Origin: Anaerolinea thermolimosa
Lineage (GTDB): Bacteria > Chloroflexota > Anaerolineae > Anaerolineales > Anaerolineaceae
DNA length: 64,000 nt
Reading direction: 5' to 3'
Assembly (NCBI RefSeq): GCF_001050195.2
Contig: NZ_DF967965.1
Coordinates: forward strand, 1,567,150 to 1,631,149
The notes below the pieces were generated by a model. That model was not told where the DNA came from, made no database searches, and worked only from the letters and a program-made list of their open reading frames with translations. The number at the start of each line of letters is the position of its first letter. Positions within the stretch are counted from its first letter, which is position 1. A program made the position numbers and the translations under genes. Of the stretch, positions 1 to 64,000 are shown one piece after another.

Positions 1-725
1 CCCTCCCCATCGGGGGTCATTACCCGCTTATTCCGTTTAGGAAGTTGCGCGCGAGCATCGGCATATTGTTGAAACTCATAAATTAAACAGCAACGAAGCC
101 GTCCACACATTCCCGTAATTTCGGTTGGTGTCAGGGAAATTCCCTGTTCTTTTGCCATTTTGATCGAGATTGAGCTAAATTCGCACAGGAATTGCGAACA
201 GCATCGCTGCTCCAGACCACAGGCCCCCATTCCTCCCAGCAGTTTAGCCACATCCCGGGGACCAATTTGCCGTAACTCAACCTGAGCTGGAGCAAATTGC
301 CGTTGCATGTCCTGGCGCAGCGACTTCATATCGACTTTCTCGTCGGTCTCGCTTGAAAACATGATCGATAACCGGCTGCCATCAAAGCTGTAATCTGCCG
401 CAATGATTTTTACCCCAACCAGATTAAGTTCACTGGCACGTTTACGGCTCGCCGCCAATACCTCGGGCTCTTTCGCTTTCCACATATCACGGATCGCGAG
501 GTCTCGAGGTGTAGCTCTCCGATCGATTTGTTTCAATCCCTCTGGGAGCGTTTCAGGGGTTGGCTCAAGAGTCGCCACGGTCCCAATTTGCCACCCGCGA
601 CTGGTCTCAACGACAACCGAATCCCCCGGTTGCACATCCGGCACCAGGCTGGCATCGAAATGGTATATTTTCCCAACCTTTGAAAAGCGAACCCCAACAA
701 TAACAGGACTCACGGTACGATTCAT
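1..725 (-). CDS. ricT: PSP1-domain protein, RicT/YaaT type (C-terminus beyond window)
   Basis: I translated this by hand because the reading frame has no stop inside the window; about 241 residues are visible from an ATG at 723-725 and the end lies beyond the left edge. The product begins MNRTVSPVIVGVRF and carries the cysteine clusters typical of PSP1/RicT proteins, CGLEQRCC followed by CGRLRCC, near the left edge. In Bacillus RicT works in a RicAFT complex that affects RNase Y-dependent mRNA maturation and can carry Fe-S clusters; in other phyla the role is less clear. It starts 4 bases after the mrp stop codon, so it is the last visible gene of the nuo-mrp operon. The family call is firm; the exact cellular role here is inferred. 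Confidence 0.85.
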   Translation of the reverse strand, partial: MNRTVSPVIVGVRFSKVGKIYHFDASLVPDVQPGDSVVVETSRGWQIGTVATLEPTPETLPEGLKQIDRRATPRDLAIRDMWKAKEPEVLAASRKRASELNLVGVKIIAADYSFDGSRLSIMFSSETDEKVDMKSLRQDMQRQFAPAQVELRQIGPRDVAKLLGGMGACGLEQRCCSQFLCEFSSISIKMAKEQGISLTPTEITGMCGRLRCCLIYEFQQYADARAQLPKRNKRVMTPDGE

Positions 726-729
726 AAAC

Positions 730-1803
730 TCATTCTTCTATACGAATAACCGGCGTTGATGATGGCTGAAGCGCCGCAACGCTCAATCTGGCGGCTATGG
801 TCTCAGCCAGAGCACTGAACGCCTGGGCTGTGGGGGAATCTGGCCTGGATAGAACAATCGGAGTTCCTGTATCCCCTCCTACCCGCACCGCGGGGTCCAT
901 GGGTACCGAACCAAGAAAAGCCACTCCTGCCGCCTCTGCCAGTGCGCGGCCGCCTCCACTGCCAAAGATGTCGATTCTCGATCCATCAGCCAGTTCGAGA
1001 TAACTCATATTCTCGATAACCCCAAGGATGGGAACATTCAATTCCCGGAACATCTCAAGCCCCCGGCGAGCATCCTCAAGAGAGACCTGCTGAGGCAGGG
1101 TCACGATCACCCCTCCACTTAACGGTACAGACTGCGCCAGGCTTAATTGTGCATCCCCTGTTCCGGGGGGCAAGTCAATCACCATATAATCAAGCTCATT
1201 CCAGGCAACATCGGCCAGAAACTGCCGGATGGCTGAGTGGAGCATTGGACCGCGCCAGATCAAAGGTTGCCCGGGTTTTACTAGAAAACCAATGGACATT
1301 ACCTGCACCCCATAAGCTTCGGCGGGGATGAGTTTTTGCCCGTTTTGTGGGGGTAATCGATTTACTCCCATCATCGTAGGGATATTAGGGCCGTAAATAT
1401 CAGCATCCAGCAAACCCACCCGCGCCCCTTTTTGGGCCAATGCCACAGCAATATTGACCGCAATGGTGGACTTACCGACTCCACCCTTACCGGAAGCAAC
1501 AGCCACAATATTCCGCACCGGTAAAGACAACAGCCCGCGTTGCCTTCCATCAGAAGGGACACTGGCGTCCATTTTAATCTCAACCCGGCTTACCCCAGGA
1601 ACCGCCAGCACTGCTTCTCGAGCTTCCTTCTCAATTTTTGTTCGCAAAGGGCAGGCGGGGGTGGTCAGCATAATGGTAAATCGCACCTGCTCCCCCTCAA
1701 CTTCGAGATCACGAATCATCCGAAGTGTGACTAAATCTTTGTGAAGCTCTGGCTCCTGAACACTGCTGAGTGCCGCCAGAACATCTTCCTTGGAAACTCC
1801 CAT
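730..1803 (-). CDS. mrp: Mrp/NBP35-family P-loop ATPase with N-terminal MIP18 (DUF59) domain
   Basis: This 357-residue protein has an N-terminal MIP18/DUF59 domain (about residues 5-80) and a ParA/MinD-like ATPase domain with the deviant Walker A motif GKGGVGKST near residue 105. Mrp/ApbC proteins act as carriers of Fe-S clusters in the cytoplasm, which fits a place directly behind genes for Fe-S subunits of complex I. The usual CxxC after the ENMSY motif, which bridges a cluster in the dimer, is absent: the protein reads [18 protein letters not shown] there. Some Mrp proteins are known without it, so cluster carriage may use other ligands or be lost. It lies 3 bases behind the small CxxC gene and 4 bases before ricT. 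Confidence 0.92.
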
Positions 1804-1806
1804 GAT

Positions 1807-2172
1807 TTATCCTTTCGTAATATTTCCGTTAATATCACCTGAAAGGTTTTCTGACTGTCCTTTCAAGAACTGTTCCACTTCTTTCTGCAACAACCGGTGT
1901 TGTTCAACGAGATCCTTATCTGCGCCTTTAAAACGACGCACTGTTTGTTTCGCACAGATCGTACACCCTCTCATTGCCCGGAATGAATCCGAATTACAAC
2001 TGATACATCCACCCATCCTCACCATCATCAGGACAAAAGAACACCGCTCGATCTGACTGGCTGTAGGTTGGCTTACCCTTTCAACTAATTTCCGCCACTC
2101 TTCTCCACGCAAACTCGCAAGCTGTGGAAGTACCCGAAGGGGAAAAAGTAACTCAGTGTCCGGATTATACAT
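1807..2172 (-). CDS. Small conserved-looking protein with CX2C-X10-CX2C motif
   Basis: I do not recognise this 121-residue protein. Residues about 55-75 contain GGCISC and GCTIC ten residues apart, four cysteines spaced as in a zinc ribbon or a small Fe-S site. The C-terminal half is charged and probably helical (KDLVEQHRLLQKEVEQFL). There is no signal peptide or membrane segment. A GAGGTGATTGG sequence precedes the ATG. It sits between nuoI and mrp in one operon, so a part in Fe-S cluster assembly or delivery to the Nuo subunits is a reasonable guess, but nothing in the sequence proves it. Confidence 0.7.
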   Translation of the reverse strand: MYNPDTELLFPLRVLPQLASLRGEEWRKLVERVSQPTASQIERCSFVLMMVRMGGCISCNSDSFRAMRGCTICAKQTVRRFKGADKDLVEQHRLLQKEVEQFLKGQSENLSGDINGNITKG

Positions 2173-2217
2173 CCAATCACCTCACATACTCAAAACCAAA
2201 CACCTCAACCATTCTCA

Positions 2218-2814
2218 TCATGGAGCAGCCTTTTTTGCGGCTTTGGCTTCTCGCTCTGCGGTTTCCCTGGCAAAATTCGCTGGCCGAATCTTTGCATAAT
2301 ATGAGGCTGGTTTACTCAATTTATTCAAGTCGAAAATATGCTCCTTAAAGCGATCGTAGGATGCAATTTCATAGTTATGATCCATTTTAATCGCATCAAA
2401 TGGGCAATACTCAGCACAATAACCACAATTCATGCAGATATCTACATCAATATAAAATTCAGCAGGGGCCGGCACAGGCTTACCCGTCACAGGGTCATTT
2501 GTGCGCACAATCCAAATACACTGCGGAGGGCAAACTTTGGCACAAATACCACACGAAGTGCAACGTAAAGCCCTTTCTCCATTTTCCCCCTCATCATATA
2601 CAAGAAAAGGAATATACCGGAATTCTTCCGGTACCGGTAGCTTTTCTTCGGGGTACTGGATTGAGAAAATACCTTTGGCTTCTATCGATGCACGCTGACG
2701 AATGCCCTCCTCGGTAAAGTAGCGCTTTTTTCCAGCTTTAAAATCTTCCAGATACGTATCGATAAAGTGCCGGAATGTGACCGCTAAACCTTTTAAGACA
2801 CCCATTCCATTCAT
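2218..2814 (-). CDS. nuoI: NADH-quinone oxidoreductase subunit I (NuoI)
   Basis: This 198-residue ferredoxin-type subunit has the two 4Fe-4S motifs of NuoI, CTSCGICAKVCPPQC and CMNCGYCAEYCPFDA, which pass electrons from the N-module towards NuoB in the peripheral arm of complex I. The N-terminal half shows the usual LAVTFRHFIDTYLEDF amphipathic segment. The start at 2812-2814 is supported by a very good AGGAGGTGAT ribosome site just ahead. The lysine- and alanine-rich C-terminal tail (AEREAKAAKKAAP) is ordinary for the family. It is the third gene of a nuoB-nuoCD-nuoI run; the other complex I subunits are not in the window. Confidence 0.96.
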   Translation of the reverse strand: MNGMGVLKGLAVTFRHFIDTYLEDFKAGKKRYFTEEGIRQRASIEAKGIFSIQYPEEKLPVPEEFRYIPFLVYDEGENGERALRCTSCGICAKVCPPQCIWIVRTNDPVTGKPVPAPAEFYIDVDICMNCGYCAEYCPFDAIKMDHNYEIASYDRFKEHIFDLNKLSKPASYYAKIRPANFARETAEREAKAAKKAAP

Positions 2815-2822
2815 ATCACCTC

Positions 2823-4562
2823 CTATCGGTCCACTTCACCAAGCACAATATCGATCGATCCCAGAATAACCACCACATCTGCCACTTTGCCTCCTCGTGC
2901 CATTTCAGCGAGGGTATGCAGATTGATAAAAGAGGGAGCTCGCACATGGTATCGCCAGGGATTGGGTTTCCCGTTTGATACCACATAAAACCCCAATTCT
3001 CCTTTGGGACCCTCCACCCGTCCATACGATTCCCCGGTAGGTACACGGACCTGCCATTGGGGTTTTCCAGAAATAACCGGGCCTTCAGGGATATCGCGCA
3101 ACACCTGCTTAAGAATGCGTATACTCTGGCGAATCTCGTCTAGACGGATTAAGTACCGGTCGTAAATATCACCATGGTAACGCACAGCTACATCAAACTC
3201 AAAACGATCATAAATGCTGTATGGATCAGCCCGCCTTAGATCATAAGGCACCCCGGAAGCCCGTAATACAGGCCCTGTGGCTGACAATGCGATTGCCCGC
3301 TCAGCTGTTAACACACCTACTCCCTCACAACGGGTACGGACGATTTCGTTCTTCGTGAGGTATCGATCAATTTCATCTATTTTTCTGGGCAATCGATTTT
3401 CCACCAGATCCCGCACCCGCTCCAGCACCCCCTCAGGAAGATCGCGAGCCACCCCCCCAAAGCGGAAGTAATTACACATCATCCGCGAGCCTGAAACTGC
3501 CTCAAAAATATCCAGAATCAACTCCCGCTCTTCAAGTGCATAAAGCACTGGTGTGAAAAACGCCCCCAGATCATTTAATAAAAAGCCGACAGCGACTAAA
3601 TGGCTCACGATTCTGGTTAATTCTGCCATCATCACCCGGATATATTCTGCTCTTTCAGGGGGCTTTATCCCCATTAGCTTTTCCACAGCCAGAGCATATC
3701 CAAAATTATTACTCATCGAGCTGATATAATCCAGCCGGTCAGTGAAAGGCATATTCTGAATCCAGGTACAACGTTCACCAATTTTCTCATGATTTCGATG
3801 GAGGTATCCAAAAACCGGCTTAAGATCCACAATGGTCTCACCATCCAGAACCACCACCATTCTGAATACCCCATGGGTCGACGGATGCTGAGGCCCAAGA
3901 TTTACAATCAGGCGGTCAGTTTTAAGCTCTGATCCTGAATCCTCCAGGTACTTCCGTAAACCTCTGTAGAGAGCTTCGTCTCCGTCGGGCGTCCAACTTT
4001 CTGGATCAAATCCAGGAGGATATTGGACGTTATCATGAAGCGGAGCTACATCTTCCGCCCGTCGGACATGGCCCTCAGGCCACCGGCTTTTATACGGTTT
4101 GGCATCTTCTTCATAATAAGGTTCTTTCCAATCCTTGCGCAACGGATGTCCTTCGAAGCCTTCCCACATCAAAATTCGCCGTAAGTCCGGATGGCCCTCG
4201 AAACGAATCCCGAGCAAATCCCAGGCTTCTCTCTCCTGAAAATCCGCTCCAGGCCAGACTGGAACGACAGACGGCACTATCGGATCTTCCCGTGGAACCT
4301 GCACCTTGAAGACAAATGGCGCACCGCCGATCGTCTGAAGGGCGTGATAAACCACCTCCATCTTTCCATCAGGCAAATAATCCACTCCGGTCACCGATGA
4401 TAGCAAATCATATCCAAGTTTGTCCCGTAGAAGGAAAGCAAACTCAATCAGGCGACTTACCGGGACAATGACACCTTCGTATCCCGGCCTGGAATCTGCT
4501 ACCACCCAATCGGGCAGGAGATCACCATGCCTGGTTGTAAGCGTCGACTCATGGTCAGTCAT
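2823..4562 (-). CDS. nuoCD: Fused NADH-quinone oxidoreductase subunits C/D (NuoCD)
   Basis: This 579-residue protein is a natural fusion. Residues about 1-165 are NuoC (30-kDa subunit; [23 protein letters not shown]), and about 185-579 are NuoD (49-kDa subunit; [14 protein letters not shown] and the HRNHEKIGE region that lines the quinone site). The C-terminal end has the usual DIVLGEVDR. Together with NuoB and NuoI these subunits form the quinone-binding Q-module of complex I on the cytoplasmic side. C/D fusions are known in several lineages, including gamma-proteobacteria. The start overlaps the nuoB stop by 4 bases (ATGA), a sign of translational coupling. Confidence 0.96.
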
Positions 4563-5248
4563 GCAGCACCTCCCTGCCCAGCATCTTGGGTTGATTGATC
4601 TCCTTCGACGCCCTGAGCCTGTTCCTCTGCTAGCTTACGAGTGTATTCACGAATCTCTTCAAATTTAGCCGGGCTCATTAAGTCCGGCCCCAGTACGGGC
4701 ACCGGAATCGGAGGAACAGGCCTGCGTGAGTACCAGCGAGAGGTTTTGATGGATTCTTTTTCAACTTTTTTCTGGAGAGTCATTAACCCGTGAAGCAACG
4801 CCTGCGGCGTAGGGGGGCATCCCGGAATATACACATCAACCGGTAAAAACTTGTCAATTCCAGAGACTACATTGTATCCTTCTTTGAAAGGGCCCCCTCC
4901 GGAGGCACAGGCTCCCATCGCGACAACATATTTGGGTTCTGGCATCTGGTTATATAAGCGCACAATCTGCGGAACCATCTTCTTTGTAACCGTTCCCGAT
5001 ACAATCATCACATCTGCCTGGCGTGGGCTGGGACGCATCACTTCCATTCCAAACCGCGAGAAGTCATAACGGCTGGCGGCAGTACAGATCATTTCTATGG
5101 CGCAACAGGCCAGACCAAACATCATCGGCCATAAGGAGTTCTTTCGGCTCCAATTATAGATTCGATCAATGGTCGTGATATTGACCTGCCCGCGCATTTC
5201 TGGGGGAATATCATATCCAGGTGAATCAAGCGTTTCGATTGGGTTCAT
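4559..5248 (-). CDS. nuoB: NADH-quinone oxidoreductase subunit B (NuoB)
   Basis: This 229-residue protein is the NuoB/PSST subunit that holds the N2 4Fe-4S cluster and hands electrons to quinone. The cluster ligands are visible as the tandem cysteines in [10 protein letters not shown], the later [10 protein letters not shown] and the [11 protein letters not shown] motif. The C-terminal 40 residues ([22 protein letters not shown]) are a low-complexity extension beyond the usual end. It is the first gene of the operon that reads through nuoCD, nuoI, the CxxC protein, mrp and ricT. A strong sigma-70 type promoter lies about 90 bases upstream. Confidence 0.96.
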
Positions 5249-5341
5249 TTTTTGATTCCTTGGGCCTGTATGTTGAATTCCATGTGTGCCAGTATTTCAA
5301 TTTTTAATCAGCTATCGATAAACATAAAACCCTTTTGACTC

Positions 5342-5369
5342 ATTGTAACATTAGCTAATGTACTGTCAA
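5342..5369 (-). promoter_or_regulatory. nuoB operon promoter with palindromic operator
   Basis: On the minus strand TTGACA (5369-5364) and TACAAT (5347-5342) are 16 bases apart. The spacer contains the perfect 14-bp palindrome ACATTAGCTAATGT (5348-5361), which abuts the -10 box. A repressor bound there would block RNA polymerase. The predicted start near 5335 gives a leader of about 87 bases before nuoB. The divergent winged-helix gene at 5427 encodes an obvious candidate regulator. Confidence 0.75.
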
Positions 5370-5391
5370 GTCGAATTTGCGCGAAAATAAT

Positions 5392-5420
5392 TTTGCATAA
5401 TTCACATGTGAAGTTATAAT
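5392..5420 (+). promoter_or_regulatory. Promoter of the winged-helix gene with a 12-bp palindrome; probable leaderless start
   Basis: TTTGCA (5392-5397) and TATAAT (5415-5420) are 17 bases apart. The perfect palindrome TTCACATGTGAA (5401-5412) fills most of the spacer and looks like an operator. The expected transcription start falls at about 5427, the A of the ATG, and no Shine-Dalgarno sequence is present, so the mRNA is probably leaderless. Confidence 0.65.
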
Positions 5421-5426
5421 TAGTGC

Positions 5427-6065
5427 ATGTCCTCCGAATCAACTCGAAGAGCCATTCTCTCTTACCTGGAGAATCACTCTTCCGTATCTTCACGAGAGAT
5501 TGCGAGACAGTTTCAGATAACCGAGGCAGGGGCCCGATATCACCTCGGACAATTACGAAGGGAAGGCCTGGTGATAGAAAGCTCGCCTTTAACTGAAGAA
5601 ACCACCAGACGAGGCCACCGATGTAAACGATATAGTCTTTCGTGGTCTCTTCGACCGCACAATCTGACCTGGTTAACCAATGGCTTATGGGAGTTCCTGA
5701 TTAAAAACTCTCAAATTAACGAAAAAGACCTGATAAACTACCTGGCTCTGTTTTTTGGGTCGAATTTACAAAAACTGAAAAACAATGCGCATAAAAATAA
5801 CCGCCTGGTTGAATTACTCAATCAGCATCATTACAAAGCCAGCTGGGAAGCCCGGCGTGAAGGACCTCGCTTCTTCTTCCGAAATTGCCCTTACTCAGTG
5901 ATCTGGAAAGCTCATCCTGTTTTGTGTGAAATGGATCGCTATATACTGGAACAAACACTACAATTCACCATCTTGAAAATCTCAACCATCTTTCCACAGA
6001 CTTCTGACAACCCCATCTGTATATTTCAAGCCCTTATGAGTGAGCCAAAGCCAATTGATAAATAA
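5427..6065 (+). CDS. Winged helix-turn-helix transcriptional regulator
   Basis: This 212-residue protein opens directly with a DNA-binding winged helix (residues about 3-70: STRRAILSYLENHSSVSSREIARQF, then ITEAGARYHLGQLRREGLV), the layout of ArsR/DeoR-like repressors. A short RRGHRCKRYSL wing follows. Residues 75-212 form a helical region I cannot assign to a ligand-binding family. It contains four cysteines (with SYL... NCPYSV, VLCEMD, PICIF), which could sense metal or redox state, though that is speculation. It is divergent from the nuo operon across 178 bases holding two different palindromes, so it may control itself and nuo. The start is chosen because the domain begins at once and the -10 box ends only 6 bases upstream. 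Confidence 0.82.
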   Translation: MSSESTRRAILSYLENHSSVSSREIARQFQITEAGARYHLGQLRREGLVIESSPLTEETTRRGHRCKRYSLSWSLRPHNLTWLTNGLWEFLIKNSQINEKDLINYLALFFGSNLQKLKNNAHKNNRLVELLNQHHYKASWEARREGPRFFFRNCPYSVIWKAHPVLCEMDRYILEQTLQFTILKISTIFPQTSDNPICIFQALMSEPKPIDK

Positions 6066-6118
6066 TTGTCAACCGGGAATATCACCCATAGTTTTTATTG
6101 AATTCTTAACTTAACTGC

Positions 6119-6147
6119 TTGACTTTTAATCTTCCTCTTGCTACTAT
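6119..6147 (+). promoter_or_regulatory. Sigma-70 type promoter ahead of the structured RNA candidate
   Basis: TTGACT (6119-6124) and TACTAT (6142-6147) are exactly 17 bases apart. The predicted start is about 6154, immediately before a perfect hairpin. No convincing coding frame with a ribosome site follows. Confidence 0.65.
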
Positions 6148-6153
6148 AAAATT

Positions 6154-6358
6154 GCCGAAGGTTAAGAACCTTCGGATAAAGGGAGCCCCGAGAAATTCGG
6201 TAAGCACTCATCGAGGCCTCAGTCATAAACCGATTAGGTTTTGTCAGTGGGCCGAAAGTAAATCGGCACCACAAAAGTGCAAAACTAAAAAGGGACTAGG
6301 CACTCAAAGGAATGAGAAAGCTGGACGGGTTACTTGGGGCCCCTGATTTTTAATTTTT
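6154..6358 (+). ncRNA. Unassigned structured small RNA candidate (about 190-205 nt)
   Basis: A promoter-led, intergenic, hairpin-rich segment lies between the regulator gene and the convergent hpt. Seen in the sequence are a 9-bp hairpin (6155-6163 with 6167-6175), and a long-range closing stem in which AGGGAGCCCC (6180-6189) pairs with GGGGCCCCT (6336-6344) around one bulged A. Inside are CCTCAGTC (6217-6224) pairing with GACTAGG (6294-6300) around one bulged C, AAACC/GGTTT (6227-6231 with 6237-6241), and GTGGGCCGA with TCGGCACCAC (6247-6255 with 6263-6272). A U-rich run follows the closing stem (6346-6358), so that stem may double as the terminator. It lacks the hallmarks I know for tmRNA, RNase P, SRP, 6S or common riboswitches. 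The 3' end slightly overlaps the hpt stop on the other strand. Confidence 0.6.
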
Positions 6359-6928
6359 ACCAAAGAGAACTTCTGGTTTGAGGATACCTATAAAAGGTAA
6401 ATTTCGATATCTTTCTCCATAATCCAATCCATATCCCACAATAAAATAATCTGGCATGTCAAACCCTTTATATCGAATTGGAATTTCAACCAGTCTGCGG
6501 CTGGTTTTATTCAATAAGGCACAAACCTCTAGAGAAGCTGGCCCACGTGCCTGAAGACTCCGCAGCAAATAATTCAGGGTTAATCCGGTATCCACAACGT
6601 CTTCTACAAAAATAACATGCCTATCCGTAATGGATAGATCCAGATCCTTGATCACTCGCACTACCCCCCGATCGCGTTCTTCACTGGAATAGCTGGATAC
6701 TGCCATAAAATCGACTTCTACCACTATTGGTATCGCTCGCACCAGATCAGCCAGAAAACACATCACCCCTTTTAAGGCTCCAACGAGCAGAGGCTTTTTT
6801 CCGGCGTAATCTCGAGCAATTTCACTACCCAGATCGATCACACGCTGATGGATCTCCTCTTGGGTCAGAAACACTTCTTGAATGTCTCGACTGAGTTCTT
6901 GAAATTCAACCGGAATGTTTTTTTTCAT
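6350..6928 (-). CDS. hpt: Hypoxanthine phosphoribosyltransferase
   Basis: This 192-residue cytoplasmic enzyme converts hypoxanthine or guanine plus PRPP into IMP or GMP in purine salvage. The PRPP-binding loop is clear as VIFVEDVVDTGLTL, and the N-terminal LVGALKGVMCF and VDFMAVSSY segments are the usual PPi-loop and flexible-loop regions. Length matches the family. It is the last gene of the rpoN-led minus-strand run, 2 bases behind a small nuclease-fold protein, and faces the structured RNA candidate. A purine salvage gene has no evident link to the sigma-54 genes and may also use an internal promoter. Confidence 0.95.
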   Translation of the reverse strand: MKKNIPVEFQELSRDIQEVFLTQEEIHQRVIDLGSEIARDYAGKKPLLVGALKGVMCFLADLVRAIPIVVEVDFMAVSSYSSEERDRGVVRVIKDLDLSITDRHVIFVEDVVDTGLTLNYLLRSLQARGPASLEVCALLNKTSRRLVEIPIRYKGFDMPDYFIVGYGLDYGERYRNLPFIGILKPEVLFGKN

Positions 6929-6930
6929 CC

Positions 6931-7311
6931 TTACACATCCTGAGCATCTGAGCCAAGAATCCGTTCGGCCTCTTCGGTTAAACCGAAGCGTAGCATCATG
7001 TTCCTCAATTCGCGCCTTTTGAATAATTTGATATTAATCCCCGGGTATAACTCCCGAATGCGTTTTAACTTTCGGTTCTTTTTGGTAGTCAATTGAGGTC
7101 GAAGAGTCGTCAATTCCACGTATAAATTTTGCTCAGGAAGATAGAAATCTGGTGTAAATGCCTCAATGACATTCCCTGCTTCATCCCATTCCAGAGGGAA
7201 AGTACGCGGTTCGTACTCCCATCGAACCCCATAAAAATCTAAAATGCGCGCAAAAACTTCTTCGATGGGATGAACGAATTTCGCAGGAGGAGTAGTCGGG
7301 TTATTATTCAA
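6931..7311 (-). CDS. PD-(D/E)XK nuclease-like small protein
   Basis: This 126-residue protein has the outline of a restriction-endonuclease fold: an early glutamate in HPIEEVFARILDFYG, then FTPDFYLPE and YVELTTLR. In active nucleases of this type the pattern is PDF...(E)xK; here the position after the glutamate is ELT and the lysines come later (TTKKNRKLKRI), so catalytic activity is uncertain. It overlaps the cytidylate-kinase-like gene by 4 bases and precedes hpt by 2 bases, so the three are translated together. The function is unknown to me; a nucleic-acid or nucleotide role is only suggested by the fold and by neighbours. Confidence 0.65.
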   Translation of the reverse strand: MNNNPTTPPAKFVHPIEEVFARILDFYGVRWEYEPRTFPLEWDEAGNVIEAFTPDFYLPEQNLYVELTTLRPQLTTKKNRKLKRIRELYPGINIKLFKRRELRNMMLRFGLTEEAERILGSDAQDV

Positions 7312-7883
7312 TCTCTATTTTCGTGAATGTGGCGAAAAAATGCGGCACAAATGATTTCAGCTGCATCCGTAGCAGCCAGATCCTGGGTATTGATAACCAG
7401 GTCGTAAAGGAGTGGATCATCAACATCCACATGGTAATAACGCCGAAGATAAACGGTGCGATTGTGATCGCTGGTCTCAACCATCGCCTGCGCCACTTCC
7501 AGAGGCAGCTTTTTTTCTTCCATGACTCGTTTCACCCTCAAAGATTTTGGGGCCACTACCCTGACATGGAGAAAATCTTTCACGTCCTGAAGAATCACCT
7601 GGCCAGCTCTACCAATAATAACCACATCACCTTCTTCAGCAAGCTCCCTCAAAACCTGTTTCACCGCCTGGTGGTATGCCTGCTGAGCACTCCGTGAAGG
7701 CCTTAACCCCATGATTCCTGATTCATCAATAGTGGCAAGAGCTACTTCTGGCACCCCGGCACGAATCGCCGCCTGGTTGATAAGGTCGCGCCAGACCAGC
7801 TTAAAACCCAACTTTTGAGCTGCCTCTGTGGCCACCTGTCTCCCAAGACTCCCCATCTGCCGAGAAATGGTGATTCCAGCCAT
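7308..7883 (-). CDS. Cytidylate kinase-like P-loop protein
   Basis: This 191-residue protein matches the cytidylate kinase-like family: an N-terminal nucleotide-binding stretch ITISRQMGSLGRQVA, a conserved VIIGRAGQVIL strand and a KSLRVKRVMEE arginine-rich helix. The P-loop is degenerate, with arginine where classical kinases have the Walker A lysine. Members of this family are found widely in Chloroflexota and Firmicutes, and their substrate is not established. It lies between the sigma-54 activator (45 bases away) and the PD-(D/E)XK-like protein. I would not call it the housekeeping Cmk. Confidence 0.75.
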   Translation of the reverse strand: MAGITISRQMGSLGRQVATEAAQKLGFKLVWRDLINQAAIRAGVPEVALATIDESGIMGLRPSRSAQQAYHQAVKQVLRELAEEGDVVIIGRAGQVILQDVKDFLHVRVVAPKSLRVKRVMEEKKLPLEVAQAMVETSDHNRTVYLRRYYHVDVDDPLLYDLVINTQDLAATDAAEIICAAFFRHIHENRD

Positions 7884-7928
7884 AATTCCATTATAGTACG
7901 AACCCTACCTCTTTGTTTGAGCAGACTT

Positions 7929-9086
7929 CTACTCCAGATCGGGTAGGTCAGCCAGGTCAATTACCTCTCCGTTACAAAACAACATTGCTCGTTCAATAGA
8001 GTTACTTAATTCTCGGATATTTCCCGGCCAACGGTAAGACATTAATGCTTCCAGGGCACGAGAAGTTATATCCCGCACATTGAATCCCAGACGAGCATTA
8101 TTCAACCGAATAAAAAAGCCCACCAGTTCCGGAATATCCTCCCTGCGTTCACGAAGAGGTGGCAGGTGAAGATCCACTACTTTTAATCGATAATACAGGT
8201 CTTCACGAAAATGCCCATCCCGAATCATGGTTTTTAAATCTCTATTCGATGCCGCAATCAGTTGTACATCCACTTTGATAAGCGTTGTTCCCCCTACTCG
8301 CCGGAAAGCTCTTTCTTCCAGAGCGCGGAGTAATTTGGCCTGAATATCCATTGGCATAGAACTGATTTCATCGAGGAACAGAATTCCACCATCCGCCACT
8401 TCCATGAGGCCATGCTTTCGCCGATCTGCTCCGGTAAACGCACCTGCTTCAAAACCAAAAAGTTCTGCTTCCAGCATGGTGGGTTGAATCGCAGCGCAAT
8501 TAATCGCAATAAAGGGTTTGTTCGAACGCGGGCTGGATTGATGAATAAACTTTGCTAATACCTCTTTTCCCGTGCCAGTCTCACCGGTGATGAGAACAGA
8601 AACCGACGCCGTTGCCGCCTTTTGTGCCTGAGCGATCATCGTCTGCATCCTGGGGCTCTTCCCGATTACAAAATCGCATGTCTTTTGAATTTGACGCCAG
8701 TGTAACAATTCACGCCGCATGGTAACAATTTCACCGGCTCTTTCGATTGATTTCTCAAGCTGGCTGTATTGGATAGGTTTCGTTAAAAAATCATGCGCAC
8801 CATTTCGCATCGCATCTACAGCCATTTCTATATCACCATAGGCTGTAACCAGGATGATCGGTGGACGGTAAACCATTCCGGTCGTTTCATAAAGAAGATT
8901 TGGACCATATCCATCGGGCAATTGGACATCGAGAAGGATCAGATCAGCCTTTCCTTTTTGAAGGTGCTCCTTGGCTTCTGCCAGGGAACCCACCCCAATC
9001 ACTTCATATCCCTTTGAAGCCAGATAAGTTTCTGTATTCTTTCGAAAAGTCTCTTCATCATCCACAATTAATACCGTAAGGCTCAT
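7929..9086 (-). CDS. Sigma-54 activator: receiver plus AAA+ domain, no DNA-binding domain
   Basis: This 385-residue response regulator has a receiver domain (residues 3-120, phosphoacceptor Asp53 in [10 protein letters not shown], Lys103) and a sigma-54 AAA+ domain (about 140-375). The Walker A motif GETGTGKE (168-175), the sigma-54-contacting loop GAFTGA (215-220) and the Walker [10 protein letters not shown] are all intact, so it should open sigma-54 promoters when phosphorylated. NtrC-type proteins normally end in a Fis-type helix-turn-helix; here the chain stops at DLADLPDLE, right after the AAA+ domain, with only 45 bases to the next gene. It should therefore work without a specific enhancer site. 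It overlaps the kinase gene by 4 bases and is surely its partner. Confidence 0.93.
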
Positions 9087-11041
9087 GATTCCTCTCCATT
9101 GTAAGCAAGTAAGGTGACCTCAAACATTGTCCCGCCAGGGAAAGAACTCACTTGAATACTTCCATGGTGCGCCGTAATAATACGTTTTGTAATCGCCAAC
9201 CCCAGACCCGTTCCATTACTTTTTGTAGTCACAAAAGGCTCAAAGATCCGATCGCGGATTTCATCAGGAATACCCGGCCCGTCATCAGATACCGTAACAA
9301 CCACCTGAGGCCGGTTGGGAAGCACATTTTTAGGGCCGATCCTCACGGCAAGATTTCCACCATTTTTACTCATCGCATCGGTGGCATTACTGATTAAGTT
9401 TGTAAACACCTGTTCCATGGCACGAGGATCAGCATATACCAGAGGAGTGTTGTTTTCAACATGAAAGAAAGGATGAATATTGACCTTCGAAAATCTCGGA
9501 TGCCACCGTTCCAAAAGGCGCTTCAACAACAAAGCCAGATCGATCGCCTCGAATCTGTACTGGGTATTGCGCGAGAAATTTAAAACCGATTCCATCAAGT
9601 GGTTGAGACGGACACAATCATTCTGTAGACGGGTCAAGTGATCCTGATGTGGGTCATCTGCTGGAAGGGTCGCTGAGAGTAATTGCAACCCCGTATAAAT
9701 ATTATTGATTGGATTCCGTACTTCATGGGCGAAAACTGCAGTAACTTCTCCAAGAATTGCTCGCTGCTCCAATTGCTGACTGCGAATCCGAATTTCCTCA
9801 TTCTCTGAAATATCCGTCACTAACACCACCAGAGCCACAACCTGATCTCCGTCACTCACCGGAATCGTTTGAATATGCGCCGGAAACAACTGCCCATGTC
9901 TTCGATGAAGAGACACATTTCCGATGTTGTGGGTGGGTATTCCCCTTGCTGCGGCCTCCAGTGCCGGAATGAGGCTATCCGGGCCGATTAATACCGTATC
10001 AGCTTTCTGAGACTTAACTTCCCATTCCGCATATCCAAGCATCCACTCGGCGGCGGGGTTCATAGCCGTAATTTCCATGGCCGGATTAAGGATCAATATT
10101 CCTTCCTGGGCATTTTCGGTTATCACCCGGAAGGTCTCTAAGGATTGATTGAGAGCTAACAAATCACACCGCAGATTTTCAACCAGTACATGATGTTCAA
10201 TGAATCGGCTGATTTCTATCCCAAAAAGGTTCAAGGCGTCCATGATCCATGCCGCTGGTTTTTTACGATCAGCAACGACCAGTAAACCAAACAATTGTCC
10301 CGGTTGACCCAAAGGAGCAGTTCCTATGTATTGAAAGCCAAACTCATGACCGATTTGATGAAGATCCGAAATAAGTCTTTTTCCAGGTTGCCAGAGACCT
10401 ACCCGCGCCAGCCTAGCTAAGCTTACAGAGGAAATATGGTCTGGGAAAATTTCCCCTTCAGAAGAACACTCCATGAACTTGGTCAGTCTGGGTTTTTCTG
10501 GATCAGCCTGATATAAACATAAAAACGGTGCATCCAACACCTCTGCCATCTTGACGCCCACTTTATGCAGCACTTCAATAAAATTTCCCTCCATGGCCGC
10601 TTCATCAAGAAGATCGATTACCTGGGTTACCTTTTCCATAGGTAACTCAGGTTCCGAACTGTTGTTAGGGGGTGGCAGGGTAAGGATAAATAGATAAAAA
10701 CCGCTTCTTCCGTCCTTAATCTCTCTGGAAGTTAACTTTACTTTACATGCTTCTTGACCCTGTCTTAGCAGAATTACGTCCTTCTCGTTTGCCGCAGCGT
10801 AATCTTCATCAGAAATACCTGTAATGACCTTCGTTACTTTTTCTCTGGCAACTTCATTTGCCTCAAACTTCGAGAGTTTCAAAAAAGCCTGGTTGTATCT
10901 GTAAATAAGCCCATCTTTTTTACTCACCAGAAGTGCTGGCTTATCGATCAATTCCAGCACAGTATTAAACTCATTACCCCCCGGTAGATCATTCTGCCAG
11001 GGGATTCGAAACATTTTGTGAAACCAACCAAAATCAACCAT
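9083..11041 (-). CDS. Cytoplasmic PAS-GAF-PAS sensor histidine kinase
   Basis: This 652-residue kinase has an N-terminal PAS-like domain (about 25-120), a GAF-like domain (about 135-290), a second PAS (about 305-415), a HisKA domain with phosphoacceptor His439 in [14 protein letters not shown], and a HATPase domain with the N box [11 protein letters not shown]1 box DDGPGIP and G2 box GTGLGLAI. No membrane span or signal peptide is present, so it senses something inside the cell. It overlaps the sigma-54 activator gene by 4 bases and follows rpoN by 7 bases. The three form a complete signal-to-sigma-54 module. The signal is not readable from the sequence. Confidence 0.94.
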
Positions 11042-11048
11042 GGGCCAT

Positions 11049-12449
11049 TTAACCGGTCCTCCTTAAGTTAGCGGGCAGAATCCCCTCCATGGCTCGATAT
11101 TTTGCCACAGTTCTCCGGGCTACTTCATACCCTCTCTCTGCCAGAAGTTGAACCAGCTCTGAATCGCTGAGTGGGCGGGCTTCCTGATGGATGATTTCCT
11201 TCAAAACCATTCTCGCACTAAGACTGCGGTCAAAAAAATCCGCCAGTGGAATGATCTTGCGATTGGGTAATTGAACCGATTTATTAGCTACCGCACGTGA
11301 AATGGTCGATTCATGAACCCCCAACACTTTTGCCAGGTAGGCCCGGGTGATCGGCCTGAGATATTTCTCTCCATAGAGAATAAAATCACGTTGTAGGGTG
11401 GCAATTTGTGCCATTAATCGCTGCATGGTGTGGTTTCGCTGTTGAAGGCATTTGATAAAAAGGGATGCCCGCTCCAGGTCTTCTTTCATACTTTCCTTGT
11501 TTTCATCTTCTGCCTGGCGAATCGCTTGCTTAAAGAGAGGGTTTACCCGTAAAGTCCCCCAGAGTGGAAACAAAATTTCCACCACAAGTTGACTATCAGG
11601 CTCACCGGTTAACCGACTAATGATGATGTCAGGGCGATAAAATATTTGCGTCTGCGGTCCAGAAGGTTCTCGAATATCCCCCCAAGAGGACCTTCCCGGA
11701 AAGGGATTAAGGTTTTCCGCAATAAACCTTGCACACTCCCTCACGGCCTCGTCCGCCATACCCAGAGATTTAGCAAGCTCGTGATATTGTCTGCGGCTTA
11801 AATAATCCATCCCATCCCGAATGACCCGTTCTAGATTTTCGGGTACATGGCGGCTTTCACGCAACACATCAACCTGAACCAGCAACGCTTCCGTAGTACT
11901 GCAAGACCCCACACCCAGGGGGTCTGCTCGTTGAATAATTTTTTGTACCCCAAATACCCGTGTCAAAGGCACGTGCAAGTATGCCGCTACTTCTTCAAGT
12001 GAGACCGTGAGTAGACCATCTTCATCCAGATGTGTTAATAGAAACGCGGCAATCCCACGGTCTTCCACGGATACATCGGGAGCTACTTGCCGAAATACAT
12101 AGGTAGCCAGGTCTTCAGTGGATGCAGAACCTGTGTCCTCATAATCATCTTTTTCTTCCACATCCCCAAAGCCTGAGACAACATCTCGGGTAGAAACAAA
12201 GACGATGGGATCATCCTCACTTTTCAAAGAAGGCCGACTACAAACAGGACATACCCCCCCATTACGCAACAGACGGCGACAGGTTGGACAGCGAATTTCA
12301 TCCACCAATTCCAACGCCGGATTGGAGGCTAACTCGGCCTCAATCTGTTGTTGAAGCTCACCCGATGTAAGGCTCAATAATGTCATCGTCTGAGCCAGAT
12401 GTGCCGTGGTCAATGGGCGAATGGTGTGAACAGGTAGATGCTGGAACAT
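11049..12449 (-). CDS. rpoN: RNA polymerase sigma-54 factor (RpoN) with zinc-ribbon insertion
   Basis: This 466-residue protein is a full sigma-54. Region I lies at residues about 5-50 (leucine/glutamine rich), the core-binding domain in the middle, and the C-terminal RpoN box ARRTVAKYRA at 444-453, which contacts the -24 element. Between region I and the core-binding domain there is CPTC-x9-CPVC (Cys54, 57, 67, 70), a rubredoxin/zinc-ribbon-like knuckle not found in the enterobacterial protein. It is the first gene of the sigma-54/kinase/activator run and is itself preceded by a sequence that fits a sigma-54 promoter. Sigma-54 redirects polymerase to promoters that need an AAA+ activator. 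Confidence 0.95.
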   Translation of the reverse strand: MFQHLPVHTIRPLTTAHLAQTMTLLSLTSGELQQQIEAELASNPALELVDEIRCPTCRRLLRNGGVCPVCSRPSLKSEDDPIVFVSTRDVVSGFGDVEEKDDYEDTGSASTEDLATYVFRQVAPDVSVEDRGIAAFLLTHLDEDGLLTVSLEEVAAYLHVPLTRVFGVQKIIQRADPLGVGSCSTTEALLVQVDVLRESRHVPENLERVIRDGMDYLSRRQYHELAKSLGMADEAVRECARFIAENLNPFPGRSSWGDIREPSGPQTQIFYRPDIIISRLTGEPDSQLVVEILFPLWGTLRVNPLFKQAIRQAEDENKESMKEDLERASLFIKCLQQRNHTMQRLMAQIATLQRDFILYGEKYLRPITRAYLAKVLGVHESTISRAVANKSVQLPNRKIIPLADFFDRSLSARMVLKEIIHQEARPLSDSELVQLLAERGYEVARRTVAKYRAMEGILPANLRRTG

Positions 12450-12493
12450 GTCAGTCGATCCTTGAAAACAGTATAGCCTTGGTTAAAAAATGT

Positions 12494-12509
12494 TGCAAGT
12501 TCTGTGCCA
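12494..12509 (-). promoter_or_regulatory. Sigma-54 (-24/-12) promoter of rpoN
   Basis: On the minus strand the sequence reads TGGCACAGAACTTGCA. It has GG and GC exactly 10 bases apart and fits the consensus TGGCAYRN4TTGCW at every fixed position. Its predicted start is near 12483, 34 bases ahead of the rpoN start. It implies that sigma-54 activates its own gene and the kinase/activator genes behind it. Confidence 0.75.
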
Positions 12510-12522
12510 CCCCTTTTGATGG

Positions 12523-12528
12523 TAAAAT
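12523..12528 (+). promoter_or_regulatory. Possible extended -10 box of trmFO
   Basis: TGG-TAAAAT resembles an extended -10 element with the start about 3 bases before the trmFO ATG, giving almost no leader. No good -35 box is seen (12500-12505 is TTCTGT). It partly shares the 88-base gap with the rpoN sigma-54 promoter. Confidence 0.35.
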
Positions 12529-12537
12529 CAAATTCCA

Positions 12538-13902
12538 ATGGAAGAATTAATCGTAATTGGAGGCGGATTAGCTGGAAGCGAAGCTGCATGGCAGGCGGCC
12601 ATACGAGGGATGAAGGTGCGACTCTACGAAATGCGTCCCTCTAAACCAACCGGCGCTCATGTCAGTGGAAATCTGGCCGAACTCGTCTGCTCAAACTCAC
12701 TTGGATCCAACCTTCAAGACCGTGCTTCAGGTTTACTTAAAGAGGAGCTACGCCGGCTAGGGTCTTTGCTTCTGCAGATCGCGGAAACAACCAGCATCCC
12801 TGCCGGATCTGCTTTAGCCGTTGATCGGGAAGCATTCTCTCAAAAAGTTACCGAGGTCATCGCCAGTCACCCAATGATCACTCTCGTCCGTGAGGAGGTC
12901 CTTGAAATACCATCCTCACTGACGGTGATTGCGTCAGGCCCTCTCACCTCTCCTGGCCTGAGTCAGTCCATTCAGATGATCACAGGGCAGGAGCACCTTT
13001 TCTTTTTTGATGCCATCGCCCCGGTTGTTCGAGCTGATACCATCAATATGGAAAAAGCCTTCAGAGCGTCTCGATACGGCAAAACCGAACAACCTGAGGG
13101 AGATTATATTAACTGCCCGCTGACTCGCGAAGAATATGAACATTTTGTTACAGAATTAATTCATGCAGAGAGGATTCCCCTGCGTGACTTTGAAACTCCT
13201 ATCCTGGAAGGGGTACGTGCCGGGGCTTTTTTTGAGGGTTGCCTGCCTGTTGAAGTAATCGCATCGCGGGGATTGCAAGCTCTGGCATTCGGCCCCATGA
13301 GACCTGTTGGCCTCAGAGATCCCCATACAGGCCGGAGGCCTTATGCTGTAGTTCAGCTACGCCAGGATAACCTGGCTGGCACCCTGTATAATATGGTTGG
13401 ATTCCAAACCAATCTGCTTTACCAGGAACAAAAACGCGTTTTCCGTCTGATCCCGGGGCTTGAATCGGCTGAGTTTGAACGCTTCGGACAAATGCACCGG
13501 AATACCTTTCTTGCTTCACCTGTTTTATTGCATTCCACCTTACAATTAAAGTCTCAAGAAAATATTCTCTTTGCCGGCCAAATTACCGGCGTCGAAGGAT
13601 ATATGGGTAACATCGCCACGGGGCTTCTCGCCGGCATCAATGCTGCCCGCCTTGCTCGCAGCCTCCCCCCGGTGACTCCTCCGCCGACGACCATGATTGG
13701 GGCGTTATGTCATTACATAACCCATGCCTCTCTGAAAGACTTTCAACCCATGAAAGCCAATTTCGGTATCCTTTCCCCTCTACCAGACCTGGAACACGAT
13801 AAACGGAAACGGTCAATGCAATATGTCTCTCGTGCACTGACCGACCTTGAACTCTGGATAAATGCTCATGACCTCATCCCACCCATTCACGCATTCGGGT
13901 AG
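12538..13902 (+). CDS. trmFO: Methylenetetrahydrofolate-tRNA-(uracil-5-)-methyltransferase TrmFO
   Basis: This 454-residue FAD enzyme methylates uridine 54 in the T-loop of tRNA, taking the methyl group from methylenetetrahydrofolate. The FAD-binding VIGGGLAGSEAA is at the N-terminus. Cys51 in ELVCSNSLGSN and the cysteine in FFEGCLPVEVIASRG match the two catalytic cysteines of the family, and the C-terminal ITGVEGYMGNIATGL motif is typical. The enzyme replaces TrmA in Gram-positive and deep-branching bacteria. It is divergent from rpoN, and its end overlaps the start of the M28 peptidase gene by 41 bases. Confidence 0.96.
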   Translation: MEELIVIGGGLAGSEAAWQAAIRGMKVRLYEMRPSKPTGAHVSGNLAELVCSNSLGSNLQDRASGLLKEELRRLGSLLLQIAETTSIPAGSALAVDREAFSQKVTEVIASHPMITLVREEVLEIPSSLTVIASGPLTSPGLSQSIQMITGQEHLFFFDAIAPVVRADTINMEKAFRASRYGKTEQPEGDYINCPLTREEYEHFVTELIHAERIPLRDFETPILEGVRAGAFFEGCLPVEVIASRGLQALAFGPMRPVGLRDPHTGRRPYAVVQLRQDNLAGTLYNMVGFQTNLLYQEQKRVFRLIPGLESAEFERFGQMHRNTFLASPVLLHSTLQLKSQENILFAGQITGVEGYMGNIATGLLAGINAARLARSLPPVTPPPTTMIGALCHYITHASLKDFQPMKANFGILSPLPDLEHDKRKRSMQYVSRALTDLELWINAHDLIPPIHAFG

Positions 13903-14788
13903 CCCGTTCAGGAAATCTCGCATTTTACTTTTCTTTACCCTCCTGGTCGGGGCTATCATTCTGGTAAGCTTCCTCTGGCCATTGCTCAAACCAGTTCGAT
14001 TCGATGGGAAACAAGCCTACCAACATGTGCTTGCCCAGGTGCAAATGGGGCCGCGTATACCCGGTAGCCCCGCACACCATGCCGCGGTGAAGTATATAAC
14101 CTCTCAGCTGCAGCGCCATCATTGGGAAGTGTTGCTACAAGAAACCACAATTTCCGGCATTCCGGTTATCAACATCATTGCCCACCGTGGTTCCTTATCT
14201 CCCCGGCTCATCCTGGGAGCTCATTACGATACCCGGCAACTGGCAGATCAGGATGAAAATCCCGATCAGCGTAATCAACCCGTCCCAGGCGCCAATGACG
14301 GTGCCTCTGGAGTAGCTGTACTCCTGGAAATTGCCCGCGTTCTTCCCAAAGAAACCAAAGACATCAACCTGGTTTTTTTCGATGTTGAAGATCAGGGAGA
14401 GATCAATGGCCTCCCCTGGATCATTGGATCTTCTTATTACGCTCAGCAATTAACCGTTCTCCCCGAAGCAGTAATCATCATAGATATGATTGGTGACGCT
14501 GACCAACAAATTTATTTCGAGCGCAATTCCGATACCAAGTTACAGGAAGAAATCTGGCAGATTGCAGCTGACCTGGGTTTTTCTAGTCGCTTCCTCCCCT
14601 ACCCCAGGTTCAGTATGCTAGACGATCACACCCCCTTCTTACAGCGTGGGATTGCTGCAGTTGACATCATTGACTTTGACTATCCTTACTGGCACAAAAC
14701 TTCAGATACTCCCGATAAAGTCTCTCCAGAAAGCCTTGCCGCCGTTGGGCGCGTCCTTGTACAATGGATCCACCAGAGGGGGTGGTAA
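13862..14788 (+). CDS. Membrane-anchored M28-family zinc peptidase / glutaminyl cyclase-like
   Basis: This 308-residue protein has an N-terminal membrane anchor (about residues 20-45, ILLFFTLLVGAIILVSFLWPLL), followed by an extracytoplasmic M28-type domain. Metal ligands are visible in LGAHYDTR, GANDGASG and the VEDQGE segment, with a later DDHTPF and a terminal DFDYPYWHKTSD. The pattern resembles both aminopeptidases and glutaminyl-peptide cyclotransferases; I cannot decide which reaction it performs. The start inside trmFO (41-base overlap) is the only one that gives the full anchor; an ATG two codons later is nearly equivalent. It probably trims extracellular peptides. Confidence 0.85.
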   Translation: MLMTSSHPFTHSGSPFRKSRILLFFTLLVGAIILVSFLWPLLKPVRFDGKQAYQHVLAQVQMGPRIPGSPAHHAAVKYITSQLQRHHWEVLLQETTISGIPVINIIAHRGSLSPRLILGAHYDTRQLADQDENPDQRNQPVPGANDGASGVAVLLEIARVLPKETKDINLVFFDVEDQGEINGLPWIIGSSYYAQQLTVLPEAVIIIDMIGDADQQIYFERNSDTKLQEEIWQIAADLGFSSRFLPYPRFSMLDDHTPFLQRGIAAVDIIDFDYPYWHKTSDTPDKVSPESLAAVGRVLVQWIHQRGW

Positions 14789-14811
14789 AATAGTATTAAA
14801 CAGGGTACCTA

Positions 14812-16050
14812 TTGTTTAATTCAAAGATGCAAGAGCCTGAATTGCTTCGCAATCTACAACCCATCTGGTTGAGCCGCGCAACTGAAGCCATGGCGCGGTC
14901 CTTGAATATTCGTGATGATCTCCGTGCTCAACTCGAACGGTTTTTCTTTCTTCTCACTCAGGCTGTAGAAACAGGCAATCCAGAATGGTTGGATCCAGTT
15001 CTGGATGAGTGGGCTTCATCCCTCACCCAGACTGACCTGGAAGCCAGAGAAAGCAACCTTTTGAGCTTTATTCGAGAAATAATGCAACGAACCATCGATG
15101 TATGCCGGCAGACTCTCCACGAAGAACAGGCTCTTTCTTTGATTGTGGATATCATCCCACATCTGACTTATTGTTATGAAAAAGCTGCTCAGGCGGAGAT
15201 TCAGGTGAGGGTATCCTATGTATCCAACCAGTTAAAACAGGTACAACAAACTCTGGAGCGGTTAGACCGTAGTAAATCCGATTTCATTGCCGTAGCTGCC
15301 CATGAGTTGAAGACTCCTCTTACTCTGGTAGAAGGGTATGCAGCTATGCTTCGAGAAGTGCTGAACAAAAAAGAGCTTTCTCCTTACGAGCAGGAATTAT
15401 TAAATGGGATCAGCACTGGCACAAAACGCTTGAAACTCATTATTGACGATATGATTGATGTTTCAATGATCGACAATAACTTACTCTCCCTGAATTTCCA
15501 ACCTGTCTGGGTAAACCGTTTATTGTCGGTGATTAAAAACGAGCTGGAACCCTTCATCAAAGAACGCCATCAGACCCTTGAGATATATGATTTTCCCGGG
15601 AGTTCCGAAATGACCTTTGGAGACCCCGAACGTTTATTACAGGTGCTACGAAATGTACTCACCAACGCTATGAAATACACCCCCGATGGAGGAAAAATCA
15701 CCGTCGATGGCCGCCTGTTGCCGGGGTTTATCGAGGTCGTTGTTAACGACACAGGAATTGGCATTGCCCCGGAAGACCAGTTACTCATTTTTGATAAATT
15801 TGCTCGCCTTGGCAACAGCGACCTTCACTCCAGCGGAAAAACCAAATTCAAAGGGGGTGGCCCGGGGCTTGGTCTGCACATTGCCCGCGGAATCATCGAG
15901 TCTCACGGCGGGGCGATTTGGGTTGAATCACCCGGCTATGATGAAGAAAAATTACCCGGGTCAACCTTCCACATTCTCATCCCACATCGCCGAGAGCCGC
16001 CCGACGAGAAATTAGCCCGTTTACTGGCGCCGGTCATTGGAGCCGCCTGA
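14812..16050 (+). CDS. Cytoplasmic sensor histidine kinase
   Basis: This 412-residue kinase lacks membrane segments. Residues 1-125 are helical and resemble the RsbRD-type non-haem globin-like sensor region, followed by a coiled-coil linker (about 128-153). Then comes a HisKA domain with phosphoacceptor His164 in VAAHELKTPLTLVEGY and a HATPase domain with NVLTNAMKYTPDGG, NDTGIGI and GPGLGLHIARG. No response regulator is next to it, so it is an orphan here; the lone receiver protein at 53823 is one possible partner. The first codon is TTG; an ATG at 14827, five codons later, is an alternative start, and neither has a strong ribosome site. Confidence 0.9.
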   Translation: MFNSKMQEPELLRNLQPIWLSRATEAMARSLNIRDDLRAQLERFFFLLTQAVETGNPEWLDPVLDEWASSLTQTDLEARESNLLSFIREIMQRTIDVCRQTLHEEQALSLIVDIIPHLTYCYEKAAQAEIQVRVSYVSNQLKQVQQTLERLDRSKSDFIAVAAHELKTPLTLVEGYAAMLREVLNKKELSPYEQELLNGISTGTKRLKLIIDDMIDVSMIDNNLLSLNFQPVWVNRLLSVIKNELEPFIKERHQTLEIYDFPGSSEMTFGDPERLLQVLRNVLTNAMKYTPDGGKITVDGRLLPGFIEVVVNDTGIGIAPEDQLLIFDKFARLGNSDLHSSGKTKFKGGGPGLGLHIARGIIESHGGAIWVESPGYDEEKLPGSTFHILIPHRREPPDEKLARLLAPVIGAA

Positions 16051-16068
16051 TTTCATTAAGGATTGGAT

Positions 16069-17262
16069 ATGAACGAGTACGAAAATTACACCTTTATACA
16101 GCCTGCAGATAGAATTGCCTCTTTCAAACCGTACTTCTTTGCCAGCCTGAATCAAAAGATCGCTCAATTACGTGCGCAAGGCATGGATGTCATCCGATTG
16201 GATATGGGGTCTCCCGATCTGCCTCCAGCCGACTTTATCATTGATGCGTTGATCCAGTCCGCTCGTCGCCCCGATACTCACGGCTACTCACCCAATGGCG
16301 GCACACCAGCCTTTCGAAAAGCAGTGGCTGAGTACTACCTGAATCGATTCGATGTCTCTCTCGATCCACAAAAAGAGGTGCTCGCACTCGTCGGTTCTAA
16401 AGAAGGTCTTTTTAATCTGAGTCAGGTCTTGTTGAATCCTGGTGACATCTCACTGGTACCAGATCCCGGGTATCCCGTATATGCTGCTGGTAGTATGATC
16501 GCTGGTGCCGAAGTATATCCCATGCCCCTGCTCAAGGAAAACGGGTTTTTACCTGATTTAGATGCCATTCCCCCTGAGGTTGCCAGGCGAGCAAAAATCC
16601 TCTGGTTGAATTATCCCAATAATCCAACCGGGGCAGTGGCAACGTATGACTTCTACATGAAAGTAATAGAATTTGCGCACAGATATCAGGTATTGGTGGC
16701 CAGTGATGCGCCCTATACAGATATTTGTTTTGAAGGATATCGTGCCCCTAGTATTCTGCAAATCCCCGGTGCCCGAGAAGTTACCGTAGAGTTCAACTCC
16801 CTTTCCAAGACTTATAATATGGCAGGTTGGCGCCTGGGAATGGCGGTTGGGAACGCCAGAGTCATTTCATACCTTCATACGTATAAAAGCCAATCGGATT
16901 CATCTCAATTCCAGGCAATTCTCGATGCCGGAACTGTAGCCCTCACTGGAGATCAATCCTGGATCGAACAACGGAACGACATTTACCGCCAGCGCCGAGA
17001 CATTGTTGTCCAGGGTTTGAGGGAGGCTGGCTTTACGGTTGACATTCCTCCTGCCGCCATTTATGTCTGGGCAAAATTACCCCCTGGTCATAACGATAGC
17101 ACAGATTTCTGCACTCGCCTTTTAGAATCAACCGGCGTATCCGTCACACCGGGGATTGTTTATGGAGCTCACGGGGAAGGGTACCTGCGTGTATCCCTGG
17201 GCACAGATACCGAACTCATCCAGAAAGCAATGGAGCGAATTAAAGGCTGGATTAAGGAATAA
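16069..17262 (+). CDS. PLP-dependent aminotransferase, DapL-like
   Basis: This class I/II aminotransferase (397 residues from the ATG) has the fold-type I signature. The PLP lysine is in FNSLSKTYNMAGWRLG near residue 240, the NYPNNPTGA loop binds cofactor, and DAPYTDICF precedes it. It resembles LL-diaminopimelate aminotransferase and related alanine/aspartate transaminases of Chloroflexota, so a role in lysine/peptidoglycan precursor synthesis is possible but substrate is not provable. I chose ATG 16069 over a TTG two codons upstream because AAGGA ends 6 bases ahead of it. It precedes hflX by 2 bases. Confidence 0.88.
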   Translation: MNEYENYTFIQPADRIASFKPYFFASLNQKIAQLRAQGMDVIRLDMGSPDLPPADFIIDALIQSARRPDTHGYSPNGGTPAFRKAVAEYYLNRFDVSLDPQKEVLALVGSKEGLFNLSQVLLNPGDISLVPDPGYPVYAAGSMIAGAEVYPMPLLKENGFLPDLDAIPPEVARRAKILWLNYPNNPTGAVATYDFYMKVIEFAHRYQVLVASDAPYTDICFEGYRAPSILQIPGAREVTVEFNSLSKTYNMAGWRLGMAVGNARVISYLHTYKSQSDSSQFQAILDAGTVALTGDQSWIEQRNDIYRQRRDIVVQGLREAGFTVDIPPAAIYVWAKLPPGHNDSTDFCTRLLESTGVSVTPGIVYGAHGEGYLRVSLGTDTELIQKAMERIKGWIKE

Positions 17263-17264
17263 CC

Positions 17265-18632
17265 ATGGCTAAAAAAATCGCGGAACCGACCCTTCCTCCC
17301 AAAGAACGCGCTTTTCTGGTAGGTGTAGAACTCAGAAATGAACCTTCTCTCCTTTCACTGGAGGATTCATTAACCGAGCTGGCTTTACTTGCGAAGACCG
17401 CAGGGCTTGAAGTGGTCGGTATGACCAGCCAAAAGTTAGATGCTCCTAATCCCAATACTTTTATAGGACCTGGGAAAGTGGAAGAAATCAAAGCCCTGGT
17501 GGAAGAAACGCTCGCTCAGGTAGTTGTTTTTGATAACGAATTATCACCCCGTCACCTCCGTGAACTGGAAGAGCGTTTCGGTGAAAACGTCCGGATTCTG
17601 GATCGCACGGCTCTCATCCTCGATATTTTCGCTCAACATGCCAGCACTCGGGAAGGTATTCTTCAGGTAGAACTGGCTCAATACGAATATCGTTTGCCAC
17701 GTCTCACCCGTGCCTGGACGCACCTGGCCCGGCAAACTGGTGGTGGGGGAGGGCGAACCGGTAGCACGGGTGGAGTTGGCCTGCGTGGTCCAGGTGAAAC
17801 CCAGCTTGAAGTAGACCGCCGGGAAATTCGAAAACGGATTGCCAGCTTGAAAAGCGAGCTGGAGAAAGTACGTGCACATCGAAGCCGATATCGCTCTCAG
17901 CGTCAGCGATCTCAGATTCCAACCGTGGCTCTTGTGGGGTACACCAATGCCGGTAAATCTACCCTGCTCAATCGCCTTGCCAGAGCTGATGTTTTGGTGG
18001 CCGATCAACTCTTCGCAACCCTCGATCCCACTACCCGGCGGGTTGAACTTCCCGGAGGAAATTGGGCTCTTTTTACCGATACAGTTGGGTTTATCCAGAA
18101 ACTCCCAACCCAGTTAGTGGCCGCTTTCCGGGCCACCCTGGAAGAAATTGCCGAAGCCGATTTACTTCTTCACGTCGTGGATATTACTCACCCCAATGCC
18201 TTGCAACAGGCTCAGGCTGTGCACCAGACGCTAACAGAGATTGATGCCAGTCACATTCCCACGATCACTGTGCTCAACAAGGTTGATCAATTCCCTGATC
18301 CTCAGGCAGCAGCGCAAACACTTTATGGTTTACCCGGCCCCATTGTTGCCATCTCTGCATTAACCGGGCAGGGTATCCCGGAACTACTTTCGACGGTTTC
18401 ACGAGAACTCTTCGAAGTGTACATACCTGTCAGAGTCAAATTGCCCTATCAGCAAGGAAACCTGATTTCAATTTTCCATGATCAGGGTAAAGTGTCCCGG
18501 GTAGAACATGTGCGGGGCGGAGTATGGATTGAAGGCAACCTTCCTGTCCGGCTCCTCGCAAGGTTTCAGCCCTTCATCAAAAACACCTCAAACGATGCCA
18601 GTGAAGAAGTTGGAGAAATCATCGAAACATGA
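17265..18632 (+). CDS. hflX: GTPase HflX
   Basis: This 455-residue GTPase splits or rescues stalled 70S ribosomes, notably under heat stress. The HflX-specific N-terminal domain includes NPNTFIGPGKVEEIK and DNELSPRHLRELE. The glycine-rich linker GGGGGRTGSTGG and GPGETQLEVDRR mark the family, and the G domain shows GYTNAGKST (G1), DTVGF (G3) and NKVD (G4). Length is normal. It starts 2 bases after the aminotransferase gene and overlaps the small membrane protein gene by 4 bases, so these form one transcription unit that ends at a strong hairpin terminator. Confidence 0.96.
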   Translation: MAKKIAEPTLPPKERAFLVGVELRNEPSLLSLEDSLTELALLAKTAGLEVVGMTSQKLDAPNPNTFIGPGKVEEIKALVEETLAQVVVFDNELSPRHLRELEERFGENVRILDRTALILDIFAQHASTREGILQVELAQYEYRLPRLTRAWTHLARQTGGGGGRTGSTGGVGLRGPGETQLEVDRREIRKRIASLKSELEKVRAHRSRYRSQRQRSQIPTVALVGYTNAGKSTLLNRLARADVLVADQLFATLDPTTRRVELPGGNWALFTDTVGFIQKLPTQLVAAFRATLEEIAEADLLLHVVDITHPNALQQAQAVHQTLTEIDASHIPTITVLNKVDQFPDPQAAAQTLYGLPGPIVAISALTGQGIPELLSTVSRELFEVYIPVRVKLPYQQGNLISIFHDQGKVSRVEHVRGGVWIEGNLPVRLLARFQPFIKNTSNDASEEVGEIIET

Positions 18633-18838
18633 TTGATCAGTTCAACCGTTTTTTAGACTGGTTCTCAAATTTTTTCGCCCACCGGAAGGGTTTACTCCCC
18701 CTTCTCGGAATAGTTTTTGTTGTGATCAATCTCTTTCTAAAAATTTTCTCCGTTGGCTGGTTCGCTGCTACCGACTTTTTCCTGCATCTGGGTGTGATCC
18801 TGGCAATCCTTGGCTTCATGATCGCCTGGGCTTTATAA
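18629..18838 (+). CDS. Small two-span membrane protein
   Basis: This 69-residue protein has two predicted membrane helices (about residues 20-38, LLPLLGIVFVVINLFLKIF, and 45-67, FLHLGVILAILGFMIAWAL) joined by a short loop. I do not recognise a family. It overlaps hflX by 4 bases (ATGA), which supports real translation, and is followed 2 bases later by a terminator. Confidence 0.75.
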   Translation: MIDQFNRFLDWFSNFFAHRKGLLPLLGIVFVVINLFLKIFSVGWFAATDFFLHLGVILAILGFMIAWAL

Positions 18839-18840
18839 AC

Positions 18841-18871
18841 ATAAAACCGCAGGTCTGTTCTGCGGTTTTAT
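18841..18871. terminator. Bidirectional rho-independent terminator
   Basis: ATAAAACCGCAG (18841-18852) pairs perfectly with CTGCGGTTTTAT (18860-18871) around a 7-base loop. The A and T runs at both feet let it stop transcription from hflX (plus) and from rpmF (minus). Confidence 0.9.
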
Positions 18872-18904
18872 AGAGACGGTTGTGATTAATCCAGCGAATC
18901 CGGC

Positions 18905-19096
18905 TTACTTCTTCGCTTTTTCCACGCTTAAGACCTCACGGCCCTGGTAATGTCCACAGGAAGGGCACACTGTGTGAGGAGGTCGAAGCTCCCCACAGTT
19001 ACTACACTGCACAAGGTTGAGTGGTTTCACTACATCCTGGCTGCGCCGTCGATCACGCCGGCCTTGGGAATGTTTTCTTTTCGGGTGCGGAACCAT
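18905..19096 (-). CDS. rpmF: 50S ribosomal protein L32
   Basis: This 63-residue protein has the basic N-terminal PKRKHSQGRRDRRRSQ of L32, and a zinc knuckle CSNCGELRPPHTVCPSCG (two CxxC pairs), so it is the zinc-binding (C+) paralogue type. The GGAG sequence 7 bases before the ATG supports the start. It stands alone between a consensus promoter and the shared terminator. Confidence 0.95.
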   Translation of the reverse strand: MVPHPKRKHSQGRRDRRRSQDVVKPLNLVQCSNCGELRPPHTVCPSCGHYQGREVLSVEKAKK

Positions 19097-19147
19097 TCCA
19101 GATCTCCATTCTCTTTCAACAAAATGCCTCTCAATTAAAGCCGTGTA

Positions 19148-19176
19148 ATTCTACCCTTTCCAGAAATAACCGTCAA
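19148..19176 (-). promoter_or_regulatory. rpmF promoter
   Basis: On the minus strand TTGACG (19176-19171) and TAGAAT (19153-19148) are 17 bases apart. The start is near 19141, about 45 bases ahead of rpmF. Confidence 0.75.
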
Positions 19177-19384
19177 GGTTTGATTATGTCATTTCTACCA
19201 GTTGGCGATTATCTTTCTCTAAAAAATGGTGGTTGGAGCAAAAAGGGAATTGACTCTCGAATTTGAATTATAGTATCTTCAGGTTATTGACACGTATAAA
19301 TTAATCCGTTCTAAACCAGAATCATCCCTTGACTCGTCCCTGTCATTCGTTCACCTTTCACACGATTATGTTTCAGGATGCAGT

Positions 19385-20038
19385 GTGATGAAACGACCCA
19401 CCCAGGTAGATGTAGCTAAATTAGCCGGTGTTTCCCGGGCAACCGTCTCCCTGGTTGTGAATGGATTGGCCGATGGAAAAGTCTCCATATCCGAAGAGAC
19501 CCGCCTCAGGGTGCTTAAGGCTGTTGAGGAACTGGGATATGAACCTGATGTTCGCGCTCAAACGCTTCGCTCAGGCGACACCCGCACCATTCGAATGATT
19601 GCCATCGACATGTATAACCCCCATCATTGGGAATTTGCGGAGGGAGTTGAACAGGAATCCAGAGAGAACGGCTATAACATTCTGCTTTTCACCCGTTCCC
19701 TCGACCGTCCTTACATCCAAAGAATGATGAAGGACCTCATGGGACGACGGATCGAAGGGCTCATCCTATCAGGCAGGCTCATCGAATCCTCTGAGGACGT
19801 CCGAACCATCTTACCCTAGATTCAACGTCATCGGCTTCCGGTAGTTGAGGTCAACGAGTATCGTCCCGAGTATGACTTGAATTGCCTACTGCAACTAAAA
19901 TATCCTCCAGGCTGGACGAAAAGCCATCCAATGGTGTTGGAACGAATGGCCAATTCCGAAAAGCTTTATCAACAGATTTATATCCCGGATTATTCGGGAT
20001 TCTACCGGTCCAGCACCATCGTAACCTGCTTATTTTAA
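19385..20038 (+). pseudogene. LacI-family regulator, interrupted and shortened
   Basis: The first 144 codons encode a normal LacI-type DNA-binding head (TQVDVAKLAGVSRATVSLVV, hinge to residue 60) and the start of a sugar-binding domain (FAEGVEQESRENGYNILLFT). Then comes a TAG stop at 19817-19819. In the same frame the next codons still read like the family (LPVVEVNEY), then lose similarity and end at TAA 20036-20038. Even with readthrough the chain is only about 217 residues, while LacI proteins have about 330, so a stretch has also been lost. A head without its dimerising ligand core would be expected to be inactive. It stands directly before the GH78 gene, which it probably once controlled. 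Confidence 0.75.
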
Positions 20039-20147
20039 TCTCACACAGAAAGGAGAAATCGCCCCGAAATAAAAACGACCGCCTTCTAACGAAACTTAGA
20101 GGATAATACAACTCTCGTCTCATCATAAAAGTTTAAAAAGGACCATT

Positions 20148-22985
20148 ATGACTACCTCAAATCACAACACATCCTCGGACATCAGAATCACAAGAATTCG
20201 TTTTGAGCATTTACGAGAGGCTTTAGGAATTGGTGTTCCCCGACCACGCCTATCCTGGATGATCCAAACCGATCAACCCGATTGGGAACAATCAGCATAT
20301 GAGATCGTATCCTTCTCATCCTCAGGTGAAATGCTTGAACAATCTGGAAAAATCACCTCACCCAATTCCGTTCTTGTTCCCTGGCCTTTTTCACCGTTAA
20401 CCTCTCGCCAGCGAGTAGGGGTACGGATCCGCGTCTGGGGAAAAGATGGAAAGGTATCGGAGTGGAGTGATCTGGCATGGGTTGAAGCAGGCCTGCTCTC
20501 ACCGGAGGATTGGAAAGCACAATTCATTCGGCCAGAGTGGGACGAAGATGCAACACAACCCCGCCCCGGCCCTCTGATGCGAAAGGAGTTTTCCCTCCCT
20601 GATAAGGTTCGGCAAGCACGCCTTTATATCACCGCTCTGGGTGTATACGAGGCAAGCCTGAATGGAAAGCGTGTTGGTGACCAGGTTATGCCTCCCGGCT
20701 GGACCAGTTATCATCATCGGCTTCGCTATCAGATTTATGATGTGACAGATCTACTCCAGGAAGGTGCCAATGCGATTGGGGTCATGCTTGGAGACGGATG
20801 GTTCCGCGGACGTCTGGGATTCGGTGGTGGCCGGGTGAATATCTATGGTGAACACCTCGCTTTACTTGCCCAACTCGAAGCTGAATTGGAAAATGGTGAA
20901 AAAGTCTGGGTGACCTCGGATGAAACCTGGAAAGCTACCCGTGGGCCGATTCTTTATAACAATATCTACGATGGAGAAATATATGATGCTCGCTTAGAGC
21001 CAGAAGGGTGGAAAGAGCCCGGGTTCAACGATCATGATTGGGGCGGGGTAATTAAGACTGACTGGGATTACCATACCCTTTTTGCCCCATTAGAACCACC
21101 TGTGCGGCGAACCGAGATCCTGAAGCCGAAGAAAATTTTCCTCTCCCCTTCCGGAAAAACCCTGGTAGATTTTGGCCAAAACCTGGTGGGGCGAATAAAC
21201 ATTACCGTTAGAGGAACTGCCGGAACAACCATTACATTACGCCATGCAGAAGTCCTCGAAAACGGAGAACTGGCAACTCGACCATTACGCCACGCCAAAG
21301 CGACAGATCAGTACATTCTAAAGGGAGAAAGCATAGAAACCTGGGAACCAAGGTTTACTTTCCATGGTTTTCGGTATGCCGAGGTCACCGGATGGCCGGG
21401 CGAACTCAAACCCGAAGATTTACATGCAGTGGTTTGTTATTCCGATATGGAACGTACCGGGTGGTTCGAATGCTCTGACCCACTAATTAATCGGCTACAC
21501 GAAAATGTGATCTGGAGCATGCGCGGGAATTTCTTCTACATCCCTACAGATTGTCCGCAGAGAGATGAACGTCTGGGTTGGACGGGCGACATTCAGGTAT
21601 TTTCACCCACTGCCTCTTTCCTTTACGATTCAGCTGGTTTTCTTACTTCCTGGCTTGCAGACCTGGCTGCAGAGCAAAAAGAAACTGGCGTCGTTCCCTT
21701 CGTTGTTCCTACCATTATGGAACATCCCACCCCACCGGCTGCAGCCTGGGGAGACGCAGCCGTGTTCATTCCCTGGGTCCTCTATCAGCGATTTGGTGAT
21801 GAAAAAATCCTCTCTGATCAGTTTGAGAGTATGCGGGCCTGGGTTGATCTCATCGAAAAAATTGCCGGGGAGTCCCGCTTGTGGGATAAAGGCTTCCAAT
21901 TTGGAGATTGGCTCGATCCCGCTGCTCCACCGGATAGACCTGGCGACGCCCGCACCCCTGGCTTTATCGTGGCAACCGCTTATTTTGCACGTTCTTCAGA
22001 AATTGTCGGCCAGACCGCAAAAGTTCTTGGACTCATTGAGGAAGAAAAATATTATTTGAACTTAGCCGACGAAATCCGCAAAGCCTTCAATTGGGAATAT
22101 GTTACTCCGTCAGGCAGGGTGTTGAGTGACTCGGCCACCGCATATGCATTGGCCTTACAGTTCGCCCTGTTACCCGAAGAAGCCCAGCGTCGCCGGGCTG
22201 GAGCCCGTCTTACCGAACTCGTTCGATCCAGTGGTTATCGGATCAGCACGGGATTTGTAGGTACTCCGCTCATCTGTGATGCCCTGTGCACCTACGGAGA
22301 TCCGGAAGCAGCTTTCCGGTTAATCACCCAACGCGAATGTCCTTCCTGGTTGTACCCGGTTACCATGGGTGCAACAACCATTTGGGAGCGATGGGACAGC
22401 ATGTTACCCGATGGTAGAGTAAATCCGGGAGAAATGACTTCCTTCAATCATTATGCCCTTGGAGCCGTCGCTGACCGGCTTCACCGTACTGTGGCCGGCC
22501 TGGCTCCAGCCGAACCAGGTTACCGCCGCATTGAAGTTCATCCCATTCTGGGAAGCCCTCTGAAACATGCTTCTGCTCGCCACCTTACCCCTTACGGAAT
22601 GGCCAGCACCTCATGGATTCTGGAGGGAGAGACTCTCACGGTTGAGGTTGAAGTCCCACCAAACACTCGCGCACGTGTCATTTTGCCCGGGAAAGAAGAA
22701 GCCCCCCTGGAGGTCGGCTCTGGGAAACACACATGGAAGTATCCTTTTACTCCCAAAAAACACCCCCGTAAGCCCATCTCACTTGATAGCACAGTGGGAG
22801 AGTTAATTGATGACCCTGAGGCATTCTCATTGGCTCTGCAAGTTTTACGAAGCTATGGCACAGAGCTGGCAGATCATCTCCTGAGCCGTGAAGATATCAA
22901 ATTATGCGACGCCGTTGGGTTCATGCCGCAGGCAAAATCCATCCTCGAAGATTTGCAGAAGGTTTTTGCTTCGTTGAATCGGTAA
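20148..22985 (+). CDS. Alpha-L-rhamnosidase, GH78
   Basis: This 945-residue enzyme should remove alpha-L-rhamnose from plant or microbial glycans or glycosides. It has the N-terminal beta-sandwich domains of the family (residues about 10-330, including ARLYITALGVYEASLNGKRV), and an (alpha/alpha)6 catalytic barrel (about 430-780) with the conserved DCPQRDERLGWTGD motif holding catalytic acids. A C-terminal sandwich follows. The last 75 residues (from about 870: ISLDSTVGELIDDPEAF) are an extra helical tail not usual for GH78. No signal peptide is seen, so it probably acts in the cytoplasm on imported oligosaccharides. AAGGA precedes the ATG. Confidence 0.93.
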   Translation: MTTSNHNTSSDIRITRIRFEHLREALGIGVPRPRLSWMIQTDQPDWEQSAYEIVSFSSSGEMLEQSGKITSPNSVLVPWPFSPLTSRQRVGVRIRVWGKDGKVSEWSDLAWVEAGLLSPEDWKAQFIRPEWDEDATQPRPGPLMRKEFSLPDKVRQARLYITALGVYEASLNGKRVGDQVMPPGWTSYHHRLRYQIYDVTDLLQEGANAIGVMLGDGWFRGRLGFGGGRVNIYGEHLALLAQLEAELENGEKVWVTSDETWKATRGPILYNNIYDGEIYDARLEPEGWKEPGFNDHDWGGVIKTDWDYHTLFAPLEPPVRRTEILKPKKIFLSPSGKTLVDFGQNLVGRINITVRGTAGTTITLRHAEVLENGELATRPLRHAKATDQYILKGESIETWEPRFTFHGFRYAEVTGWPGELKPEDLHAVVCYSDMERTGWFECSDPLINRLHENVIWSMRGNFFYIPTDCPQRDERLGWTGDIQVFSPTASFLYDSAGFLTSWLADLAAEQKETGVVPFVVPTIMEHPTPPAAAWGDAAVFIPWVLYQRFGDEKILSDQFESMRAWVDLIEKIAGESRLWDKGFQFGDWLDPAAPPDRPGDARTPGFIVATAYFARSSEIVGQTAKVLGLIEEEKYYLNLADEIRKAFNWEYVTPSGRVLSDSATAYALALQFALLPEEAQRRRAGARLTELVRSSGYRISTGFVGTPLICDALCTYGDPEAAFRLITQRECPSWLYPVTMGATTIWERWDSMLPDGRVNPGEMTSFNHYALGAVADRLHRTVAGLAPAEPGYRRIEVHPILGSPLKHASARHLTPYGMASTSWILEGETLTVEVEVPPNTRARVILPGKEEAPLEVGSGKHTWKYPFTPKKHPRKPISLDSTVGELIDDPEAFSLALQVLRSYGTELADHLLSREDIKLCDAVGFMPQAKSILEDLQKVFASLNR

Positions 22986-23007
22986 AATCTCACCCCTTTC
23001 TTAGACC

Positions 23008-23049
23008 TCATAGAGCTGGTTGGGAATCAACTTCCCACCAGCTCTATGA
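23008..23049 (+). other. Strong intergenic hairpin between GH78 and GH106-like genes
   Basis: TCATAGAGCTGG (23008-23019) pairs with CCAGCTCTATGA (23038-23049). After one bulged T, TGGGAA (23021-23026) pairs with TTCCCA (23032-23037) around a 5-base loop. No U run follows, so it is more likely an mRNA-stability or processing element than a terminator. Confidence 0.7.
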
Positions 23050-23100
23050 TCAACTTGAAATGGCCCTTAACTTTACCCCTTTTTTCTGGGAGGCACATCC

Positions 23101-25770
23101 ATGAAAACCCGCCTGGACGAAGTGCTAGAAGGCTGTGAAGCCAATTACCTTCTCCCCTTTATCTGGCAGCGTGGAGAAGGTGAAGCCGTCATTCGGGAAG
23201 AAATGGAACGCATTCATCAGGCAGGTATTGGCGCAGTGTGTGTAGAAGCCAGGCCTCATCCCGACTTTTTAGGCAAACGCTGGTGGCATGATTTTGACGT
23301 TATTTTGGAAGAAGCCCGGAAACGACACATGCGGGTCTGGGTGCTGGATGATGATCATTTTCCAACCGGACACGCTGCCGGGATAGTGGTAAACGCGCAG
23401 CCATCGCAGAAACGCCTCTTTTTATACGAACACCATCTGGATGTTCTTGGCCCGCAACGGCATTCTTCTTTCCTGGTGAAACCGTTTTTAATGGAGTTAT
23501 TCCAACCTCCCGGCGCTCCCCCTGAGACGAATCTCCTTGCAGTAATCGCTGTACGCAGGGATGTAGAAACCGGTCTGCTCACCGGTCCTTTTGTTGAAAT
23601 TACCTCAAACATTCAGGAGGATATTCTATACTGGGATATTCCTGAAGGGTACTGGCGAATCTTCTTTCTTTTCACTTCCCCAACCGGAGGAAGTGAACCT
23701 CATAAAGACTATATCAACCCCCTGGTTCCCGAATCGGTGAAAATTTTAATTGATACAGTCTATGAACCATTTTATCAGCGTTACGCTGGTGATTTCGGAG
23801 GTACTTTTGCAGGGTTCTTTTCCGATGAGCCGGGTTTCTACAATGATCGGGATACTTTCGACTACCAGTCAAAACCCGGGAAAAAAGGTATCGCTTTACC
23901 CTGGAGAAGCGATTTACTTACCCTTTTAGAAGCAGAAGCAGGCTGCGATTTTAAATCCTATCTTCCTCTTTTATGGTTTGATGGTGGAGAACAAACTGGA
24001 GCCATCCGCTTTTCCTATATGAATCTGGTCAGCAAATTATACGCTGAACATTTTACCCGGCAAATCGGAGAGTGGTGTCGCAATCATGGCGTGGAATATA
24101 TCGGTCATGTACTCGAAGATAATGGCTCTCATGCCCACCTGGGATGCGGACCCGGTCATTATTTCCGCGCCTTATGGGGACAGGACATGGCAGGGTTGGA
24201 TGTTGTTCTGTGGCAGTTACTTCCAGGATTTGACCATGGCATCTTCAACAGTGTGGCTGGAGAGGCCGACGGTGAATTTTATCATTATGGTTTAGCCAAA
24301 ATGGGATCATCTCTGGGCCATATTGACCCCAAAAAACAAGGGCGTACGATGTGCGAACTGTTCGGGGCTTACGGTTGGCGTGAAGGTCTCAAGTTGATGA
24401 AATGGATGGCTGATCATTTACTGGTAAGAGGAGTGAACTATTTTGTACCGCATGCTTTTTCTCAGGCAAACTTTCCCGACCCAGATTGCCCGCCTCATTT
24501 TTATGCTCGCGGTATGAATCCTCAATATCGGTATCTTCACCTTCTTTCTCATTACATCAACCGCGTCAGTCATCTCCTTTCAGGAGGCGTGCACATTGCT
24601 CCGGTAGCAGTTCTTTATCACGCTGAAGCAGAATGGGCAGGTACTGCCATGCCATTCCAGACGCCAGTCAGACTCCTGATGCAACATCAAATCGACTGTG
24701 ACGTCATACCCGGCGATATTCTTCTTCATGGCGCTGAGGTCGTTCAGGGAAATTTGAAGATCCATCAAGAAGCGTATCAGGTTTTAATAATTCCCCAATG
24801 CTCATCCTTACCTGAACACCTCATCCACCGAATAATTGAACTGGCTGATTCAGGATTAAAGGTGATTTTCATAGACAACCCACCGGGATTATCCCTGCAG
24901 GGAACCCGGGCAAACCCAATCTCTTTAGGATTCGCAGGCCATGCTCATCTACTCACCACCTCTCTTGACCAGCTTATCTCAACAGTCCGTCCATTAATTT
25001 CACAGGACATTCTGGCAGGTGAAGAGCAACCTTATCTTCGCTATTATCATGTCCGGCATAATGCGAGCCATGTATACTTTCTGACCAACGAACATCCAGG
25101 GATTCCCATAAAAACCTGCCTCAAAATCCGGAATAGAGGCCCGGCTTTATTTTACGATGCCTTTACAAACCAGATTCATCCCCTTGCTTACGAAGAAATT
25201 GATGACACAATGGAATTCCCACTGGATCTTCCTCCGTATAATGGAGTTGTGATCGTCACTGGAGACCTTTGTAAGCCTTATCATGAACACCTTGGCCAGC
25301 CGACCAGCCTTGCTGAAGCCGGGGGGCTGCAAGAAATTCCAATACCCGGCCCCTGGAAAATAAGTATTGCCACTGCAAAAGAATACCCGAATTTTCGACG
25401 GTATCAAGATGCCTGTGAGCTCATGGATTTGAGCTGTCCTGCAGCCTTACCGACTTTTTCCGGCACGATACGATACGAAACGACCTTTGAAATTGAGCCA
25501 TTCCATTTACCTGCAGAGCTGGATTTTGGCGAAGCGTTTGAAACTGTAGAGGTATGGCTCAACGGTCAACACATTGGAACACGCATTTGCCCGCCCTACC
25601 GCTGGAACGTGACCGGCCTGATCCATTCGGGAGATAATCATTTACGTGTCGATGTAACCAACACCCTCGTCAAAGAACAGCGAGATTTTTTTTCGTGTTT
25701 CACGTACCAGGAACCCAGCGGTTTACTCGGGCCGGTCAGACTTTTGGTTAGAACACCGGCAGAAAAATAA
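23101..25770 (+). CDS. GH106-like alpha-L-rhamnosidase
   Basis: This 889-residue protein opens with the barrel segment typical of GH106 and its relatives: EEMERIHQAGIGAVCVEAR, WHDFDVILEEARKRHMRVW, then VLDDDHFPTGHAAG. An FFSDEPGFYND motif carries likely catalytic or calcium-binding acids. A jelly-roll module closes the chain (about residues 740-885, with FGEAFETVEVWLNGQHIG). No signal peptide is visible. GH106 enzymes cleave alpha-L-rhamnosides, which fits its place 115 bases behind GH78. The family resemblance is good but the linkage it cuts cannot be read here. Confidence 0.8.
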   Translation: MKTRLDEVLEGCEANYLLPFIWQRGEGEAVIREEMERIHQAGIGAVCVEARPHPDFLGKRWWHDFDVILEEARKRHMRVWVLDDDHFPTGHAAGIVVNAQPSQKRLFLYEHHLDVLGPQRHSSFLVKPFLMELFQPPGAPPETNLLAVIAVRRDVETGLLTGPFVEITSNIQEDILYWDIPEGYWRIFFLFTSPTGGSEPHKDYINPLVPESVKILIDTVYEPFYQRYAGDFGGTFAGFFSDEPGFYNDRDTFDYQSKPGKKGIALPWRSDLLTLLEAEAGCDFKSYLPLLWFDGGEQTGAIRFSYMNLVSKLYAEHFTRQIGEWCRNHGVEYIGHVLEDNGSHAHLGCGPGHYFRALWGQDMAGLDVVLWQLLPGFDHGIFNSVAGEADGEFYHYGLAKMGSSLGHIDPKKQGRTMCELFGAYGWREGLKLMKWMADHLLVRGVNYFVPHAFSQANFPDPDCPPHFYARGMNPQYRYLHLLSHYINRVSHLLSGGVHIAPVAVLYHAEAEWAGTAMPFQTPVRLLMQHQIDCDVIPGDILLHGAEVVQGNLKIHQEAYQVLIIPQCSSLPEHLIHRIIELADSGLKVIFIDNPPGLSLQGTRANPISLGFAGHAHLLTTSLDQLISTVRPLISQDILAGEEQPYLRYYHVRHNASHVYFLTNEHPGIPIKTCLKIRNRGPALFYDAFTNQIHPLAYEEIDDTMEFPLDLPPYNGVVIVTGDLCKPYHEHLGQPTSLAEAGGLQEIPIPGPWKISIATAKEYPNFRRYQDACELMDLSCPAALPTFSGTIRYETTFEIEPFHLPAELDFGEAFETVEVWLNGQHIGTRICPPYRWNVTGLIHSGDNHLRVDVTNTLVKEQRDFFSCFTYQEPSGLLGPVRLLVRTPAEK

Positions 25771-25804
25771 TTATCCTGGGGTTGTATTTATTAATGGCTT
25801 ATGA

Positions 25805-26776
25805 TCATTGCGGAGTTGTCCCCGATGGGAGTATTTGCCTGGCAGTAACTCGTTGCTCAGACCATCGTAAAAATATTACTCCTCCCAGAATAAGGATCGA
25901 ACCCGCAAGTTGAGTTGAGGTGAGCCGTTCACCCAAAAACAGGTAAGCCTGAACAGCGGTCAAAGCGGGTTCAAGCGTGGCAATTAAGTTCGCCACACTT
26001 GCAGGAAGATATCCCAGGCTCACAGTATAGAGACCGTATCCTCCGATGGTAGGACCAAATGCTAACAAAATAAGAAATCCCCAACCGACCAGAGAATTTT
26101 CCAACCAGAAAAGATGACGTATTCCTGAATACCCGGGGATTTCAACCATATTGAACAGGAGTAAAAAACCTGCAGCTGTTCCAAAAGTATAGGTTAATGT
26201 GGTCAATGAAGGAATTCCCCGACGAGATGCCTGCCGTCCAAAAAGGCTGTAGATAGCAAAGGCCATCCCAGAAATCAGACCGGTCACAATTCCCAGCGGG
26301 TTAAGAGCCCAAGCCGATACACTCGCTGCGCCTGAAACAAGAATACATCCTGTAAGGCTGAACCCCACTGCCAGAATTTTAGCTCCACCCAGGTTCTCGT
26401 TGAGGAAACGCCACCCCAGAACCGCAGTAAAAGCCGCCGATGAATAGGCCAGTACAGTAGACACTGCCGCCCCATTATAATAAACCGACAATGTCCAGGT
26501 AAAATTAAATACAGCCAGTACCAGGCCGTATATCAATAAGTAAAGAAATGTAGATCTGGTTGTAAATAAAAGAGAACGCCTGAAAAACCCTAAAATCAGA
26601 ACCAGGATCAGAAAAACAAAGAAGTCTCGCCAGAACGCCAGAATTATGGGTGGCAAATGCCATTGATTGGTTAAATGACGAATAAGAATGGCTGTCGTTG
26701 ACCAGATGAAGGTTCCAACAAGGGCAATCACATACCCTTTGGTTTGATTCCGTGTCATCGTCGTTGTTGTGTCCAT
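25805..26776 (-). CDS. EamA/DMT-family transporter
   Basis: This 323-residue membrane protein has about ten predicted helices arranged as two EamA repeats (residues about 12-150 and 160-305; GTFIWSTTAILIRHL and ATLEPALTAVQAYLFLGE are the repeat hallmarks). Proteins of the drug/metabolite superfamily export or import small metabolites; RhaT, the rhamnose/proton symporter, is a distant relative, but this protein looks like a generic EamA member. It lies in the sugar region, convergent with the GH106-like gene, and just behind the GH42 gene. Confidence 0.88.
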   Translation of the reverse strand: MDTTTTMTRNQTKGYVIALVGTFIWSTTAILIRHLTNQWHLPPIILAFWRDFFVFLILVLILGFFRRSLLFTTRSTFLYLLIYGLVLAVFNFTWTLSVYYNGAAVSTVLAYSSAAFTAVLGWRFLNENLGGAKILAVGFSLTGCILVSGAASVSAWALNPLGIVTGLISGMAFAIYSLFGRQASRRGIPSLTTLTYTFGTAAGFLLLFNMVEIPGYSGIRHLFWLENSLVGWGFLILLAFGPTIGGYGLYTVSLGYLPASVANLIATLEPALTAVQAYLFLGERLTSTQLAGSILILGGVIFLRWSEQRVTARQILPSGTTPQ

Positions 26777-26801
26777 GGAGTTATAGGTAAGTGTGAATTT
26801 T

Positions 26802-28802
26802 CTACATCGTTTTAATCAGAACAGCCACTTCGTAAGGTGCAAGCTTCATCGCCCCGGCATGTACCCTTCCGGTCAGTTTATTTTCAAAGGTATCCGAACT
26901 CAAATTAATGGACTGTTCTTGACGTGTGTGGTTAATTACCACCATTACTTCTCGGTTATCTTCTCGAACCCGCCTGGAAGCAGTAACCCCCGGCGGGGTC
27001 TCTAATACCCTGCTCAAACCACAAATTTGCGTTACATGGTTGAGGAAAATGGCCTGAGTAGACGCATCCAGGTAAGTCCCTACAACATAGATCATGCCAC
27101 TTCGCACCCCCCGAACCGTCATTGCGGGTTGTCCGTCTAACCAGCCATTAGAGTCTTTATATGTGGCAACGATCAGGGTGAGATTGGTATCTAGAATTTC
27201 CAACATCTCCGCCCAGGTTTGACTCACCCCCGTAAACCAGTTTCCCTTAACCGGGACGTTTTCATCCATCGCAAAGAACTCTTTAACTTCTACTCCGGCC
27301 ATTGGGCGTAATGGGCCCGGCTGGCGCTCAGATAAAAAGACATTATCTCGGTTCTTTATGCCCGTCCTTGGAGTCAAAATCAAATATCCTCCCCCTTCTA
27401 CATACTCCTTTAATATCCTAAACCGATTCTCGTCCAGGATCGCCAGGGAGGGAGCAATCACCAACCGATATCCTTTAAGAGGCTGATCAGCCGAGATAAT
27501 ATCTACAGGAATATTGGCTTCAGCCAGTGGACGATAATAATGAAATAAATGCGCCACATAATCAAAGTTGCGATGATGTTTTTGCCATTGTATCGACCAG
27601 CGCGACTCATAATCATTAAGAATCGCTGCCCGAGCTGGATAACGAGAACCAGCCAGGAGTGGAGACATTTCTTTGAACTCGCGAGAGATTTGTTGAACCT
27701 CTTCAAAAAACGGACGTGGTTTTCCAGCATGATCAAGGAGAGACCCATGGAGTTGTTCTTGACCGCCTGGAGCAGGACGCCATTGCCAGTAAAGAAAACC
27801 ATCGGCGCCATGGGCAACTGCCTGCCAGGCCATAGTCCGGCCTTCTCCTCGATACAGAGGGTTATTAACCTTCGCCCAGTTCACCGTATTCGGTTGCGCC
27901 TCCATGACCCAGTAATTTTTCCGTTTTAAACCCCGCATCAGGTCATGAGTGCTCCCAGAAAAATATGGGTCGTTATGACCAGTACCAACATACCAGTCCC
28001 AGCTTACCATATCTAGATCAGCCGCCAGCTCATAATGGTCGAAGCCATCGAACCACCCCATGAAATTGTGGGTAATCCATACCCCCGGTTGTAAATGAGG
28101 GCGAAGCAAATCAATCTGCAGTTTTTGAAAATTTCGGTAACTGCGGGTAATGAAACGCTTCCATTCCAACATCAAAGAAGGATGGTGGTTTCCAATGGGG
28201 ATTGGAATTTGACTCCAATCCGAATATGTCTGGCTCCAGTAACTGGTTGACCATCGGCGATTCAGTTCAGCTAGCGTTTGATACTTTTCTTCAAGAAATT
28301 GTTGAAATAAACTCCGGCATAAATCACAGGTGCAGACCCGGTTAAATTCATTGTCAATCTGCCATCCGATGACATTCGGATTCGGACCAAAATGCTCAGC
28401 CAGAGTAGATACAAGTCTTTGTGTAGCATGGTGAAAATCGGGTGAATTGACGCAGTAATGACACCGATTTCCAAACTGAACGCGCCTGCCATCTTCGTCC
28501 ACCGCAAGGATTTCAGGATATTTCGTAATCAGCCAGGCCGGGGGAGCAGCAGTCGGTGTACCTAGCACGGTTTTAATTCCATAAAGTGCCAGTAACCCAA
28601 TAATCCGGTCCAGCCACTCTAATTGAAATTCTCCTTCGGCGGGTTCCAGGGTTGACCAGGCAAATTCTCCCATCCGAACAACATTAATCCCGGCTTCCAC
28701 CATTAATCGAATGTCTTCTAACCAGCGTTCTTCCGGCCAATGTTCAGGATAATAAGCCGTTCCTATATAAAGGGTTGGTTGTATTTGCGTTGATTCACTC
28801 AT
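26802..28802 (-). CDS. Beta-galactosidase, GH42
   Basis: This 666-residue enzyme is a GH42 beta-galactosidase. The barrel begins YYPEHWPEERWLEDI; the acid/base glutamate is in GWQIDNEFN, and the nucleophile is in the YWVMEAQPN segment. Cysteines in CHYC and CTCDLC form the zinc site seen in some GH42 structures. A trimerisation domain (about 400-590) and a C-terminal beta domain follow. No signal peptide is present, so it acts on galactosides or arabinosides in the cytoplasm. It is followed by the EamA transporter and preceded by an FAH-family gene on the same strand. Confidence 0.94.
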   Translation of the reverse strand: MSESTQIQPTLYIGTAYYPEHWPEERWLEDIRLMVEAGINVVRMGEFAWSTLEPAEGEFQLEWLDRIIGLLALYGIKTVLGTPTAAPPAWLITKYPEILAVDEDGRRVQFGNRCHYCVNSPDFHHATQRLVSTLAEHFGPNPNVIGWQIDNEFNRVCTCDLCRSLFQQFLEEKYQTLAELNRRWSTSYWSQTYSDWSQIPIPIGNHHPSLMLEWKRFITRSYRNFQKLQIDLLRPHLQPGVWITHNFMGWFDGFDHYELAADLDMVSWDWYVGTGHNDPYFSGSTHDLMRGLKRKNYWVMEAQPNTVNWAKVNNPLYRGEGRTMAWQAVAHGADGFLYWQWRPAPGGQEQLHGSLLDHAGKPRPFFEEVQQISREFKEMSPLLAGSRYPARAAILNDYESRWSIQWQKHHRNFDYVAHLFHYYRPLAEANIPVDIISADQPLKGYRLVIAPSLAILDENRFRILKEYVEGGGYLILTPRTGIKNRDNVFLSERQPGPLRPMAGVEVKEFFAMDENVPVKGNWFTGVSQTWAEMLEILDTNLTLIVATYKDSNGWLDGQPAMTVRGVRSGMIYVVGTYLDASTQAIFLNHVTQICGLSRVLETPPGVTASRRVREDNREVMVVINHTRQEQSINLSSDTFENKLTGRVHAGAMKLAPYEVAVLIKTM

Positions 28803-28831
28803 AGGTTACCCTGCCTGCAAAAATAGTTTGG

Positions 28832-29686
28832 TTACGAAAGGCAAACCGGGTTTTCGAGACGACCAATCTTCTCAATTTCAAGGACCACCCGATCCCCATG
28901 TTTGAGGAAAACAGGGGGTTTTCTGAAAACCCCTACACCATCGGGCGTTCCAGTGGCAATCACATCGCCCGGTTCCAGAGTAAATGAATGGGACAAAAAA
29001 GAAACCAGATCAGCTACAGAAAAAACCATTTCGGCCGTCGTAGAATTTTGAACAACCTCTCCATTGAGAAGAGTGCGCAGTTCCAAATGCTGGGGATCAG
29101 GAATTTCATCTTTAGTAACAATCGCCGGGCCCATCGGACAAAAAGTATCAAGGCTTTTTGCCCTTACCCACTGACGATCGCTGAATTGTAGATCTCTCGC
29201 TGATACGTCATTGATAATCGTATACCCAAACACATAATCCAGAGCCTCCGTAACGGGTACCGATTTAGCTCGTTTTCCAATCACCACCCCCAGTTCCACC
29301 TCATAATCCACCTGTTGAGTCAGTGTAGAATCCCACGAAATTGGATCGCCCGGTCCAATAATGGAGGTATTGAACTTGGTAAAAACAATTGGGCGGTCAG
29401 GTACAGGAATATTTTGCTCACGGCAATGGTCAAAATAATTAAGGCCAATGGCTACGATCTTTCCAGGAGTGCTCAAAGGAGCGAGAATTTTAGCATCGGA
29501 ATGGGCAATAACCTTTACCTTGCCTGCAGAGAGAGCCTCCTTTGCACGTTGTAACAGAGCATCTCCCTCCTTTATCCATTCCTCTAACTGTGCAGGAAAT
29601 TCAGGAGAAGGTAAAAGAGCAATGCCTTCATCAACGATGACGCCAACAAGAGAATTTTGACGATACAGTACAGTGGCAAGCTTCAT
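28832..29686 (-). CDS. Fumarylacetoacetate hydrolase-family protein
   Basis: This 284-residue enzyme has the FAH fold: KIVAIGLNYFDHCRE, the metal-binding DYEVELGVVIG with its two glutamates, and INDVSARDLQ. Members include fumarylpyruvate hydrolases, acylpyruvases and 2,4-diketo-3-deoxy-rhamnonate hydrolase. The last cleaves an intermediate of the non-phosphorylated rhamnose pathway, which would suit the two rhamnosidases nearby, but that is inference from context. I chose the ATG at 29686 because GGAAGG stands 8 bases ahead; a GTG three codons upstream is less likely. Confidence 0.87.
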   Translation of the reverse strand: MKLATVLYRQNSLVGVIVDEGIALLPSPEFPAQLEEWIKEGDALLQRAKEALSAGKVKVIAHSDAKILAPLSTPGKIVAIGLNYFDHCREQNIPVPDRPIVFTKFNTSIIGPGDPISWDSTLTQQVDYEVELGVVIGKRAKSVPVTEALDYVFGYTIINDVSARDLQFSDRQWVRAKSLDTFCPMGPAIVTKDEIPDPQHLELRTLLNGEVVQNSTTAEMVFSVADLVSFLSHSFTLEPGDVIATGTPDGVGVFRKPPVFLKHGDRVVLEIEKIGRLENPVCLS

Positions 29687-29706
29687 TTTCAACACCTTCC
29701 AGATAG

Positions 29707-31158
29707 TTAATGGAGCAGTACCGTTCCATAGAATGGAGGAACATTCAGACCTTGCAATGTTCCCTGCTGGACAAACGCAGGCTGCTGGGTGAAAGCGTCA
29801 TAAAACAGGACGCCATCTTGAATTTCTCCAGCAACTTGTAAATGCAGGTGAAATGTTCGCTCCGAGTTGTTCAGAATAATGACTGCTTTCTTTTCCTCCA
29901 ATGTACGCAAGAAAACAACCACCCCTTTCTCAGTGTAAAGGGTTTTCCATGATCCGTCCCTTAAAACCCGATTCTCCATTCTCAAGCGAATACATTGTTT
30001 AAAATAGCTCCGCAATTCGTGATCCCAACGGCTTTCGTCCCATGGAAAAGCCCTGCGGCAGTCGGGGTCTTTCCCACCCTCCATACCTATTTCATTACCA
30101 TAATAGATACATGGAGCTCCGGGATACGTCATCTGAAATAGTGTGGCCAATCGAAGGGCATTTTTCGAGCCTGTGAGGCTGAGAAAACGAGCGGTGTCAT
30201 GACTATCAAGCAGGTTAAGCTGAGCCAGAACAGCCGGCCTTGGGTATTTTTCCAGCAGGTTAGTGACATACCCGGCAAAGGAGTTAGCATCAGAAACGAA
30301 AGCTGCAGGATCATGATCACGCCAATGCCCAACCAAATCTTCAGAGAGATTCTTCCCTCCGAAAAAGCTCCAGCACGGATACGCCATCAGATAATTCATC
30401 ACCCCATCAAATTGATCACCCTGCAGCCATGGTGAAGCATCCCAGGGAATTTCACCGGTAATATACGCATCAGGATTGGCAGACTTCACCACATGACGGA
30501 ATTCCTGCCAGAAGGTTGTATCTTTTATTTCAAAAGGTACATCCAGGCGCCAGCCGTCAATCCCTCGCTCAACCCAGGTGCGCGCCACTTTAAAAATAAA
30601 ATTCCGAACTTGAGGATTCTGGTGGTTAAAAGTTGGCAAAGCCGGTAAATTCCACCAACAATCATAGTTTGGTTTTCCCTGGTAAGCATTCAAAGGAAAT
30701 TTCCGAACTTTAAACCAGTTCAGATAGGGAGATTGCTCCCCTGTTTCCAGAATGTGGTTGAATTGAAAGAAACCCCGGCTGGCATGGTTAAACACTCCAT
30801 CCAGAACAATACGAATGTTTCGGCGATGAGCTTCGCGTAAAAGTTGTGAAAAGGCTTCGTTCCCTCCAAGAATTGGGTCGATCTGGAAATAATCATGGGT
30901 ATGATAACGATGATTGGATGCTGACTGGAAAATGGGGGTAAAATAAATTGCATTGATTCCCAGATCCTGTAAATAATCGAGTTTTTCCACCACCCCCAAA
31001 AGATCACCGCCCTTAAATCCGTAAATTGTAGGAGGGGCATCCCAGGCCTCAAGATGATCGGGCTTTTCTACGCGGCTACTGAAAGCAAAACGATCGGGAA
31101 ATATCTGATAAAACACCGCATGATGTACCCAGGATGGTGTTTCAAATCCAGCGGTCAT
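29707..31158 (-). CDS. Alpha-amylase family GH13, cyclomaltodextrinase/neopullulanase-like
   Basis: This 483-residue enzyme has the four GH13 regions: DGVFNHAS, GWRLDVPFE with the nucleophile aspartate, ITGEIPWD with the acid/base glutamate, and LLDSHDTARF. The start FYQIFPDRFA and the substrate loop resemble cyclomaltodextrinases and neopullulanases, but the N-terminal CBM34-type domain of those enzymes is missing. There is no signal peptide. It would split short maltodextrins inside the cell. It is 20 bases ahead of the FAH-family gene on the same strand. Confidence 0.9.
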   Translation of the reverse strand: MTAGFETPSWVHHAVFYQIFPDRFAFSSRVEKPDHLEAWDAPPTIYGFKGGDLLGVVEKLDYLQDLGINAIYFTPIFQSASNHRYHTHDYFQIDPILGGNEAFSQLLREAHRRNIRIVLDGVFNHASRGFFQFNHILETGEQSPYLNWFKVRKFPLNAYQGKPNYDCWWNLPALPTFNHQNPQVRNFIFKVARTWVERGIDGWRLDVPFEIKDTTFWQEFRHVVKSANPDAYITGEIPWDASPWLQGDQFDGVMNYLMAYPCWSFFGGKNLSEDLVGHWRDHDPAAFVSDANSFAGYVTNLLEKYPRPAVLAQLNLLDSHDTARFLSLTGSKNALRLATLFQMTYPGAPCIYYGNEIGMEGGKDPDCRRAFPWDESRWDHELRSYFKQCIRLRMENRVLRDGSWKTLYTEKGVVVFLRTLEEKKAVIILNNSERTFHLHLQVAGEIQDGVLFYDAFTQQPAFVQQGTLQGLNVPPFYGTVLLH

Positions 31159-31244
31159 GATGCGCTCCTGATGTGATGAAAACCTTTGACGTTATGATAA
31201 CAGAAAAACGAACTGATTATAAAAAGAACCTGTGAGGAGATTCT

Positions 31245-32330
31245 ATGCAGATAATGACCGGAAAAGAACGCATCCATAATATTTTGAAACGGAAACCCGT
31301 TGATCGCATCGGCCTGTTTGAACACTTCTGGAATGATACCCACCGAACCTGGGTCGAACGAGGGTGGATACGCCCCGATGAAAGCTTTGAAGATCACTTC
31401 GGCTACGATCTTCAACTTTTTTGGGCTTTTAACATGGTGGCCGATCTGGACTTTGAACCTGAAACGATCGAAGAGACTGAAGAGACCATCCTGCAAAGAG
31501 ATGGGAATGGAGCTTTACTCAGGCGCCACAAATTACACGATAGCACACCCGAACATGTTGACTTTCTGGTCAAAGAGCGAAAAGCGTGGGAAGAGTGGAT
31601 AAAACCGAAATTAACCCCCGACCGCAGGCGGATTAATTTTGAAGGTTATCGAAAAGCAAAGCAAGAAGCTGACAAAAAAGGCCGCTTTTTTTGCTGGTCG
31701 GGTGTTAATGTCTTTGAATTAATGCACCCGGTGTGCGGTCACGAATATATGTTAATGGGCATGGCGCTTGACCCTGACTGGGTAAAAGATATGGTTAACA
31801 CTTACGCCGAGTTAACCATCAACTTACAGGAAATCCTCTTTTCAGAAGAAGGTTATCCAGACGGAATCTGGTTTTACGAAGATATGGGGTACAAGCAACA
31901 CCCATTTATGTCACCAAGAATGTATCGCGAAATTATCCAGCCAGGGCATCAAAGGACCATTCAGTGGGCAAAAAGTAAAGGGTGCCCGGTGATTATGCAT
32001 TCCTGTGGATATGTTGAACCCCTCGTACCCGGAATGCTCGAAGCTGGCATTGATTGCCTCCAGGTGATAGAGGTGAAAGCAGGCATGGATTTAATCAGAC
32101 TTTATCAAACTTTTGGGGATCGATTATCCTTCATGGGGGGAATAGATGTCAGGGTTCTATATAACAACGACAAACGAGAAATCGACCGCGAATTGGAACA
32201 AAAGATTCCCATTGTCAAGAAGAATTTTGGGTACGTCCTTCACAGCGATCATTCCATTCCGAGCAATGTCACACACGAAACGTACGCTTATTTCATTGAA
32301 CGAGGACTCGAGCTTGGCCGTTATTCCTGA
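31245..32330 (+). CDS. Uroporphyrinogen decarboxylase-family protein (URO-D fold)
   Basis: This 361-residue protein has the URO-D/MtaA barrel fold: GKERIHNILKRKPVDRIGLFE at the start, DGIWFYEDMGYK, MHSCGYVEPLVPGMLEAG and a late FMGGIDVRVL. The histidine-plus-cysteine HSCG motif is like the zinc-binding site of the methylcobamide methyltransferases rather than true HemE. Such proteins are common beside sugar genes in Chloroflexota and many have no proven substrate. A GTGAGGAG ribosome site fits the ATG. Its last bases overlap the convergent dehydrogenase by 10 bases. Confidence 0.85.
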   Translation: MQIMTGKERIHNILKRKPVDRIGLFEHFWNDTHRTWVERGWIRPDESFEDHFGYDLQLFWAFNMVADLDFEPETIEETEETILQRDGNGALLRRHKLHDSTPEHVDFLVKERKAWEEWIKPKLTPDRRRINFEGYRKAKQEADKKGRFFCWSGVNVFELMHPVCGHEYMLMGMALDPDWVKDMVNTYAELTINLQEILFSEEGYPDGIWFYEDMGYKQHPFMSPRMYREIIQPGHQRTIQWAKSKGCPVIMHSCGYVEPLVPGMLEAGIDCLQVIEVKAGMDLIRLYQTFGDRLSFMGGIDVRVLYNNDKREIDRELEQKIPIVKKNFGYVLHSDHSIPSNVTHETYAYFIERGLELGRYS

Positions 32331-33313
32331 GTGCGCTGGTAGACTTCGGGATTTACACAATTCGGAAGCTGTTCTCCGCGAAGACCTGCCAGCAGATTTT
32401 CAGCGGCCATTTCTGCCATACGAGTTCTAGAATGGAAGCTTGCACTGGCAATATGCGGAGTAATGAGAAGATTCTCCAGGGAAAGCAAGGGGCTGTCAGG
32501 CGGAATTGGTTCTGGTTCAGTGACATCCAGTGCTGCCGCTGCAATACGATGGGTACTCAACGCGCGGTATAGTGCCTGGGGATCAACAATGCTACCCCGG
32601 GCAGTATTGATTAAAATGGCTCCCGATTTCATGAGCGCGAACTGAGCATCAGAGATTAAATGATAAGTCTCTGGCGTCAATGGGGTATGGATGCTGATAA
32701 AATCCGCCTCCTGTAAAACATCCTCCAGTGGTGCATAAGATGCCCCTAACTCTTGCTCCAGTGCCAGATGACGCTGAGGATCAAAATAAAGCACCCTCAT
32801 CTCAAATCCGCGTGCCCGCCGGGCTACAGCCTGACCAATTCGCCCAAAACCGATAATCCCCAGGGTTGAACGTGCAATATCCGCACCTAGAAGAAAGGTG
32901 GGGCCCCAGGTTTTCCACCCACCCGACCGAACAAAGCGATCTCCCTCAATTACCCGACGGGCGGCCGCCATCAACAAAGCCCAGGTAAAGTCGGCCGTTG
33001 CATCTGTCAGCACCCCTGGGGTATTCCCTACAGGAATTTTCCGTGCAGTCGCTGCAGAAATATCAATATTATCGTATCCTACGGCGAATTGACTGATCAC
33101 TCGCAAAGATGACCCGGCCGCATCCAAAACCCGGTCATCAATCCTGTCGGTAAGTAAACACAGCAGGCCCTCTATCCCCCTCACCTTTTCTAAAATCACA
33201 TCATAAGAGGGTGGCAGTTCATCCTCCCAGAGGTCTATCTCGGCATAAGGGCTGATTAAGTCCAACCCTCTTTGCGGAATACGACGGGTAATCCATACAC
33301 GTGGCTTTTTCAT
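32321..33313 (-). CDS. D-2-hydroxyacid dehydrogenase (glyoxylate/hydroxypyruvate reductase-like)
   Basis: This 330-residue NAD(P)-dependent oxidoreductase has the family's Rossmann motif LGIIGFGRIGQAVARRA, the catalytic arginine in INTARGSIVD, the glutamate in DVTEPEP and the histidine in LLITPHIASAS. The sequence is closest in pattern to glycerate dehydrogenases/hydroxypyruvate reductases. It would reduce a small 2-oxoacid from sugar breakdown. It is divergent from the lipase/caspase pair and convergent with the URO-D gene, so it marks the edge of the carbohydrate region. Confidence 0.92.
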   Translation of the reverse strand: MKKPRVWITRRIPQRGLDLISPYAEIDLWEDELPPSYDVILEKVRGIEGLLCLLTDRIDDRVLDAAGSSLRVISQFAVGYDNIDISAATARKIPVGNTPGVLTDATADFTWALLMAAARRVIEGDRFVRSGGWKTWGPTFLLGADIARSTLGIIGFGRIGQAVARRARGFEMRVLYFDPQRHLALEQELGASYAPLEDVLQEADFISIHTPLTPETYHLISDAQFALMKSGAILINTARGSIVDPQALYRALSTHRIAAAALDVTEPEPIPPDSPLLSLENLLITPHIASASFHSRTRMAEMAAENLLAGLRGEQLPNCVNPEVYQRTQE

Positions 33314-33476
33314 GCCATGATTTTACTCGAGAAAACCCGGTTCAATTCAGAGAAATATCTGACTGAGGAAATTTTATTAAACATCCTCCCTGCATGAAAA
33401 ACCAGTAAGGTTAATTTTCAAAATATATGATATTATCAATACATATTATACATAAAAGGATCCGAACAGGAGAATA

Positions 33477-34772
33477 ATGAATAACCTGGACCTGTTGCAG
33501 AAGCTTGCTGTACTTTCCGTGGATGAAATCGAAAAGGCCCTGAATGAAGATTCGTCCAATCTACCTATACAAAATCTGATCGGTGAAGAAAAAGCAGAAC
33601 AACTCATTCAGACAGCCCGGGCACCAAAAGCCAGAGGTATCAAAGAACCCATCGCGGTCTTACCGGGTATCATGGGCTCATTGCTCTTCAGTATTCGAGG
33701 AGTCACGACCATGCTTTGGATTAATCCATTGCTTTTTATAAATGGGCAAGCGTCTTACCTGAGGATAGACGATGAAGAGAGAACCAGCCCGATGGTGGAA
33801 TGTGTCGCGTTCTCTCTGGAGAAATTAACCTACCTGAAGCTCGTACTTGAGTTACGCCGGGAATTCACGGTTTATGAATTTCCTTACGATTGGCGGTTAC
33901 CCATTGAAAACAACGCAGACATACTCCATTCCTCAATCGAACGATGGATTTCTGCACACCCCGGACAAAAAATCACTCTGGTAGCCCACAGTATGGGAGG
34001 GTTAGTATCAAGAAGTTACCTGGGAAGGCACCCGGAAACCGCCGAAAATCGCATCAGCCGCCTGATTACCCTTGGCACGCCACATCTTGGAGCCACCAGT
34101 GCTATCGATAATCTCTATCATGGGAATCAGATGATAGCTGTAGTCGATCGAATCAATCAACAAAACGAGATGAACCAGGTGGTGCTTTCAATGCCGAGCG
34201 TTTATCAGCTCTTGCCAGCTCCCCCCTCGCTTTTACCAGGTAATGTAGAACCAGCAAATTGGAACCTCTACGATGCAAGTACATGGGGAATAACGGGCAT
34301 CAAACAAAAATACCTGGATTTGGCCCGCAGTTTTCATGAGTCTCTTGCCGCTAGTGACCCACAGGTAGAGCTGGTTCAAATTGCCGGTTGCAATATCCAA
34401 ACCCTGACCCTGATAAAGAGAGAGAATGGTACTGGAACCATCCCTTATGAGATGATCGCTTTTGATGAAGGCAAGGACTCTGGAGATGGAACTGTGCCAG
34501 GATGGTCAGGTTTCTACCCAAAAGCGCGGGTTTATTATATTCAGGAAGTCCATCGAAATTTACCGGGTAATTCAGACGTGATTCAAGCCGTAAAAGCCAT
34601 TACCCGGGAAGGCAAATGCAATCTCAGCCAGCAAGTCCCGAAGAAAAAAAGTGGGTTAATTGCCCGTGATAGTCCATTGCCTGTGAACACCCGTGCTGCC
34701 ATCATAGAGGAGAAAATCCACTCCGGAACTGTGACCGAAGCAGATTTGGAGAATCTTTATTTTGCTTTGTAG
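33477..34772 (+). CDS. Cytoplasmic LCAT-type lipase/acyltransferase
   Basis: This 431-residue alpha/beta hydrolase has a complete triad: Ser172 in VAHSMGGLV, Asp337 in DSGDGTVPG and His359 in QEVHRNLPG. The IAVLPGIMGSLLF oxyanion segment and EFPYDWRLP are typical of the lecithin:cholesterol acyltransferase family, which acts on phospholipids. Residues 1-55 form a helical extension (LLQKLAVLSVDEIEKALN), and residues about 390-431 form a charged C-terminal tail (IIEEKIHSGTVTEADLENLYF). There is no signal peptide, so it must reach the membrane from inside or stay inactive. It lies 9 bases before the metacaspase-like gene. AGGAG stands 4 bases ahead of the ATG. I infer a membrane-damaging effector or remodeller. 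Confidence 0.85.
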   Translation: MNNLDLLQKLAVLSVDEIEKALNEDSSNLPIQNLIGEEKAEQLIQTARAPKARGIKEPIAVLPGIMGSLLFSIRGVTTMLWINPLLFINGQASYLRIDDEERTSPMVECVAFSLEKLTYLKLVLELRREFTVYEFPYDWRLPIENNADILHSSIERWISAHPGQKITLVAHSMGGLVSRSYLGRHPETAENRISRLITLGTPHLGATSAIDNLYHGNQMIAVVDRINQQNEMNQVVLSMPSVYQLLPAPPSLLPGNVEPANWNLYDASTWGITGIKQKYLDLARSFHESLAASDPQVELVQIAGCNIQTLTLIKRENGTGTIPYEMIAFDEGKDSGDGTVPGWSGFYPKARVYYIQEVHRNLPGNSDVIQAVKAITREGKCNLSQQVPKKKSGLIARDSPLPVNTRAAIIEEKIHSGTVTEADLENLYFAL

Positions 34773-34781
34773 GGAGAAAAA

Positions 34782-35561
34782 ATGACCAAAAAAGCGTTGT
34801 GCGTAGGAATCAATGACTACCCTTACTTGGGAAACGATCTTCGAGGATGTGTTAATGATGCCAGGGGATGGGCTCACCTTTTGATCGACCACTACGATTT
34901 TCCTGCCCCAAACGTGCAGGTTATCCTGGACTCTCAAGCTACCAAAGTCAACATAATCTCAGCCTTAAAGAATCTCCTTGCTGGTGCTACCCCGGGGGAT
35001 GTTTTGGTTTTTACCAATTCTTCTCATGGATCTTATGAGGTTTCAACGGATAATGATGAGAAATACGATGAGTTGATCTGCCCATATGATATTGATTCCA
35101 ACCAGATCGTAGACGACGAACTTCGCGAATTATTTTCTGGTATTCCCCGGGGAGTTCGCATGACTGTAATCCTGGATAACTGTTTCTCTGGCACCGGTAC
35201 CAAACTCCCAATCCTTGACCTCAGACCCCGCTTTTTACCCCCGTCAGTCCGCGGTAAACCCGAGTTGCTCAATCCCTTTCTGGCCAGGCCAGCTAATTCG
35301 GGCCTCAGTGAAGAGGATATGAATGAAATTTTGTTGAGCGGTTGTAAGGACATCGAGTTTTCATACGATGGTAATTTTGGCGGGACATTTCATGGCGCGA
35401 TGACCTACCATGCCCTGGAAGTAATCCGTCAGGCAAAGTACAAGCTCACCTATGAACAGCTTCATCGCAGGGTGAATCTACGTTTAAGAAAAGCCAATAT
35501 CAACCAGCACCCTCAGCTCGAAGGGAAACTTGCCTTTAAAAAAGCTCAGATCTTCAACTAG
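34782..35561 (+). CDS. Metacaspase-like cysteine peptidase (C14 fold)
   Basis: This 259-residue protein is a bare caspase-fold peptidase. ALCVGINDYPYLGNDLRGCVNDA opens the p20-like core, the catalytic His82 is in FTNSSHGS and Cys134 in VILDNCFSGTG. The acidic residues of the metacaspase S1 pocket are plausible in DEKYDELICPYD, so cleavage after arginine or lysine is likely from family knowledge. There is no regulatory domain, signal peptide or membrane span. It follows the lipase by 9 bases and the lipase tail is a possible substrate. The 3' end of the gene overlaps a terminator that serves the opposite strand. Confidence 0.9.
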   Translation: MTKKALCVGINDYPYLGNDLRGCVNDARGWAHLLIDHYDFPAPNVQVILDSQATKVNIISALKNLLAGATPGDVLVFTNSSHGSYEVSTDNDEKYDELICPYDIDSNQIVDDELRELFSGIPRGVRMTVILDNCFSGTGTKLPILDLRPRFLPPSVRGKPELLNPFLARPANSGLSEEDMNEILLSGCKDIEFSYDGNFGGTFHGAMTYHALEVIRQAKYKLTYEQLHRRVNLRLRKANINQHPQLEGKLAFKKAQIFN

Positions 35562-35572
35562 ACCTGAGCTTT
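35541..35572 (-). terminator. Terminator for the TPR/gingipain operon, set inside the caspase gene end
   Basis: AAAGCTCAG (35541-35549) pairs with CTGAGCTTT (35564-35572). Read on the minus strand the stem is followed by a run of seven T, so it ends transcripts of the gene at 35602. The left arm lies within the last codons of the convergent caspase gene. Confidence 0.8.
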
Positions 35573-35601
35573 CCTGATTAATGTTCTCGTTTCTTTGGTG
35601 C

Positions 35602-38253
35602 TTATCGTGACACTGCCAGTTTTATTACCTTTCCATCTGCCGCCACGGTAGCCCTGGCATAATGCCGATGTACTGTTTTTGCCCAGGGGACTTGCTTACT
35701 TACCGTGACCACATAACACTTACCGTGCGGTATCCCTTTGGATCCCTTTGAAAGTGCAGGGGCATCCGATCCACTCTGAGCGGCAATATGAATTTCGGCT
35801 GTATCGATACCCGGTAAGTAGCCTGCCAATTTTTGTTTTACATCTTCCAGAACTTTGAAGGAAAGGGGGCCGGGTTCTCCACTTTCAACCGGTTTTTCGT
35901 TTACCACCGTAATTTTTGGATGTTTCTTCAAACGCAACGTCGTTTTTGCCTGTTTTTGTCGGTTCTCCAGGCGTACAAGAGGGTCTCCATACAACACGAA
36001 AGAGAGAAGCGTTTTCTGGTCTTCGGCATCCAGATAACCCTGGCGTCTTACCATTTCACGGGACATTTCAATCTTTGCGATCATTAACGCTTCTCCCGCC
36101 GTCCTGCCTGCTTTCATCTGCTGCCAGAAGTAATTCCCAAGCAAATCCGCTGACACCAGTGGAGGGGTAATTGCGCCATAAGCGATACAGGTCGATCCAA
36201 TCATTGCCAGCGTACCAAGGGACAGGAACTTTAATGCAAGAGCAGTATCTTCTGTTTTATTTACAATATGCCCCCCATAACAGGCCTCACTGAAAACCAC
36301 CTTTGGGGCGTGTCCATTGCGCTTAAGCTGAGATGGCATCAAAGCTACCGGATAATCCGGTCCACGTATCGGATCAAAAGGATCTCTTTGCCCATACCAT
36401 TCAGGAGTATCTTCCATGCCGTGCAGGTTGTAATAGGCCACTTCAGTCTGAAGCAATTTTTCAACCGGTAGGTTTTGAGTATCCTGAGGGGGTGAGACCA
36501 ATAACTTCGCCGGGTTTCCTACTGGACGGAATACCGCCGTCGAAGAACGACGCCAGACTGCTGCCGTATATCCTGTATTCTCTGCTCCATTGTTCCTATC
36601 CTGAAATACCCGAAAAAATGCCTCGAACATCCACAGGAAAGGCCAGAGAACACTACTTTCTCCCATCGATTTTTTCTGTTTTGCACCGTTATGGTATCCA
36701 ACCTGCCGCCTCAATTGATCTAAGAGCAGGCCGGCGTCTGGACCGGTAGCCCCAGGCAGCCTTCCTACCGGCCATTCGGGCACAAAATAGTTGGATCCGA
36801 GGGTTGCGTAAGGGTTGTCTGAGAATATCTTTTCGTCGAAATCATCTGCAGGGTTCGGAAGCTCATGAAATGGAATTACCTGAGGCCCTCCCACGATTAA
36901 CAACATTCCGATCATTTTCCCTTTTTTAGAAAGAGCTTTATCAAGATCTGAAAGAGAAAGCTTAAGCTTCCATGGGTCACGTTCTGTAAGGGGTTGAAAA
37001 CCGTATGTTGCCACCACGTCGGGGTCATCCGGGTAAAATACCAATGAATCCCAGCCTGTATGCTTCTTTATGGCCTCACCAAGACGCCTCATTTCAAGGT
37101 CAATCACCTGAGCCGTCTGTTCTCCATATTGTTCGATCAATCCCTGTTTCGAAGAAAAAATCACATAAACAGGGAATCGACCATCCGATTTACCAATCAC
37201 CGGTTGCTTGATCCGGATAGCAACTTTTCGCAACTCACCTTCAATCGATTTTAACTCTTCGGAACTTAATGGAGAAACCCTGGTAGGAGTGTCCATTCCA
37301 TGTCCATCAGACTGGATAGGAATTTCTGAATGGCTGGGATGTGCCTCAAAGTTAGGATCAGCGATCGGGGAGATAGATTCCTGGACTCTCTCATTGACAT
37401 CTCCCCGGTCATAGTGCTCAGGGGCCGGTTCGACAATCCCCTCTCCAGGTGGTAACCAGGCACCCGTTAATCGGGTAGCTACTGCAACAGGTAGAGGAAG
37501 ATCAAAATAACATTCCATTTTCGCTGGCCAGAGCGATCGATAGGGATGATGATCTCCCCAGATTCGACGCGCTACCTGTCCGGTAGAATCCAGTGTAACG
37601 CACTGGTGAAGCAGTTTCACCGCTTCTGTTTCCCGCCCAATTGTTATCAACGCGGCTGATTTTCGTAAAAGAAGCTCTACGCACTGACACCCTGATTGTA
37701 AATATTTCTCAGCAATTTCCACCACCCGCCCAGCTTCACCTGATTTCTCCACCAATCTTAAGTGAAGAATAATTCCCAGTAGTGGAATGGTTTCGCCCAT
37801 CATTACCGGCTCCAGTAGTGCTTCGGCTTCGGAAAAATGACCGGAATGATATGCCTGTCTTGCCAAAAAAAGCGTTTCCGCCCAGGGATACGTTGCTGCG
37901 TCAGGTGGAAGAATCTCTCCAAGAGCCTTCAATGACGACATTGATTCAACAAAGTGCTCTGAGGACTGAGAGCGGGCAATTCTGGCTCTGACCTGATGGG
38001 CATCCTGGAATTCAGGATCAAGGACAATGATTCGGTCCAAAATTTCCAGAGCCTGGGTTTCCCGGTGATCACCTGCCAGCATCTCTGCCAGGAACAGCAT
38101 AACTTCAAGGTCACCTGGATACACTGCCAGCCAGGCCAAAGCAGCCTGCCTGCCAAAGGAGTAAGACTGGCACCCCAATGCAATCTCCAACATTTGAAGC
38201 AAATGCTTTCGACTTAGCATCTGCGTCTCTGGTTTCCTCTCTTCGTTGCTCAT
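35602..38253 (-). CDS. TPR protein with gingipain-like (C25/caspase-fold) peptidase domain
   Basis: This 883-residue protein has N-terminal TPR-like repeats (residues about 15-225), a linker, then a C25/CHAT-type caspase-fold domain at about 360-765. The domain shows FPVYVIFSS, LLIVGGPQVIPFHELP, and NYFVPEWPVGRLPG as in gingipains. Catalytic His611 lies in YYNLHGMED and Cys658 in VFSEACYGGH. Residues 780-883 form an alpha/beta tail of unknown role. Gingipains are secreted, but no signal peptide exists here, so this peptidase works in the cytoplasm. It overlaps the giant TPR gene by 4 bases. TPR plus caspase fold recalls TPR-CHAT proteases of prokaryotic defence, but the domain here is of C25 type. 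Confidence 0.85.
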   Translation of the reverse strand: MSNEERKPETQMLSRKHLLQMLEIALGCQSYSFGRQAALAWLAVYPGDLEVMLFLAEMLAGDHRETQALEILDRIIVLDPEFQDAHQVRARIARSQSSEHFVESMSSLKALGEILPPDAATYPWAETLFLARQAYHSGHFSEAEALLEPVMMGETIPLLGIILHLRLVEKSGEAGRVVEIAEKYLQSGCQCVELLLRKSAALITIGRETEAVKLLHQCVTLDSTGQVARRIWGDHHPYRSLWPAKMECYFDLPLPVAVATRLTGAWLPPGEGIVEPAPEHYDRGDVNERVQESISPIADPNFEAHPSHSEIPIQSDGHGMDTPTRVSPLSSEELKSIEGELRKVAIRIKQPVIGKSDGRFPVYVIFSSKQGLIEQYGEQTAQVIDLEMRRLGEAIKKHTGWDSLVFYPDDPDVVATYGFQPLTERDPWKLKLSLSDLDKALSKKGKMIGMLLIVGGPQVIPFHELPNPADDFDEKIFSDNPYATLGSNYFVPEWPVGRLPGATGPDAGLLLDQLRRQVGYHNGAKQKKSMGESSVLWPFLWMFEAFFRVFQDRNNGAENTGYTAAVWRRSSTAVFRPVGNPAKLLVSPPQDTQNLPVEKLLQTEVAYYNLHGMEDTPEWYGQRDPFDPIRGPDYPVALMPSQLKRNGHAPKVVFSEACYGGHIVNKTEDTALALKFLSLGTLAMIGSTCIAYGAITPPLVSADLLGNYFWQQMKAGRTAGEALMIAKIEMSREMVRRQGYLDAEDQKTLLSFVLYGDPLVRLENRQKQAKTTLRLKKHPKITVVNEKPVESGEPGPLSFKVLEDVKQKLAGYLPGIDTAEIHIAAQSGSDAPALSKGSKGIPHGKCYVVTVSKQVPWAKTVHRHYARATVAADGKVIKLAVSR

Positions 38254-41200
38254 AAGGCTGTTTTCGCCTCCTGGGTTTTATGAATCAGGTTCAGTGCCAT
38301 CACGCTGACCAGTTGCCGGTGAATTTGTAAATCATCCGGTGCAATTTTTGCCGCCTGCTGTAACATTTTCTCAGCCCCTTGATAATCCTTGGCTTCTTTA
38401 AGGATCAGACCCGCCTCAAAATATCCACGAGCATCTCGAGGAGCAATCCGGATTACCTCCTGAAAAGTTTCTAGGGCCTTCTGAAATTCTCTCCGATCCA
38501 GATATACCTGTCCAAGTTCAAGATAAGCATCTACATTGGCAGGGTCCATGAGAACAGCCTGACTCAGATGATGGACTGCCTGATCTAATTGCCCGGTACG
38601 CCGATTCAAAACACCGAGTTTCATTGCCAGTCTGGGTTGATGGGGGTTAATCCTTAATGAGCGGAGCGCTGATTGCTGGGCTAATTGAACATTACCCAAT
38701 TCCGCCTGCACCATTGCATGAAGAGCCAGCACCTCTGCATCCTCAGGATAAGCCTGCACCAGACGTTGAGCCATTTCGGAAACCGAGGCAGGCCCATCAA
38801 TCTGATAAATCAACTGGGCTTTTTCCAGGAGCAATTCCCGGCACGCTGGCTGACTCTCGAGTGCACTTTCAATCACAGCCAGGCTGGCATGGAGTTCCTG
38901 CTGAAGCCCCAGCATCCGGCTGAAATTAATGATTGCCTCGAGGGTGTGTGGTGAACATTCATAAGCGATTCTCGCCAATCGGAGCGCCTCGGAGGAATTG
39001 CCAAGTTTGAAAGAAGCTCTGGATGCCAGAACAAGAGCAAGAGAATCACCACCCGCCATTTCGCTGGCTTTGAGAGCATTCTTAAGAGAGCCCTCCCAGT
39101 GGCCCTGTTCAAATTGGGCCTGAGCCAGCAACAACCAGGCTTCTGGAGAATCGGGGCACAACCGGGTAGCCTGTACCAGTATTTCTTCTGCTTTCTCTTG
39201 ATCACCATTGAATAAGTGGTTACGCCCAAGTCCCAGGGCATATTTTCCTTCTGCAGGATTCAAAGCAAAAGCTTTCTCCAGGTGAACAAGTGCATTTGAA
39301 TAATCTCCCATGGATTCAGCCAACCACCCAACCTGGGCCTGCCAGCCCTCCTCATCCGGCCAAATAGATAACGCCTCTTCTAGGGATTCAATCGCTGTAC
39401 CAACTTCACCAAACCGTTCTTGAAGAGTTGCCACCAGAACCAAAACCAATGGATGCCCAATATTTTGTGCAAGTATATCCTTTGCCAATAAAAGAGCACC
39501 GGGATCGTTCTTCTCCGCAAGCACAAGTGCTTTCTGGAACAATACCACACTGTGATTCGAGAGATTGGCAGCTTGCAATGCTTCATCAAGACAGTTCAAT
39601 TTTCTGAAACACAAAATTACGGCCGCCAGTTCACCCGCAGAACGGGGCATGATCATCGCTTGCTTTGCAACCTCTTTGGCGGGTTGTAAAGCCATGGAAA
39701 TTCTCCATTTCAGCTGCTGGAACCTTCCGGCATCGAGGAACAAACGCAGGCTTTCCAGGCTGTTTTCAAGTGTTTCTCTAAAGGCAAGGTCCTTTTCATC
39801 CACAAACGGAGTGTGCGCTTTGATTCGGAGTTCCTTTTCCATGGACTTGAACTCCACCGCCTCCACAGATATACGCACTTTTTCATAAATTCCACGCACT
39901 TCACCCGGAAAGAGTGTTAAATATTGACTTATCAATTTAAAACTGCTGTCCCATAAATACGCTTCAGCTGCAGTCTTTGCAACCGCCAGTAAAAGATTCC
40001 CATCAGGGCGAGCGTTCACGATAAGATGCTGGACCAGGTTTTCAATGATTTCGGTTGCCTGGCGGAACTTTCCCTGGCGGATGAGCAATCTGGCTTCTAC
40101 ACTTTGCACCCACAAAGATTCATTTCCAGCAGGTCGGCAAAGCTGGTGCCATCGTGTTGCCCCTTCAAGGTCTTCATGTTCGATAGCCAGATGGCAGCCA
40201 AGACCAACCAGTGAAGCGGCCTCAGCCTCAAGGAGGCTGTCATCATCCGGGGTCAGCGAAAAAGCCAACTCCAGGGCTTTCTCATCCTGAAGGGTGGCAT
40301 AAGCCAGTTCAGTTAACAGCCAGCGGTTTCGGAGCGATTTAGGAGAGTAGACCCATGCCTTTTCAGCCTGTTCAAAGGCGCTCGCCAGGTTACCCAATCG
40401 GCGTTGCCAGACCGCCAGACGATAATATAAATCCGTCAGCATGGCTTCCTCATTCTCATTCTCCGGATTTATCGCTCCGATGGCCTTTTCTACTGCTTCG
40501 ATCGCCCCATTGAATCGATTCTGGCGGGCCAGCAAATCGGCGTAATAGACCAGTAGACGGGGATCAGAAATACCCTGATTGCCCTTCTCCAAGGTTTGAG
40601 TTGCCAGATCAATTTGACCGGTTTTTTCATACACCTGCGCCAGCTCATACACCAGCTCTGGAGATGCAGGGCTGCTTAATGATATTGCCTTTTCGAAATA
40701 CTCAATCGCCGCGGGAAAATCCTGTAACCGTAAAGACAGGTATGCCGCCTGGCGTAGTAGTTCAACATCATCGCTCGATTGCTCTTCTTTGATTGCCTGC
40801 AGGGCATCCCGGGCGCTTTCCAGATCACCGCTTTCCAGAGCCAGCCGGGCATATCGAATTCGGAGATCGACCCTGCCTGGTATTAACATAATCGCCTGTT
40901 TTAGCGCGTCTAACGCCCTGGAAGCTCTATCGAGGCGAACCATCATTCTGGCAAACCAGTCCAGGTTTTCTGGATCATTGGGGGCCAGACTAAGAGCTCG
41001 TTCTGCAGCTTCTTCTGCGTCCTTCTTCAGGTTTGCCTCAAGGCAGGCTTCCGCCAGATCATGGGTCAAGGTGAGGTTAGAAGGCTGGGATTGGGAAGCT
41101 TCTCGCAACAAAGCCACCCCGGCTTCCATATTCCCAACCGCCATCATAGTCATGCCTAACCCGTGTTGAACGTTCCCCAGGAGCCCACTGCGGAGAACAT

Positions 41201-43580
41201 CTTCAGCGTCAATCAGTTCTCGATATAGCTGTTGGGCATCTTCAAGTCTCCCCTGTTTTCGGATCGATTCAGCAATGGCCAGCTTAATGACCAAATTATC
41301 CGGGGCCAGTATCTCGGCCTTTTCTAATAATTCCTCAGCTCGTTGATACCGGAGGTTCTTTTCATGGTTTCCCAGAGCTAGATGATCATCCAGGAGTACC
41401 CGGGCATACTTCAAATACCAATCTGCTTTTGCACGAGGAGAGCGGGTGGCTATCTCAAATGCTGGGACAGCCGCTCTTGCATCTCCAAGGTCCATCGCGA
41501 TACATCCATACTCATATGCCACTCCCGGATCTACCTCCCACATATTTTTCAAGGGTTCGATCACCTCTCTGGCTTCCTGTAAGTAACCAAGAGCGTGAAG
41601 AGCCTTGCTGAATAGAAACTGCACTTCAGGAGATTGACGATTCAGGTTGGAAGCTTGCCTGAGATAAGGCAATGCTTCGGTTGGCTGTTCTTTTTCGAGA
41701 AGCTTCTTTCCCAGAGCAAAGTTTAATTCTGGCGAACTTGACGCTGCCAGCAGTCCTGCTTTCAGAGTATCAATCTCTGCAATTTCCTCGCCCTTCTGCT
41801 CGTACAGACCAGCGAGAGCTAACCACCATTCAGGCGCTTCGGGAGAAACCAGGGTTGCCCGGCTCAAATGCATTTCGGCTTCATCCAAACGGCCCTGAAC
41901 AATCCGAATTTTGCCCAGGATCCCATGAATTTCGCCAATATCTGGATAGGAGGAGAGTAACTCCTCACAAAGATTTGAAGCCTCATCGTATTGACCCACT
42001 TCTACTGCATCACGGGTGTATAAAATTTTATCTTCCAAAGTGGGCTCTTTGGCTCTGGTAAGAACACCCTTCCGTCTGAGATAAGCATTGGCCCAATCCC
42101 CCAGGTGCTCGTACAAAGCCGCAGACTCACGAATAAGATCGATTCGGTCAGGGGCAAGGCAAAGAGCAATCTCTATCAGGCGCAGTGCCTGCTCTAATAA
42201 ACCAGAATCTCTGTATATCTTCTCGAGGAAAAGGATAAGTTCAAAATCCGCCGGTCTTTTCTGGAGGAGAAGATCTCCAAGTTCCATGGCCTCCTGGAGT
42301 AATCCCATTTCAATAAGTTTTGAAAGAATGGTACCAGGCCGCCATGTTAAAATAAACCCGGCCTCTTGAGTTTCTTCCTCTCTCAATGAGCGAATTAATT
42401 TCTGAACCGAGGGTTTGGCCACCTCACACCCCAGTGCCTTCTCTCCCTGTTGGTAAAGAGTCCAACCATATTGGACCGAAATGCAAGGATCATGATAGGC
42501 CGCCAACTTTTCACCGATATCCTGAAGATCATCAGGGTTGCGATATGACAATAACCATCCAAACTGTTCTTGAACAGCAGGATTAGCCACAGTAATCGGA
42601 TCAATGGCGGTCATTTGTTCTGCAAGACCACTCTTCAAATTTTGAGACTCATCGAGAAAAGCTCTCTGCAGCCTGATTCCCCATTGGAAGACTTCCAGAG
42701 CATCAGTGGCTTTTTTAAGCATCATTTTGGCCTGAACCGGGTTCCCTGCCAGAGAATGGAGTGTGGCCGTTCTCTGGGCTTCCAGGAGGATTTTTCCAAG
42801 CGCTTCCGGGGTGAAGTGGAAATTCTCTTGCTCGCCGGGTTCAACGGCAGAAAGCGGGACATTTTCCAGCAGTTCTCCCGCAAGAACGCGGCTTTCTTCT
42901 TCCAGACCACGCTGAACTAAAAGGCGTAAAAATTCAATTTGTTGTGCCCCTGTAATGCCCCGCAACCATTTTTTCACCGATTCTGCCACCGGTGATCGGT
43001 CGGCAGGTTGTGTCTCGTAAATGTGCAGCATCCATCGTAAACCTGCAGTTTCGTTTTTCGGAGCCCACAATCCCAGAATCAGGTCGTACGCATCTCCAAC
43101 CATTCCTGCCAGGCAGGCCAGCGGTGTTAACCAGATCTCTGGATTTAGGGAACGGACCCCGGTAGGTGCTGTAATTAATTCATCCGCAAGACCATTCCAA
43201 TTCCCGGTAAGCCTGCGTCTTTCCCGAAGGGCTAAAGCCGCCAAAACTGCCATCTTCAGGTCCGAGGGTTTCTCGCCTCTCCGTCTGATATCTTCATACG
43301 CGCGCACTGCCCTGACCCGCAGACCGCTTTCCAATCCATTCATTGGTTCTTTTAGGAGTTGATCTCGGAGTCCCGGTTCTCCAATGGCCATTAATCCCAG
43401 GGTGGCTGGAGTCCAATCATGAAGATCTCGGCCCCAGTCTTCTGATAGGTTCTTAAAAAAAGACTCTTCCTGGACGTACTCCCAGATTAGAGAATCCCGC
43501 CTCAAAATCTGGCTCAAACGGACTGCCCATTGGGGTTCGAAGGTCGTATGAAGAAAATCAAAAAAGCGCTGGGCTGTCAT
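38250..43580 (-). CDS. Giant TPR-repeat protein (1776 residues)
   Basis: Residues 1-230 are a helical non-repeat domain I cannot assign (MTAQRFFDFLHTTFEPQWAVRL). From about 290 to the end there are many tetratricopeptide repeats, clearest in the middle and at the C-terminus (LGQVYLDRREFQKALETFQEVI). TPR arrays are protein-binding scaffolds. There is no signal peptide, membrane span or enzymatic motif. It starts 7 bases after the two-TM gene and overlaps the TPR/gingipain gene by 4 bases, so all three are made from one mRNA. A scaffold or sensor that holds the peptidase is the natural reading, as inference. Confidence 0.85.
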   Translation of the reverse strand: MTAQRFFDFLHTTFEPQWAVRLSQILRRDSLIWEYVQEESFFKNLSEDWGRDLHDWTPATLGLMAIGEPGLRDQLLKEPMNGLESGLRVRAVRAYEDIRRRGEKPSDLKMAVLAALALRERRRLTGNWNGLADELITAPTGVRSLNPEIWLTPLACLAGMVGDAYDLILGLWAPKNETAGLRWMLHIYETQPADRSPVAESVKKWLRGITGAQQIEFLRLLVQRGLEEESRVLAGELLENVPLSAVEPGEQENFHFTPEALGKILLEAQRTATLHSLAGNPVQAKMMLKKATDALEVFQWGIRLQRAFLDESQNLKSGLAEQMTAIDPITVANPAVQEQFGWLLSYRNPDDLQDIGEKLAAYHDPCISVQYGWTLYQQGEKALGCEVAKPSVQKLIRSLREEETQEAGFILTWRPGTILSKLIEMGLLQEAMELGDLLLQKRPADFELILFLEKIYRDSGLLEQALRLIEIALCLAPDRIDLIRESAALYEHLGDWANAYLRRKGVLTRAKEPTLEDKILYTRDAVEVGQYDEASNLCEELLSSYPDIGEIHGILGKIRIVQGRLDEAEMHLSRATLVSPEAPEWWLALAGLYEQKGEEIAEIDTLKAGLLAASSSPELNFALGKKLLEKEQPTEALPYLRQASNLNRQSPEVQFLFSKALHALGYLQEAREVIEPLKNMWEVDPGVAYEYGCIAMDLGDARAAVPAFEIATRSPRAKADWYLKYARVLLDDHLALGNHEKNLRYQRAEELLEKAEILAPDNLVIKLAIAESIRKQGRLEDAQQLYRELIDAEDVLRSGLLGNVQHGLGMTMMAVGNMEAGVALLREASQSQPSNLTLTHDLAEACLEANLKKDAEEAAERALSLAPNDPENLDWFARMMVRLDRASRALDALKQAIMLIPGRVDLRIRYARLALESGDLESARDALQAIKEEQSSDDVELLRQAAYLSLRLQDFPAAIEYFEKAISLSSPASPELVYELAQVYEKTGQIDLATQTLEKGNQGISDPRLLVYYADLLARQNRFNGAIEAVEKAIGAINPENENEEAMLTDLYYRLAVWQRRLGNLASAFEQAEKAWVYSPKSLRNRWLLTELAYATLQDEKALELAFSLTPDDDSLLEAEAASLVGLGCHLAIEHEDLEGATRWHQLCRPAGNESLWVQSVEARLLIRQGKFRQATEIIENLVQHLIVNARPDGNLLLAVAKTAAEAYLWDSSFKLISQYLTLFPGEVRGIYEKVRISVEAVEFKSMEKELRIKAHTPFVDEKDLAFRETLENSLESLRLFLDAGRFQQLKWRISMALQPAKEVAKQAMIMPRSAGELAAVILCFRKLNCLDEALQAANLSNHSVVLFQKALVLAEKNDPGALLLAKDILAQNIGHPLVLVLVATLQERFGEVGTAIESLEEALSIWPDEEGWQAQVGWLAESMGDYSNALVHLEKAFALNPAEGKYALGLGRNHLFNGDQEKAEEILVQATRLCPDSPEAWLLLAQAQFEQGHWEGSLKNALKASEMAGGDSLALVLASRASFKLGNSSEALRLARIAYECSPHTLEAIINFSRMLGLQQELHASLAVIESALESQPACRELLLEKAQLIYQIDGPASVSEMAQRLVQAYPEDAEVLALHAMVQAELGNVQLAQQSALRSLRINPHQPRLAMKLGVLNRRTGQLDQAVHHLSQAVLMDPANVDAYLELGQVYLDRREFQKALETFQEVIRIAPRDARGYFEAGLILKEAKDYQGAEKMLQQAAKIAPDDLQIHRQLVSVMALNLIHKTQEAKTAL

Positions 43581-43587
43581 AAGGCCT

Positions 43588-43917
43588 CTAGAATGAATTA
43601 ACTCGAGTGATTAAAAAATAAGCCCCTGCAAAGAGGATAAATCCCACGATGATCAAAAACACTCCAACCCCTGTGGTAGTTTTTACCAGTTGGTTCAACG
43701 CATCCAGAAGAGCAGATGCATTCCCGACAAGCCCCGATACTTCTTCAGCCAACCCCTTTTGGGCCAGCCGAACAGTCTGATCAGCCAGGGTCCGAACATC
43801 CTTCCCTGAAGCGCGGTATACGAGCACCACAATGCCAGCAATGAGAGAAATTGCCCCCAGTACCATCATGCTGACGGCCATAATGATCATTAATTCGTCG
43901 ACACCCAGAGAAATCAT
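43588..43917 (-). CDS. Small two-TM membrane protein
   Basis: This 109-residue protein has two membrane helices (residues about 9-34, LMIIMAVSMMVLGAISLIAG onward, and about 83-105, GVFLIIVGFILFAGAYFLI). Between them lies an amphipathic loop of about 45 residues (DVRTLADQTVRLAQKGLAEE). I chose the ATG at 43917 because GGGAGG stands 5 bases ahead; an upstream in-frame start at 43953 would fall at the predicted transcript start and is unlikely. It is the first gene of the sigma-54-driven operon and could anchor the TPR/peptidase proteins to the membrane. It does not resemble a gasdermin. Confidence 0.75.
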   Translation of the reverse strand: MISLGVDELMIIMAVSMMVLGAISLIAGIVVLVYRASGKDVRTLADQTVRLAQKGLAEEVSGLVGNASALLDALNQLVKTTTGVGVFLIIVGFILFAGAYFLITRVNSF

Positions 43918-43956
43918 ATTGCCTCCCGATTGGTGTGAACACTCGAGAGGCAAGGA

Positions 43957-43972
43957 TGCAATTTCTATGCCA
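43957..43972 (-). promoter_or_regulatory. Sigma-54 (-24/-12) promoter of the two-TM/TPR/gingipain operon
   Basis: On the minus strand the sequence reads TGGCATAGAAATTGCA, with GG and GC exactly 10 bases apart. It matches the consensus TGGCAYRN4TTGCW at every fixed position and agrees at 14 of 16 bases with the rpoN site at 12494-12509. The predicted start near 43946 gives a 29-base leader to the ATG at 43917. Confidence 0.78.
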
Positions 43973-44068
43973 GGAAGGGAATATCAAGGACAGAAGAAAG
44001 TTATACCCCCAACTCTGAAAAACTCAAGGCAGGATTGATCTCGAACATGAATTTCTCCCACCGAGCTC

Positions 44069-45889
44069 CTAATCGGGATTTTCAATCAGAGATTTAATTT
44101 GTTCGACATAGGAGAGGCTTTGATGCCTGAAATAGGTATTATATAAATCGGCGTAATACCCTCCCTTCCTAAGCAATCCCTCATGATTGCCTTCCTCGAG
44201 AATTTTCCCATGCTCCAGCACAATTATCCTGTCAGCTGACCGGACGGTCGACAGGCGGTGAGCAATGAGAATACTGGTAGCATTCTTCAAAATCATATTG
44301 AGTGCCTGTTGGATTTGCCACTCTGTAAAGGGGTCAATGCTGGCTGTTGCCTCGTCCAGGATAAAAATAGCTGGCTTTTGCACCAACACCCGTAACAGGG
44401 AGACCAGTTGCCTTTGCCCCATGGATAACCTGCTCCCCCGTTCTCCTACCTGAGTGTCGAGCCCATCTGGAAGAGTGTCTAACCATTCTCCATCTCCAAT
44501 CCGCCGGGCTATAGCCTCCACATCACTTCGAGTAATTTCAGGCCTGGCGTATGAGACATTCTCAAAAATGGTGCCTGCAAAAAGAAATGGAGATTGAGAT
44601 ACAATGCCAAGTTGTTTTCGATATTGCTGCAGATCGAATGAACGGATATCCATTTGATCAACCAGGATCCTTCCACCCTGGAATTCATAAAACCGGGCAA
44701 TCAACCGCGCCAGGGATGATTTTCCGGCACCAGTATGGCCAACAATTGCCAGTGTTTCGCCGGGATCAATATGAAGTGTGAAATCATCCAGAACGCGTTC
44801 TCCCTCTCGATAATGGAAAGTCACTCGGATAAAATCAATCTCTCCCTTTAAAGGCGGAACCGGTAGATTTGACGATTGGACAACAGCTGGTTCTGCATCA
44901 ATCAGGGCAAACACTCTTTCCGCGGCTGACAGACCAGATTGTATCTGTGTCCAAAAGGAAGCCAGACTCATCACCGGGAATAAAAAACGATCGAGACTCA
45001 GGATAAACAGGTACCATGCTCCTGCAGTCACCAGTCCCTGAGTCACACTCAACCCGCCAAAATATACCAGTATTGCCGAAGTCACTCCGCCGATCATATT
45101 AAGAGTTGGAAAGACGACCGAGAGCACAAGCCCCCGTTGTACATTGACCCGATAAGAGAGGACATTTGCGTTGGAAAAGATCTGATAAATACTCTGTTCT
45201 TGCCGATAATTTTTAGCTACAGCGATACCACTCACGGTCTCCTTGATGGTCGAATTGACCTCGGCCATGGCCTGCATTCCGCGCTTCGTTACCTTTCGGG
45301 CAAGTGATCGATAGCCCAGAGTCATAGCAAAAACCAGAGGCACCAGGGTAAATACAAACAGCGAAAGCCGCCATTCAATCCGCACCAGAACAACTCCCAG
45401 GATCAACGCTTCAGCCACCTGCGAAACCAGGTCAGTAATCATGGTGACCAGGTTTCCAAATTCACGGGTGTCGTTGGTGATTCTGGAAAGCACCTTCCCA
45501 GAGGGATATTGATCATAAAATGACAAATCATGCCCTGCTGCAGATCGAAATGCCTCTGTGCTAAGTACGACCAGGGTATCTGCAATCGTCCGCACGGTCA
45601 GCTTTCGCCGCACGTAATTCGCCAGCCAGTTTAAAACTCCAACCAGTAACACGGCGCCACAGATCAGGTAGATCCCACTTTCCACCCGTTGATTCTTGAT
45701 CCAGTCTACACCCCTCGAAACCAGAACCGGATTAAGCGCTCCCAGTCCGGACATTAAAAGGACAAAGCATGCAATCGCAACCAATCGCCAGCGCTGGGGA
45801 TAAAAATAATAAGCAATCCTTCGAACCAGTTCCCGGTCGGAATATTGTCTGTCGTATTTTTCCGCAGTTAGACTTCCAAAAAAGCCCAT
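44069..45889 (-). CDS. Heterodimeric ABC exporter, half with consensus Walker B and altered signature
   Basis: This 606-residue half-transporter has six membrane helices (residues about 25-320) and a nucleotide-binding domain with Walker A GHTGAGKSS, Walker B IFILDEATASID with the catalytic glutamate, and H-loop IAHRLST. The signature is LSMGQ rather than LSGGQ. It lies 3 bases behind the partner gene, whose Walker B lacks the glutamate. The pair therefore has one working and one degenerate ATP site, as in BmrCD- and TM287/288-type exporters. The cargo is likely a lipid, drug or peptide and cannot be read from the sequence. Confidence 0.93.
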   Translation of the reverse strand: MGFFGSLTAEKYDRQYSDRELVRRIAYYFYPQRWRLVAIACFVLLMSGLGALNPVLVSRGVDWIKNQRVESGIYLICGAVLLVGVLNWLANYVRRKLTVRTIADTLVVLSTEAFRSAAGHDLSFYDQYPSGKVLSRITNDTREFGNLVTMITDLVSQVAEALILGVVLVRIEWRLSLFVFTLVPLVFAMTLGYRSLARKVTKRGMQAMAEVNSTIKETVSGIAVAKNYRQEQSIYQIFSNANVLSYRVNVQRGLVLSVVFPTLNMIGGVTSAILVYFGGLSVTQGLVTAGAWYLFILSLDRFLFPVMSLASFWTQIQSGLSAAERVFALIDAEPAVVQSSNLPVPPLKGEIDFIRVTFHYREGERVLDDFTLHIDPGETLAIVGHTGAGKSSLARLIARFYEFQGGRILVDQMDIRSFDLQQYRKQLGIVSQSPFLFAGTIFENVSYARPEITRSDVEAIARRIGDGEWLDTLPDGLDTQVGERGSRLSMGQRQLVSLLRVLVQKPAIFILDEATASIDPFTEWQIQQALNMILKNATSILIAHRLSTVRSADRIIVLEHGKILEEGNHEGLLRKGGYYADLYNTYFRHQSLSYVEQIKSLIENPD

Positions 45890-45892
45890 AGT

Positions 45893-47665
45893 TTACTCAC
45901 TAAAAATTCGCCGATAGATTTCGGATGTCTTCATCAGCTGGTCATGTGTTCCGATAGCAGCCACCCGCCCTTTTCGCATCACCAGAATCAGATCCGCCCA
46001 TCGAATCTGAGAGAGGCGATGCGTGATGATAAAAGTTGTCCGCCCCTGGGCCGCACGGAAGATGGCCCGTTGAATTTTATCTTCCGTCGCACTGTCAATC
46101 GCACTGGTTGAGTCATCCAGAATAAGGATGCGGGGATTCGTCAGGAAGGCCCTCGCGAGCGCAATCCGCTGACGTTGTCCGCCTGAAAGGGTTACTCCCC
46201 GCTCACCAACCACTGTTTCATACCCATCTGCAAACGATCGGATGAACTCATCTGCCTGAGCCAGCCTTGCCGCTTCTTCAATTTCTTCACGAGTCGCCCC
46301 GGGTTTTCCAAAGGCTATATTCTCAGCTATCGTCCTTGAGAAAAGAAAAATATCCTGTTCAATGATGGAAATATTCCTGCGTAAAGCCTCCAGATTCCAA
46401 TCCCGCACATCGATCCCGTCAACCAAAACCTGTCCTCTGGTTACATCGTAGATGCGATTAATCAATTTGACCAGAGTGGTTTTACCAGAACCTGTTTGCC
46501 CGACAATGGCAACCGTTTTACCAGCCTCGATCTGGAATGATATATCTTGAAGAAGATCCTCCTCCCCCTGAGTATTCTGATAAGAAAAAGAGACGTTGCG
46601 AAATTCAACCTCTCCCTTCATAGGGCCAGCATAACCAGCGATATTCTGGTCAAGATTATTTTCACGATTCATCAGCTCAAGGATCCGGCGTGCACCCGAC
46701 ATTCCCAGAGAGATTTGCGAATAAGCCCAGAGCGAAGTGAAAGTTGGAAAGTCAAGCATCAGAAGAATACCAAAATACCCGACCACATCACCCAGGTTGA
46801 GAATCCCCTGACGATACAGTAAAAGTGCGTGGAGTAACCCACCGGCCAGGGCAATACTCAACAGCAGAAGAGGAAGAAAACGTGCTTCGATATCTCCCTG
46901 TCTAACGGAAGCATCTCGATAACGTTGCACGTTTTCTGAAAACCGACCCACCTCCGATTCTTCCTGTGAAGCTCCTTTAACCGTTTCTATCCCTTCCAGA
47001 GCCTCTGCCAGCCTGGAATTGAGCACCCCAAACGTCGCACGTACTGAGTCGGTCACGGGTCTCAAGGACCGTAAGTATTCTCGAAGAGTAACAATATAAG
47101 CGATTACAAACAAAACTGGGGTAAGTAACAGGCTCGGATGGTAACGGGGAGCAACGAGTAAAGGCATGATTAAAAAAATCAAAGATCCCACCACAAGGTT
47201 TAAACCCGGGCTGAACATAAAATTTACTTCTCGAACATCATTGCTGGCCCGTGCCATGGTATCCCCTACCGGTTGAAGGTTGTGGAAAGTCATGCTCTTA
47301 CCAAGGAGATTGATATAGAGCTCGTTTCGCACATCCCGTTCTATTTTTTGCGCTAAAAGCTCCGAACCAAAGTTCCTCCCAAACTGCAACAGGCCCCGAA
47401 GCAGAGAAGCCAGTCCAATCCAAAATGCCAGCTTTGCCAGGGTGGACAGATCAGGCGGGGTTGCAAGGACAGCATTAAAAGCTCGCCCGATCATTGTTTG
47501 TACCAGGGCTAGAAAACCCGCGTTTCCCACCGCTCCACCGATAATCAGCAACCAGAGCGGCCATTTGGTAACCGCGTGCGAGAGTATCCAAAGAACCGGA
47601 GAGCTTCGATTAGTACGATATGGTAAAGGAAGAGAAAACTCCCCCACTGATGAATTTCCATTCAT
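45893..47665 (-). CDS. Heterodimeric ABC exporter, half with degenerate Walker B
   Basis: This half-transporter (590 residues from the ATG at 47665) has a six-helix domain (about residues 30-325) and a nucleotide-binding domain with Walker [10 protein letters not shown], a perfect [13 protein letters not shown] signature and an H-loop THRLSQ. Walker B reads [12 protein letters not shown], with aspartate instead of the catalytic glutamate. I chose 47665 because GGAG stands 8 bases ahead and the start then overlaps the tex stop as ATGA; a start at 47683 has no ribosome site. The pair and tex form one unit. Confidence 0.93.
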
Positions 47666-49800
47666 GCCGTTTCTCCAGCCCATGACAGAGAGATTCGCCC
47701 ACGCTCTATATCGACCTGAATCACCTCAACATCAATAATCGCTCCTGTATGAAGTGTCAGAGAATGGGGTATTTGGCTCCGATGAAGTAAGCCATCCTGT
47801 TTGACTCCTATGTCTACAAAAGCTCCAAAATCGACCACATTTCTAACCGTTCCCTTCAATCGCATCCCGGGTCGTAAATCTTCCATTGATAGCACATCAC
47901 TGCGCAGAATGGGGGCCGGGTGGTCCTCTCTTGGATCTCGGCCGGGCCGTAAAAGCTGCTCAACAATATCACTTAGAGTAAATGAGCCAATCCCAACCTG
48001 TTTCGCGATGGCATCGATGGATGATTGTTGAAGTAATCCTTGCAGGGCTGGTCTGATCTGTCCAGGATCGGCACTCTGCTTCACTCCGGCAAGAGCCAGA
48101 ACAGCTTTTGCCGCCGGATAACTCTCCGGGTGAATCGCCGTTGCATCCAGGTGCTCGCTTCCTCCATGAATTCTTAAAAAGCCAGCGGCTTGCTCAAAGG
48201 CTTTTTCGCCCAAACCGGGCACCTTTTTCAGTTCGTCCCGGCTTCGAAACGCACCGTGTTCATTCCGGTAAGCCACTATTTTATCCGCCAGTCGGGGGCC
48301 AATGCCAGATACATAAGTCAGCAACGCTGGTGATGCCGTGTTAACATCAACCCCTACCTGATTCACCACACTTTCCACCACCGAATGAAGAGCCCGGCCA
48401 AGCTCTCCTTGATCCACATCATGTTGATACATCCCGACCCCGATGGATTTGGGATCTATCTTGACCAGTTCCGCAAGAGCATCTTGAGCACGCCGGGCGA
48501 TGGAGACCGCTCCGCGAAGAGAAACATCCAGGCCAGGTAATTCCTCTCTTGCCAACGGACTGGCGCTGTAAACGCTGGCTCCCGCTTCATTGACGATCAA
48601 GTAGCACACCCCCTCCACTTCCCGGATCAACTCAGCGACTAAACGTTCTGTTTCTCGTGAGGCAGTGCCATTTCCGATGGTTATCAGATTAATATGATAT
48701 TTATTGACCCAGTGTTTTAATTCCCTGAGCGACTCAGCCCATTGTTTCTGGGGTTCATGCGGATAAATCGTTCCCGTGGTAAGGACCTTACCAGTTGGAT
48801 CTACCACCGCAATTTTACAGCCCGTTCTAAAGCCCGGATCGATACCAAGAATCGTCTTCCCTTTCAACGGTGGTTGCAGGAGAAGGGCCCGTAAATTATC
48901 CTGAAACACCTTCAGGGCATGACTCCAGGCAGCTTCGGTAAGCTGCCGGCGAATATCTCGCTCGATTGCCGGAAGTAATAACCGCTCGGTGGCATCTTCA
49001 ATAGCCAGTTCGAGTTGTCCGGCACAACCAGATTTCGGATCAGGCTTGAAAAAAGATTCTACAATTCCCCGCCAATCTCTTTCTTCAACCTGTACCTTAA
49101 CCTTTAAAACCTTTTCGGCTTCTCCGCGATTAATCGCTAAAACCTGGTGTGGCCGCAAACGTTCAATTCTGCATTCAAAGGAGTAATAGAGTTCATACAC
49201 CCGTTTCGGATCTTCTGCTTTTTCATTTTTTTCACAGAGTAAGTTACCCCATTGCCAGGCCTTGGCACGTAACTGTGCCCGTACCTCCGGGTGGTCACTG
49301 ATCATCTCCGCCAGAATATCACGTGCACCCTGTAATGCCAGCTCGTGATTGTCGACTTTCTCATTCAAATATTTCGTTGCCGCCTCGACCAGGTCTACAT
49401 TCCCTTTCGGTTGAGACAGGATCAATGTGGCAAGACCTTCCAACCCATTCTCTCGTGCAACCATGGCCCGTGTACGTCGTTTGGGTTTATAGGGCTGATA
49501 TAAATCTTCCAGCTGGGTAAGGGTCTGAGCCTGATGAATCTGTTCTTTTAATTCCTCAGTTAATTTACCCTGTCCATCAATGGTCGCAAGGATTGTCTCC
49601 CTTCGTTCGTCAATAGCTTTCAGCTTTTCCAACCAGTCTTGAATTTGCCGAAGTTGCTCTTCATCGAGTAAACCCGTGGCTTCCTTTCGATAGCGAGCGA
49701 CAAAAGGAATGGTATTTCCATCTTCAAGTAATAAAATAGCCGCTTCAACCTGTTGCGGGCGAACCTGGATTTTTTCAGCAATCAGATTAGCATAACTCAT
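47662..49800 (-). CDS. tex: Tex-type RNA-binding protein (S1 domain)
   Basis: This 712-residue protein has the full Tex layout: an N-terminal helical region, a YqgF/RuvC-like domain ([21 protein letters not shown]), a helix-hairpin-helix region ([24 protein letters not shown]) and a C-terminal S1 domain ([21 protein letters not shown]). Tex acts on nucleic acid and influences transcription; it is related to eukaryotic Spt6. Length is somewhat shorter than the 770-residue proteobacterial forms because the tail after S1 is missing. It leads the operon that continues into the ABC exporter. Confidence 0.95.
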
Positions 49801-49883
49801 AAAAGCGTCTCCTGAAAATACAAGGATTTCATTCTATCACTAAACTGAAGTTCATTCTCACGTAAACCTTACCATCGGGGGCA

Positions 49884-49913
49884 TTCACTTCATCCATTCT
49901 TTTGGTGTATAAT
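49884..49913 (+). promoter_or_regulatory. Possible promoter for tRNA-Arg/Hsp20
   Basis: TTCACT (49884-49889) and TATAAT (49908-49913) are 18 bases apart on the plus strand. The predicted start is about 90 bases ahead of the tRNA. The rest of 49801-50009 shows nothing else I can name. Confidence 0.45.
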
Positions 49914-50009
49914 CGGGTCATTGAACGAAACAATCAGTTCTCGGTCAGGGCAATGACGAGAATACCCATCGGTTAGACGGGGTGAAAACCGAAACTTGAA
50001 GTAAATGAT

Positions 50010-50082
50010 GCCCCTGTAGCTCAATGGACAGAGCACCTGCCTTCTAAGCAGTTGGCTGAGAGTTCGAATCTCTCCAGGGGCG
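50010..50082 (+). tRNA. tRNA-Arg (anticodon UCU)
   Basis: The 73 bases fold as a cloverleaf: acceptor GCCCCTG/CAGGGGC, D-stem GCTC/GAGC, anticodon stem around CTTCTAA with anticodon TCT at 50043-50045, and T-stem GAGAG/CTCTC with TTCGAAT loop. The 27-43 pair is a C-U mismatch. No CCA end is encoded. The anticodon reads AGA/AGG arginine codons. The gene is 71 bases ahead of an Hsp20 gene, and bases from position 32 onward are repeated 615 bases downstream. Confidence 0.95.
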
Positions 50083-50655
50083 CTGAAGCTCCCAGGGAGA
50101 CAGGTAAAGCTCATCAGGGATGTCCAGGGTTTTTTAGAAGTAGGAGGTGTTCTTTGATCACAATCACCCTTCGGCCGGCATCCGTTCGCAATCAGCACAT
50201 GGTGGACCAGTCCAATTATATGTTAATCAACTGGCGCGTTTCAGGTTCTACACATATTTGGCGTCCGCCCACGGACGTTTTAGAATTAGAAGACCGCTAT
50301 CTCGTCAGGGTAGAGATCGCTGGAATGGATGAGAAAGATTTCGATATCATCCTTGATCAGAACTACCTGACAATCAAAGGAGTCAGACCAGATATATCGG
50401 CCCGCCGGGCCTATCATCAAATGGAGATTAACTTCGGTGAATTTATTACCACCGTTGAAATACCCGGCCCCATCGAGCCGCAGGCAGTGATTGCAGAGTA
50501 TAAAGCTGGTTTTTTATCCATCACCCTCCCCAAGGTAACCCCGAAACAAATACAAATCAATGGGTAAACCAATCTATGGCAGCATCGCGATGGAACACTG
50601 ATCCAACAGATTTTTTTAGGTGGATTGAAGAAGAGGAAAACAACATTCGCTCAAA
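50041..50655 (+). repeat. 615-bp tandem duplication, copy 1
   Basis: This copy runs from tRNA position 32 (anticodon loop) through the tRNA 3' half, the Hsp20 gene and the first 80 bases of lon. It is identical to 50656-51270 wherever I compared them. Each copy is bounded by CTTCT. Confidence 0.95.
50154..50567 (+). CDS. Hsp20/alpha-crystallin-family small heat shock protein, copy 1
   Basis: This 137-residue protein is a small heat shock chaperone. It has a short N-terminal arm and an alpha-crystallin domain (about residues 38-128: [21 protein letters not shown] and [10 protein letters not shown]), and ends PKQIQING. It binds unfolding proteins in the cytoplasm without ATP. I chose the TTG at 50154 because TAGGAGGTG lies just ahead; an open frame upstream only runs through the tRNA. 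It sits between tRNA-Arg and a broken lon start, and a perfect second copy follows. Confidence 0.88.
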   Translation: MITITLRPASVRNQHMVDQSNYMLINWRVSGSTHIWRPPTDVLELEDRYLVRVEIAGMDEKDFDIILDQNYLTIKGVRPDISARRAYHQMEINFGEFITTVEIPGPIEPQAVIAEYKAGFLSITLPKVTPKQIQING

Positions 50656-50662
50656 CTTCTAA
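50576..50662 (+). pseudogene. Truncated copy of the lon start (28 codons)
   Basis: The first 28 codons of lon ([20 protein letters not shown] onward) are intact. The duplication junction at 50656 then places the tRNA sequence CTTCTAA in frame and makes a TAA stop. It is a by-product of the tandem duplication and should give no functional protein. Confidence 0.9.
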
Positions 50663-50697
50663 GCAGTTGGCTGAGAGTTCGAATCTCTCCAGGGGCG
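50656..50697 (+). pseudogene. 3' half of tRNA-Arg (positions 32-73), duplicated
   Basis: This is an exact copy of 50041-50082: part of the anticodon loop, the T-arm and the 3' acceptor strand. It lacks the 5' half, so no tRNA can form from it. Confidence 0.92.
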
Positions 50698-50768
50698 CTG
50701 AAGCTCCCAGGGAGACAGGTAAAGCTCATCAGGGATGTCCAGGGTTTTTTAGAAGTAGGAGGTGTTCT

Positions 50769-51182
50769 TTGATCACAATCACCCTTCGGCCGGCATCCGT
50801 TCGCAATCAGCACATGGTGGACCAGTCCAATTATATGTTAATCAACTGGCGCGTTTCAGGTTCTACACATATTTGGCGTCCGCCCACGGACGTTTTAGAA
50901 TTAGAAGACCGCTATCTCGTCAGGGTAGAGATCGCTGGAATGGATGAGAAAGATTTCGATATCATCCTTGATCAGAACTACCTGACAATCAAAGGAGTCA
51001 GACCAGATATATCGGCCCGCCGGGCCTATCATCAAATGGAGATTAACTTCGGTGAATTTATTACCACCGTTGAAATACCCGGCCCCATCGAGCCGCAGGC
51101 AGTGATTGCAGAGTATAAAGCTGGTTTTTTATCCATCACCCTCCCCAAGGTAACCCCGAAACAAATACAAATCAATGGGTAA
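50769..51182 (+). CDS. Hsp20/alpha-crystallin-family small heat shock protein, copy 2
   Basis: This gene is base-for-base identical to the copy at 50154-50567, with the same TTG start and ribosome site (50756-50764). It precedes the intact lon by 8 bases, which is probably the ancestral arrangement (tRNA, Hsp20, lon). Two copies would raise chaperone dosage if both are transcribed. Confidence 0.88.
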
Positions 51183-51190
51183 ACCAATCT

Positions 51191-53842
51191 ATGGCAGCAT
51201 CGCGATGGAACACTGATCCAACAGATTTTTTTAGGTGGATTGAAGAAGAGGAAAACAACATTCGCTCAAACTTCTCGGATTTAATTTTACAATTTATGGG
51301 TGAGCAATCCCAGAATAGGGGAACGATATCCGAGTCCAATGAGGATTCTCTGGGCCAGGATTCACCCGCGATTCCCATTCCAGGAAACCTTCCCATCCTT
51401 CCTTTACGAGGATTGGTTGTTTACCCGCAAACAGCTGTTCCTCTTACCATTGGACAACCACGTTCTATCAAACTGGTGGATGATGTCGTCATCGGCGAAA
51501 AGCTTATCGGGCTTGTGACGGCAAAAAACCCCGAATTGGAAAACCCCGGTCCCGAAGACCTGTATTCGGTTGGTACCGTCGCTATTGTTCACCGCATGTT
51601 TCGGGCACCCGATGGGACAATCCGCCTCCTTGTGCAGGGCATCAGCCGCTTCAGGCTCGGTGAGTTTACCCAGATAGAGCCTTACCTGAGGGCTAACATT
51701 ACCGTCAGCCCTGAAACCATCGAAGAAGGGCTGGAGATCGAAGCCCTGGCTCGTAATGCCCGTGAACAATTCATTCATATTGCAGAAATGATCCCTTCTT
51801 TCCCAAGGGAGATCATTGCCGGTATTAATTCCATTGAAGACCCGTTGCAAACAGTTTACACCATCGCTAATTTCCAGCGTATGGACCTGGCCGAAGCCCA
51901 GGCCCTCCTGGAAATCGACTCGGTTACCGAAAAACTTCATAAACTGGTCGCCATCCTCGCTCGCGAAAGCGAAGTTCTCGAACTGGGGCAAAAAATCCAA
52001 AACGAAGCCCGTTCTGAAATCGAAAAAATGCAACGGGAATATTTCCTTCGAGAACAATTGAAAGCTATCCAGAAAGAACTCGGCGAAGGAGACGAACAGG
52101 CAGCGGATATTGAAGAATTCCGCCGGAAAATTGAGACCTCCGGCATGAGCGAAGAGGCCGAAAAACAGGCGCGCAGGGAACTTGAACGGTTATCGCGTCT
52201 TCCCACTGCTGCCGCAGAATATGGCGTCATTCGTACCTACCTGGACTGGCTCGTGTCTCTTCCATGGAATAAAGCCACTGAAGATAATCTGGATATTGCC
52301 CATGCAAGGGCAGTGTTGAATGAGGATCATTACGGTCTGGAAGATGTCAAAGAACGAATTCTGGAATTCCTTGCAGTCCGAAAACTCCGGTTAGAACGCC
52401 AGGAAGGCACCTCAGAACAATCCCTGCCCCGAGACCGCATCCGACGTGAGCGTGAGGGGGTGATTCTGTGTTTTGTGGGGCCTCCCGGGGTTGGTAAAAC
52501 CTCCCTTGGACAATCGATCGCGCGTGCACTCGGGCGTAAATTTATTCGCATCTCTCTGGGTGGAGTACGTGACGAAGCTGAGATTCGTGGGCATCGGCGT
52601 ACATATATCGGAGCAATGCCCGGCCGGATCCTTCAAGCTCTCCGTCGGGTAGAATCACGTAACCCGGTCTTCATGATGGATGAGATCGACAAACTCGGCT
52701 ACGATTTTCGAGGAGACCCATCCAGCGCACTTCTTGAGGTTCTTGACCCCGAACAAAATTATGATTTCCGTGATAACTACCTGGAAGTGGGCTTCGATTT
52801 GTCTCAGGTCATGTTCATCACAACCGCCAACCAGTTAGAAACGATCCCCCCTCCACTTCTGGATCGCATGGAAGTCATTCGAATCTCAGGCTATACCGAA
52901 CGAGAAAAACTGGAAATTGCCCGGCATTACCTCATCCCCCGTCAACTTCTTGAAAATGGTCTTCAAGCTGGAGAAGTCCATTTCACAGATGAGGCCATTC
53001 TAACCATCATTCGCTCCTATACCCGCGAAGCCGGTGTTCGGAACCTGGAACGTGAGATTGGTGCTGTGTGTCGGAAAATCGCCACTCGCATTGCCGAAAA
53101 GGGTGAAACCCCAACCGAAATCACTGAAACTCTGGTCAGAGAGTTCCTGGGACGCCCTAAGTACCTGGGAAGCGAAGAGGTTTCTATTCGTACCTCACAA
53201 CCCGGTGTGGCGACAGGCCTCGCATGGACACCGGTTGGTGGTGATATCCTCTTCATTGAAGCCACGCGTATGCCCGGAGGGAAGGGATTTACTGTTACCG
53301 GTTCCATCGGGAATGTCATGCAAGAATCAGCCCGTGCCGCTCTGTCACTCGTGCGTTCACGCAGTGAGCATTACAATATTCCGGCAAACTTCTTTGAAAA
53401 TTCCGATATCCATGTTCATGTTCCTGCCGGGGCACAACCCAAAGACGGCCCATCTGCAGGCGTAGCCATTGTCACCGCGCTGGTTTCCTTACTGACGAAT
53501 CGGCCGGTCAAATCGGATGTAGGGATGACTGGAGAAATCACTCTACGTGGTCAGGTACTTCCCGTAGGTGGTATTAAAGAAAAAATTCTGGCCGCCCATC
53601 GGGCAGGCCTTAAAAAAGTCATCCTTCCTAAATTCAATGAAGCTGACCTGGATGATATACCTGACGAGATCCGACAAGCTATGCAATTTGTCCTTGTCGA
53701 TCAAATCGACGAAGTCCTCGACCATGCCCTTGAACCGGCACCGGTAGAGCAGGACTCAACTCCGGCCTCTATTGAAAAAAGCCCTTCTCCTAAAAAGTCC
53801 AGAAAAAGAAAGGCCGCTGCCGATGAAGGTAATGCTGGTTGA
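51191..53842 (+). CDS. lon: ATP-dependent protease Lon (LonA)
   Basis: This 883-residue protein is a complete LonA. It has an N-terminal substrate-recognition domain (about 75-270, starting [19 protein letters not shown]), a coiled coil, an AAA+ domain with Walker [12 protein letters not shown] and Walker [12 protein letters not shown], and a protease domain. The catalytic serine is in PKDGPSAG and the lysine in [14 protein letters not shown]. The first 70 residues ([15 protein letters not shown]) and a basic tail ([13 protein letters not shown]) extend beyond the usual ends. Lon degrades damaged and regulatory proteins, which fits pairing with Hsp20. Its end overlaps the receiver gene by 20 bases. 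Confidence 0.97.
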
Positions 53843-54188
53843 CGACGACCGAACCATGCGTTCTCTGTTAACGACTTTGTTAGAAATAGAAAAGTTCGAA
53901 GTCGTAGCTTCCGAGGATTTGCGTCAGGGAAATCTTCTCGAACAAATCCGTTCTGAAAAACCCGATGTTCTTATCATGGATATTTTCCTGCGAGACATCA
54001 ATGGATTGGATATCCTGCGCGCCTTACGGAAAGACCATGACCTTGCTTATATTAAAGTGATGATGACTTCAGGCACCGCCATGCAGGAAGAGTGTATTTC
54101 TGCCGGGGCCGATGCCTTTCTACTGAAGCCATACATGCCAGATGACTTACTTCGTCTGATCCGACAGGTGCGACAACCCCAGCAATGA
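53823..54188 (+). CDS. Single-domain response regulator (CheY-like)
   Basis: This 121-residue protein is a lone receiver domain with acidic pocket Asp7-Asp8-Asp9, phosphoacceptor Asp53 in LIMDIFLRD and Lys103-type lysine in FLLKPYMP. It has no output domain, so it passes a signal by protein contact. The start inside lon (53823) begins MKVMLVDDD, the normal receiver opening; an upstream frame start has no support. It overlaps the Mog gene by 4 bases. No kinase adjoins it; the orphan kinase at 14812 is a candidate partner only. Confidence 0.88.
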
Positions 54189-54694
54189 GCCTGAGAGTTT
54201 CAATCCTGACTGTATCCGATCGCTCTGCGCAGGGTATCCGTCCCGACTCGGCCGGGCCGGTTCTGGTGAGTGCATGTCAGGAACGAAATTGGAACGTGGT
54301 AGAAACAGACATTGTGCCGGACGAGTTCCATCAAATCCAGTCCAAATTGATACAATGGTGCCAGTCCGGTGAAGTAGATGTGATCCTCACTACCGGAGGA
54401 ACAGGGTTCTCTCCTCGCGACATCACCCCCGAGGCTACACTTGGTATCCTCGATCGTCAGGCTCCTGGTCTCGCCGAAGCGATGCGTCTGGAGAGCTTAA
54501 AAATTACCCCCTATGCGATGCTGTCCCGGAGTGTATGTGGTATTCGGGGGAAGACCATCATCATTAATCTACCGGGCAGTCCAAAAGCCGCCCTCGAAAA
54601 CTTTCTCACCGTCGCCCCTGTGCTTCCACACGCAGTTCATTTACTTCAAGATTCCCCCTCTTCTGAAGCCGAGCATAGAAACCTTCCAGCGTAA
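54185..54694 (+). CDS. MoaB/Mog-type molybdopterin adenylyltransferase
   Basis: This 169-residue protein has the MoCF-binding fold. TVSDRSAQGIRPDSAGPVL opens it, DVILTTGGTGFSPRDITPEAT carries the key aspartates, and INLPGSPKAALEN closes the active site. Mog/MoaB proteins adenylylate molybdopterin before metal insertion in molybdenum-cofactor synthesis. The sequence does not decide between Mog and MoaB, so I give no gene symbol. It overlaps the receiver gene by 4 bases and ends 21 bases before the convergent DUF58 gene. Confidence 0.93.
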   Translation: MSLRVSILTVSDRSAQGIRPDSAGPVLVSACQERNWNVVETDIVPDEFHQIQSKLIQWCQSGEVDVILTTGGTGFSPRDITPEATLGILDRQAPGLAEAMRLESLKITPYAMLSRSVCGIRGKTIIINLPGSPKAALENFLTVAPVLPHAVHLLQDSPSSEAEHRNLPA

Positions 54695-54715
54695 ATCATC
54701 CGGGCTCTCTTAAAA

Positions 54716-56020
54716 TTAAACCAGACTCTCGAGACAATCCCTTAAAGGAATCCCATGGCGTACCACAATCACCGGAATGTTACGCCGCTTAATTCGATTG
54801 AGAAAAACCCCGGTTGGGATAGATGATCCAAAAGATTCCCCATCAATAAATACCATCACCGGGCGAAGTCGCCGCATTAAAAGCGCATCAATTGCCAGTT
54901 CCACGTCGTTCCGGACGGACGAAGTGATTAAAACCACCGTTGATGCGCGGGGTAACTGGGGAGCCTCAGTCTCTACAAGACCTGCCAGGGGAATACTCCC
55001 ATTGGCTTTCAGGAAACTCAAATTCTCAAGGATCTTATTCAATTGCCGTTCTCCACGCTCTGGGGCCATCACCAGGGTGACCTCACTGGCGCACACTATT
55101 CCGACTGCCCGCCCCATTCGTAAATAGAAATCTGCGATCGATCCGGCAGCACTCACACAATACTCAAAGGTATCCATAGGCAACTGAAAACGCAGCTCGG
55201 TGCGCCGCAACCAGATTTGATCAACTCTCGGGGGCGGGGTTGCATCTTCTCGCGCAAAGTGAACCTCACGGTCTGCATCGATAAAAATCCACACATCAGC
55301 CTGCGGGTCTTGTTCAAACTCTTTCACCATCAAACGATCTTTTCTCGCAGAAGTTGGCCAGTGGATGGAGCGTAACGCATCGCCGGGAATATATTCGCGC
55401 ACTCCTGCAGCCTGTGGAGTCACCTCGGTGGCCTTCTGAAGAATCGCTTTTCCGCCGGGAAATTGCCCCCCGGGCGAGGGAAACCGATCAAGCTTGACGA
55501 CATAAGGCAATACCAGTAATTCTTTATCACCGGCCAAAATTCGGCTTTTCCGAAAAAGCCCGAATGGGTCCCCGGATGATAAAATGGTTGGCCCAAGGCG
55601 AAAAGCCCCCCGTCGATTGAGTAATGTATACGACACATAGCTTCTCTGCTGATTGGGCCCAATGAGAGACAAAACCCGCGAGCCGGCACTCCCCGGCAGG
55701 CCTGACTCGTCTCGAACTTCCAGCCACAACCGCGAAAAAGGCAAACGATTGTTGATGCGAAAACGTTCCTCAAAAATCTGCCCCACCTGATGACGCAACA
55801 CACGGGCTTCTCGGCGGATTGACACTGCTGTCAATGAAAAAGAGGCCCAGACCCAGCTTACCAGGATTAATCCGACACACATCACGATAATCCGGGTAAA
55901 GATCCGAATATCCGTATTCGGCGCTGGTGCAGGGAAGAGAGCCGTTGGAACAAAAAGGCTGCCCAGAACCGCCAGCGCAAGCAGGATAAAAATTGCCCAG
56001 AATGTTTTCCCTACACTCAT
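54716..56020 (-). CDS. DUF58-domain membrane protein (MoxR partner)
   Basis: This 434-residue protein has two N-terminal membrane helices (about residues 8-28 and 43-65), then a beta-rich stretch and the DUF58 motif REYIPGDALRSIHWPTSARKD at about 210. A VWA-like C-terminal domain follows (DVWIFIDAD). DUF58 proteins pair with MoxR ATPases in systems thought to mature or fold proteins at the membrane. It follows the MoxR gene by 5 bases, as usual. Confidence 0.93.
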   Translation of the reverse strand: MSVGKTFWAIFILLALAVLGSLFVPTALFPAPAPNTDIRIFTRIIVMCVGLILVSWVWASFSLTAVSIRREARVLRHQVGQIFEERFRINNRLPFSRLWLEVRDESGLPGSAGSRVLSLIGPNQQRSYVSYTLLNRRGAFRLGPTILSSGDPFGLFRKSRILAGDKELLVLPYVVKLDRFPSPGGQFPGGKAILQKATEVTPQAAGVREYIPGDALRSIHWPTSARKDRLMVKEFEQDPQADVWIFIDADREVHFAREDATPPPRVDQIWLRRTELRFQLPMDTFEYCVSAAGSIADFYLRMGRAVGIVCASEVTLVMAPERGERQLNKILENLSFLKANGSIPLAGLVETEAPQLPRASTVVLITSSVRNDVELAIDALLMRRLRPVMVFIDGESFGSSIPTGVFLNRIKRRNIPVIVVRHGIPLRDCLESLV

Positions 56021-56025
56021 TCGCT

Positions 56026-56997
56026 TTAGACTTTACTCAATAAACCGCCTGGTACGGGGAGGTTCTGCACAATCTCTTTGACAATTTGCGCTGCAGTGAG
56101 GTTTTTCAAACGAGCTGCCGGATTGATGACAATTCGATGCGCCAGGACAAATTCCGAAAGCGCTTTGATATCATCGGGTAATACATAATCTCTACCATCC
56201 AGCGCCGCTCTTACCTGCCCGGCGCGAAACAGCCCCAGGCTACCACGTGGACTCGCTCCGAGGTATACATCCTGATTGTCTCTCGTGGCGCGCGTCAAAT
56301 CCACAATATACCGCTTGACTGCCGGAGAAACAAACACCTGCTTGACGGCCTCCTGCATTTGGGTAAGCTCATCAACCGATACCACCGGTTGAATGGCATT
56401 AATGGGGTGCTCAAATTGCTGTTCTTCCATGATCTTCATTTCATCATCCGCCGATGGATACCCCAACCGGATTCGCAACAAGAAGCGGTCAAGTTGCGCT
56501 TCAGGTAGCGGAAAGGTACCTTCATATTCGATGGGATTCTGGGTGGCCATCACCATGAAAGGACGAAGCAGTGGGTGCGTTACCCCGTCCACTGTAACCT
56601 GGTGTTCTTCCATGGCTTCCAACAGAGCTGATTGAGTTTTGGGTGTTGCACGATTAATTTCATCCGCAAGGATCACTTGGGCATTGATCGGACCCGGCCG
56701 ATACTCGAAGTCCCGTGTCATCTGATTAAAAATTGAAACCCCGGTAACATCACTTGGAAGCATGTCGGGCGTGAACTGGATTCGGTTGAACGAGCACCCC
56801 AGTGACTTTGCCAGTGCACGTGCCAGCATGGTCTTTCCTACTCCAGGAACATCTTCAATCAGCATGTGTCCCTGACAGAGAAGCCCGATAATCGTATGTT
56901 CAAGAACCTGGCGTTTACCAACAATAACTTTTTCCAGGTTCCCGATTAACTTTTGGCCAAAGGCCTGCACGTCCGCCACAGTCAACGTTCTTTCCAT
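56026..56997 (-). CDS. MoxR-family AAA+ ATPase
   Basis: This 323-residue AAA+ ATPase has Walker [12 protein letters not shown], Walker [25 protein letters not shown], sensor 1 [25 protein letters not shown] and a C-terminal helical lid ([26 protein letters not shown]). MoxR proteins act as chaperones for cofactor insertion or complex assembly with a VWA/DUF58 partner, here the next gene. It is followed upstream by the YfhO-like membrane genes on the same strand, 21 bases away. Confidence 0.95.
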
Positions 56998-57018
56998 TTT
57001 CTGATTCTCCGATGCGCC

Positions 57019-59385
57019 TCAACCTGTACCGATAGCAGCCCATTTTGAACGCTGCCGCCGGATAACGAATATTCCAAACGTAATGATCATAAGTATACTC
57101 AATATTAATCCAATTCGAAACGACCAGGGCTGATATTCCAGCCAGATGGTATGGTCACCCGCAGGAACAAATATCGCCATGAAAAGGTAATCGCCCCGGT
57201 AGATAACAGCCTTGGTTTGGTCGATCTTTGCTGTCCATCCAGGGTACCAGACCTGAGATACTCTGATCCATCCGTCCTGTTCTGTAGACAGGTAAACACG
57301 CCATTTCCCTGCATTTCCTTCGATGGAAAATTCTTTGACCTGGGTCTGATCACAATCCTTTCCCTGAGCACCGATTCCCTCCACAACCAGCATTTGGTTG
57401 CTGAAATCATTGAGGACCATCTTCTGCAACGCTTCTTCTTCCGTCGAAGCCCCAACCGCACAAGAAAACCAGGTCACTCCACTCCCGGTGTCCGTGCGCA
57501 TCAGTCTGATCCCTCCGGCAGCCTTCGACTCTGGCACCTCAATCAACCCAACATTCATTCTGGAAAGCATCCTTTCCTGTTGGTGAAGGGGACCTTTTTC
57601 AAGCATGTCGATCCACTCTTTATATCGCCCGGGCACCAATGGATCGAAATTGTTGACACTGGCAATCTCTTCCAGTAAGTTGAGATTGGGGAGTAAAACT
57701 TCCCGCATCGAAAGCCATGTATCGCCATTCTTTTCACGATAATCGGCCATTCTAAAAAAGCGATCGAACTTGAGGTGGTATTCATCCTGGCTATGGAGAT
57801 AAATCCGTTTACCGTTAAGGCTCTCGCGAATCCATTGGGAATTTGAGGTCATTTGAGAGTAAAACGTCGCGTCAACAACAGGTACAACCGTTTGCCCGGC
57901 CAAGAATAGATCACTCAACACCCATAAGAACACTGCTCCCTGCCACCATCGCTCTCCTCGCCTGTTCGCGAACAGAGTCAGAACCACTACCCCCAGTGCC
58001 CAGAAACCAGTCATTGCCATGGATTGGATAAAGGTAGCTTTCACGTTGGGAAGCAAGAAAGCAGTGATTCCGGCCCCAAGAGTGATGGCAAATGCCCCTG
58101 CACCACTCAACCGCAGCCAGTAAAGCCCTCTGCCAGAAGGCTTTTTCCAGCTATCTACCCCGTGAGCGGCCAAAAGCGTCATACTGAAGGCCAGCCAGAT
58201 TAAATATCGCGCTGGTGCCTGGAACATATTAAACGTGGGCACGTACCGATAGAAGAATACAAAAACAGGGGTGTTTTTCCCAAGCGCGAAGATCAAGGCC
58301 ACCAGATTAATCCCCCAGAGCAGGCGCAAGACAAAAGGATTCAAAAATCCATGTACGGGGGAGTGCGATCGGTTTCTGAATACCTCTTTCAGGGTAGAAC
58401 ATGCCAGAATCAGAGGTAGAACTCCAAGGTAGGCGTGATCTTCCCAAAAACTGGCATATCCCCAGTAAGTACCCGTACCCGGGTTTCCAAAAAAGAAAGG
58501 TGAGGCCAGGGTAATCAGGCGCCAGGGCCAGAATGAATAGGTCATCGCTTCTTCAAAACCAACCTGGCTGGCACGTTGCGATTGCAATAAATACTCTGCC
58601 GTGGGTATTAGTTGAATAGCAGCTATAAGAGCCGCACACATCACCGAGCCTGTAAAGGTGAGAATACCCTTCCACACCTTCCTGTTAGAACGTTTCTGCC
58701 ATATTCCCGCTAGCAACCAGATCGTAGCAAGCTGTAATGTATACCAGGACAACTGGGCGTGTCCGGCCAGAAGCTGCAAGCTAATACACACTACCAATGG
58801 AAAATGAAACCACTGGACTTTCTCTTCCTTTGTTGGACTGGTTGTGGCAGGGCTGACGATTTCATCGGTAAACAGAATAATCCAGGGCAACCAGACCGCC
58901 GCCCAGATCATACTGATGAAACCCAGGCGGCCAATCAGGTATCCTCCCATAGCAAAGGCCATTCCTCCAACCACCTGGGCCATCCGGCTCCCCCCCAAAC
59001 GGCGAATGAGAGCAGCCGCACCCCATCCCCCCCAGATAAGGTGAACCATGCTCATAAATGTAAAACCCCGGGCCACCCCTTCTACACCATACCAGATTCC
59101 TGAGAGAAGAATGACCAGATTGGGTGGATAAAAAAAGGCGCTCTGATAATTGGCAAGTAAAGGAGCCCCCATTCCATTGAACCCATTCCATAAAGGGACA
59201 GTTCCATGAGTTATCTGCCTGATTCCTTCCATCCACCAGGGCACAAACTGCAAAGCCGGGGTTCCCCAAAAAAGGACCTGGCCAAAAATCAACGGCTTTC
59301 CGATTAGAAGGACTGGTCCTGTGGCGATAGCCAGTCGAACGGCCCACTCAGACTGAAGCGATGGTTTCAGTGCCTTAATGTTCAT
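57019..59385 (-). CDS. YfhO-like multispan membrane protein
   Basis: This protein (788 residues from the ATG at 59385) has about a dozen membrane helices, a large extracytoplasmic C-terminal part and a final helix. The pattern WIRVSQVWYPGWTAKIDQTKA, followed by GDYLFMAIFVPAGDHTIWLEYQP, is the YfhO-family signature. YfhO helps decorate lipoteichoic acid with sugars in Firmicutes; glycosylation of lipids or surface polymers is a guess here. I chose the ATG that overlaps the upstream stop codon as ATGA; a start 27 codons earlier would overlap the neighbour by 85 bases. Confidence 0.8.
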   Translation of the reverse strand: MNIKALKPSLQSEWAVRLAIATGPVLLIGKPLIFGQVLFWGTPALQFVPWWMEGIRQITHGTVPLWNGFNGMGAPLLANYQSAFFYPPNLVILLSGIWYGVEGVARGFTFMSMVHLIWGGWGAAALIRRLGGSRMAQVVGGMAFAMGGYLIGRLGFISMIWAAVWLPWIILFTDEIVSPATTSPTKEEKVQWFHFPLVVCISLQLLAGHAQLSWYTLQLATIWLLAGIWQKRSNRKVWKGILTFTGSVMCAALIAAIQLIPTAEYLLQSQRASQVGFEEAMTYSFWPWRLITLASPFFFGNPGTGTYWGYASFWEDHAYLGVLPLILACSTLKEVFRNRSHSPVHGFLNPFVLRLLWGINLVALIFALGKNTPVFVFFYRYVPTFNMFQAPARYLIWLAFSMTLLAAHGVDSWKKPSGRGLYWLRLSGAGAFAITLGAGITAFLLPNVKATFIQSMAMTGFWALGVVVLTLFANRRGERWWQGAVFLWVLSDLFLAGQTVVPVVDATFYSQMTSNSQWIRESLNGKRIYLHSQDEYHLKFDRFFRMADYREKNGDTWLSMREVLLPNLNLLEEIASVNNFDPLVPGRYKEWIDMLEKGPLHQQERMLSRMNVGLIEVPESKAAGGIRLMRTDTGSGVTWFSCAVGASTEEEALQKMVLNDFSNQMLVVEGIGAQGKDCDQTQVKEFSIEGNAGKWRVYLSTEQDGWIRVSQVWYPGWTAKIDQTKAVIYRGDYLFMAIFVPAGDHTIWLEYQPWSFRIGLILSILMIITFGIFVIRRQRSKWAAIGTG

Positions 59386-60989
59386 GGCAATAGCCCAACC
59401 CGATAAATATGATATCCACCCTCTGAATAAACCTCTTCCAGGTACCTGTCTTTCGCTGGATTCCAACCACCGGGCACCTGTTCAAGAGGCCCCCAAAAAA
59501 TATACTCATACCCACCCTGCTTTATAAAGGTTTCCCGGTCCTTTTCATTCAACCGACCACTCCAGAAAGCATTCACTGTCGGCAAAAGATTCTTTAATCC
59601 CAGGCTTTCAGGCCCATGCCCGATCGGTACTCTCACCGGTACAAAGGCTGGCAAAACGGTGGATGTTTCATAAGATGCTAAAACTGCAACCCCCGGTCTG
59701 ATATGATCAGATAAAAAACGAAAAGCACGAACTTCACTTTCAGGGATGAAAAGCGGTCTGCCCGGGGCCAGTACGCTGAAGATTCCCCCTGCAACCAGCA
59801 GAAAGGTTGAGATGAGCCCGGAGCCAACCAGTGCGTAGAAAAAGGGTTTCCATCCCTTTTTCATCATTTCAATCCCTAGCATCCCCATAACTACTAACCC
59901 GACCCAGGTACCCTCCGGTAAACGCCGTTGGAGATTGTATGGAACATAGGCAAGAAACGGGAAAGCTGCCAGCCAACCACATAGAAAAAGCATTTTTACA
60001 TCCAGCTCTCGCCATCGCCGATACAGAAAGAAAGCCACAGGAAGCATTACCGGGCCATAAGCCAGAAGGTAATCGCCCGGCGGTGGCGAAGGGAGAATAT
60101 TCTGAGCCTGCCATCTATAAAGAAAGGGGTCGATTTGGAACGAAAGGAAATTGTACAAAACCATAGGGCTTGAAATAATACCCGCCAGAGCAACCTGACG
60201 GGCCCAGAATTTCCATTCATTCCAGGCATGGAAATGAAAAAACACGATTCTGAGGGTCAGAATCCCCAAAAAACCCGCCAGTGCTCCCCAGGCAGAAACG
60301 ATTGCAAGTGGTTGAAAGAATCCCATCACAAACCACATTCCTCCCGCAATGATCGCGTCCTGCCATCGGCGCCCGCTCAACAGGCGAGCAAATCCCAGGA
60401 TTAATAAACCACGCGCCCAGGGTAAATGGGCAATCGCCAGAGATCCCAGAAAACCGAACGTTTCGGGTGAATAAAACTCCAGAGGCATTGGCCCTTTCCA
60501 TAATCCGGAAAGCCCCAACAAAGAAAAATACCCGAGCCCTCCCCCAAAAATGATCAGGATTAACGCCCATTTTCTTTCAGCTCCTTCGATGAAGAGAGAA
60601 AGAAACCGATCAACCGCCCAAATGGATAGTACAACACCGGTTAACCGTAACAGATGGTAAAGGATGACCATCTGTTCATACTGCCCCGGCGGTGAAGTTA
60701 ACTTTCCAAGGAGTAAGTAAGGCAGATAGGCGATGAACCCCCTCTGGGGTTCGAGGGTATAAGGCGTCCTGAAGAGCCAGGCGCCGTGAGCGCCTGACAA
60801 CATTTTAGCCAGATAAGAGAACCCATCCTCAGCAGCAATCAACAGGCCCGAGTAAATCCAGCCGTCTCCTGCAGAATGGATCCTGGCCATCTGAAATCCC
60901 AGCAGATAAGGCACACTGATAATACTTAGTGTAACTCCCGTGAACCACATCAGCCCTTTTTTTTCGGTGGCTACCACTGGATTGCTCAT
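59382..60989 (-). CDS. Large multispan membrane protein, unassigned (GT-C-like outline)
   Basis: This 535-residue protein has about 11 predicted membrane helices (for example residues 15-35, 125-160, 185-210, 225-260, 300-320 and 370-400). A soluble C-terminal part (FLSDHIRPGVAVLASYETS to IFWGPLEQVPGGW) resembles the end of the partial protein at 63165. I recognise no catalytic motif; the outline suggests a polyprenyl-linked glycosyltransferase (GT-C) or a related transporter. It lies between two YfhO-like genes on the same strand, overlapping the next one by 4 bases. Confidence 0.75.
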   Translation of the reverse strand: MSNPVVATEKKGLMWFTGVTLSIISVPYLLGFQMARIHSAGDGWIYSGLLIAAEDGFSYLAKMLSGAHGAWLFRTPYTLEPQRGFIAYLPYLLLGKLTSPPGQYEQMVILYHLLRLTGVVLSIWAVDRFLSLFIEGAERKWALILIIFGGGLGYFSLLGLSGLWKGPMPLEFYSPETFGFLGSLAIAHLPWARGLLILGFARLLSGRRWQDAIIAGGMWFVMGFFQPLAIVSAWGALAGFLGILTLRIVFFHFHAWNEWKFWARQVALAGIISSPMVLYNFLSFQIDPFLYRWQAQNILPSPPPGDYLLAYGPVMLPVAFFLYRRWRELDVKMLFLCGWLAAFPFLAYVPYNLQRRLPEGTWVGLVVMGMLGIEMMKKGWKPFFYALVGSGLISTFLLVAGGIFSVLAPGRPLFIPESEVRAFRFLSDHIRPGVAVLASYETSTVLPAFVPVRVPIGHGPESLGLKNLLPTVNAFWSGRLNEKDRETFIKQGGYEYIFWGPLEQVPGGWNPAKDRYLEEVYSEGGYHIYRVGLLP

Positions 60990-61004
60990 AAGGATCTTTC
61001 TCTA

Positions 61005-63164
61005 CTAACTTTCTCTTTTCCTGATTACGAGTTTTCTCATCCAAAGGATTCCCGTAATAAGTAATGTAATCAGACTTATACTCATCCCAGTAAAAAAGGA
61101 GAGAGGTGTAAACTGAAAAACCACTTCATGCTCTCCGGCAGGTAAAACAACCCCCCGGAAAACCCCGTATACCGGAACCACCTCAGACGAATGACCATCC
61201 ACGCTGACTCGCCACCCAGGATAATAGATCTCTGACAGTACCAGAAGGCCAGGTCCCTGGGCGTCAAGAATGATACGATTGGCACGTATAGATTTTAGTG
61301 CAGGTATCGAGAGAATACCCTCTCCCAGGCTGGTCATTTCACTCTGAACCCAGCTGCGCGGGAGAGCATTTAGATTTTTATACAAATAGGTTGTTTGAAA
61401 TCTACCCACCAGTCGCAACCCACTCTCACCCAGTGGAAATTCTGTTGCCAGAAAACATACATTCAAATAACCTAAACGCCGAGAGTCTGGCTTTGATAAA
61501 ATCTGATCGGTCGCAGGCTCTCCATTCCGGAACGGCGGAAGAGTCACGCTATATCCCTCATTTTCATATCCTCCCGCCCGTTCCATAAAAAAGCTATACG
61601 CACCCAGCTGAAGGGGGTCAACCCCATCTGCCAGTTGGAGATCGTAATAGGCCGCTGTCTGTTGCGGCAGGCTGTAGGATGGGGAATACACCCGAAAAGG
61701 CCCTTCTTTCCCGCACCCTTCTCGTGAAATGATCTCTGCGATGGTTGCTTTTTCTTTGACCACCTTTTCCGCTGGCAATCGATAATTGCTTAATGCATTT
61801 ACCCCCCAAAGGTCTATCGCCATCCAGATGAAAATCCAGAAGATCCACCACCGATGTGTCGCATTCACACCCTTGCGGCCAAGAACCAGCCAGACAAACA
61901 CCCCCAGGAATCCCAGAGCACCCCAGGCCAATCGCAGCGGAAATACTTTACTAAACGCCCAGACTGGAGGAATCAGGGCCAGAATTAAGAAGCCCAGGCC
62001 CAAAACTACCAGTAAAGGATTAAATTTGGGCAACCTTCCCAAAAAATCCGGATTAGCCCAGAGCATTTCAAGGCCATAACTGGCCATAACAATCCAGCAA
62101 AAATCCGCCACGATCAACCACCTTGAGGGCACTCGTAACAGATTCAGCCCCGGCAGTTGAGTTAACCAGGTATATCCAGGAAGATGCTCCCCGAAGGACA
62201 GAAGGGTGAACAGCACCAACCCTGCCCCCCAGAACAGAATACGCTTGCGAAACCCGGATGACCAAAGCCCGATCATTCCCAGGCTTAACACCACTGAACC
62301 TACATACACCACCCATTCCGGGGTTCCACCCATTTCAGGAACAACCAGACCTATTAATCGCTCCGGCGGCAGCGACATCACCAGCCTATCTTCAATGGTC
62401 ATCTGAGCCCGTGTGGAAAGTGGGAGAAATTCCGCCAGTGGAACGATTAAAACAGCTCCAATTCCTGCAGCAATTGCCAGATTCATGACTCCCCTGAGCC
62501 CCTGATGAATCAGACCCATTCCTGTAATCAGCCGGCCCACCCGCATCAATCCATATCCAATCCAAAGTAATCCCGCCACAGGCAACATACGCGGGTCTGC
62601 CAGAATAATCATTCCAGAGATTATTCCCGGGAAGACTGGAAACCTGCTTCTAAGATGGAAGGCGCTCCGATGGGCAACTAACAACCATGGAATCCAGCCG
62701 GAGGCGTAAAGGAGGGTCAGGTGACCTGCCCCAAAGTGTGCCCATAATCTGGGCATTGCCTCCCACGCCATGGCACCGAAGGTACTGGCTACATGGCTTA
62801 CCCCCTCTCCCCGGAGGAATCGATACATTCCAACTCCTCCCAGGATCAAGTGAAGCGCAACCAGTAAATTAAGCCCTGCAGGCAATGGAAAAAGCAAAGC
62901 CAACCAACCCGGTGGGTAGTGTAAACCAGAGAGAGGATTGGCTGTTAACGGAAAACCCCCCAGGATCGCGTCTGACCAGAGTGGAATTTCACCTTTCTGG
63001 GTCACCCCTTTTTGAATTGTCAACGCATTAGGATAATGGGTGATAGCCATATCGGAAAAGTGAGATCCAGCCGTGAAAAAGAAACTGTTTAGAAAAGGCA
63101 ACAGTAGAAAGAGTGGTAACCCAAAGACACAAAAAAGGGATAACTTCTGAAATTTCATGAACAC
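61005..63164 (-). CDS. YfhO-like multispan membrane protein, second copy
   Basis: This 719-residue protein has the same layout as the product at 57019: a chain of membrane helices (first one LFCVFGLPLFLLLPFLNSFF), an extracytoplasmic C-terminal domain with LLVLSEIYYPGWRVSVDGHSSE and GVVLPAGEHEVVFQFTPLS, and a last helix. The two share family traits but are clearly diverged, so they are old paralogues. It abuts the upstream gene without a gap and precedes the 535-residue protein by 15 bases. A role in glycosylating envelope material is inferred from the family. Confidence 0.8.
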   Translation of the reverse strand: MFMKFQKLSLFCVFGLPLFLLLPFLNSFFFTAGSHFSDMAITHYPNALTIQKGVTQKGEIPLWSDAILGGFPLTANPLSGLHYPPGWLALLFPLPAGLNLLVALHLILGGVGMYRFLRGEGVSHVASTFGAMAWEAMPRLWAHFGAGHLTLLYASGWIPWLLVAHRSAFHLRSRFPVFPGIISGMIILADPRMLPVAGLLWIGYGLMRVGRLITGMGLIHQGLRGVMNLAIAAGIGAVLIVPLAEFLPLSTRAQMTIEDRLVMSLPPERLIGLVVPEMGGTPEWVVYVGSVVLSLGMIGLWSSGFRKRILFWGAGLVLFTLLSFGEHLPGYTWLTQLPGLNLLRVPSRWLIVADFCWIVMASYGLEMLWANPDFLGRLPKFNPLLVVLGLGFLILALIPPVWAFSKVFPLRLAWGALGFLGVFVWLVLGRKGVNATHRWWIFWIFIWMAIDLWGVNALSNYRLPAEKVVKEKATIAEIISREGCGKEGPFRVYSPSYSLPQQTAAYYDLQLADGVDPLQLGAYSFFMERAGGYENEGYSVTLPPFRNGEPATDQILSKPDSRRLGYLNVCFLATEFPLGESGLRLVGRFQTTYLYKNLNALPRSWVQSEMTSLGEGILSIPALKSIRANRIILDAQGPGLLVLSEIYYPGWRVSVDGHSSEVVPVYGVFRGVVLPAGEHEVVFQFTPLSFFTGMSISLITLLITGILWMRKLVIRKRES

Positions 63165-64000
63165 TCAAGGCTGATATATTTGAATTTTTCCAATTGAATC
63201 TACAAGGGTAAACTCATCGGGTAGTTCTATTAACCCATAACTGGTTTCTCGAGGGCCTAGAAGAACAATGGCCACATGGTTTGCTTCTACAAAGGCCTTC
63301 ATTGCTTCTGAGGAAAGCCGGCCCGAATAAAATGCCTCAACTTCTTTACGGGCACGGTCAGCATTCACACTTTCAAAGGGATGGCCGTAAACCACCCTGC
63401 GCCCTGTTCTGGCAGGAATAAAAACCCCCATCTCCGGACTGGCCAGTACCACGGCTTGCTGTTCAGTATGATGAGTGATCCAATTCAACACTGAAACCTC
63501 ATCCCTTGATAAAAACAGTGAAGCATCGTGAGAAGCAATGGGCCTAAAAAGAGATAAAAGAATGAACAGATTGGTCAGGATAGATAGAAACCAGATAACT
63601 GGCCAACCCCAGCGGTTAAACGCCGACATTTTTTTTGCGACCACCGTCATCCCGGCCACCGCAAGGCCGGTGACAGGGAGATAATAGCCGGTCATAAACC
63701 TTCGTTGTAAGGAAAAGGGAAGATAGATCAATACCCAGCCAACCACTGCCCAAATAGTGAGTACCTTCATAGAGGGCTGTGCTTTCCATGTCCAAACCGC
63801 TCCCGCTATGGCCAGAAGAATCGCCGGGGCAAACGAGATGAACCCATCCCACACAGGAGGCGTCAGGGTGATGTTTTGCCGGTTCCATAGATCGAGTAAA
63901 GGGTCGGAGTGTATGGTAATAAATTGATATCCCAGTACAATAGCCCCCGGTAAAAGAATGATTGAATTCCTTAATAAAACATCCCGCTTTACTCTCGGAA
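63165..64000 (-). CDS. Multispan membrane protein, N-terminus beyond window
   Basis: The frame is open to the right edge; I read back from GTG 63854 to base 64000 and found no stop, so the true start lies outside. The visible 277 codons hold at least five membrane helices (such as FAPAILLAIAGAVWTWKA and FLSILTNLFILLSLF). Then comes a soluble end with LNWITHHTEQQAVVLASPEMG and IVLLGPRETSYG. That end resembles the C-terminal part of the 535-residue protein at 59382, so both are probably of one family. Its stop codon abuts the next gene directly. Confidence 0.75.
   Translation of the reverse strand, partial: PRVKRDVLLRNSIILLPGAIVLGYQFITIHSDPLLDLWNRQNITLTPPVWDGFISFAPAILLAIAGAVWTWKAQPSMKVLTIWAVVGWVLIYLPFSLQRRFMTGYYLPVTGLAVAGMTVVAKKMSAFNRWGWPVIWFLSILTNLFILLSLFRPIASHDASLFLSRDEVSVLNWITHHTEQQAVVLASPEMGVFIPARTGRRVVYGHPFESVNADRARKEVEAFYSGRLSSEAMKAFVEANHVAIVLLGPRETSYGLIELPDEFTLVDSIGKIQIYQP

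Follow-up and report, generated by a model that had tools for sequence, protein, structure and literature searches.

How are the divergent promoters between nuoB and the gene of a winged-helix protein controlled in Anaerolinea thermolimosa, and which signal does this protein sense? The gap between the two genes (178 bp) lies in the window analysed here, a stretch of 64,000 nucleotides from the 4.17 Mb genome of this bacterium (6 contigs), and it separates the winged-helix gene from a cluster of nuo genes followed by an mrp/apbC-type gene (Table 1). The original prediction, made from the letters of the window, recognised two different operator-like palindromes in the promoter spacers and suggested two repressors, or one repressor for one of the two sites. 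Both promoters, that of nuoB (TTGACA-16-TACAAT) and the divergent one of the regulator, are indeed present in the sequence, and the coordinates confirm that ACATTAGCTAATGT lies in the nuo spacer and TTCACATGTGAA in the regulator spacer. The idea of an operator between divergent promoters that look jointly regulated also stands, but the palindromes are probably not this operator: the inverted repeat which is conserved in the relatives is a third element, at positions 5374-5403.

Table 1. Features of the nuo-regulator locus (positions are those of the window; for minus-strand promoter elements the higher position is given first).
Feature	Position	Strand	Basis and remarks
nuoB	4559..5248	-	PF01058; nuoB_fam above cut-off
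nuoCD fusion	2823..4562	-	PF00329 and PF00346
nuoI-like 4Fe-4S ferredoxin subunit	2218..2814	-	Fer4 families; the name nuoI follows from gene order and reading
121-aa ORF between nuoI and mrp	1807..2172	-	no Pfam match
mrp/apbC-type Fe-S carrier (NUBPL P-loop NTPase and FeS_assembly_P)	730..1803	-	PF10609 (E=3.3e-98), PF01883 (E=2.4e-22)
SufR-like winged-helix regulator, 212 aa, C154/C167/C198	5427..6065	+	Pfam HTH_20, HTH_39, HTH_24, HTH_5 and others; alignments
nuo promoter -35, TTGACA	5369..5364	-	sequence; 4 nt from operator
nuo promoter -10, TACAAT	5347..5342	-	sequence; 16-nt spacer 5363..5348
regulator promoter -35, TTGCAT	5393..5398	+	sequence; inside operator
regulator promoter -10, TATAAT	5415..5420	+	sequence; 16-nt spacer 5399-5414; 6 nt before ATG
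conserved operator, 28-30 bp inverted repeat	5374..5403		de novo motif; dyad between 5388 and 5389; predicted regulator site
palindrome 1, ACATTAGCTAATGT	5348..5361		inside nuo promoter spacer; not conserved
palindrome 2, TTCACATGTGAA	5401..5412		inside regulator promoter spacer; first three bases overlap operator; not conserved

The conserved repeat comes from a symmetric de novo motif search with random starts in 85 nonredundant gaps (20,620 bp), which remained from 93 rows after the removal of eight that were duplicates or had a gap of more than 800 bp (L062, L070, L087, L103, L109, L118, L126 and L130). The motif, AATTAaGcAAAt-N4-aTTTgCtTAATT, has a log-likelihood of 909, compared to 76-97 in six Markov-shuffled sets. 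It scores above 10 bits in 77 of the 85 gaps, the eight others being those of L037, L078, L100, L113, L124, L128, L135 and L136, and in a leave-one-out analysis 77 of 85 gaps exceed the 99% quantile of shuffled gaps (8.9). The operator of the window is among the weaker ones, with 9 of 15 positions symmetrical; it scores 21.1 bits, and 19.0 bits in the leave-one-out analysis, which is the best value of the 64 kb (the next one is 5.8). Shuffling the 64 kb 20 times gave best scores between 2.1 and 18.8 bits. Since one shuffled window reached 18.8 bits, close to the 19.0 bits of the real one, the case for this operator is made by its conservation and its place, and not by the score alone. Its place is between the two palindromes, where it abuts the -35 element of nuo and overlaps the promoter of the regulator.

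The spacing between this operator and the nuo promoter is conserved. The motif GTCAA, which is TTGAC on the nuo strand, occurs within 45 nt of the operator in 63 of 77 gaps, and in all 63 the distance is 1-7 nt (exactly 4 nt in 25 gaps), while shuffled flanks place it within 10 nt in 1.4% of cases. The distance is looser on the regulator side: from the centre of the operator to the start of the regulator gene it is 37-40 nt in 32 of the 77 gaps and 18-47 nt in 56, whereas the 21 remaining gaps have longer distances, of up to 294 nt. The -10 element of the regulator is found in 60 of 77 gaps, that of the window included, and in 42 of them 6-7 nt separate its end from the start codon. Given this short distance and the scarcity of letters resembling a Shine-Dalgarno sequence ahead of the regulator (5 of 77 gaps), the mRNA of the regulator is probably leaderless.

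When the operator is searched as an IUPAC pattern with at most two mismatches, 26 places are found in 61 genomes, spread over 20 of them; the 41 other genomes show none because the pattern is strict. Fifteen of these places are at the nuo locus, and the remaining 11 compare with 14 for the reversed control. Judged from this distribution, the operator appears to be dedicated to the nuo locus rather than global. In one of the 15 cases, that of genome G060, the place adjoins iscX and the regulator is found at a distance of 1.3 kb. A wider regulon was considered: one further place is found in the genome of A. thermolimosa (G000:C1:2572229-2572256), within the initial codons of a 116-aa ORF in the vicinity of ORFs that read as ParA-like and integrase-like, and it was taken as a chance match.

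The regulator and nuoB form a conserved pair. A match to the regulator is found in 53 of the 61 genomes (that of A. thermolimosa included), and 27 of the 30 regulator loci fetched from these genomes contain nuoB, which is divergent in all 27. The proteins of the relatives are 25-38% identical to the regulator of the window and 67-86% identical to its NuoB. Similarly, among 80 NuoB loci from Anaerolineales and other Chloroflexota, a divergent regulator is found in 66 (that of L118 is 2.5 kb away), and there is none in the other 14 within the DNA stretch examined. Of the nine regulator-less loci with a 3 kb upstream flank, L098 and L110 possess an operator, six do not (their best scores are at most 7.5 bits), and in L060 the sequence near nuoB is masked. 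The five others have shorter flanks, with operator scores of 12-28 bits in L086, L092, L106 and L119 and of -8.2 in L117. For L086, L106 and L119, a regulator gene may lie past the end of the contig. The ORF that follows in L092 cannot be recognised as a regulator. Three of these loci (L092, L098 and L110) thus have an operator of 21-28 bits but, in the upstream sequence examined, no recognisable regulator gene.

The Pfam families HTH_20, HTH_24 and HTH_5 match the N-terminal part of the regulator above their cut-offs, and the AlphaFold model (mean pLDDT 86.8, pTM 0.69) confirms the winged helix. Residues 3-75 of the model superimpose on 1uly with a Z score of 10.4 and an rmsd of 2.5 over 66 aligned residues; when the whole model is used in the fold search, the chains listed cover the winged helix alone (residues 2-77). 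The score for the ArsR/SmtB family (NF033788) is 26.8 bits, below the cut-off of 55. The C-terminal part has three cysteines, spaced C154-X12-C167-X30-C198. Residue counts were made on 81 rows, four of the 85 being short or containing X: the aligned columns hold cysteine in 77 (C154), 77 (C167) and 75 (C198) rows, and the signature CP[YFH]-X9..12-C-x2-D plus a further cysteine is present in 77 of 81 regulators. In L082, L123, L128 and L135 all three cysteines are lost together. The sensing of a cluster would therefore not be universal, since these four regulators remain beside nuoB; their operators score 17.8 bits (L082), 20.8 bits (L123), 7.2 bits (L128) and 7.6 bits (L135).

A residue of the recognition helix, Arg37, may contribute to the specificity for the operator. 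A G of the operator is present in 123 of the 138 half-sites that belong to the 69 rows with Arg37, compared to 3 of 16 half-sites for the eight rows with Gln or His at this position (Fisher test, 6e-9, kinship ignored). This comparison was made on 77 rows, with a site above 10 bits for the Arg37 rows and above 5 bits for the others. On the tree, residue 37 changes four times and the G of the operator five times, with two independent pairs on supported branches. On average, 1.1 independent pairs change in the same way, 0.0 in the opposite way (a few of the 200 pairings contain one) and 0.8 show no difference, and the correlation is not significant in a sign test on these tree pairs. It is therefore only suggestive that the replacement of Arg37 accompanies the loss of the G.

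The genome of A. thermolimosa contains another homologue of the regulator, about 24-26% identical to it, beside sufCBD (the names of the suf genes come from reading and from tblastn comparison with relatives); this protein is the SufR. The gene sufC is near a second regulator match in 18 of the 22 genomes fetched, A. thermolimosa included. The corresponding 18 gaps contain a different inverted repeat of 32 bp, with a score of at least 16 bits in 17 of them, and this repeat is presumably where SufR binds in these bacteria. The best score of the nuo motif in the same 18 gaps is 9.8 bits. An operator common to the nuo regulator and SufR was considered and rejected: 17 of the 18 suf gaps carry the other repeat. 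The suf repeat reads TCAATAT...ATATTGA between sufR and sufC, for example at L049:5082-5113. By eye, a shared core TTAAGAT/ATCTTAA is seen in some nuo sites, but with another spacing.

The phylogenetic tree, built by a 'quick' method, separates the two proteins. A branch with a support of 100 sets the 18 suf rows apart, and the regulator of the window belongs to another supported set, composed of 32 nuo rows and one unplaced row. The regulators adjacent to nuo are not one clade (p-AU 0.0004), because three of them, L037, L100 and L113, group with SufR: they cluster with the 18 SufR rows with supports of 97 and 99, and all three lack the operator. The TIGR02702 model (SufR_cyano) gives the regulator of the window 27.3 bits, below its cut-off of 178.8.

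Genes related to iron-sulfur clusters are found near the regulator: mrp in the nuo operon, and iscX in many relatives. According to tblastn, iscX is present in 34 of the 85 nuoB-regulator gaps, which amounts to 34 of the 39 gaps of at least 250 bp, and all 34 copies are on the strand of nuoB. Pfam recognises IscX in 16 of 61 genomes and does not recognise it in that of A. thermolimosa. The role of IscX is debated, and its position next to this regulator is a clue to it. CxxC-type cysteines are seen in the 121-aa ORF between nuoI and mrp.

No genes of the membrane arm of complex I are recognised beside the nuoBCDI cluster of the window. The genome has three NuoH homologues, at about 683, 903 and 2472 kb of G000:C1. 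The first one belongs to a separate membrane-arm cluster, where NuoH was recognised by Pfam and nuoA, J, K, L, M and N by reading, and there is no nuoB match in the 18 kb around it. The two others each have a nuoB homologue of their own (52% and 42%).

Downstream of the regulator, positions 6130-6370 of the plus strand form a candidate unannotated structured RNA, a long rod-like hairpin of -84 kcal/mol (z -7.3), the shape of which recalls 6S RNA. It has no Rfam match up to E=1. It is found in 3 of 41 genomes, namely that of A. thermolimosa and two of the same genus (78-83% identity), and compensatory changes occur in 6 of the 55 consensus pairs of these three sequences.

We consider it likely that the SufR-like regulator binds the conserved operator, represses its own gene, controls nuoBCDI-mrp and senses an iron-sulfur cluster. 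The regulator, presumably as a dimer, would occupy the single inverted repeat. Autorepression is expected because the operator overlaps the regulator's own -35 element, which the bound protein would cover. On the other side, the protein would sit directly upstream of the -35 element of nuo, and the conservation of synteny and spacing argues for the control of nuoB, nuoCD, nuoI, the 121-aa ORF and mrp and, in many relatives, of iscX as well. An iron-sulfur cluster on C154, C167 and C198 is the most likely signal. DNA would be bound as long as the cluster is present, and the loss of the cluster upon iron shortage or exposure to O2 or NO would lead to release and derepression. As for the direction of the effect on nuo, repression seems somewhat more probable than activation, since the core promoter of nuo deviates little from the consensus and the known relatives act by repression.

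Alternatively, the same regulator could bind the same operator, repress its own gene and activate nuo by a contact with RNA polymerase, so that complex I would be made only when iron-sulfur clusters are available. The narrow range of distances between the operator and the -35 element of nuo, together with the looser placement on the regulator side, is what such a contact would predict. Activation is nevertheless the less probable of the two, because the core promoter is near consensus, and most activator-dependent promoters are not; moreover, both relatives that have been characterised, SufR and ArnR, act as repressors.

It is unlikely that the winged-helix regulator responds to a signal other than an iron-sulfur cluster, such as zinc bound by the three cysteines or a thiol switch formed by them. 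The cluster is a prediction, and three cysteines would also suit zinc or thiol chemistry, but their spacing is as in SufR and similar to that of ArnR. In addition, iron-sulfur genes adjoin the regulator, and the joint loss of all three cysteines in four of 81 rows is expected for ligands of one cofactor.

It is still less probable that the regulator acts on its own gene alone, nuo being adjacent by accident and the constant distance to its -35 element reflecting the packing of promoters. Autorepression by itself would account for the overlap between the operator and the regulator promoter, but it leaves unexplained that the pair is kept across an order despite the low identity of the regulators, that the operator is spaced more strictly from nuo than from the regulator, and that three nuoB loci keep the operator without a recognised regulator.

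The two palindromes fare worst. In the whole genome of A. thermolimosa, exact copies of either are found only at this locus. Near copies with at most two mismatches are not in excess over the reversed controls (7 places compared to 12 for ACATTAGCTAATGT, 65 compared to 62 for TTCACATGTGAA). Among the 85 gaps upstream of the orthologues, ACATTAGCTAATGT with up to three mismatches occurs in one, that of the window itself, and TTCACATGTGAA with up to two mismatches occurs in two, those of the window and L127; neither is present in L009 or L030, the two gaps available from the same genus. Perfect palindromes of 12 bp or longer number 16 in the window (14 of 12 bp and 2 of 14 bp), compared to about 15.8 expected from first-order Markov windows (n=10), and the homologous gaps contain a perfect palindrome of at least 12 bp in 25 of 85 cases and of at least 14 bp in 13 of 85. 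That ACATTAGCTAATGT and TTCACATGTGAA are operators by which two repressors, or the regulator at one of them, block the promoters from the spacers is very improbable: both are perfect, both lie inside a spacer, and a 178-bp gap would contain two such palindromes, at least 14 bp long in one case, with a probability of 0.003, uncorrected for the number of gaps scanned, but conservation and genome counts led to their rejection. They are real letters with weak statistics and no regulon, probably coincidental, and they may be in use in this species alone. There is no need for two repressors either, as a single regulator acting at a single site accounts for what is conserved.

Complex I requires iron-sulfur clusters in large numbers, and we know of no textbook arrangement in which a cognate iron-sulfur sensor controls it. 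With the SufR-like regulator acting at the conserved operator, our reading, which we hold on balance, is that Anaerolineales have a SufR paralogue dedicated to complex I, a local iron-sulfur sensor with an operator of its own, by which the levels of NuoB-CD-I, Mrp and often IscX would be matched to the supply of clusters. Among the matches listed for open papers, no title or abstract start describes a SufR-like regulator of nuo, or two paralogues with diverged operators that share out the control of suf and nuo; the single listed paper that combines SufR with Chloroflexi is an obituary. RegPrecise 3.0 includes a collection for Chloroflexi (PMC3840689). An operator, a regulator and a candidate specificity residue are now named in a widespread and poorly studied phylum.

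The iron-sulfur-sensing regulator IscR of E. coli controls the isc operon, which contains iscX. The locus studied here is similar in that an iron-sulfur-sensing regulator would control a locus which contains iscX in many relatives; it differs in that IscR belongs to the Rrf2 family, has another fold, and acts on isc instead of nuo.

ArnR of Corynebacterium is a winged-helix protein with three cysteines (179, 193 and 223) and a 4Fe-4S cluster, which controls narKGHJI, an operon of nitrate respiration (PMC12343034). It has in common with the regulator the winged helix and the three cysteines, and a respiratory operon is also the predicted target of the regulator. The respiratory enzyme is different and ArnR has a further target, hmp; the two proteins are likened here by these described features.

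SufR from cyanobacteria and from Mycobacterium tuberculosis (Rv1460) has, like the regulator, a winged helix followed by a C-terminal C-X12-C and a third cysteine. In Rv1460, C203, C216 and C244 are reported to be needed for function (PMC6034842), and the first spacing of X12 is common to both proteins. Cyanobacterial SufR is encoded divergently from its target operon and is autoregulated; it represses sufBCDS and itself (PMC7058544). Unlike SufR, the regulator of A. thermolimosa adjoins nuoBCDI-mrp and not suf, and its operator is unlike that of suf.

Follow-up and report, generated by a model that had tools for sequence, protein, structure and literature searches.

A site of the -24/-12 type in Anaerolinea thermolimosa almost certainly drives, as a sigma-54 promoter, the operon TM2-TPR-C25, whose last gene encodes a caspase-fold protein; this prediction rests on sequence comparison with relatives across the order. 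The promoter is well supported, and transcription itself is inferred in the absence of transcript, RNA or biochemical data. We further think, with somewhat better than even confidence, that the site belongs to a sigma-54 regulon, governed by a single activator, that serves cell division or envelope remodelling; the division role is inferred from linkage and shared sites only. Core division genes are not, to our knowledge, usual targets of sigma-54. We found no description of this circuit in the open literature, most subscription papers being outside our coverage. The coordinates of its parts are collected in Table 1.

Table 1. Features of the predicted sigma-54 promoter, its operon and the regulator genes
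Feature	Position	Strand	Remarks
-24/-12 sigma-54 promoter TGGCATAGAAATTGCA of the TM2-TPR-C25 operon (predicted)	43957..43972	-	Pattern match, orthologous sites in relatives, spacer test
Predicted transcription start of TM2	43945..43946	-	Inferred, counted 12-13 bases past the GC; unmapped
Ribosome binding site GGGAGG	43922..43927	-	4 bases ahead of the TM2 ATG; read from sequence
TM2, 109-aa protein with two membrane helices	43588..43917	-	Kept in relatives
TPR, 1776-aa tetratricopeptide repeat protein	38250..43580	-	No membrane segment found
C25, TPR domain and gingipain-type (peptidase C25) caspase-fold domain	35602..38253	-	
C25 His611	36421-36423	-	Invariant in 50 orthologs
C25 Cys658	36280-36282	-	Invariant in 50 orthologs
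-24/-12 site TGGCACAGAACTTGCA of the rpoN-HK-EBP operon	12494..12509	-	Likely autoregulation
rpoN, sigma-54 with AID, core-binding and DNA-binding domains	11049..12449	-	RpoN box ARRTVAKYR
HK, histidine kinase with PAS, HisKA and HATPase domains	9083..11041	-	No membrane segment found
EBP, receiver and AAA+ activator with GAFTGA loop	7929..9086	-	No C-terminal DNA-binding domain

A conserved -24/-12 site ahead of the TM2-TPR-C25 operon

Read on the minus strand from 43972 to 43957, TGGCATAGAAATTGCA has the GG-N10-GC core and fits TGGCAYR-N4-TTGCW, with 39 bases between its end and the TM2 ATG at 43917. An earlier note on this DNA had placed a sigma-54 promoter here, ahead of the first start codon and with a full match to the motif, had counted 14 of 16 bases identical to the site at rpoN (TGGCACAGAACTTGCA), and had seen no third full match. 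Sequence comparison and a pattern search bear out each of these points: the only two zero-mismatch matches in the whole window (the entire 64,000-nucleotide stretch of DNA analysed) are these sites. No sigma-70-like promoter was found in 43500-44200. The genes that follow are tightly spaced, with a gap of 7 bases between TM2 and TPR and an overlap of 4 bases between TPR and C25. A weak terminator-like hairpin lies at 43623-43636 (minus strand) in the 3' end of TM2, ahead of TPR; shuffled sequences yield equally many.

The frequency of such sites was judged by pattern counts with reversed-pattern and spacer controls. The organism's own genome (4.17 Mb) contains 11 strict matches to the pattern but only 1 to its reversed form; with one mismatch allowed the counts were 177 against 59, so weak matches are largely noise, strict matches are mostly signal, and information comes only from sites that are nearly perfect. 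Of the 11 strict sites, seven stand at gene starts, namely those of X418, ftsZ2, rpoN, TM2, ftsL-ftsI, a GGDEF-EAL gene and a gene for a 254-aa membrane protein; two of the seven overlap the gene before them at its 3' end. The remaining four, inside or antisense to genes, are probably chance matches, or else uncertain. Because the reversed pattern is a weak control for composition, we added a spacer control on loci fetched by protein.

To read the operon in relatives, 61 genomes were searched, residues 1-599 of TPR serving as query, and the upstream DNA was examined; the site recurred at approximately equal distance in nearly all loci that reached the operon start. An independent set of named genomes (Anaerolinea, Bellilinea, Longilinea, Levilinea, Leptolinea, Ornatilinea and Thermanaerothrix, together with many MAGs) gave a strict site ahead of TM2 in 46 of 61 loci and a near match (score at least 14) in 8 more. 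Seven loci had no site at TM2 (L147, L151, L159, L180, L183, L187 and L194). In all of these except L194, X418 and/or ftsZ2 lies ahead of TM2, and this stretch carries strict sites of its own in every case but L180, where there is none; X418-ftsZ2 with its sites thus accounts for five of the seven. L194 has only ftsZ2, at a contig end, with no site.

The spacer test, in which sites were counted for spacer lengths of 0 to 11 only in loci fetched by protein, returned a single peak at a spacer of 4 with every query: 19 against at most 2 for any other length in TPR loci, 17 against 0 in FtsI loci, 46 against at most 1 in FtsZ2 loci, and 54 against at most 6 in C25 loci. The protein orthologs had meanwhile diverged to about 25-40% identity while the position of the site and its 4-base spacer were kept. 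The fixed position, the sole enrichment of the 4-base spacer and the usual rpoN-kinase-activator neighbourhood (see below) strongly support a sigma-54 promoter, and the claim in the earlier note that such a promoter serves this operon therefore stands on comparison across the order, with no mapped start. The note had also named many equal-scoring sites inside coding regions as a result that would refute it, and this test was mostly negative. The four or so of 11 strict genome sites inside genes do leave room for a chance match, or for a sequence kept for some other reason in an operon that sigma-54 does not control; however, that dozens of genera keep both its position and its exact spacer makes either of these extremely improbable.

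The linked sigma-54 regulator

Genes for rpoN, a soluble PAS-type HK and an NtrC-like EBP form one operon (7929-12449), and a strict site stands ahead of rpoN in 7 of the 9 relatives in which that stretch was covered. The genome thus encodes both RpoN and a GAFTGA-bearing activator. EBP stops directly after the AAA+ lid, the NtrC model being covered only to position 378 of 463, and lacks the C-terminal helix-turn-helix, as do activators of the CtcC/FlgR type. It is the only clear sigma-54 activator in its own genome; most relatives have one or two. Having no DNA-binding domain and no clear counterpart in the genome, EBP probably works from solution at all strong -24/-12 sites, which would then themselves define the regulon. 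This is an inference in which we have reasonably good confidence, made by analogy with Chlamydia CtcC, an activator that likewise has no DNA-binding domain (PMC7482065; also PMC3162934).

The chlamydial CtcB-CtcC-RpoN circuit (PMC7482065) resembles that of A. thermolimosa in joining a sensor kinase to such an activator, with one activator per genome (PMC3162934). It differs in that rpoN, kinase and activator form a single operon in A. thermolimosa, and in its targets: the chlamydial regulon comprises envelope and type III secretion genes, whereas that predicted for A. thermolimosa comprises the TM2-TPR-C25 genes, ftsZ2 and the division cluster. PrsK-PrsR-PrsT of the XrtA/PEP-CTERM system also unites a TPR protein with a kinase and activator for sigma-54. 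The A. thermolimosa set was rejected as a member of that system, with scores well below the equivalog cut-offs for TPR (243.8 against 312.2), EBP (346.9 against 502.6) and HK (80.8 against 300).

In most relatives TM2-TPR-C25 is immediately preceded by rpoN-HK-EBP, and each half usually has a -24/-12 site ahead of it. The two halves are about 23 kb apart in the window; the block thus seems to have been split here, a state inferred from its rarity to be derived. Elsewhere in the order, other families have a block that runs on into X418 and ftsZ2; one locus (L265) carries rpoN-HK-EBP-TM2-TPR-C25-X418-ftsZ2 in a single run, with sites ahead of rpoN, TM2, C25 and X418, and parts of this gene order recur in L267, L269, L271, L272 and others. 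Some families (L265 to L269) have an extra -24/-12 site just ahead of C25, and internal sigma-54 promoters are thus possible in the operon.

Regulator and protease also tend to occur together: rpoN and C25 are jointly present or jointly absent in 57 of 61 genomes (50/2/2/7, p = 3e-6). This statistic is inflated by relatedness and by contigs missing from draft genomes; among genomes at least 94% complete the table is 34/1/1/3 (p = 0.0017). Four genomes from two families (G041, G047, G054 and G060) have neither rpoN nor C25, and show only one FtsZ. Sampling of 301 genomes across the phylum turned up relatives of C25 in 23, with the close ones belonging to this order.

Division genes that share the site

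Sites of the same kind stand ahead of ftsZ2 in 28 of 30 relatives; for ftsL-ftsI the count is 22 of 30, with 8 loci lacking one. The control rate for an equal score was 2 in about 290,000 positions. The product of ftsZ2 is a second FtsZ that shares about 48% identity with the FtsZ of the division cluster; in FtsZ2 the GTP-binding motif is kept and the C-terminal tail mostly so. Every FtsZ2 sequence in which the T7-loop motif was read has NxDF(A/S)H or NxDFAN, as against NLDFAD in the same organism's division FtsZ, so the catalytic Asp is replaced by His or Asn throughout these orthologs. GTP hydrolysis depends on this Asp (D212 in E. coli), and from its replacement, read in the sequence alone, we infer that the filaments of FtsZ2 may be slow or regulatory.

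Overlap of the ftsZ2 site with the 3' end of X418 is frequent, and part of the site's conservation could be due to X418 coding; that the third positions (GGC, GCA) are fixed and only one spacer occurs speaks against this. X418 (L068:5439-6695) encodes a 418-aa protein, adjoins ftsZ2 in the loci read, and has its own -24/-12 site in the A. thermolimosa genome. The protein had no Pfam or NCBIfam match, and its predicted model, of alternating helices and strands, is of low confidence (pLDDT 54).

Sigma-54 has been linked in general to genes for the cell exterior and for peptidoglycan (Francke et al. 2011, PMC3162934), and TM2-TPR-C25 might accordingly act in the assembly of surface polysaccharide or wall, not in division as such. 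The ftsL-ftsI site precedes further wall genes of that cluster, and the GGDEF-EAL target suggests surface control, both of which would suit such an exterior role. However, apart from the operon itself, the target conserved most regularly is the second FtsZ and not a wall enzyme, and we consider a purely exterior role quite unlikely.

A caspase-fold protein with a TPR domain

C25 fulfils what is expected of a Peptidase C25 member, namely profile match, fold and His/Cys pair, with catalysis inferred. The caspase-fold product proposed in the earlier note is supported both by Pfam and by the predicted structure (pLDDT 84), and H611, G612, E656 and C658 are invariant across 50 orthologs. A structural search matched the model to gingipain RgpB (Z 31.8, rmsd 2.7 over 306 residues), to separase at Z of about 16, and likewise to TPR-CHAT at a Z below that for gingipain; a PDB sequence search with C25 gave TPR matches only, the gingipains having come from the structural search. 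A hydropathy scan, the only method applied, found no export signal in TPR or C25 and no N-terminal hydrophobic segment in C25, from which the protease is probably cytoplasmic; protease activity is itself an inference.

C25 shares with gingipains the fold of the catalytic domain (Z of about 30) and the His/Cys pair. Unlike them it shows no export signal by hydropathy, carries a TPR domain in front, and shares an operon with giant TPR and TM proteins. With separase and TPR-CHAT (Craspase, Csx29) it has in common a TPR-like superhelix joined to a caspase-fold protease, but Pfam gives C25 only and neither the separase nor the CHAT family; membership in separase (C50) or CHAT was ruled out on this ground, and the likeness is structural alone. 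Separase acts in cell division.

The same features might be read as parts of a programme for stress, starvation or development, where the promoter would be real, C25 would be a protease of regulated proteolysis or cell death, and the sites at ftsZ2 and the division genes would serve to slow or arrest division. The resemblance of C25, with its caspase fold and TPR, to TPR-CHAT and separase would fit such a programme, as would the altered GTPase suggested by the T7-loop replacement in FtsZ2 and the internal signal suggested by a soluble PAS kinase. Against this, neither TM2 nor C25 matched the defence library, and the module is found almost throughout the family, which is not true of most defence or death systems, so we judge a stress or death programme unlikely while granting it some weight. 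Known anti-phage defence was rejected separately, there being no defence-model match for TM2 or C25 and only weak repeat matches for TPR.

A proposed regulon for septation or cell separation

The role that we favour is septation or cell separation, aided by the protease and carried out jointly with FtsZ2. As we envisage it, RpoN-bound RNA polymerase would sit waiting on the -24/-12 site until the soluble HK phosphorylates its partner EBP, whose AAA+ ring would then remodel the closed complex. EBP would act in this way from solution on all strong -24/-12 sites, the site alone setting a regulon conserved in Anaerolineales and made up of rpoN-HK-EBP, TM2-TPR-C25, X418-ftsZ2 and the ftsL-ftsI cluster. 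C25, probably partnered by the giant TPR protein and TM2, would work with FtsZ2 in septation, cell separation or envelope remodelling.

In its most specific form, which we put forward only tentatively and at somewhat less than even confidence, the proposal is of a dedicated Anaerolineales sigma-54 division system (rpoN-HK-EBP-TM2-TPR-C25-X418-ftsZ2), in which a separase-like protease and an FtsZ2 with an altered GTPase loop control septation or separation. A single activator, requiring no binding site, would turn on this system and the main division cluster jointly. A one-activator circuit placed ahead of a protease operon, ftsZ2 and the main division cluster points to an undescribed control of division or septation in filament-forming bacteria of the Anaerolinea type. 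With a single activator and a regulon that could be read from the promoter alone, the function of a bacterial caspase-fold protease becomes easily testable, and the circuit offers a route to the purpose of the second FtsZ in this large environmental lineage.

Other sites and neighbouring genes

Two further strict sites of the A. thermolimosa genome lie in loci outside the division genes. One (L070:4897-4912) is about 60 bases ahead of the GGDEF-EAL gene, which also encodes a GAF domain. The other (L069:7266-7281, minus strand) is in the gap ahead of the gene for the 254-aa membrane-like protein, for which there was no Pfam match. Within the window, a lipase-like gene (LCAT/PGAP1 matches) and a separate caspase (Peptidase_C14) gene occupy 33477-35561, convergent to C25; the C14 protein matches a PADLOC caspase model at 1.9e-14.
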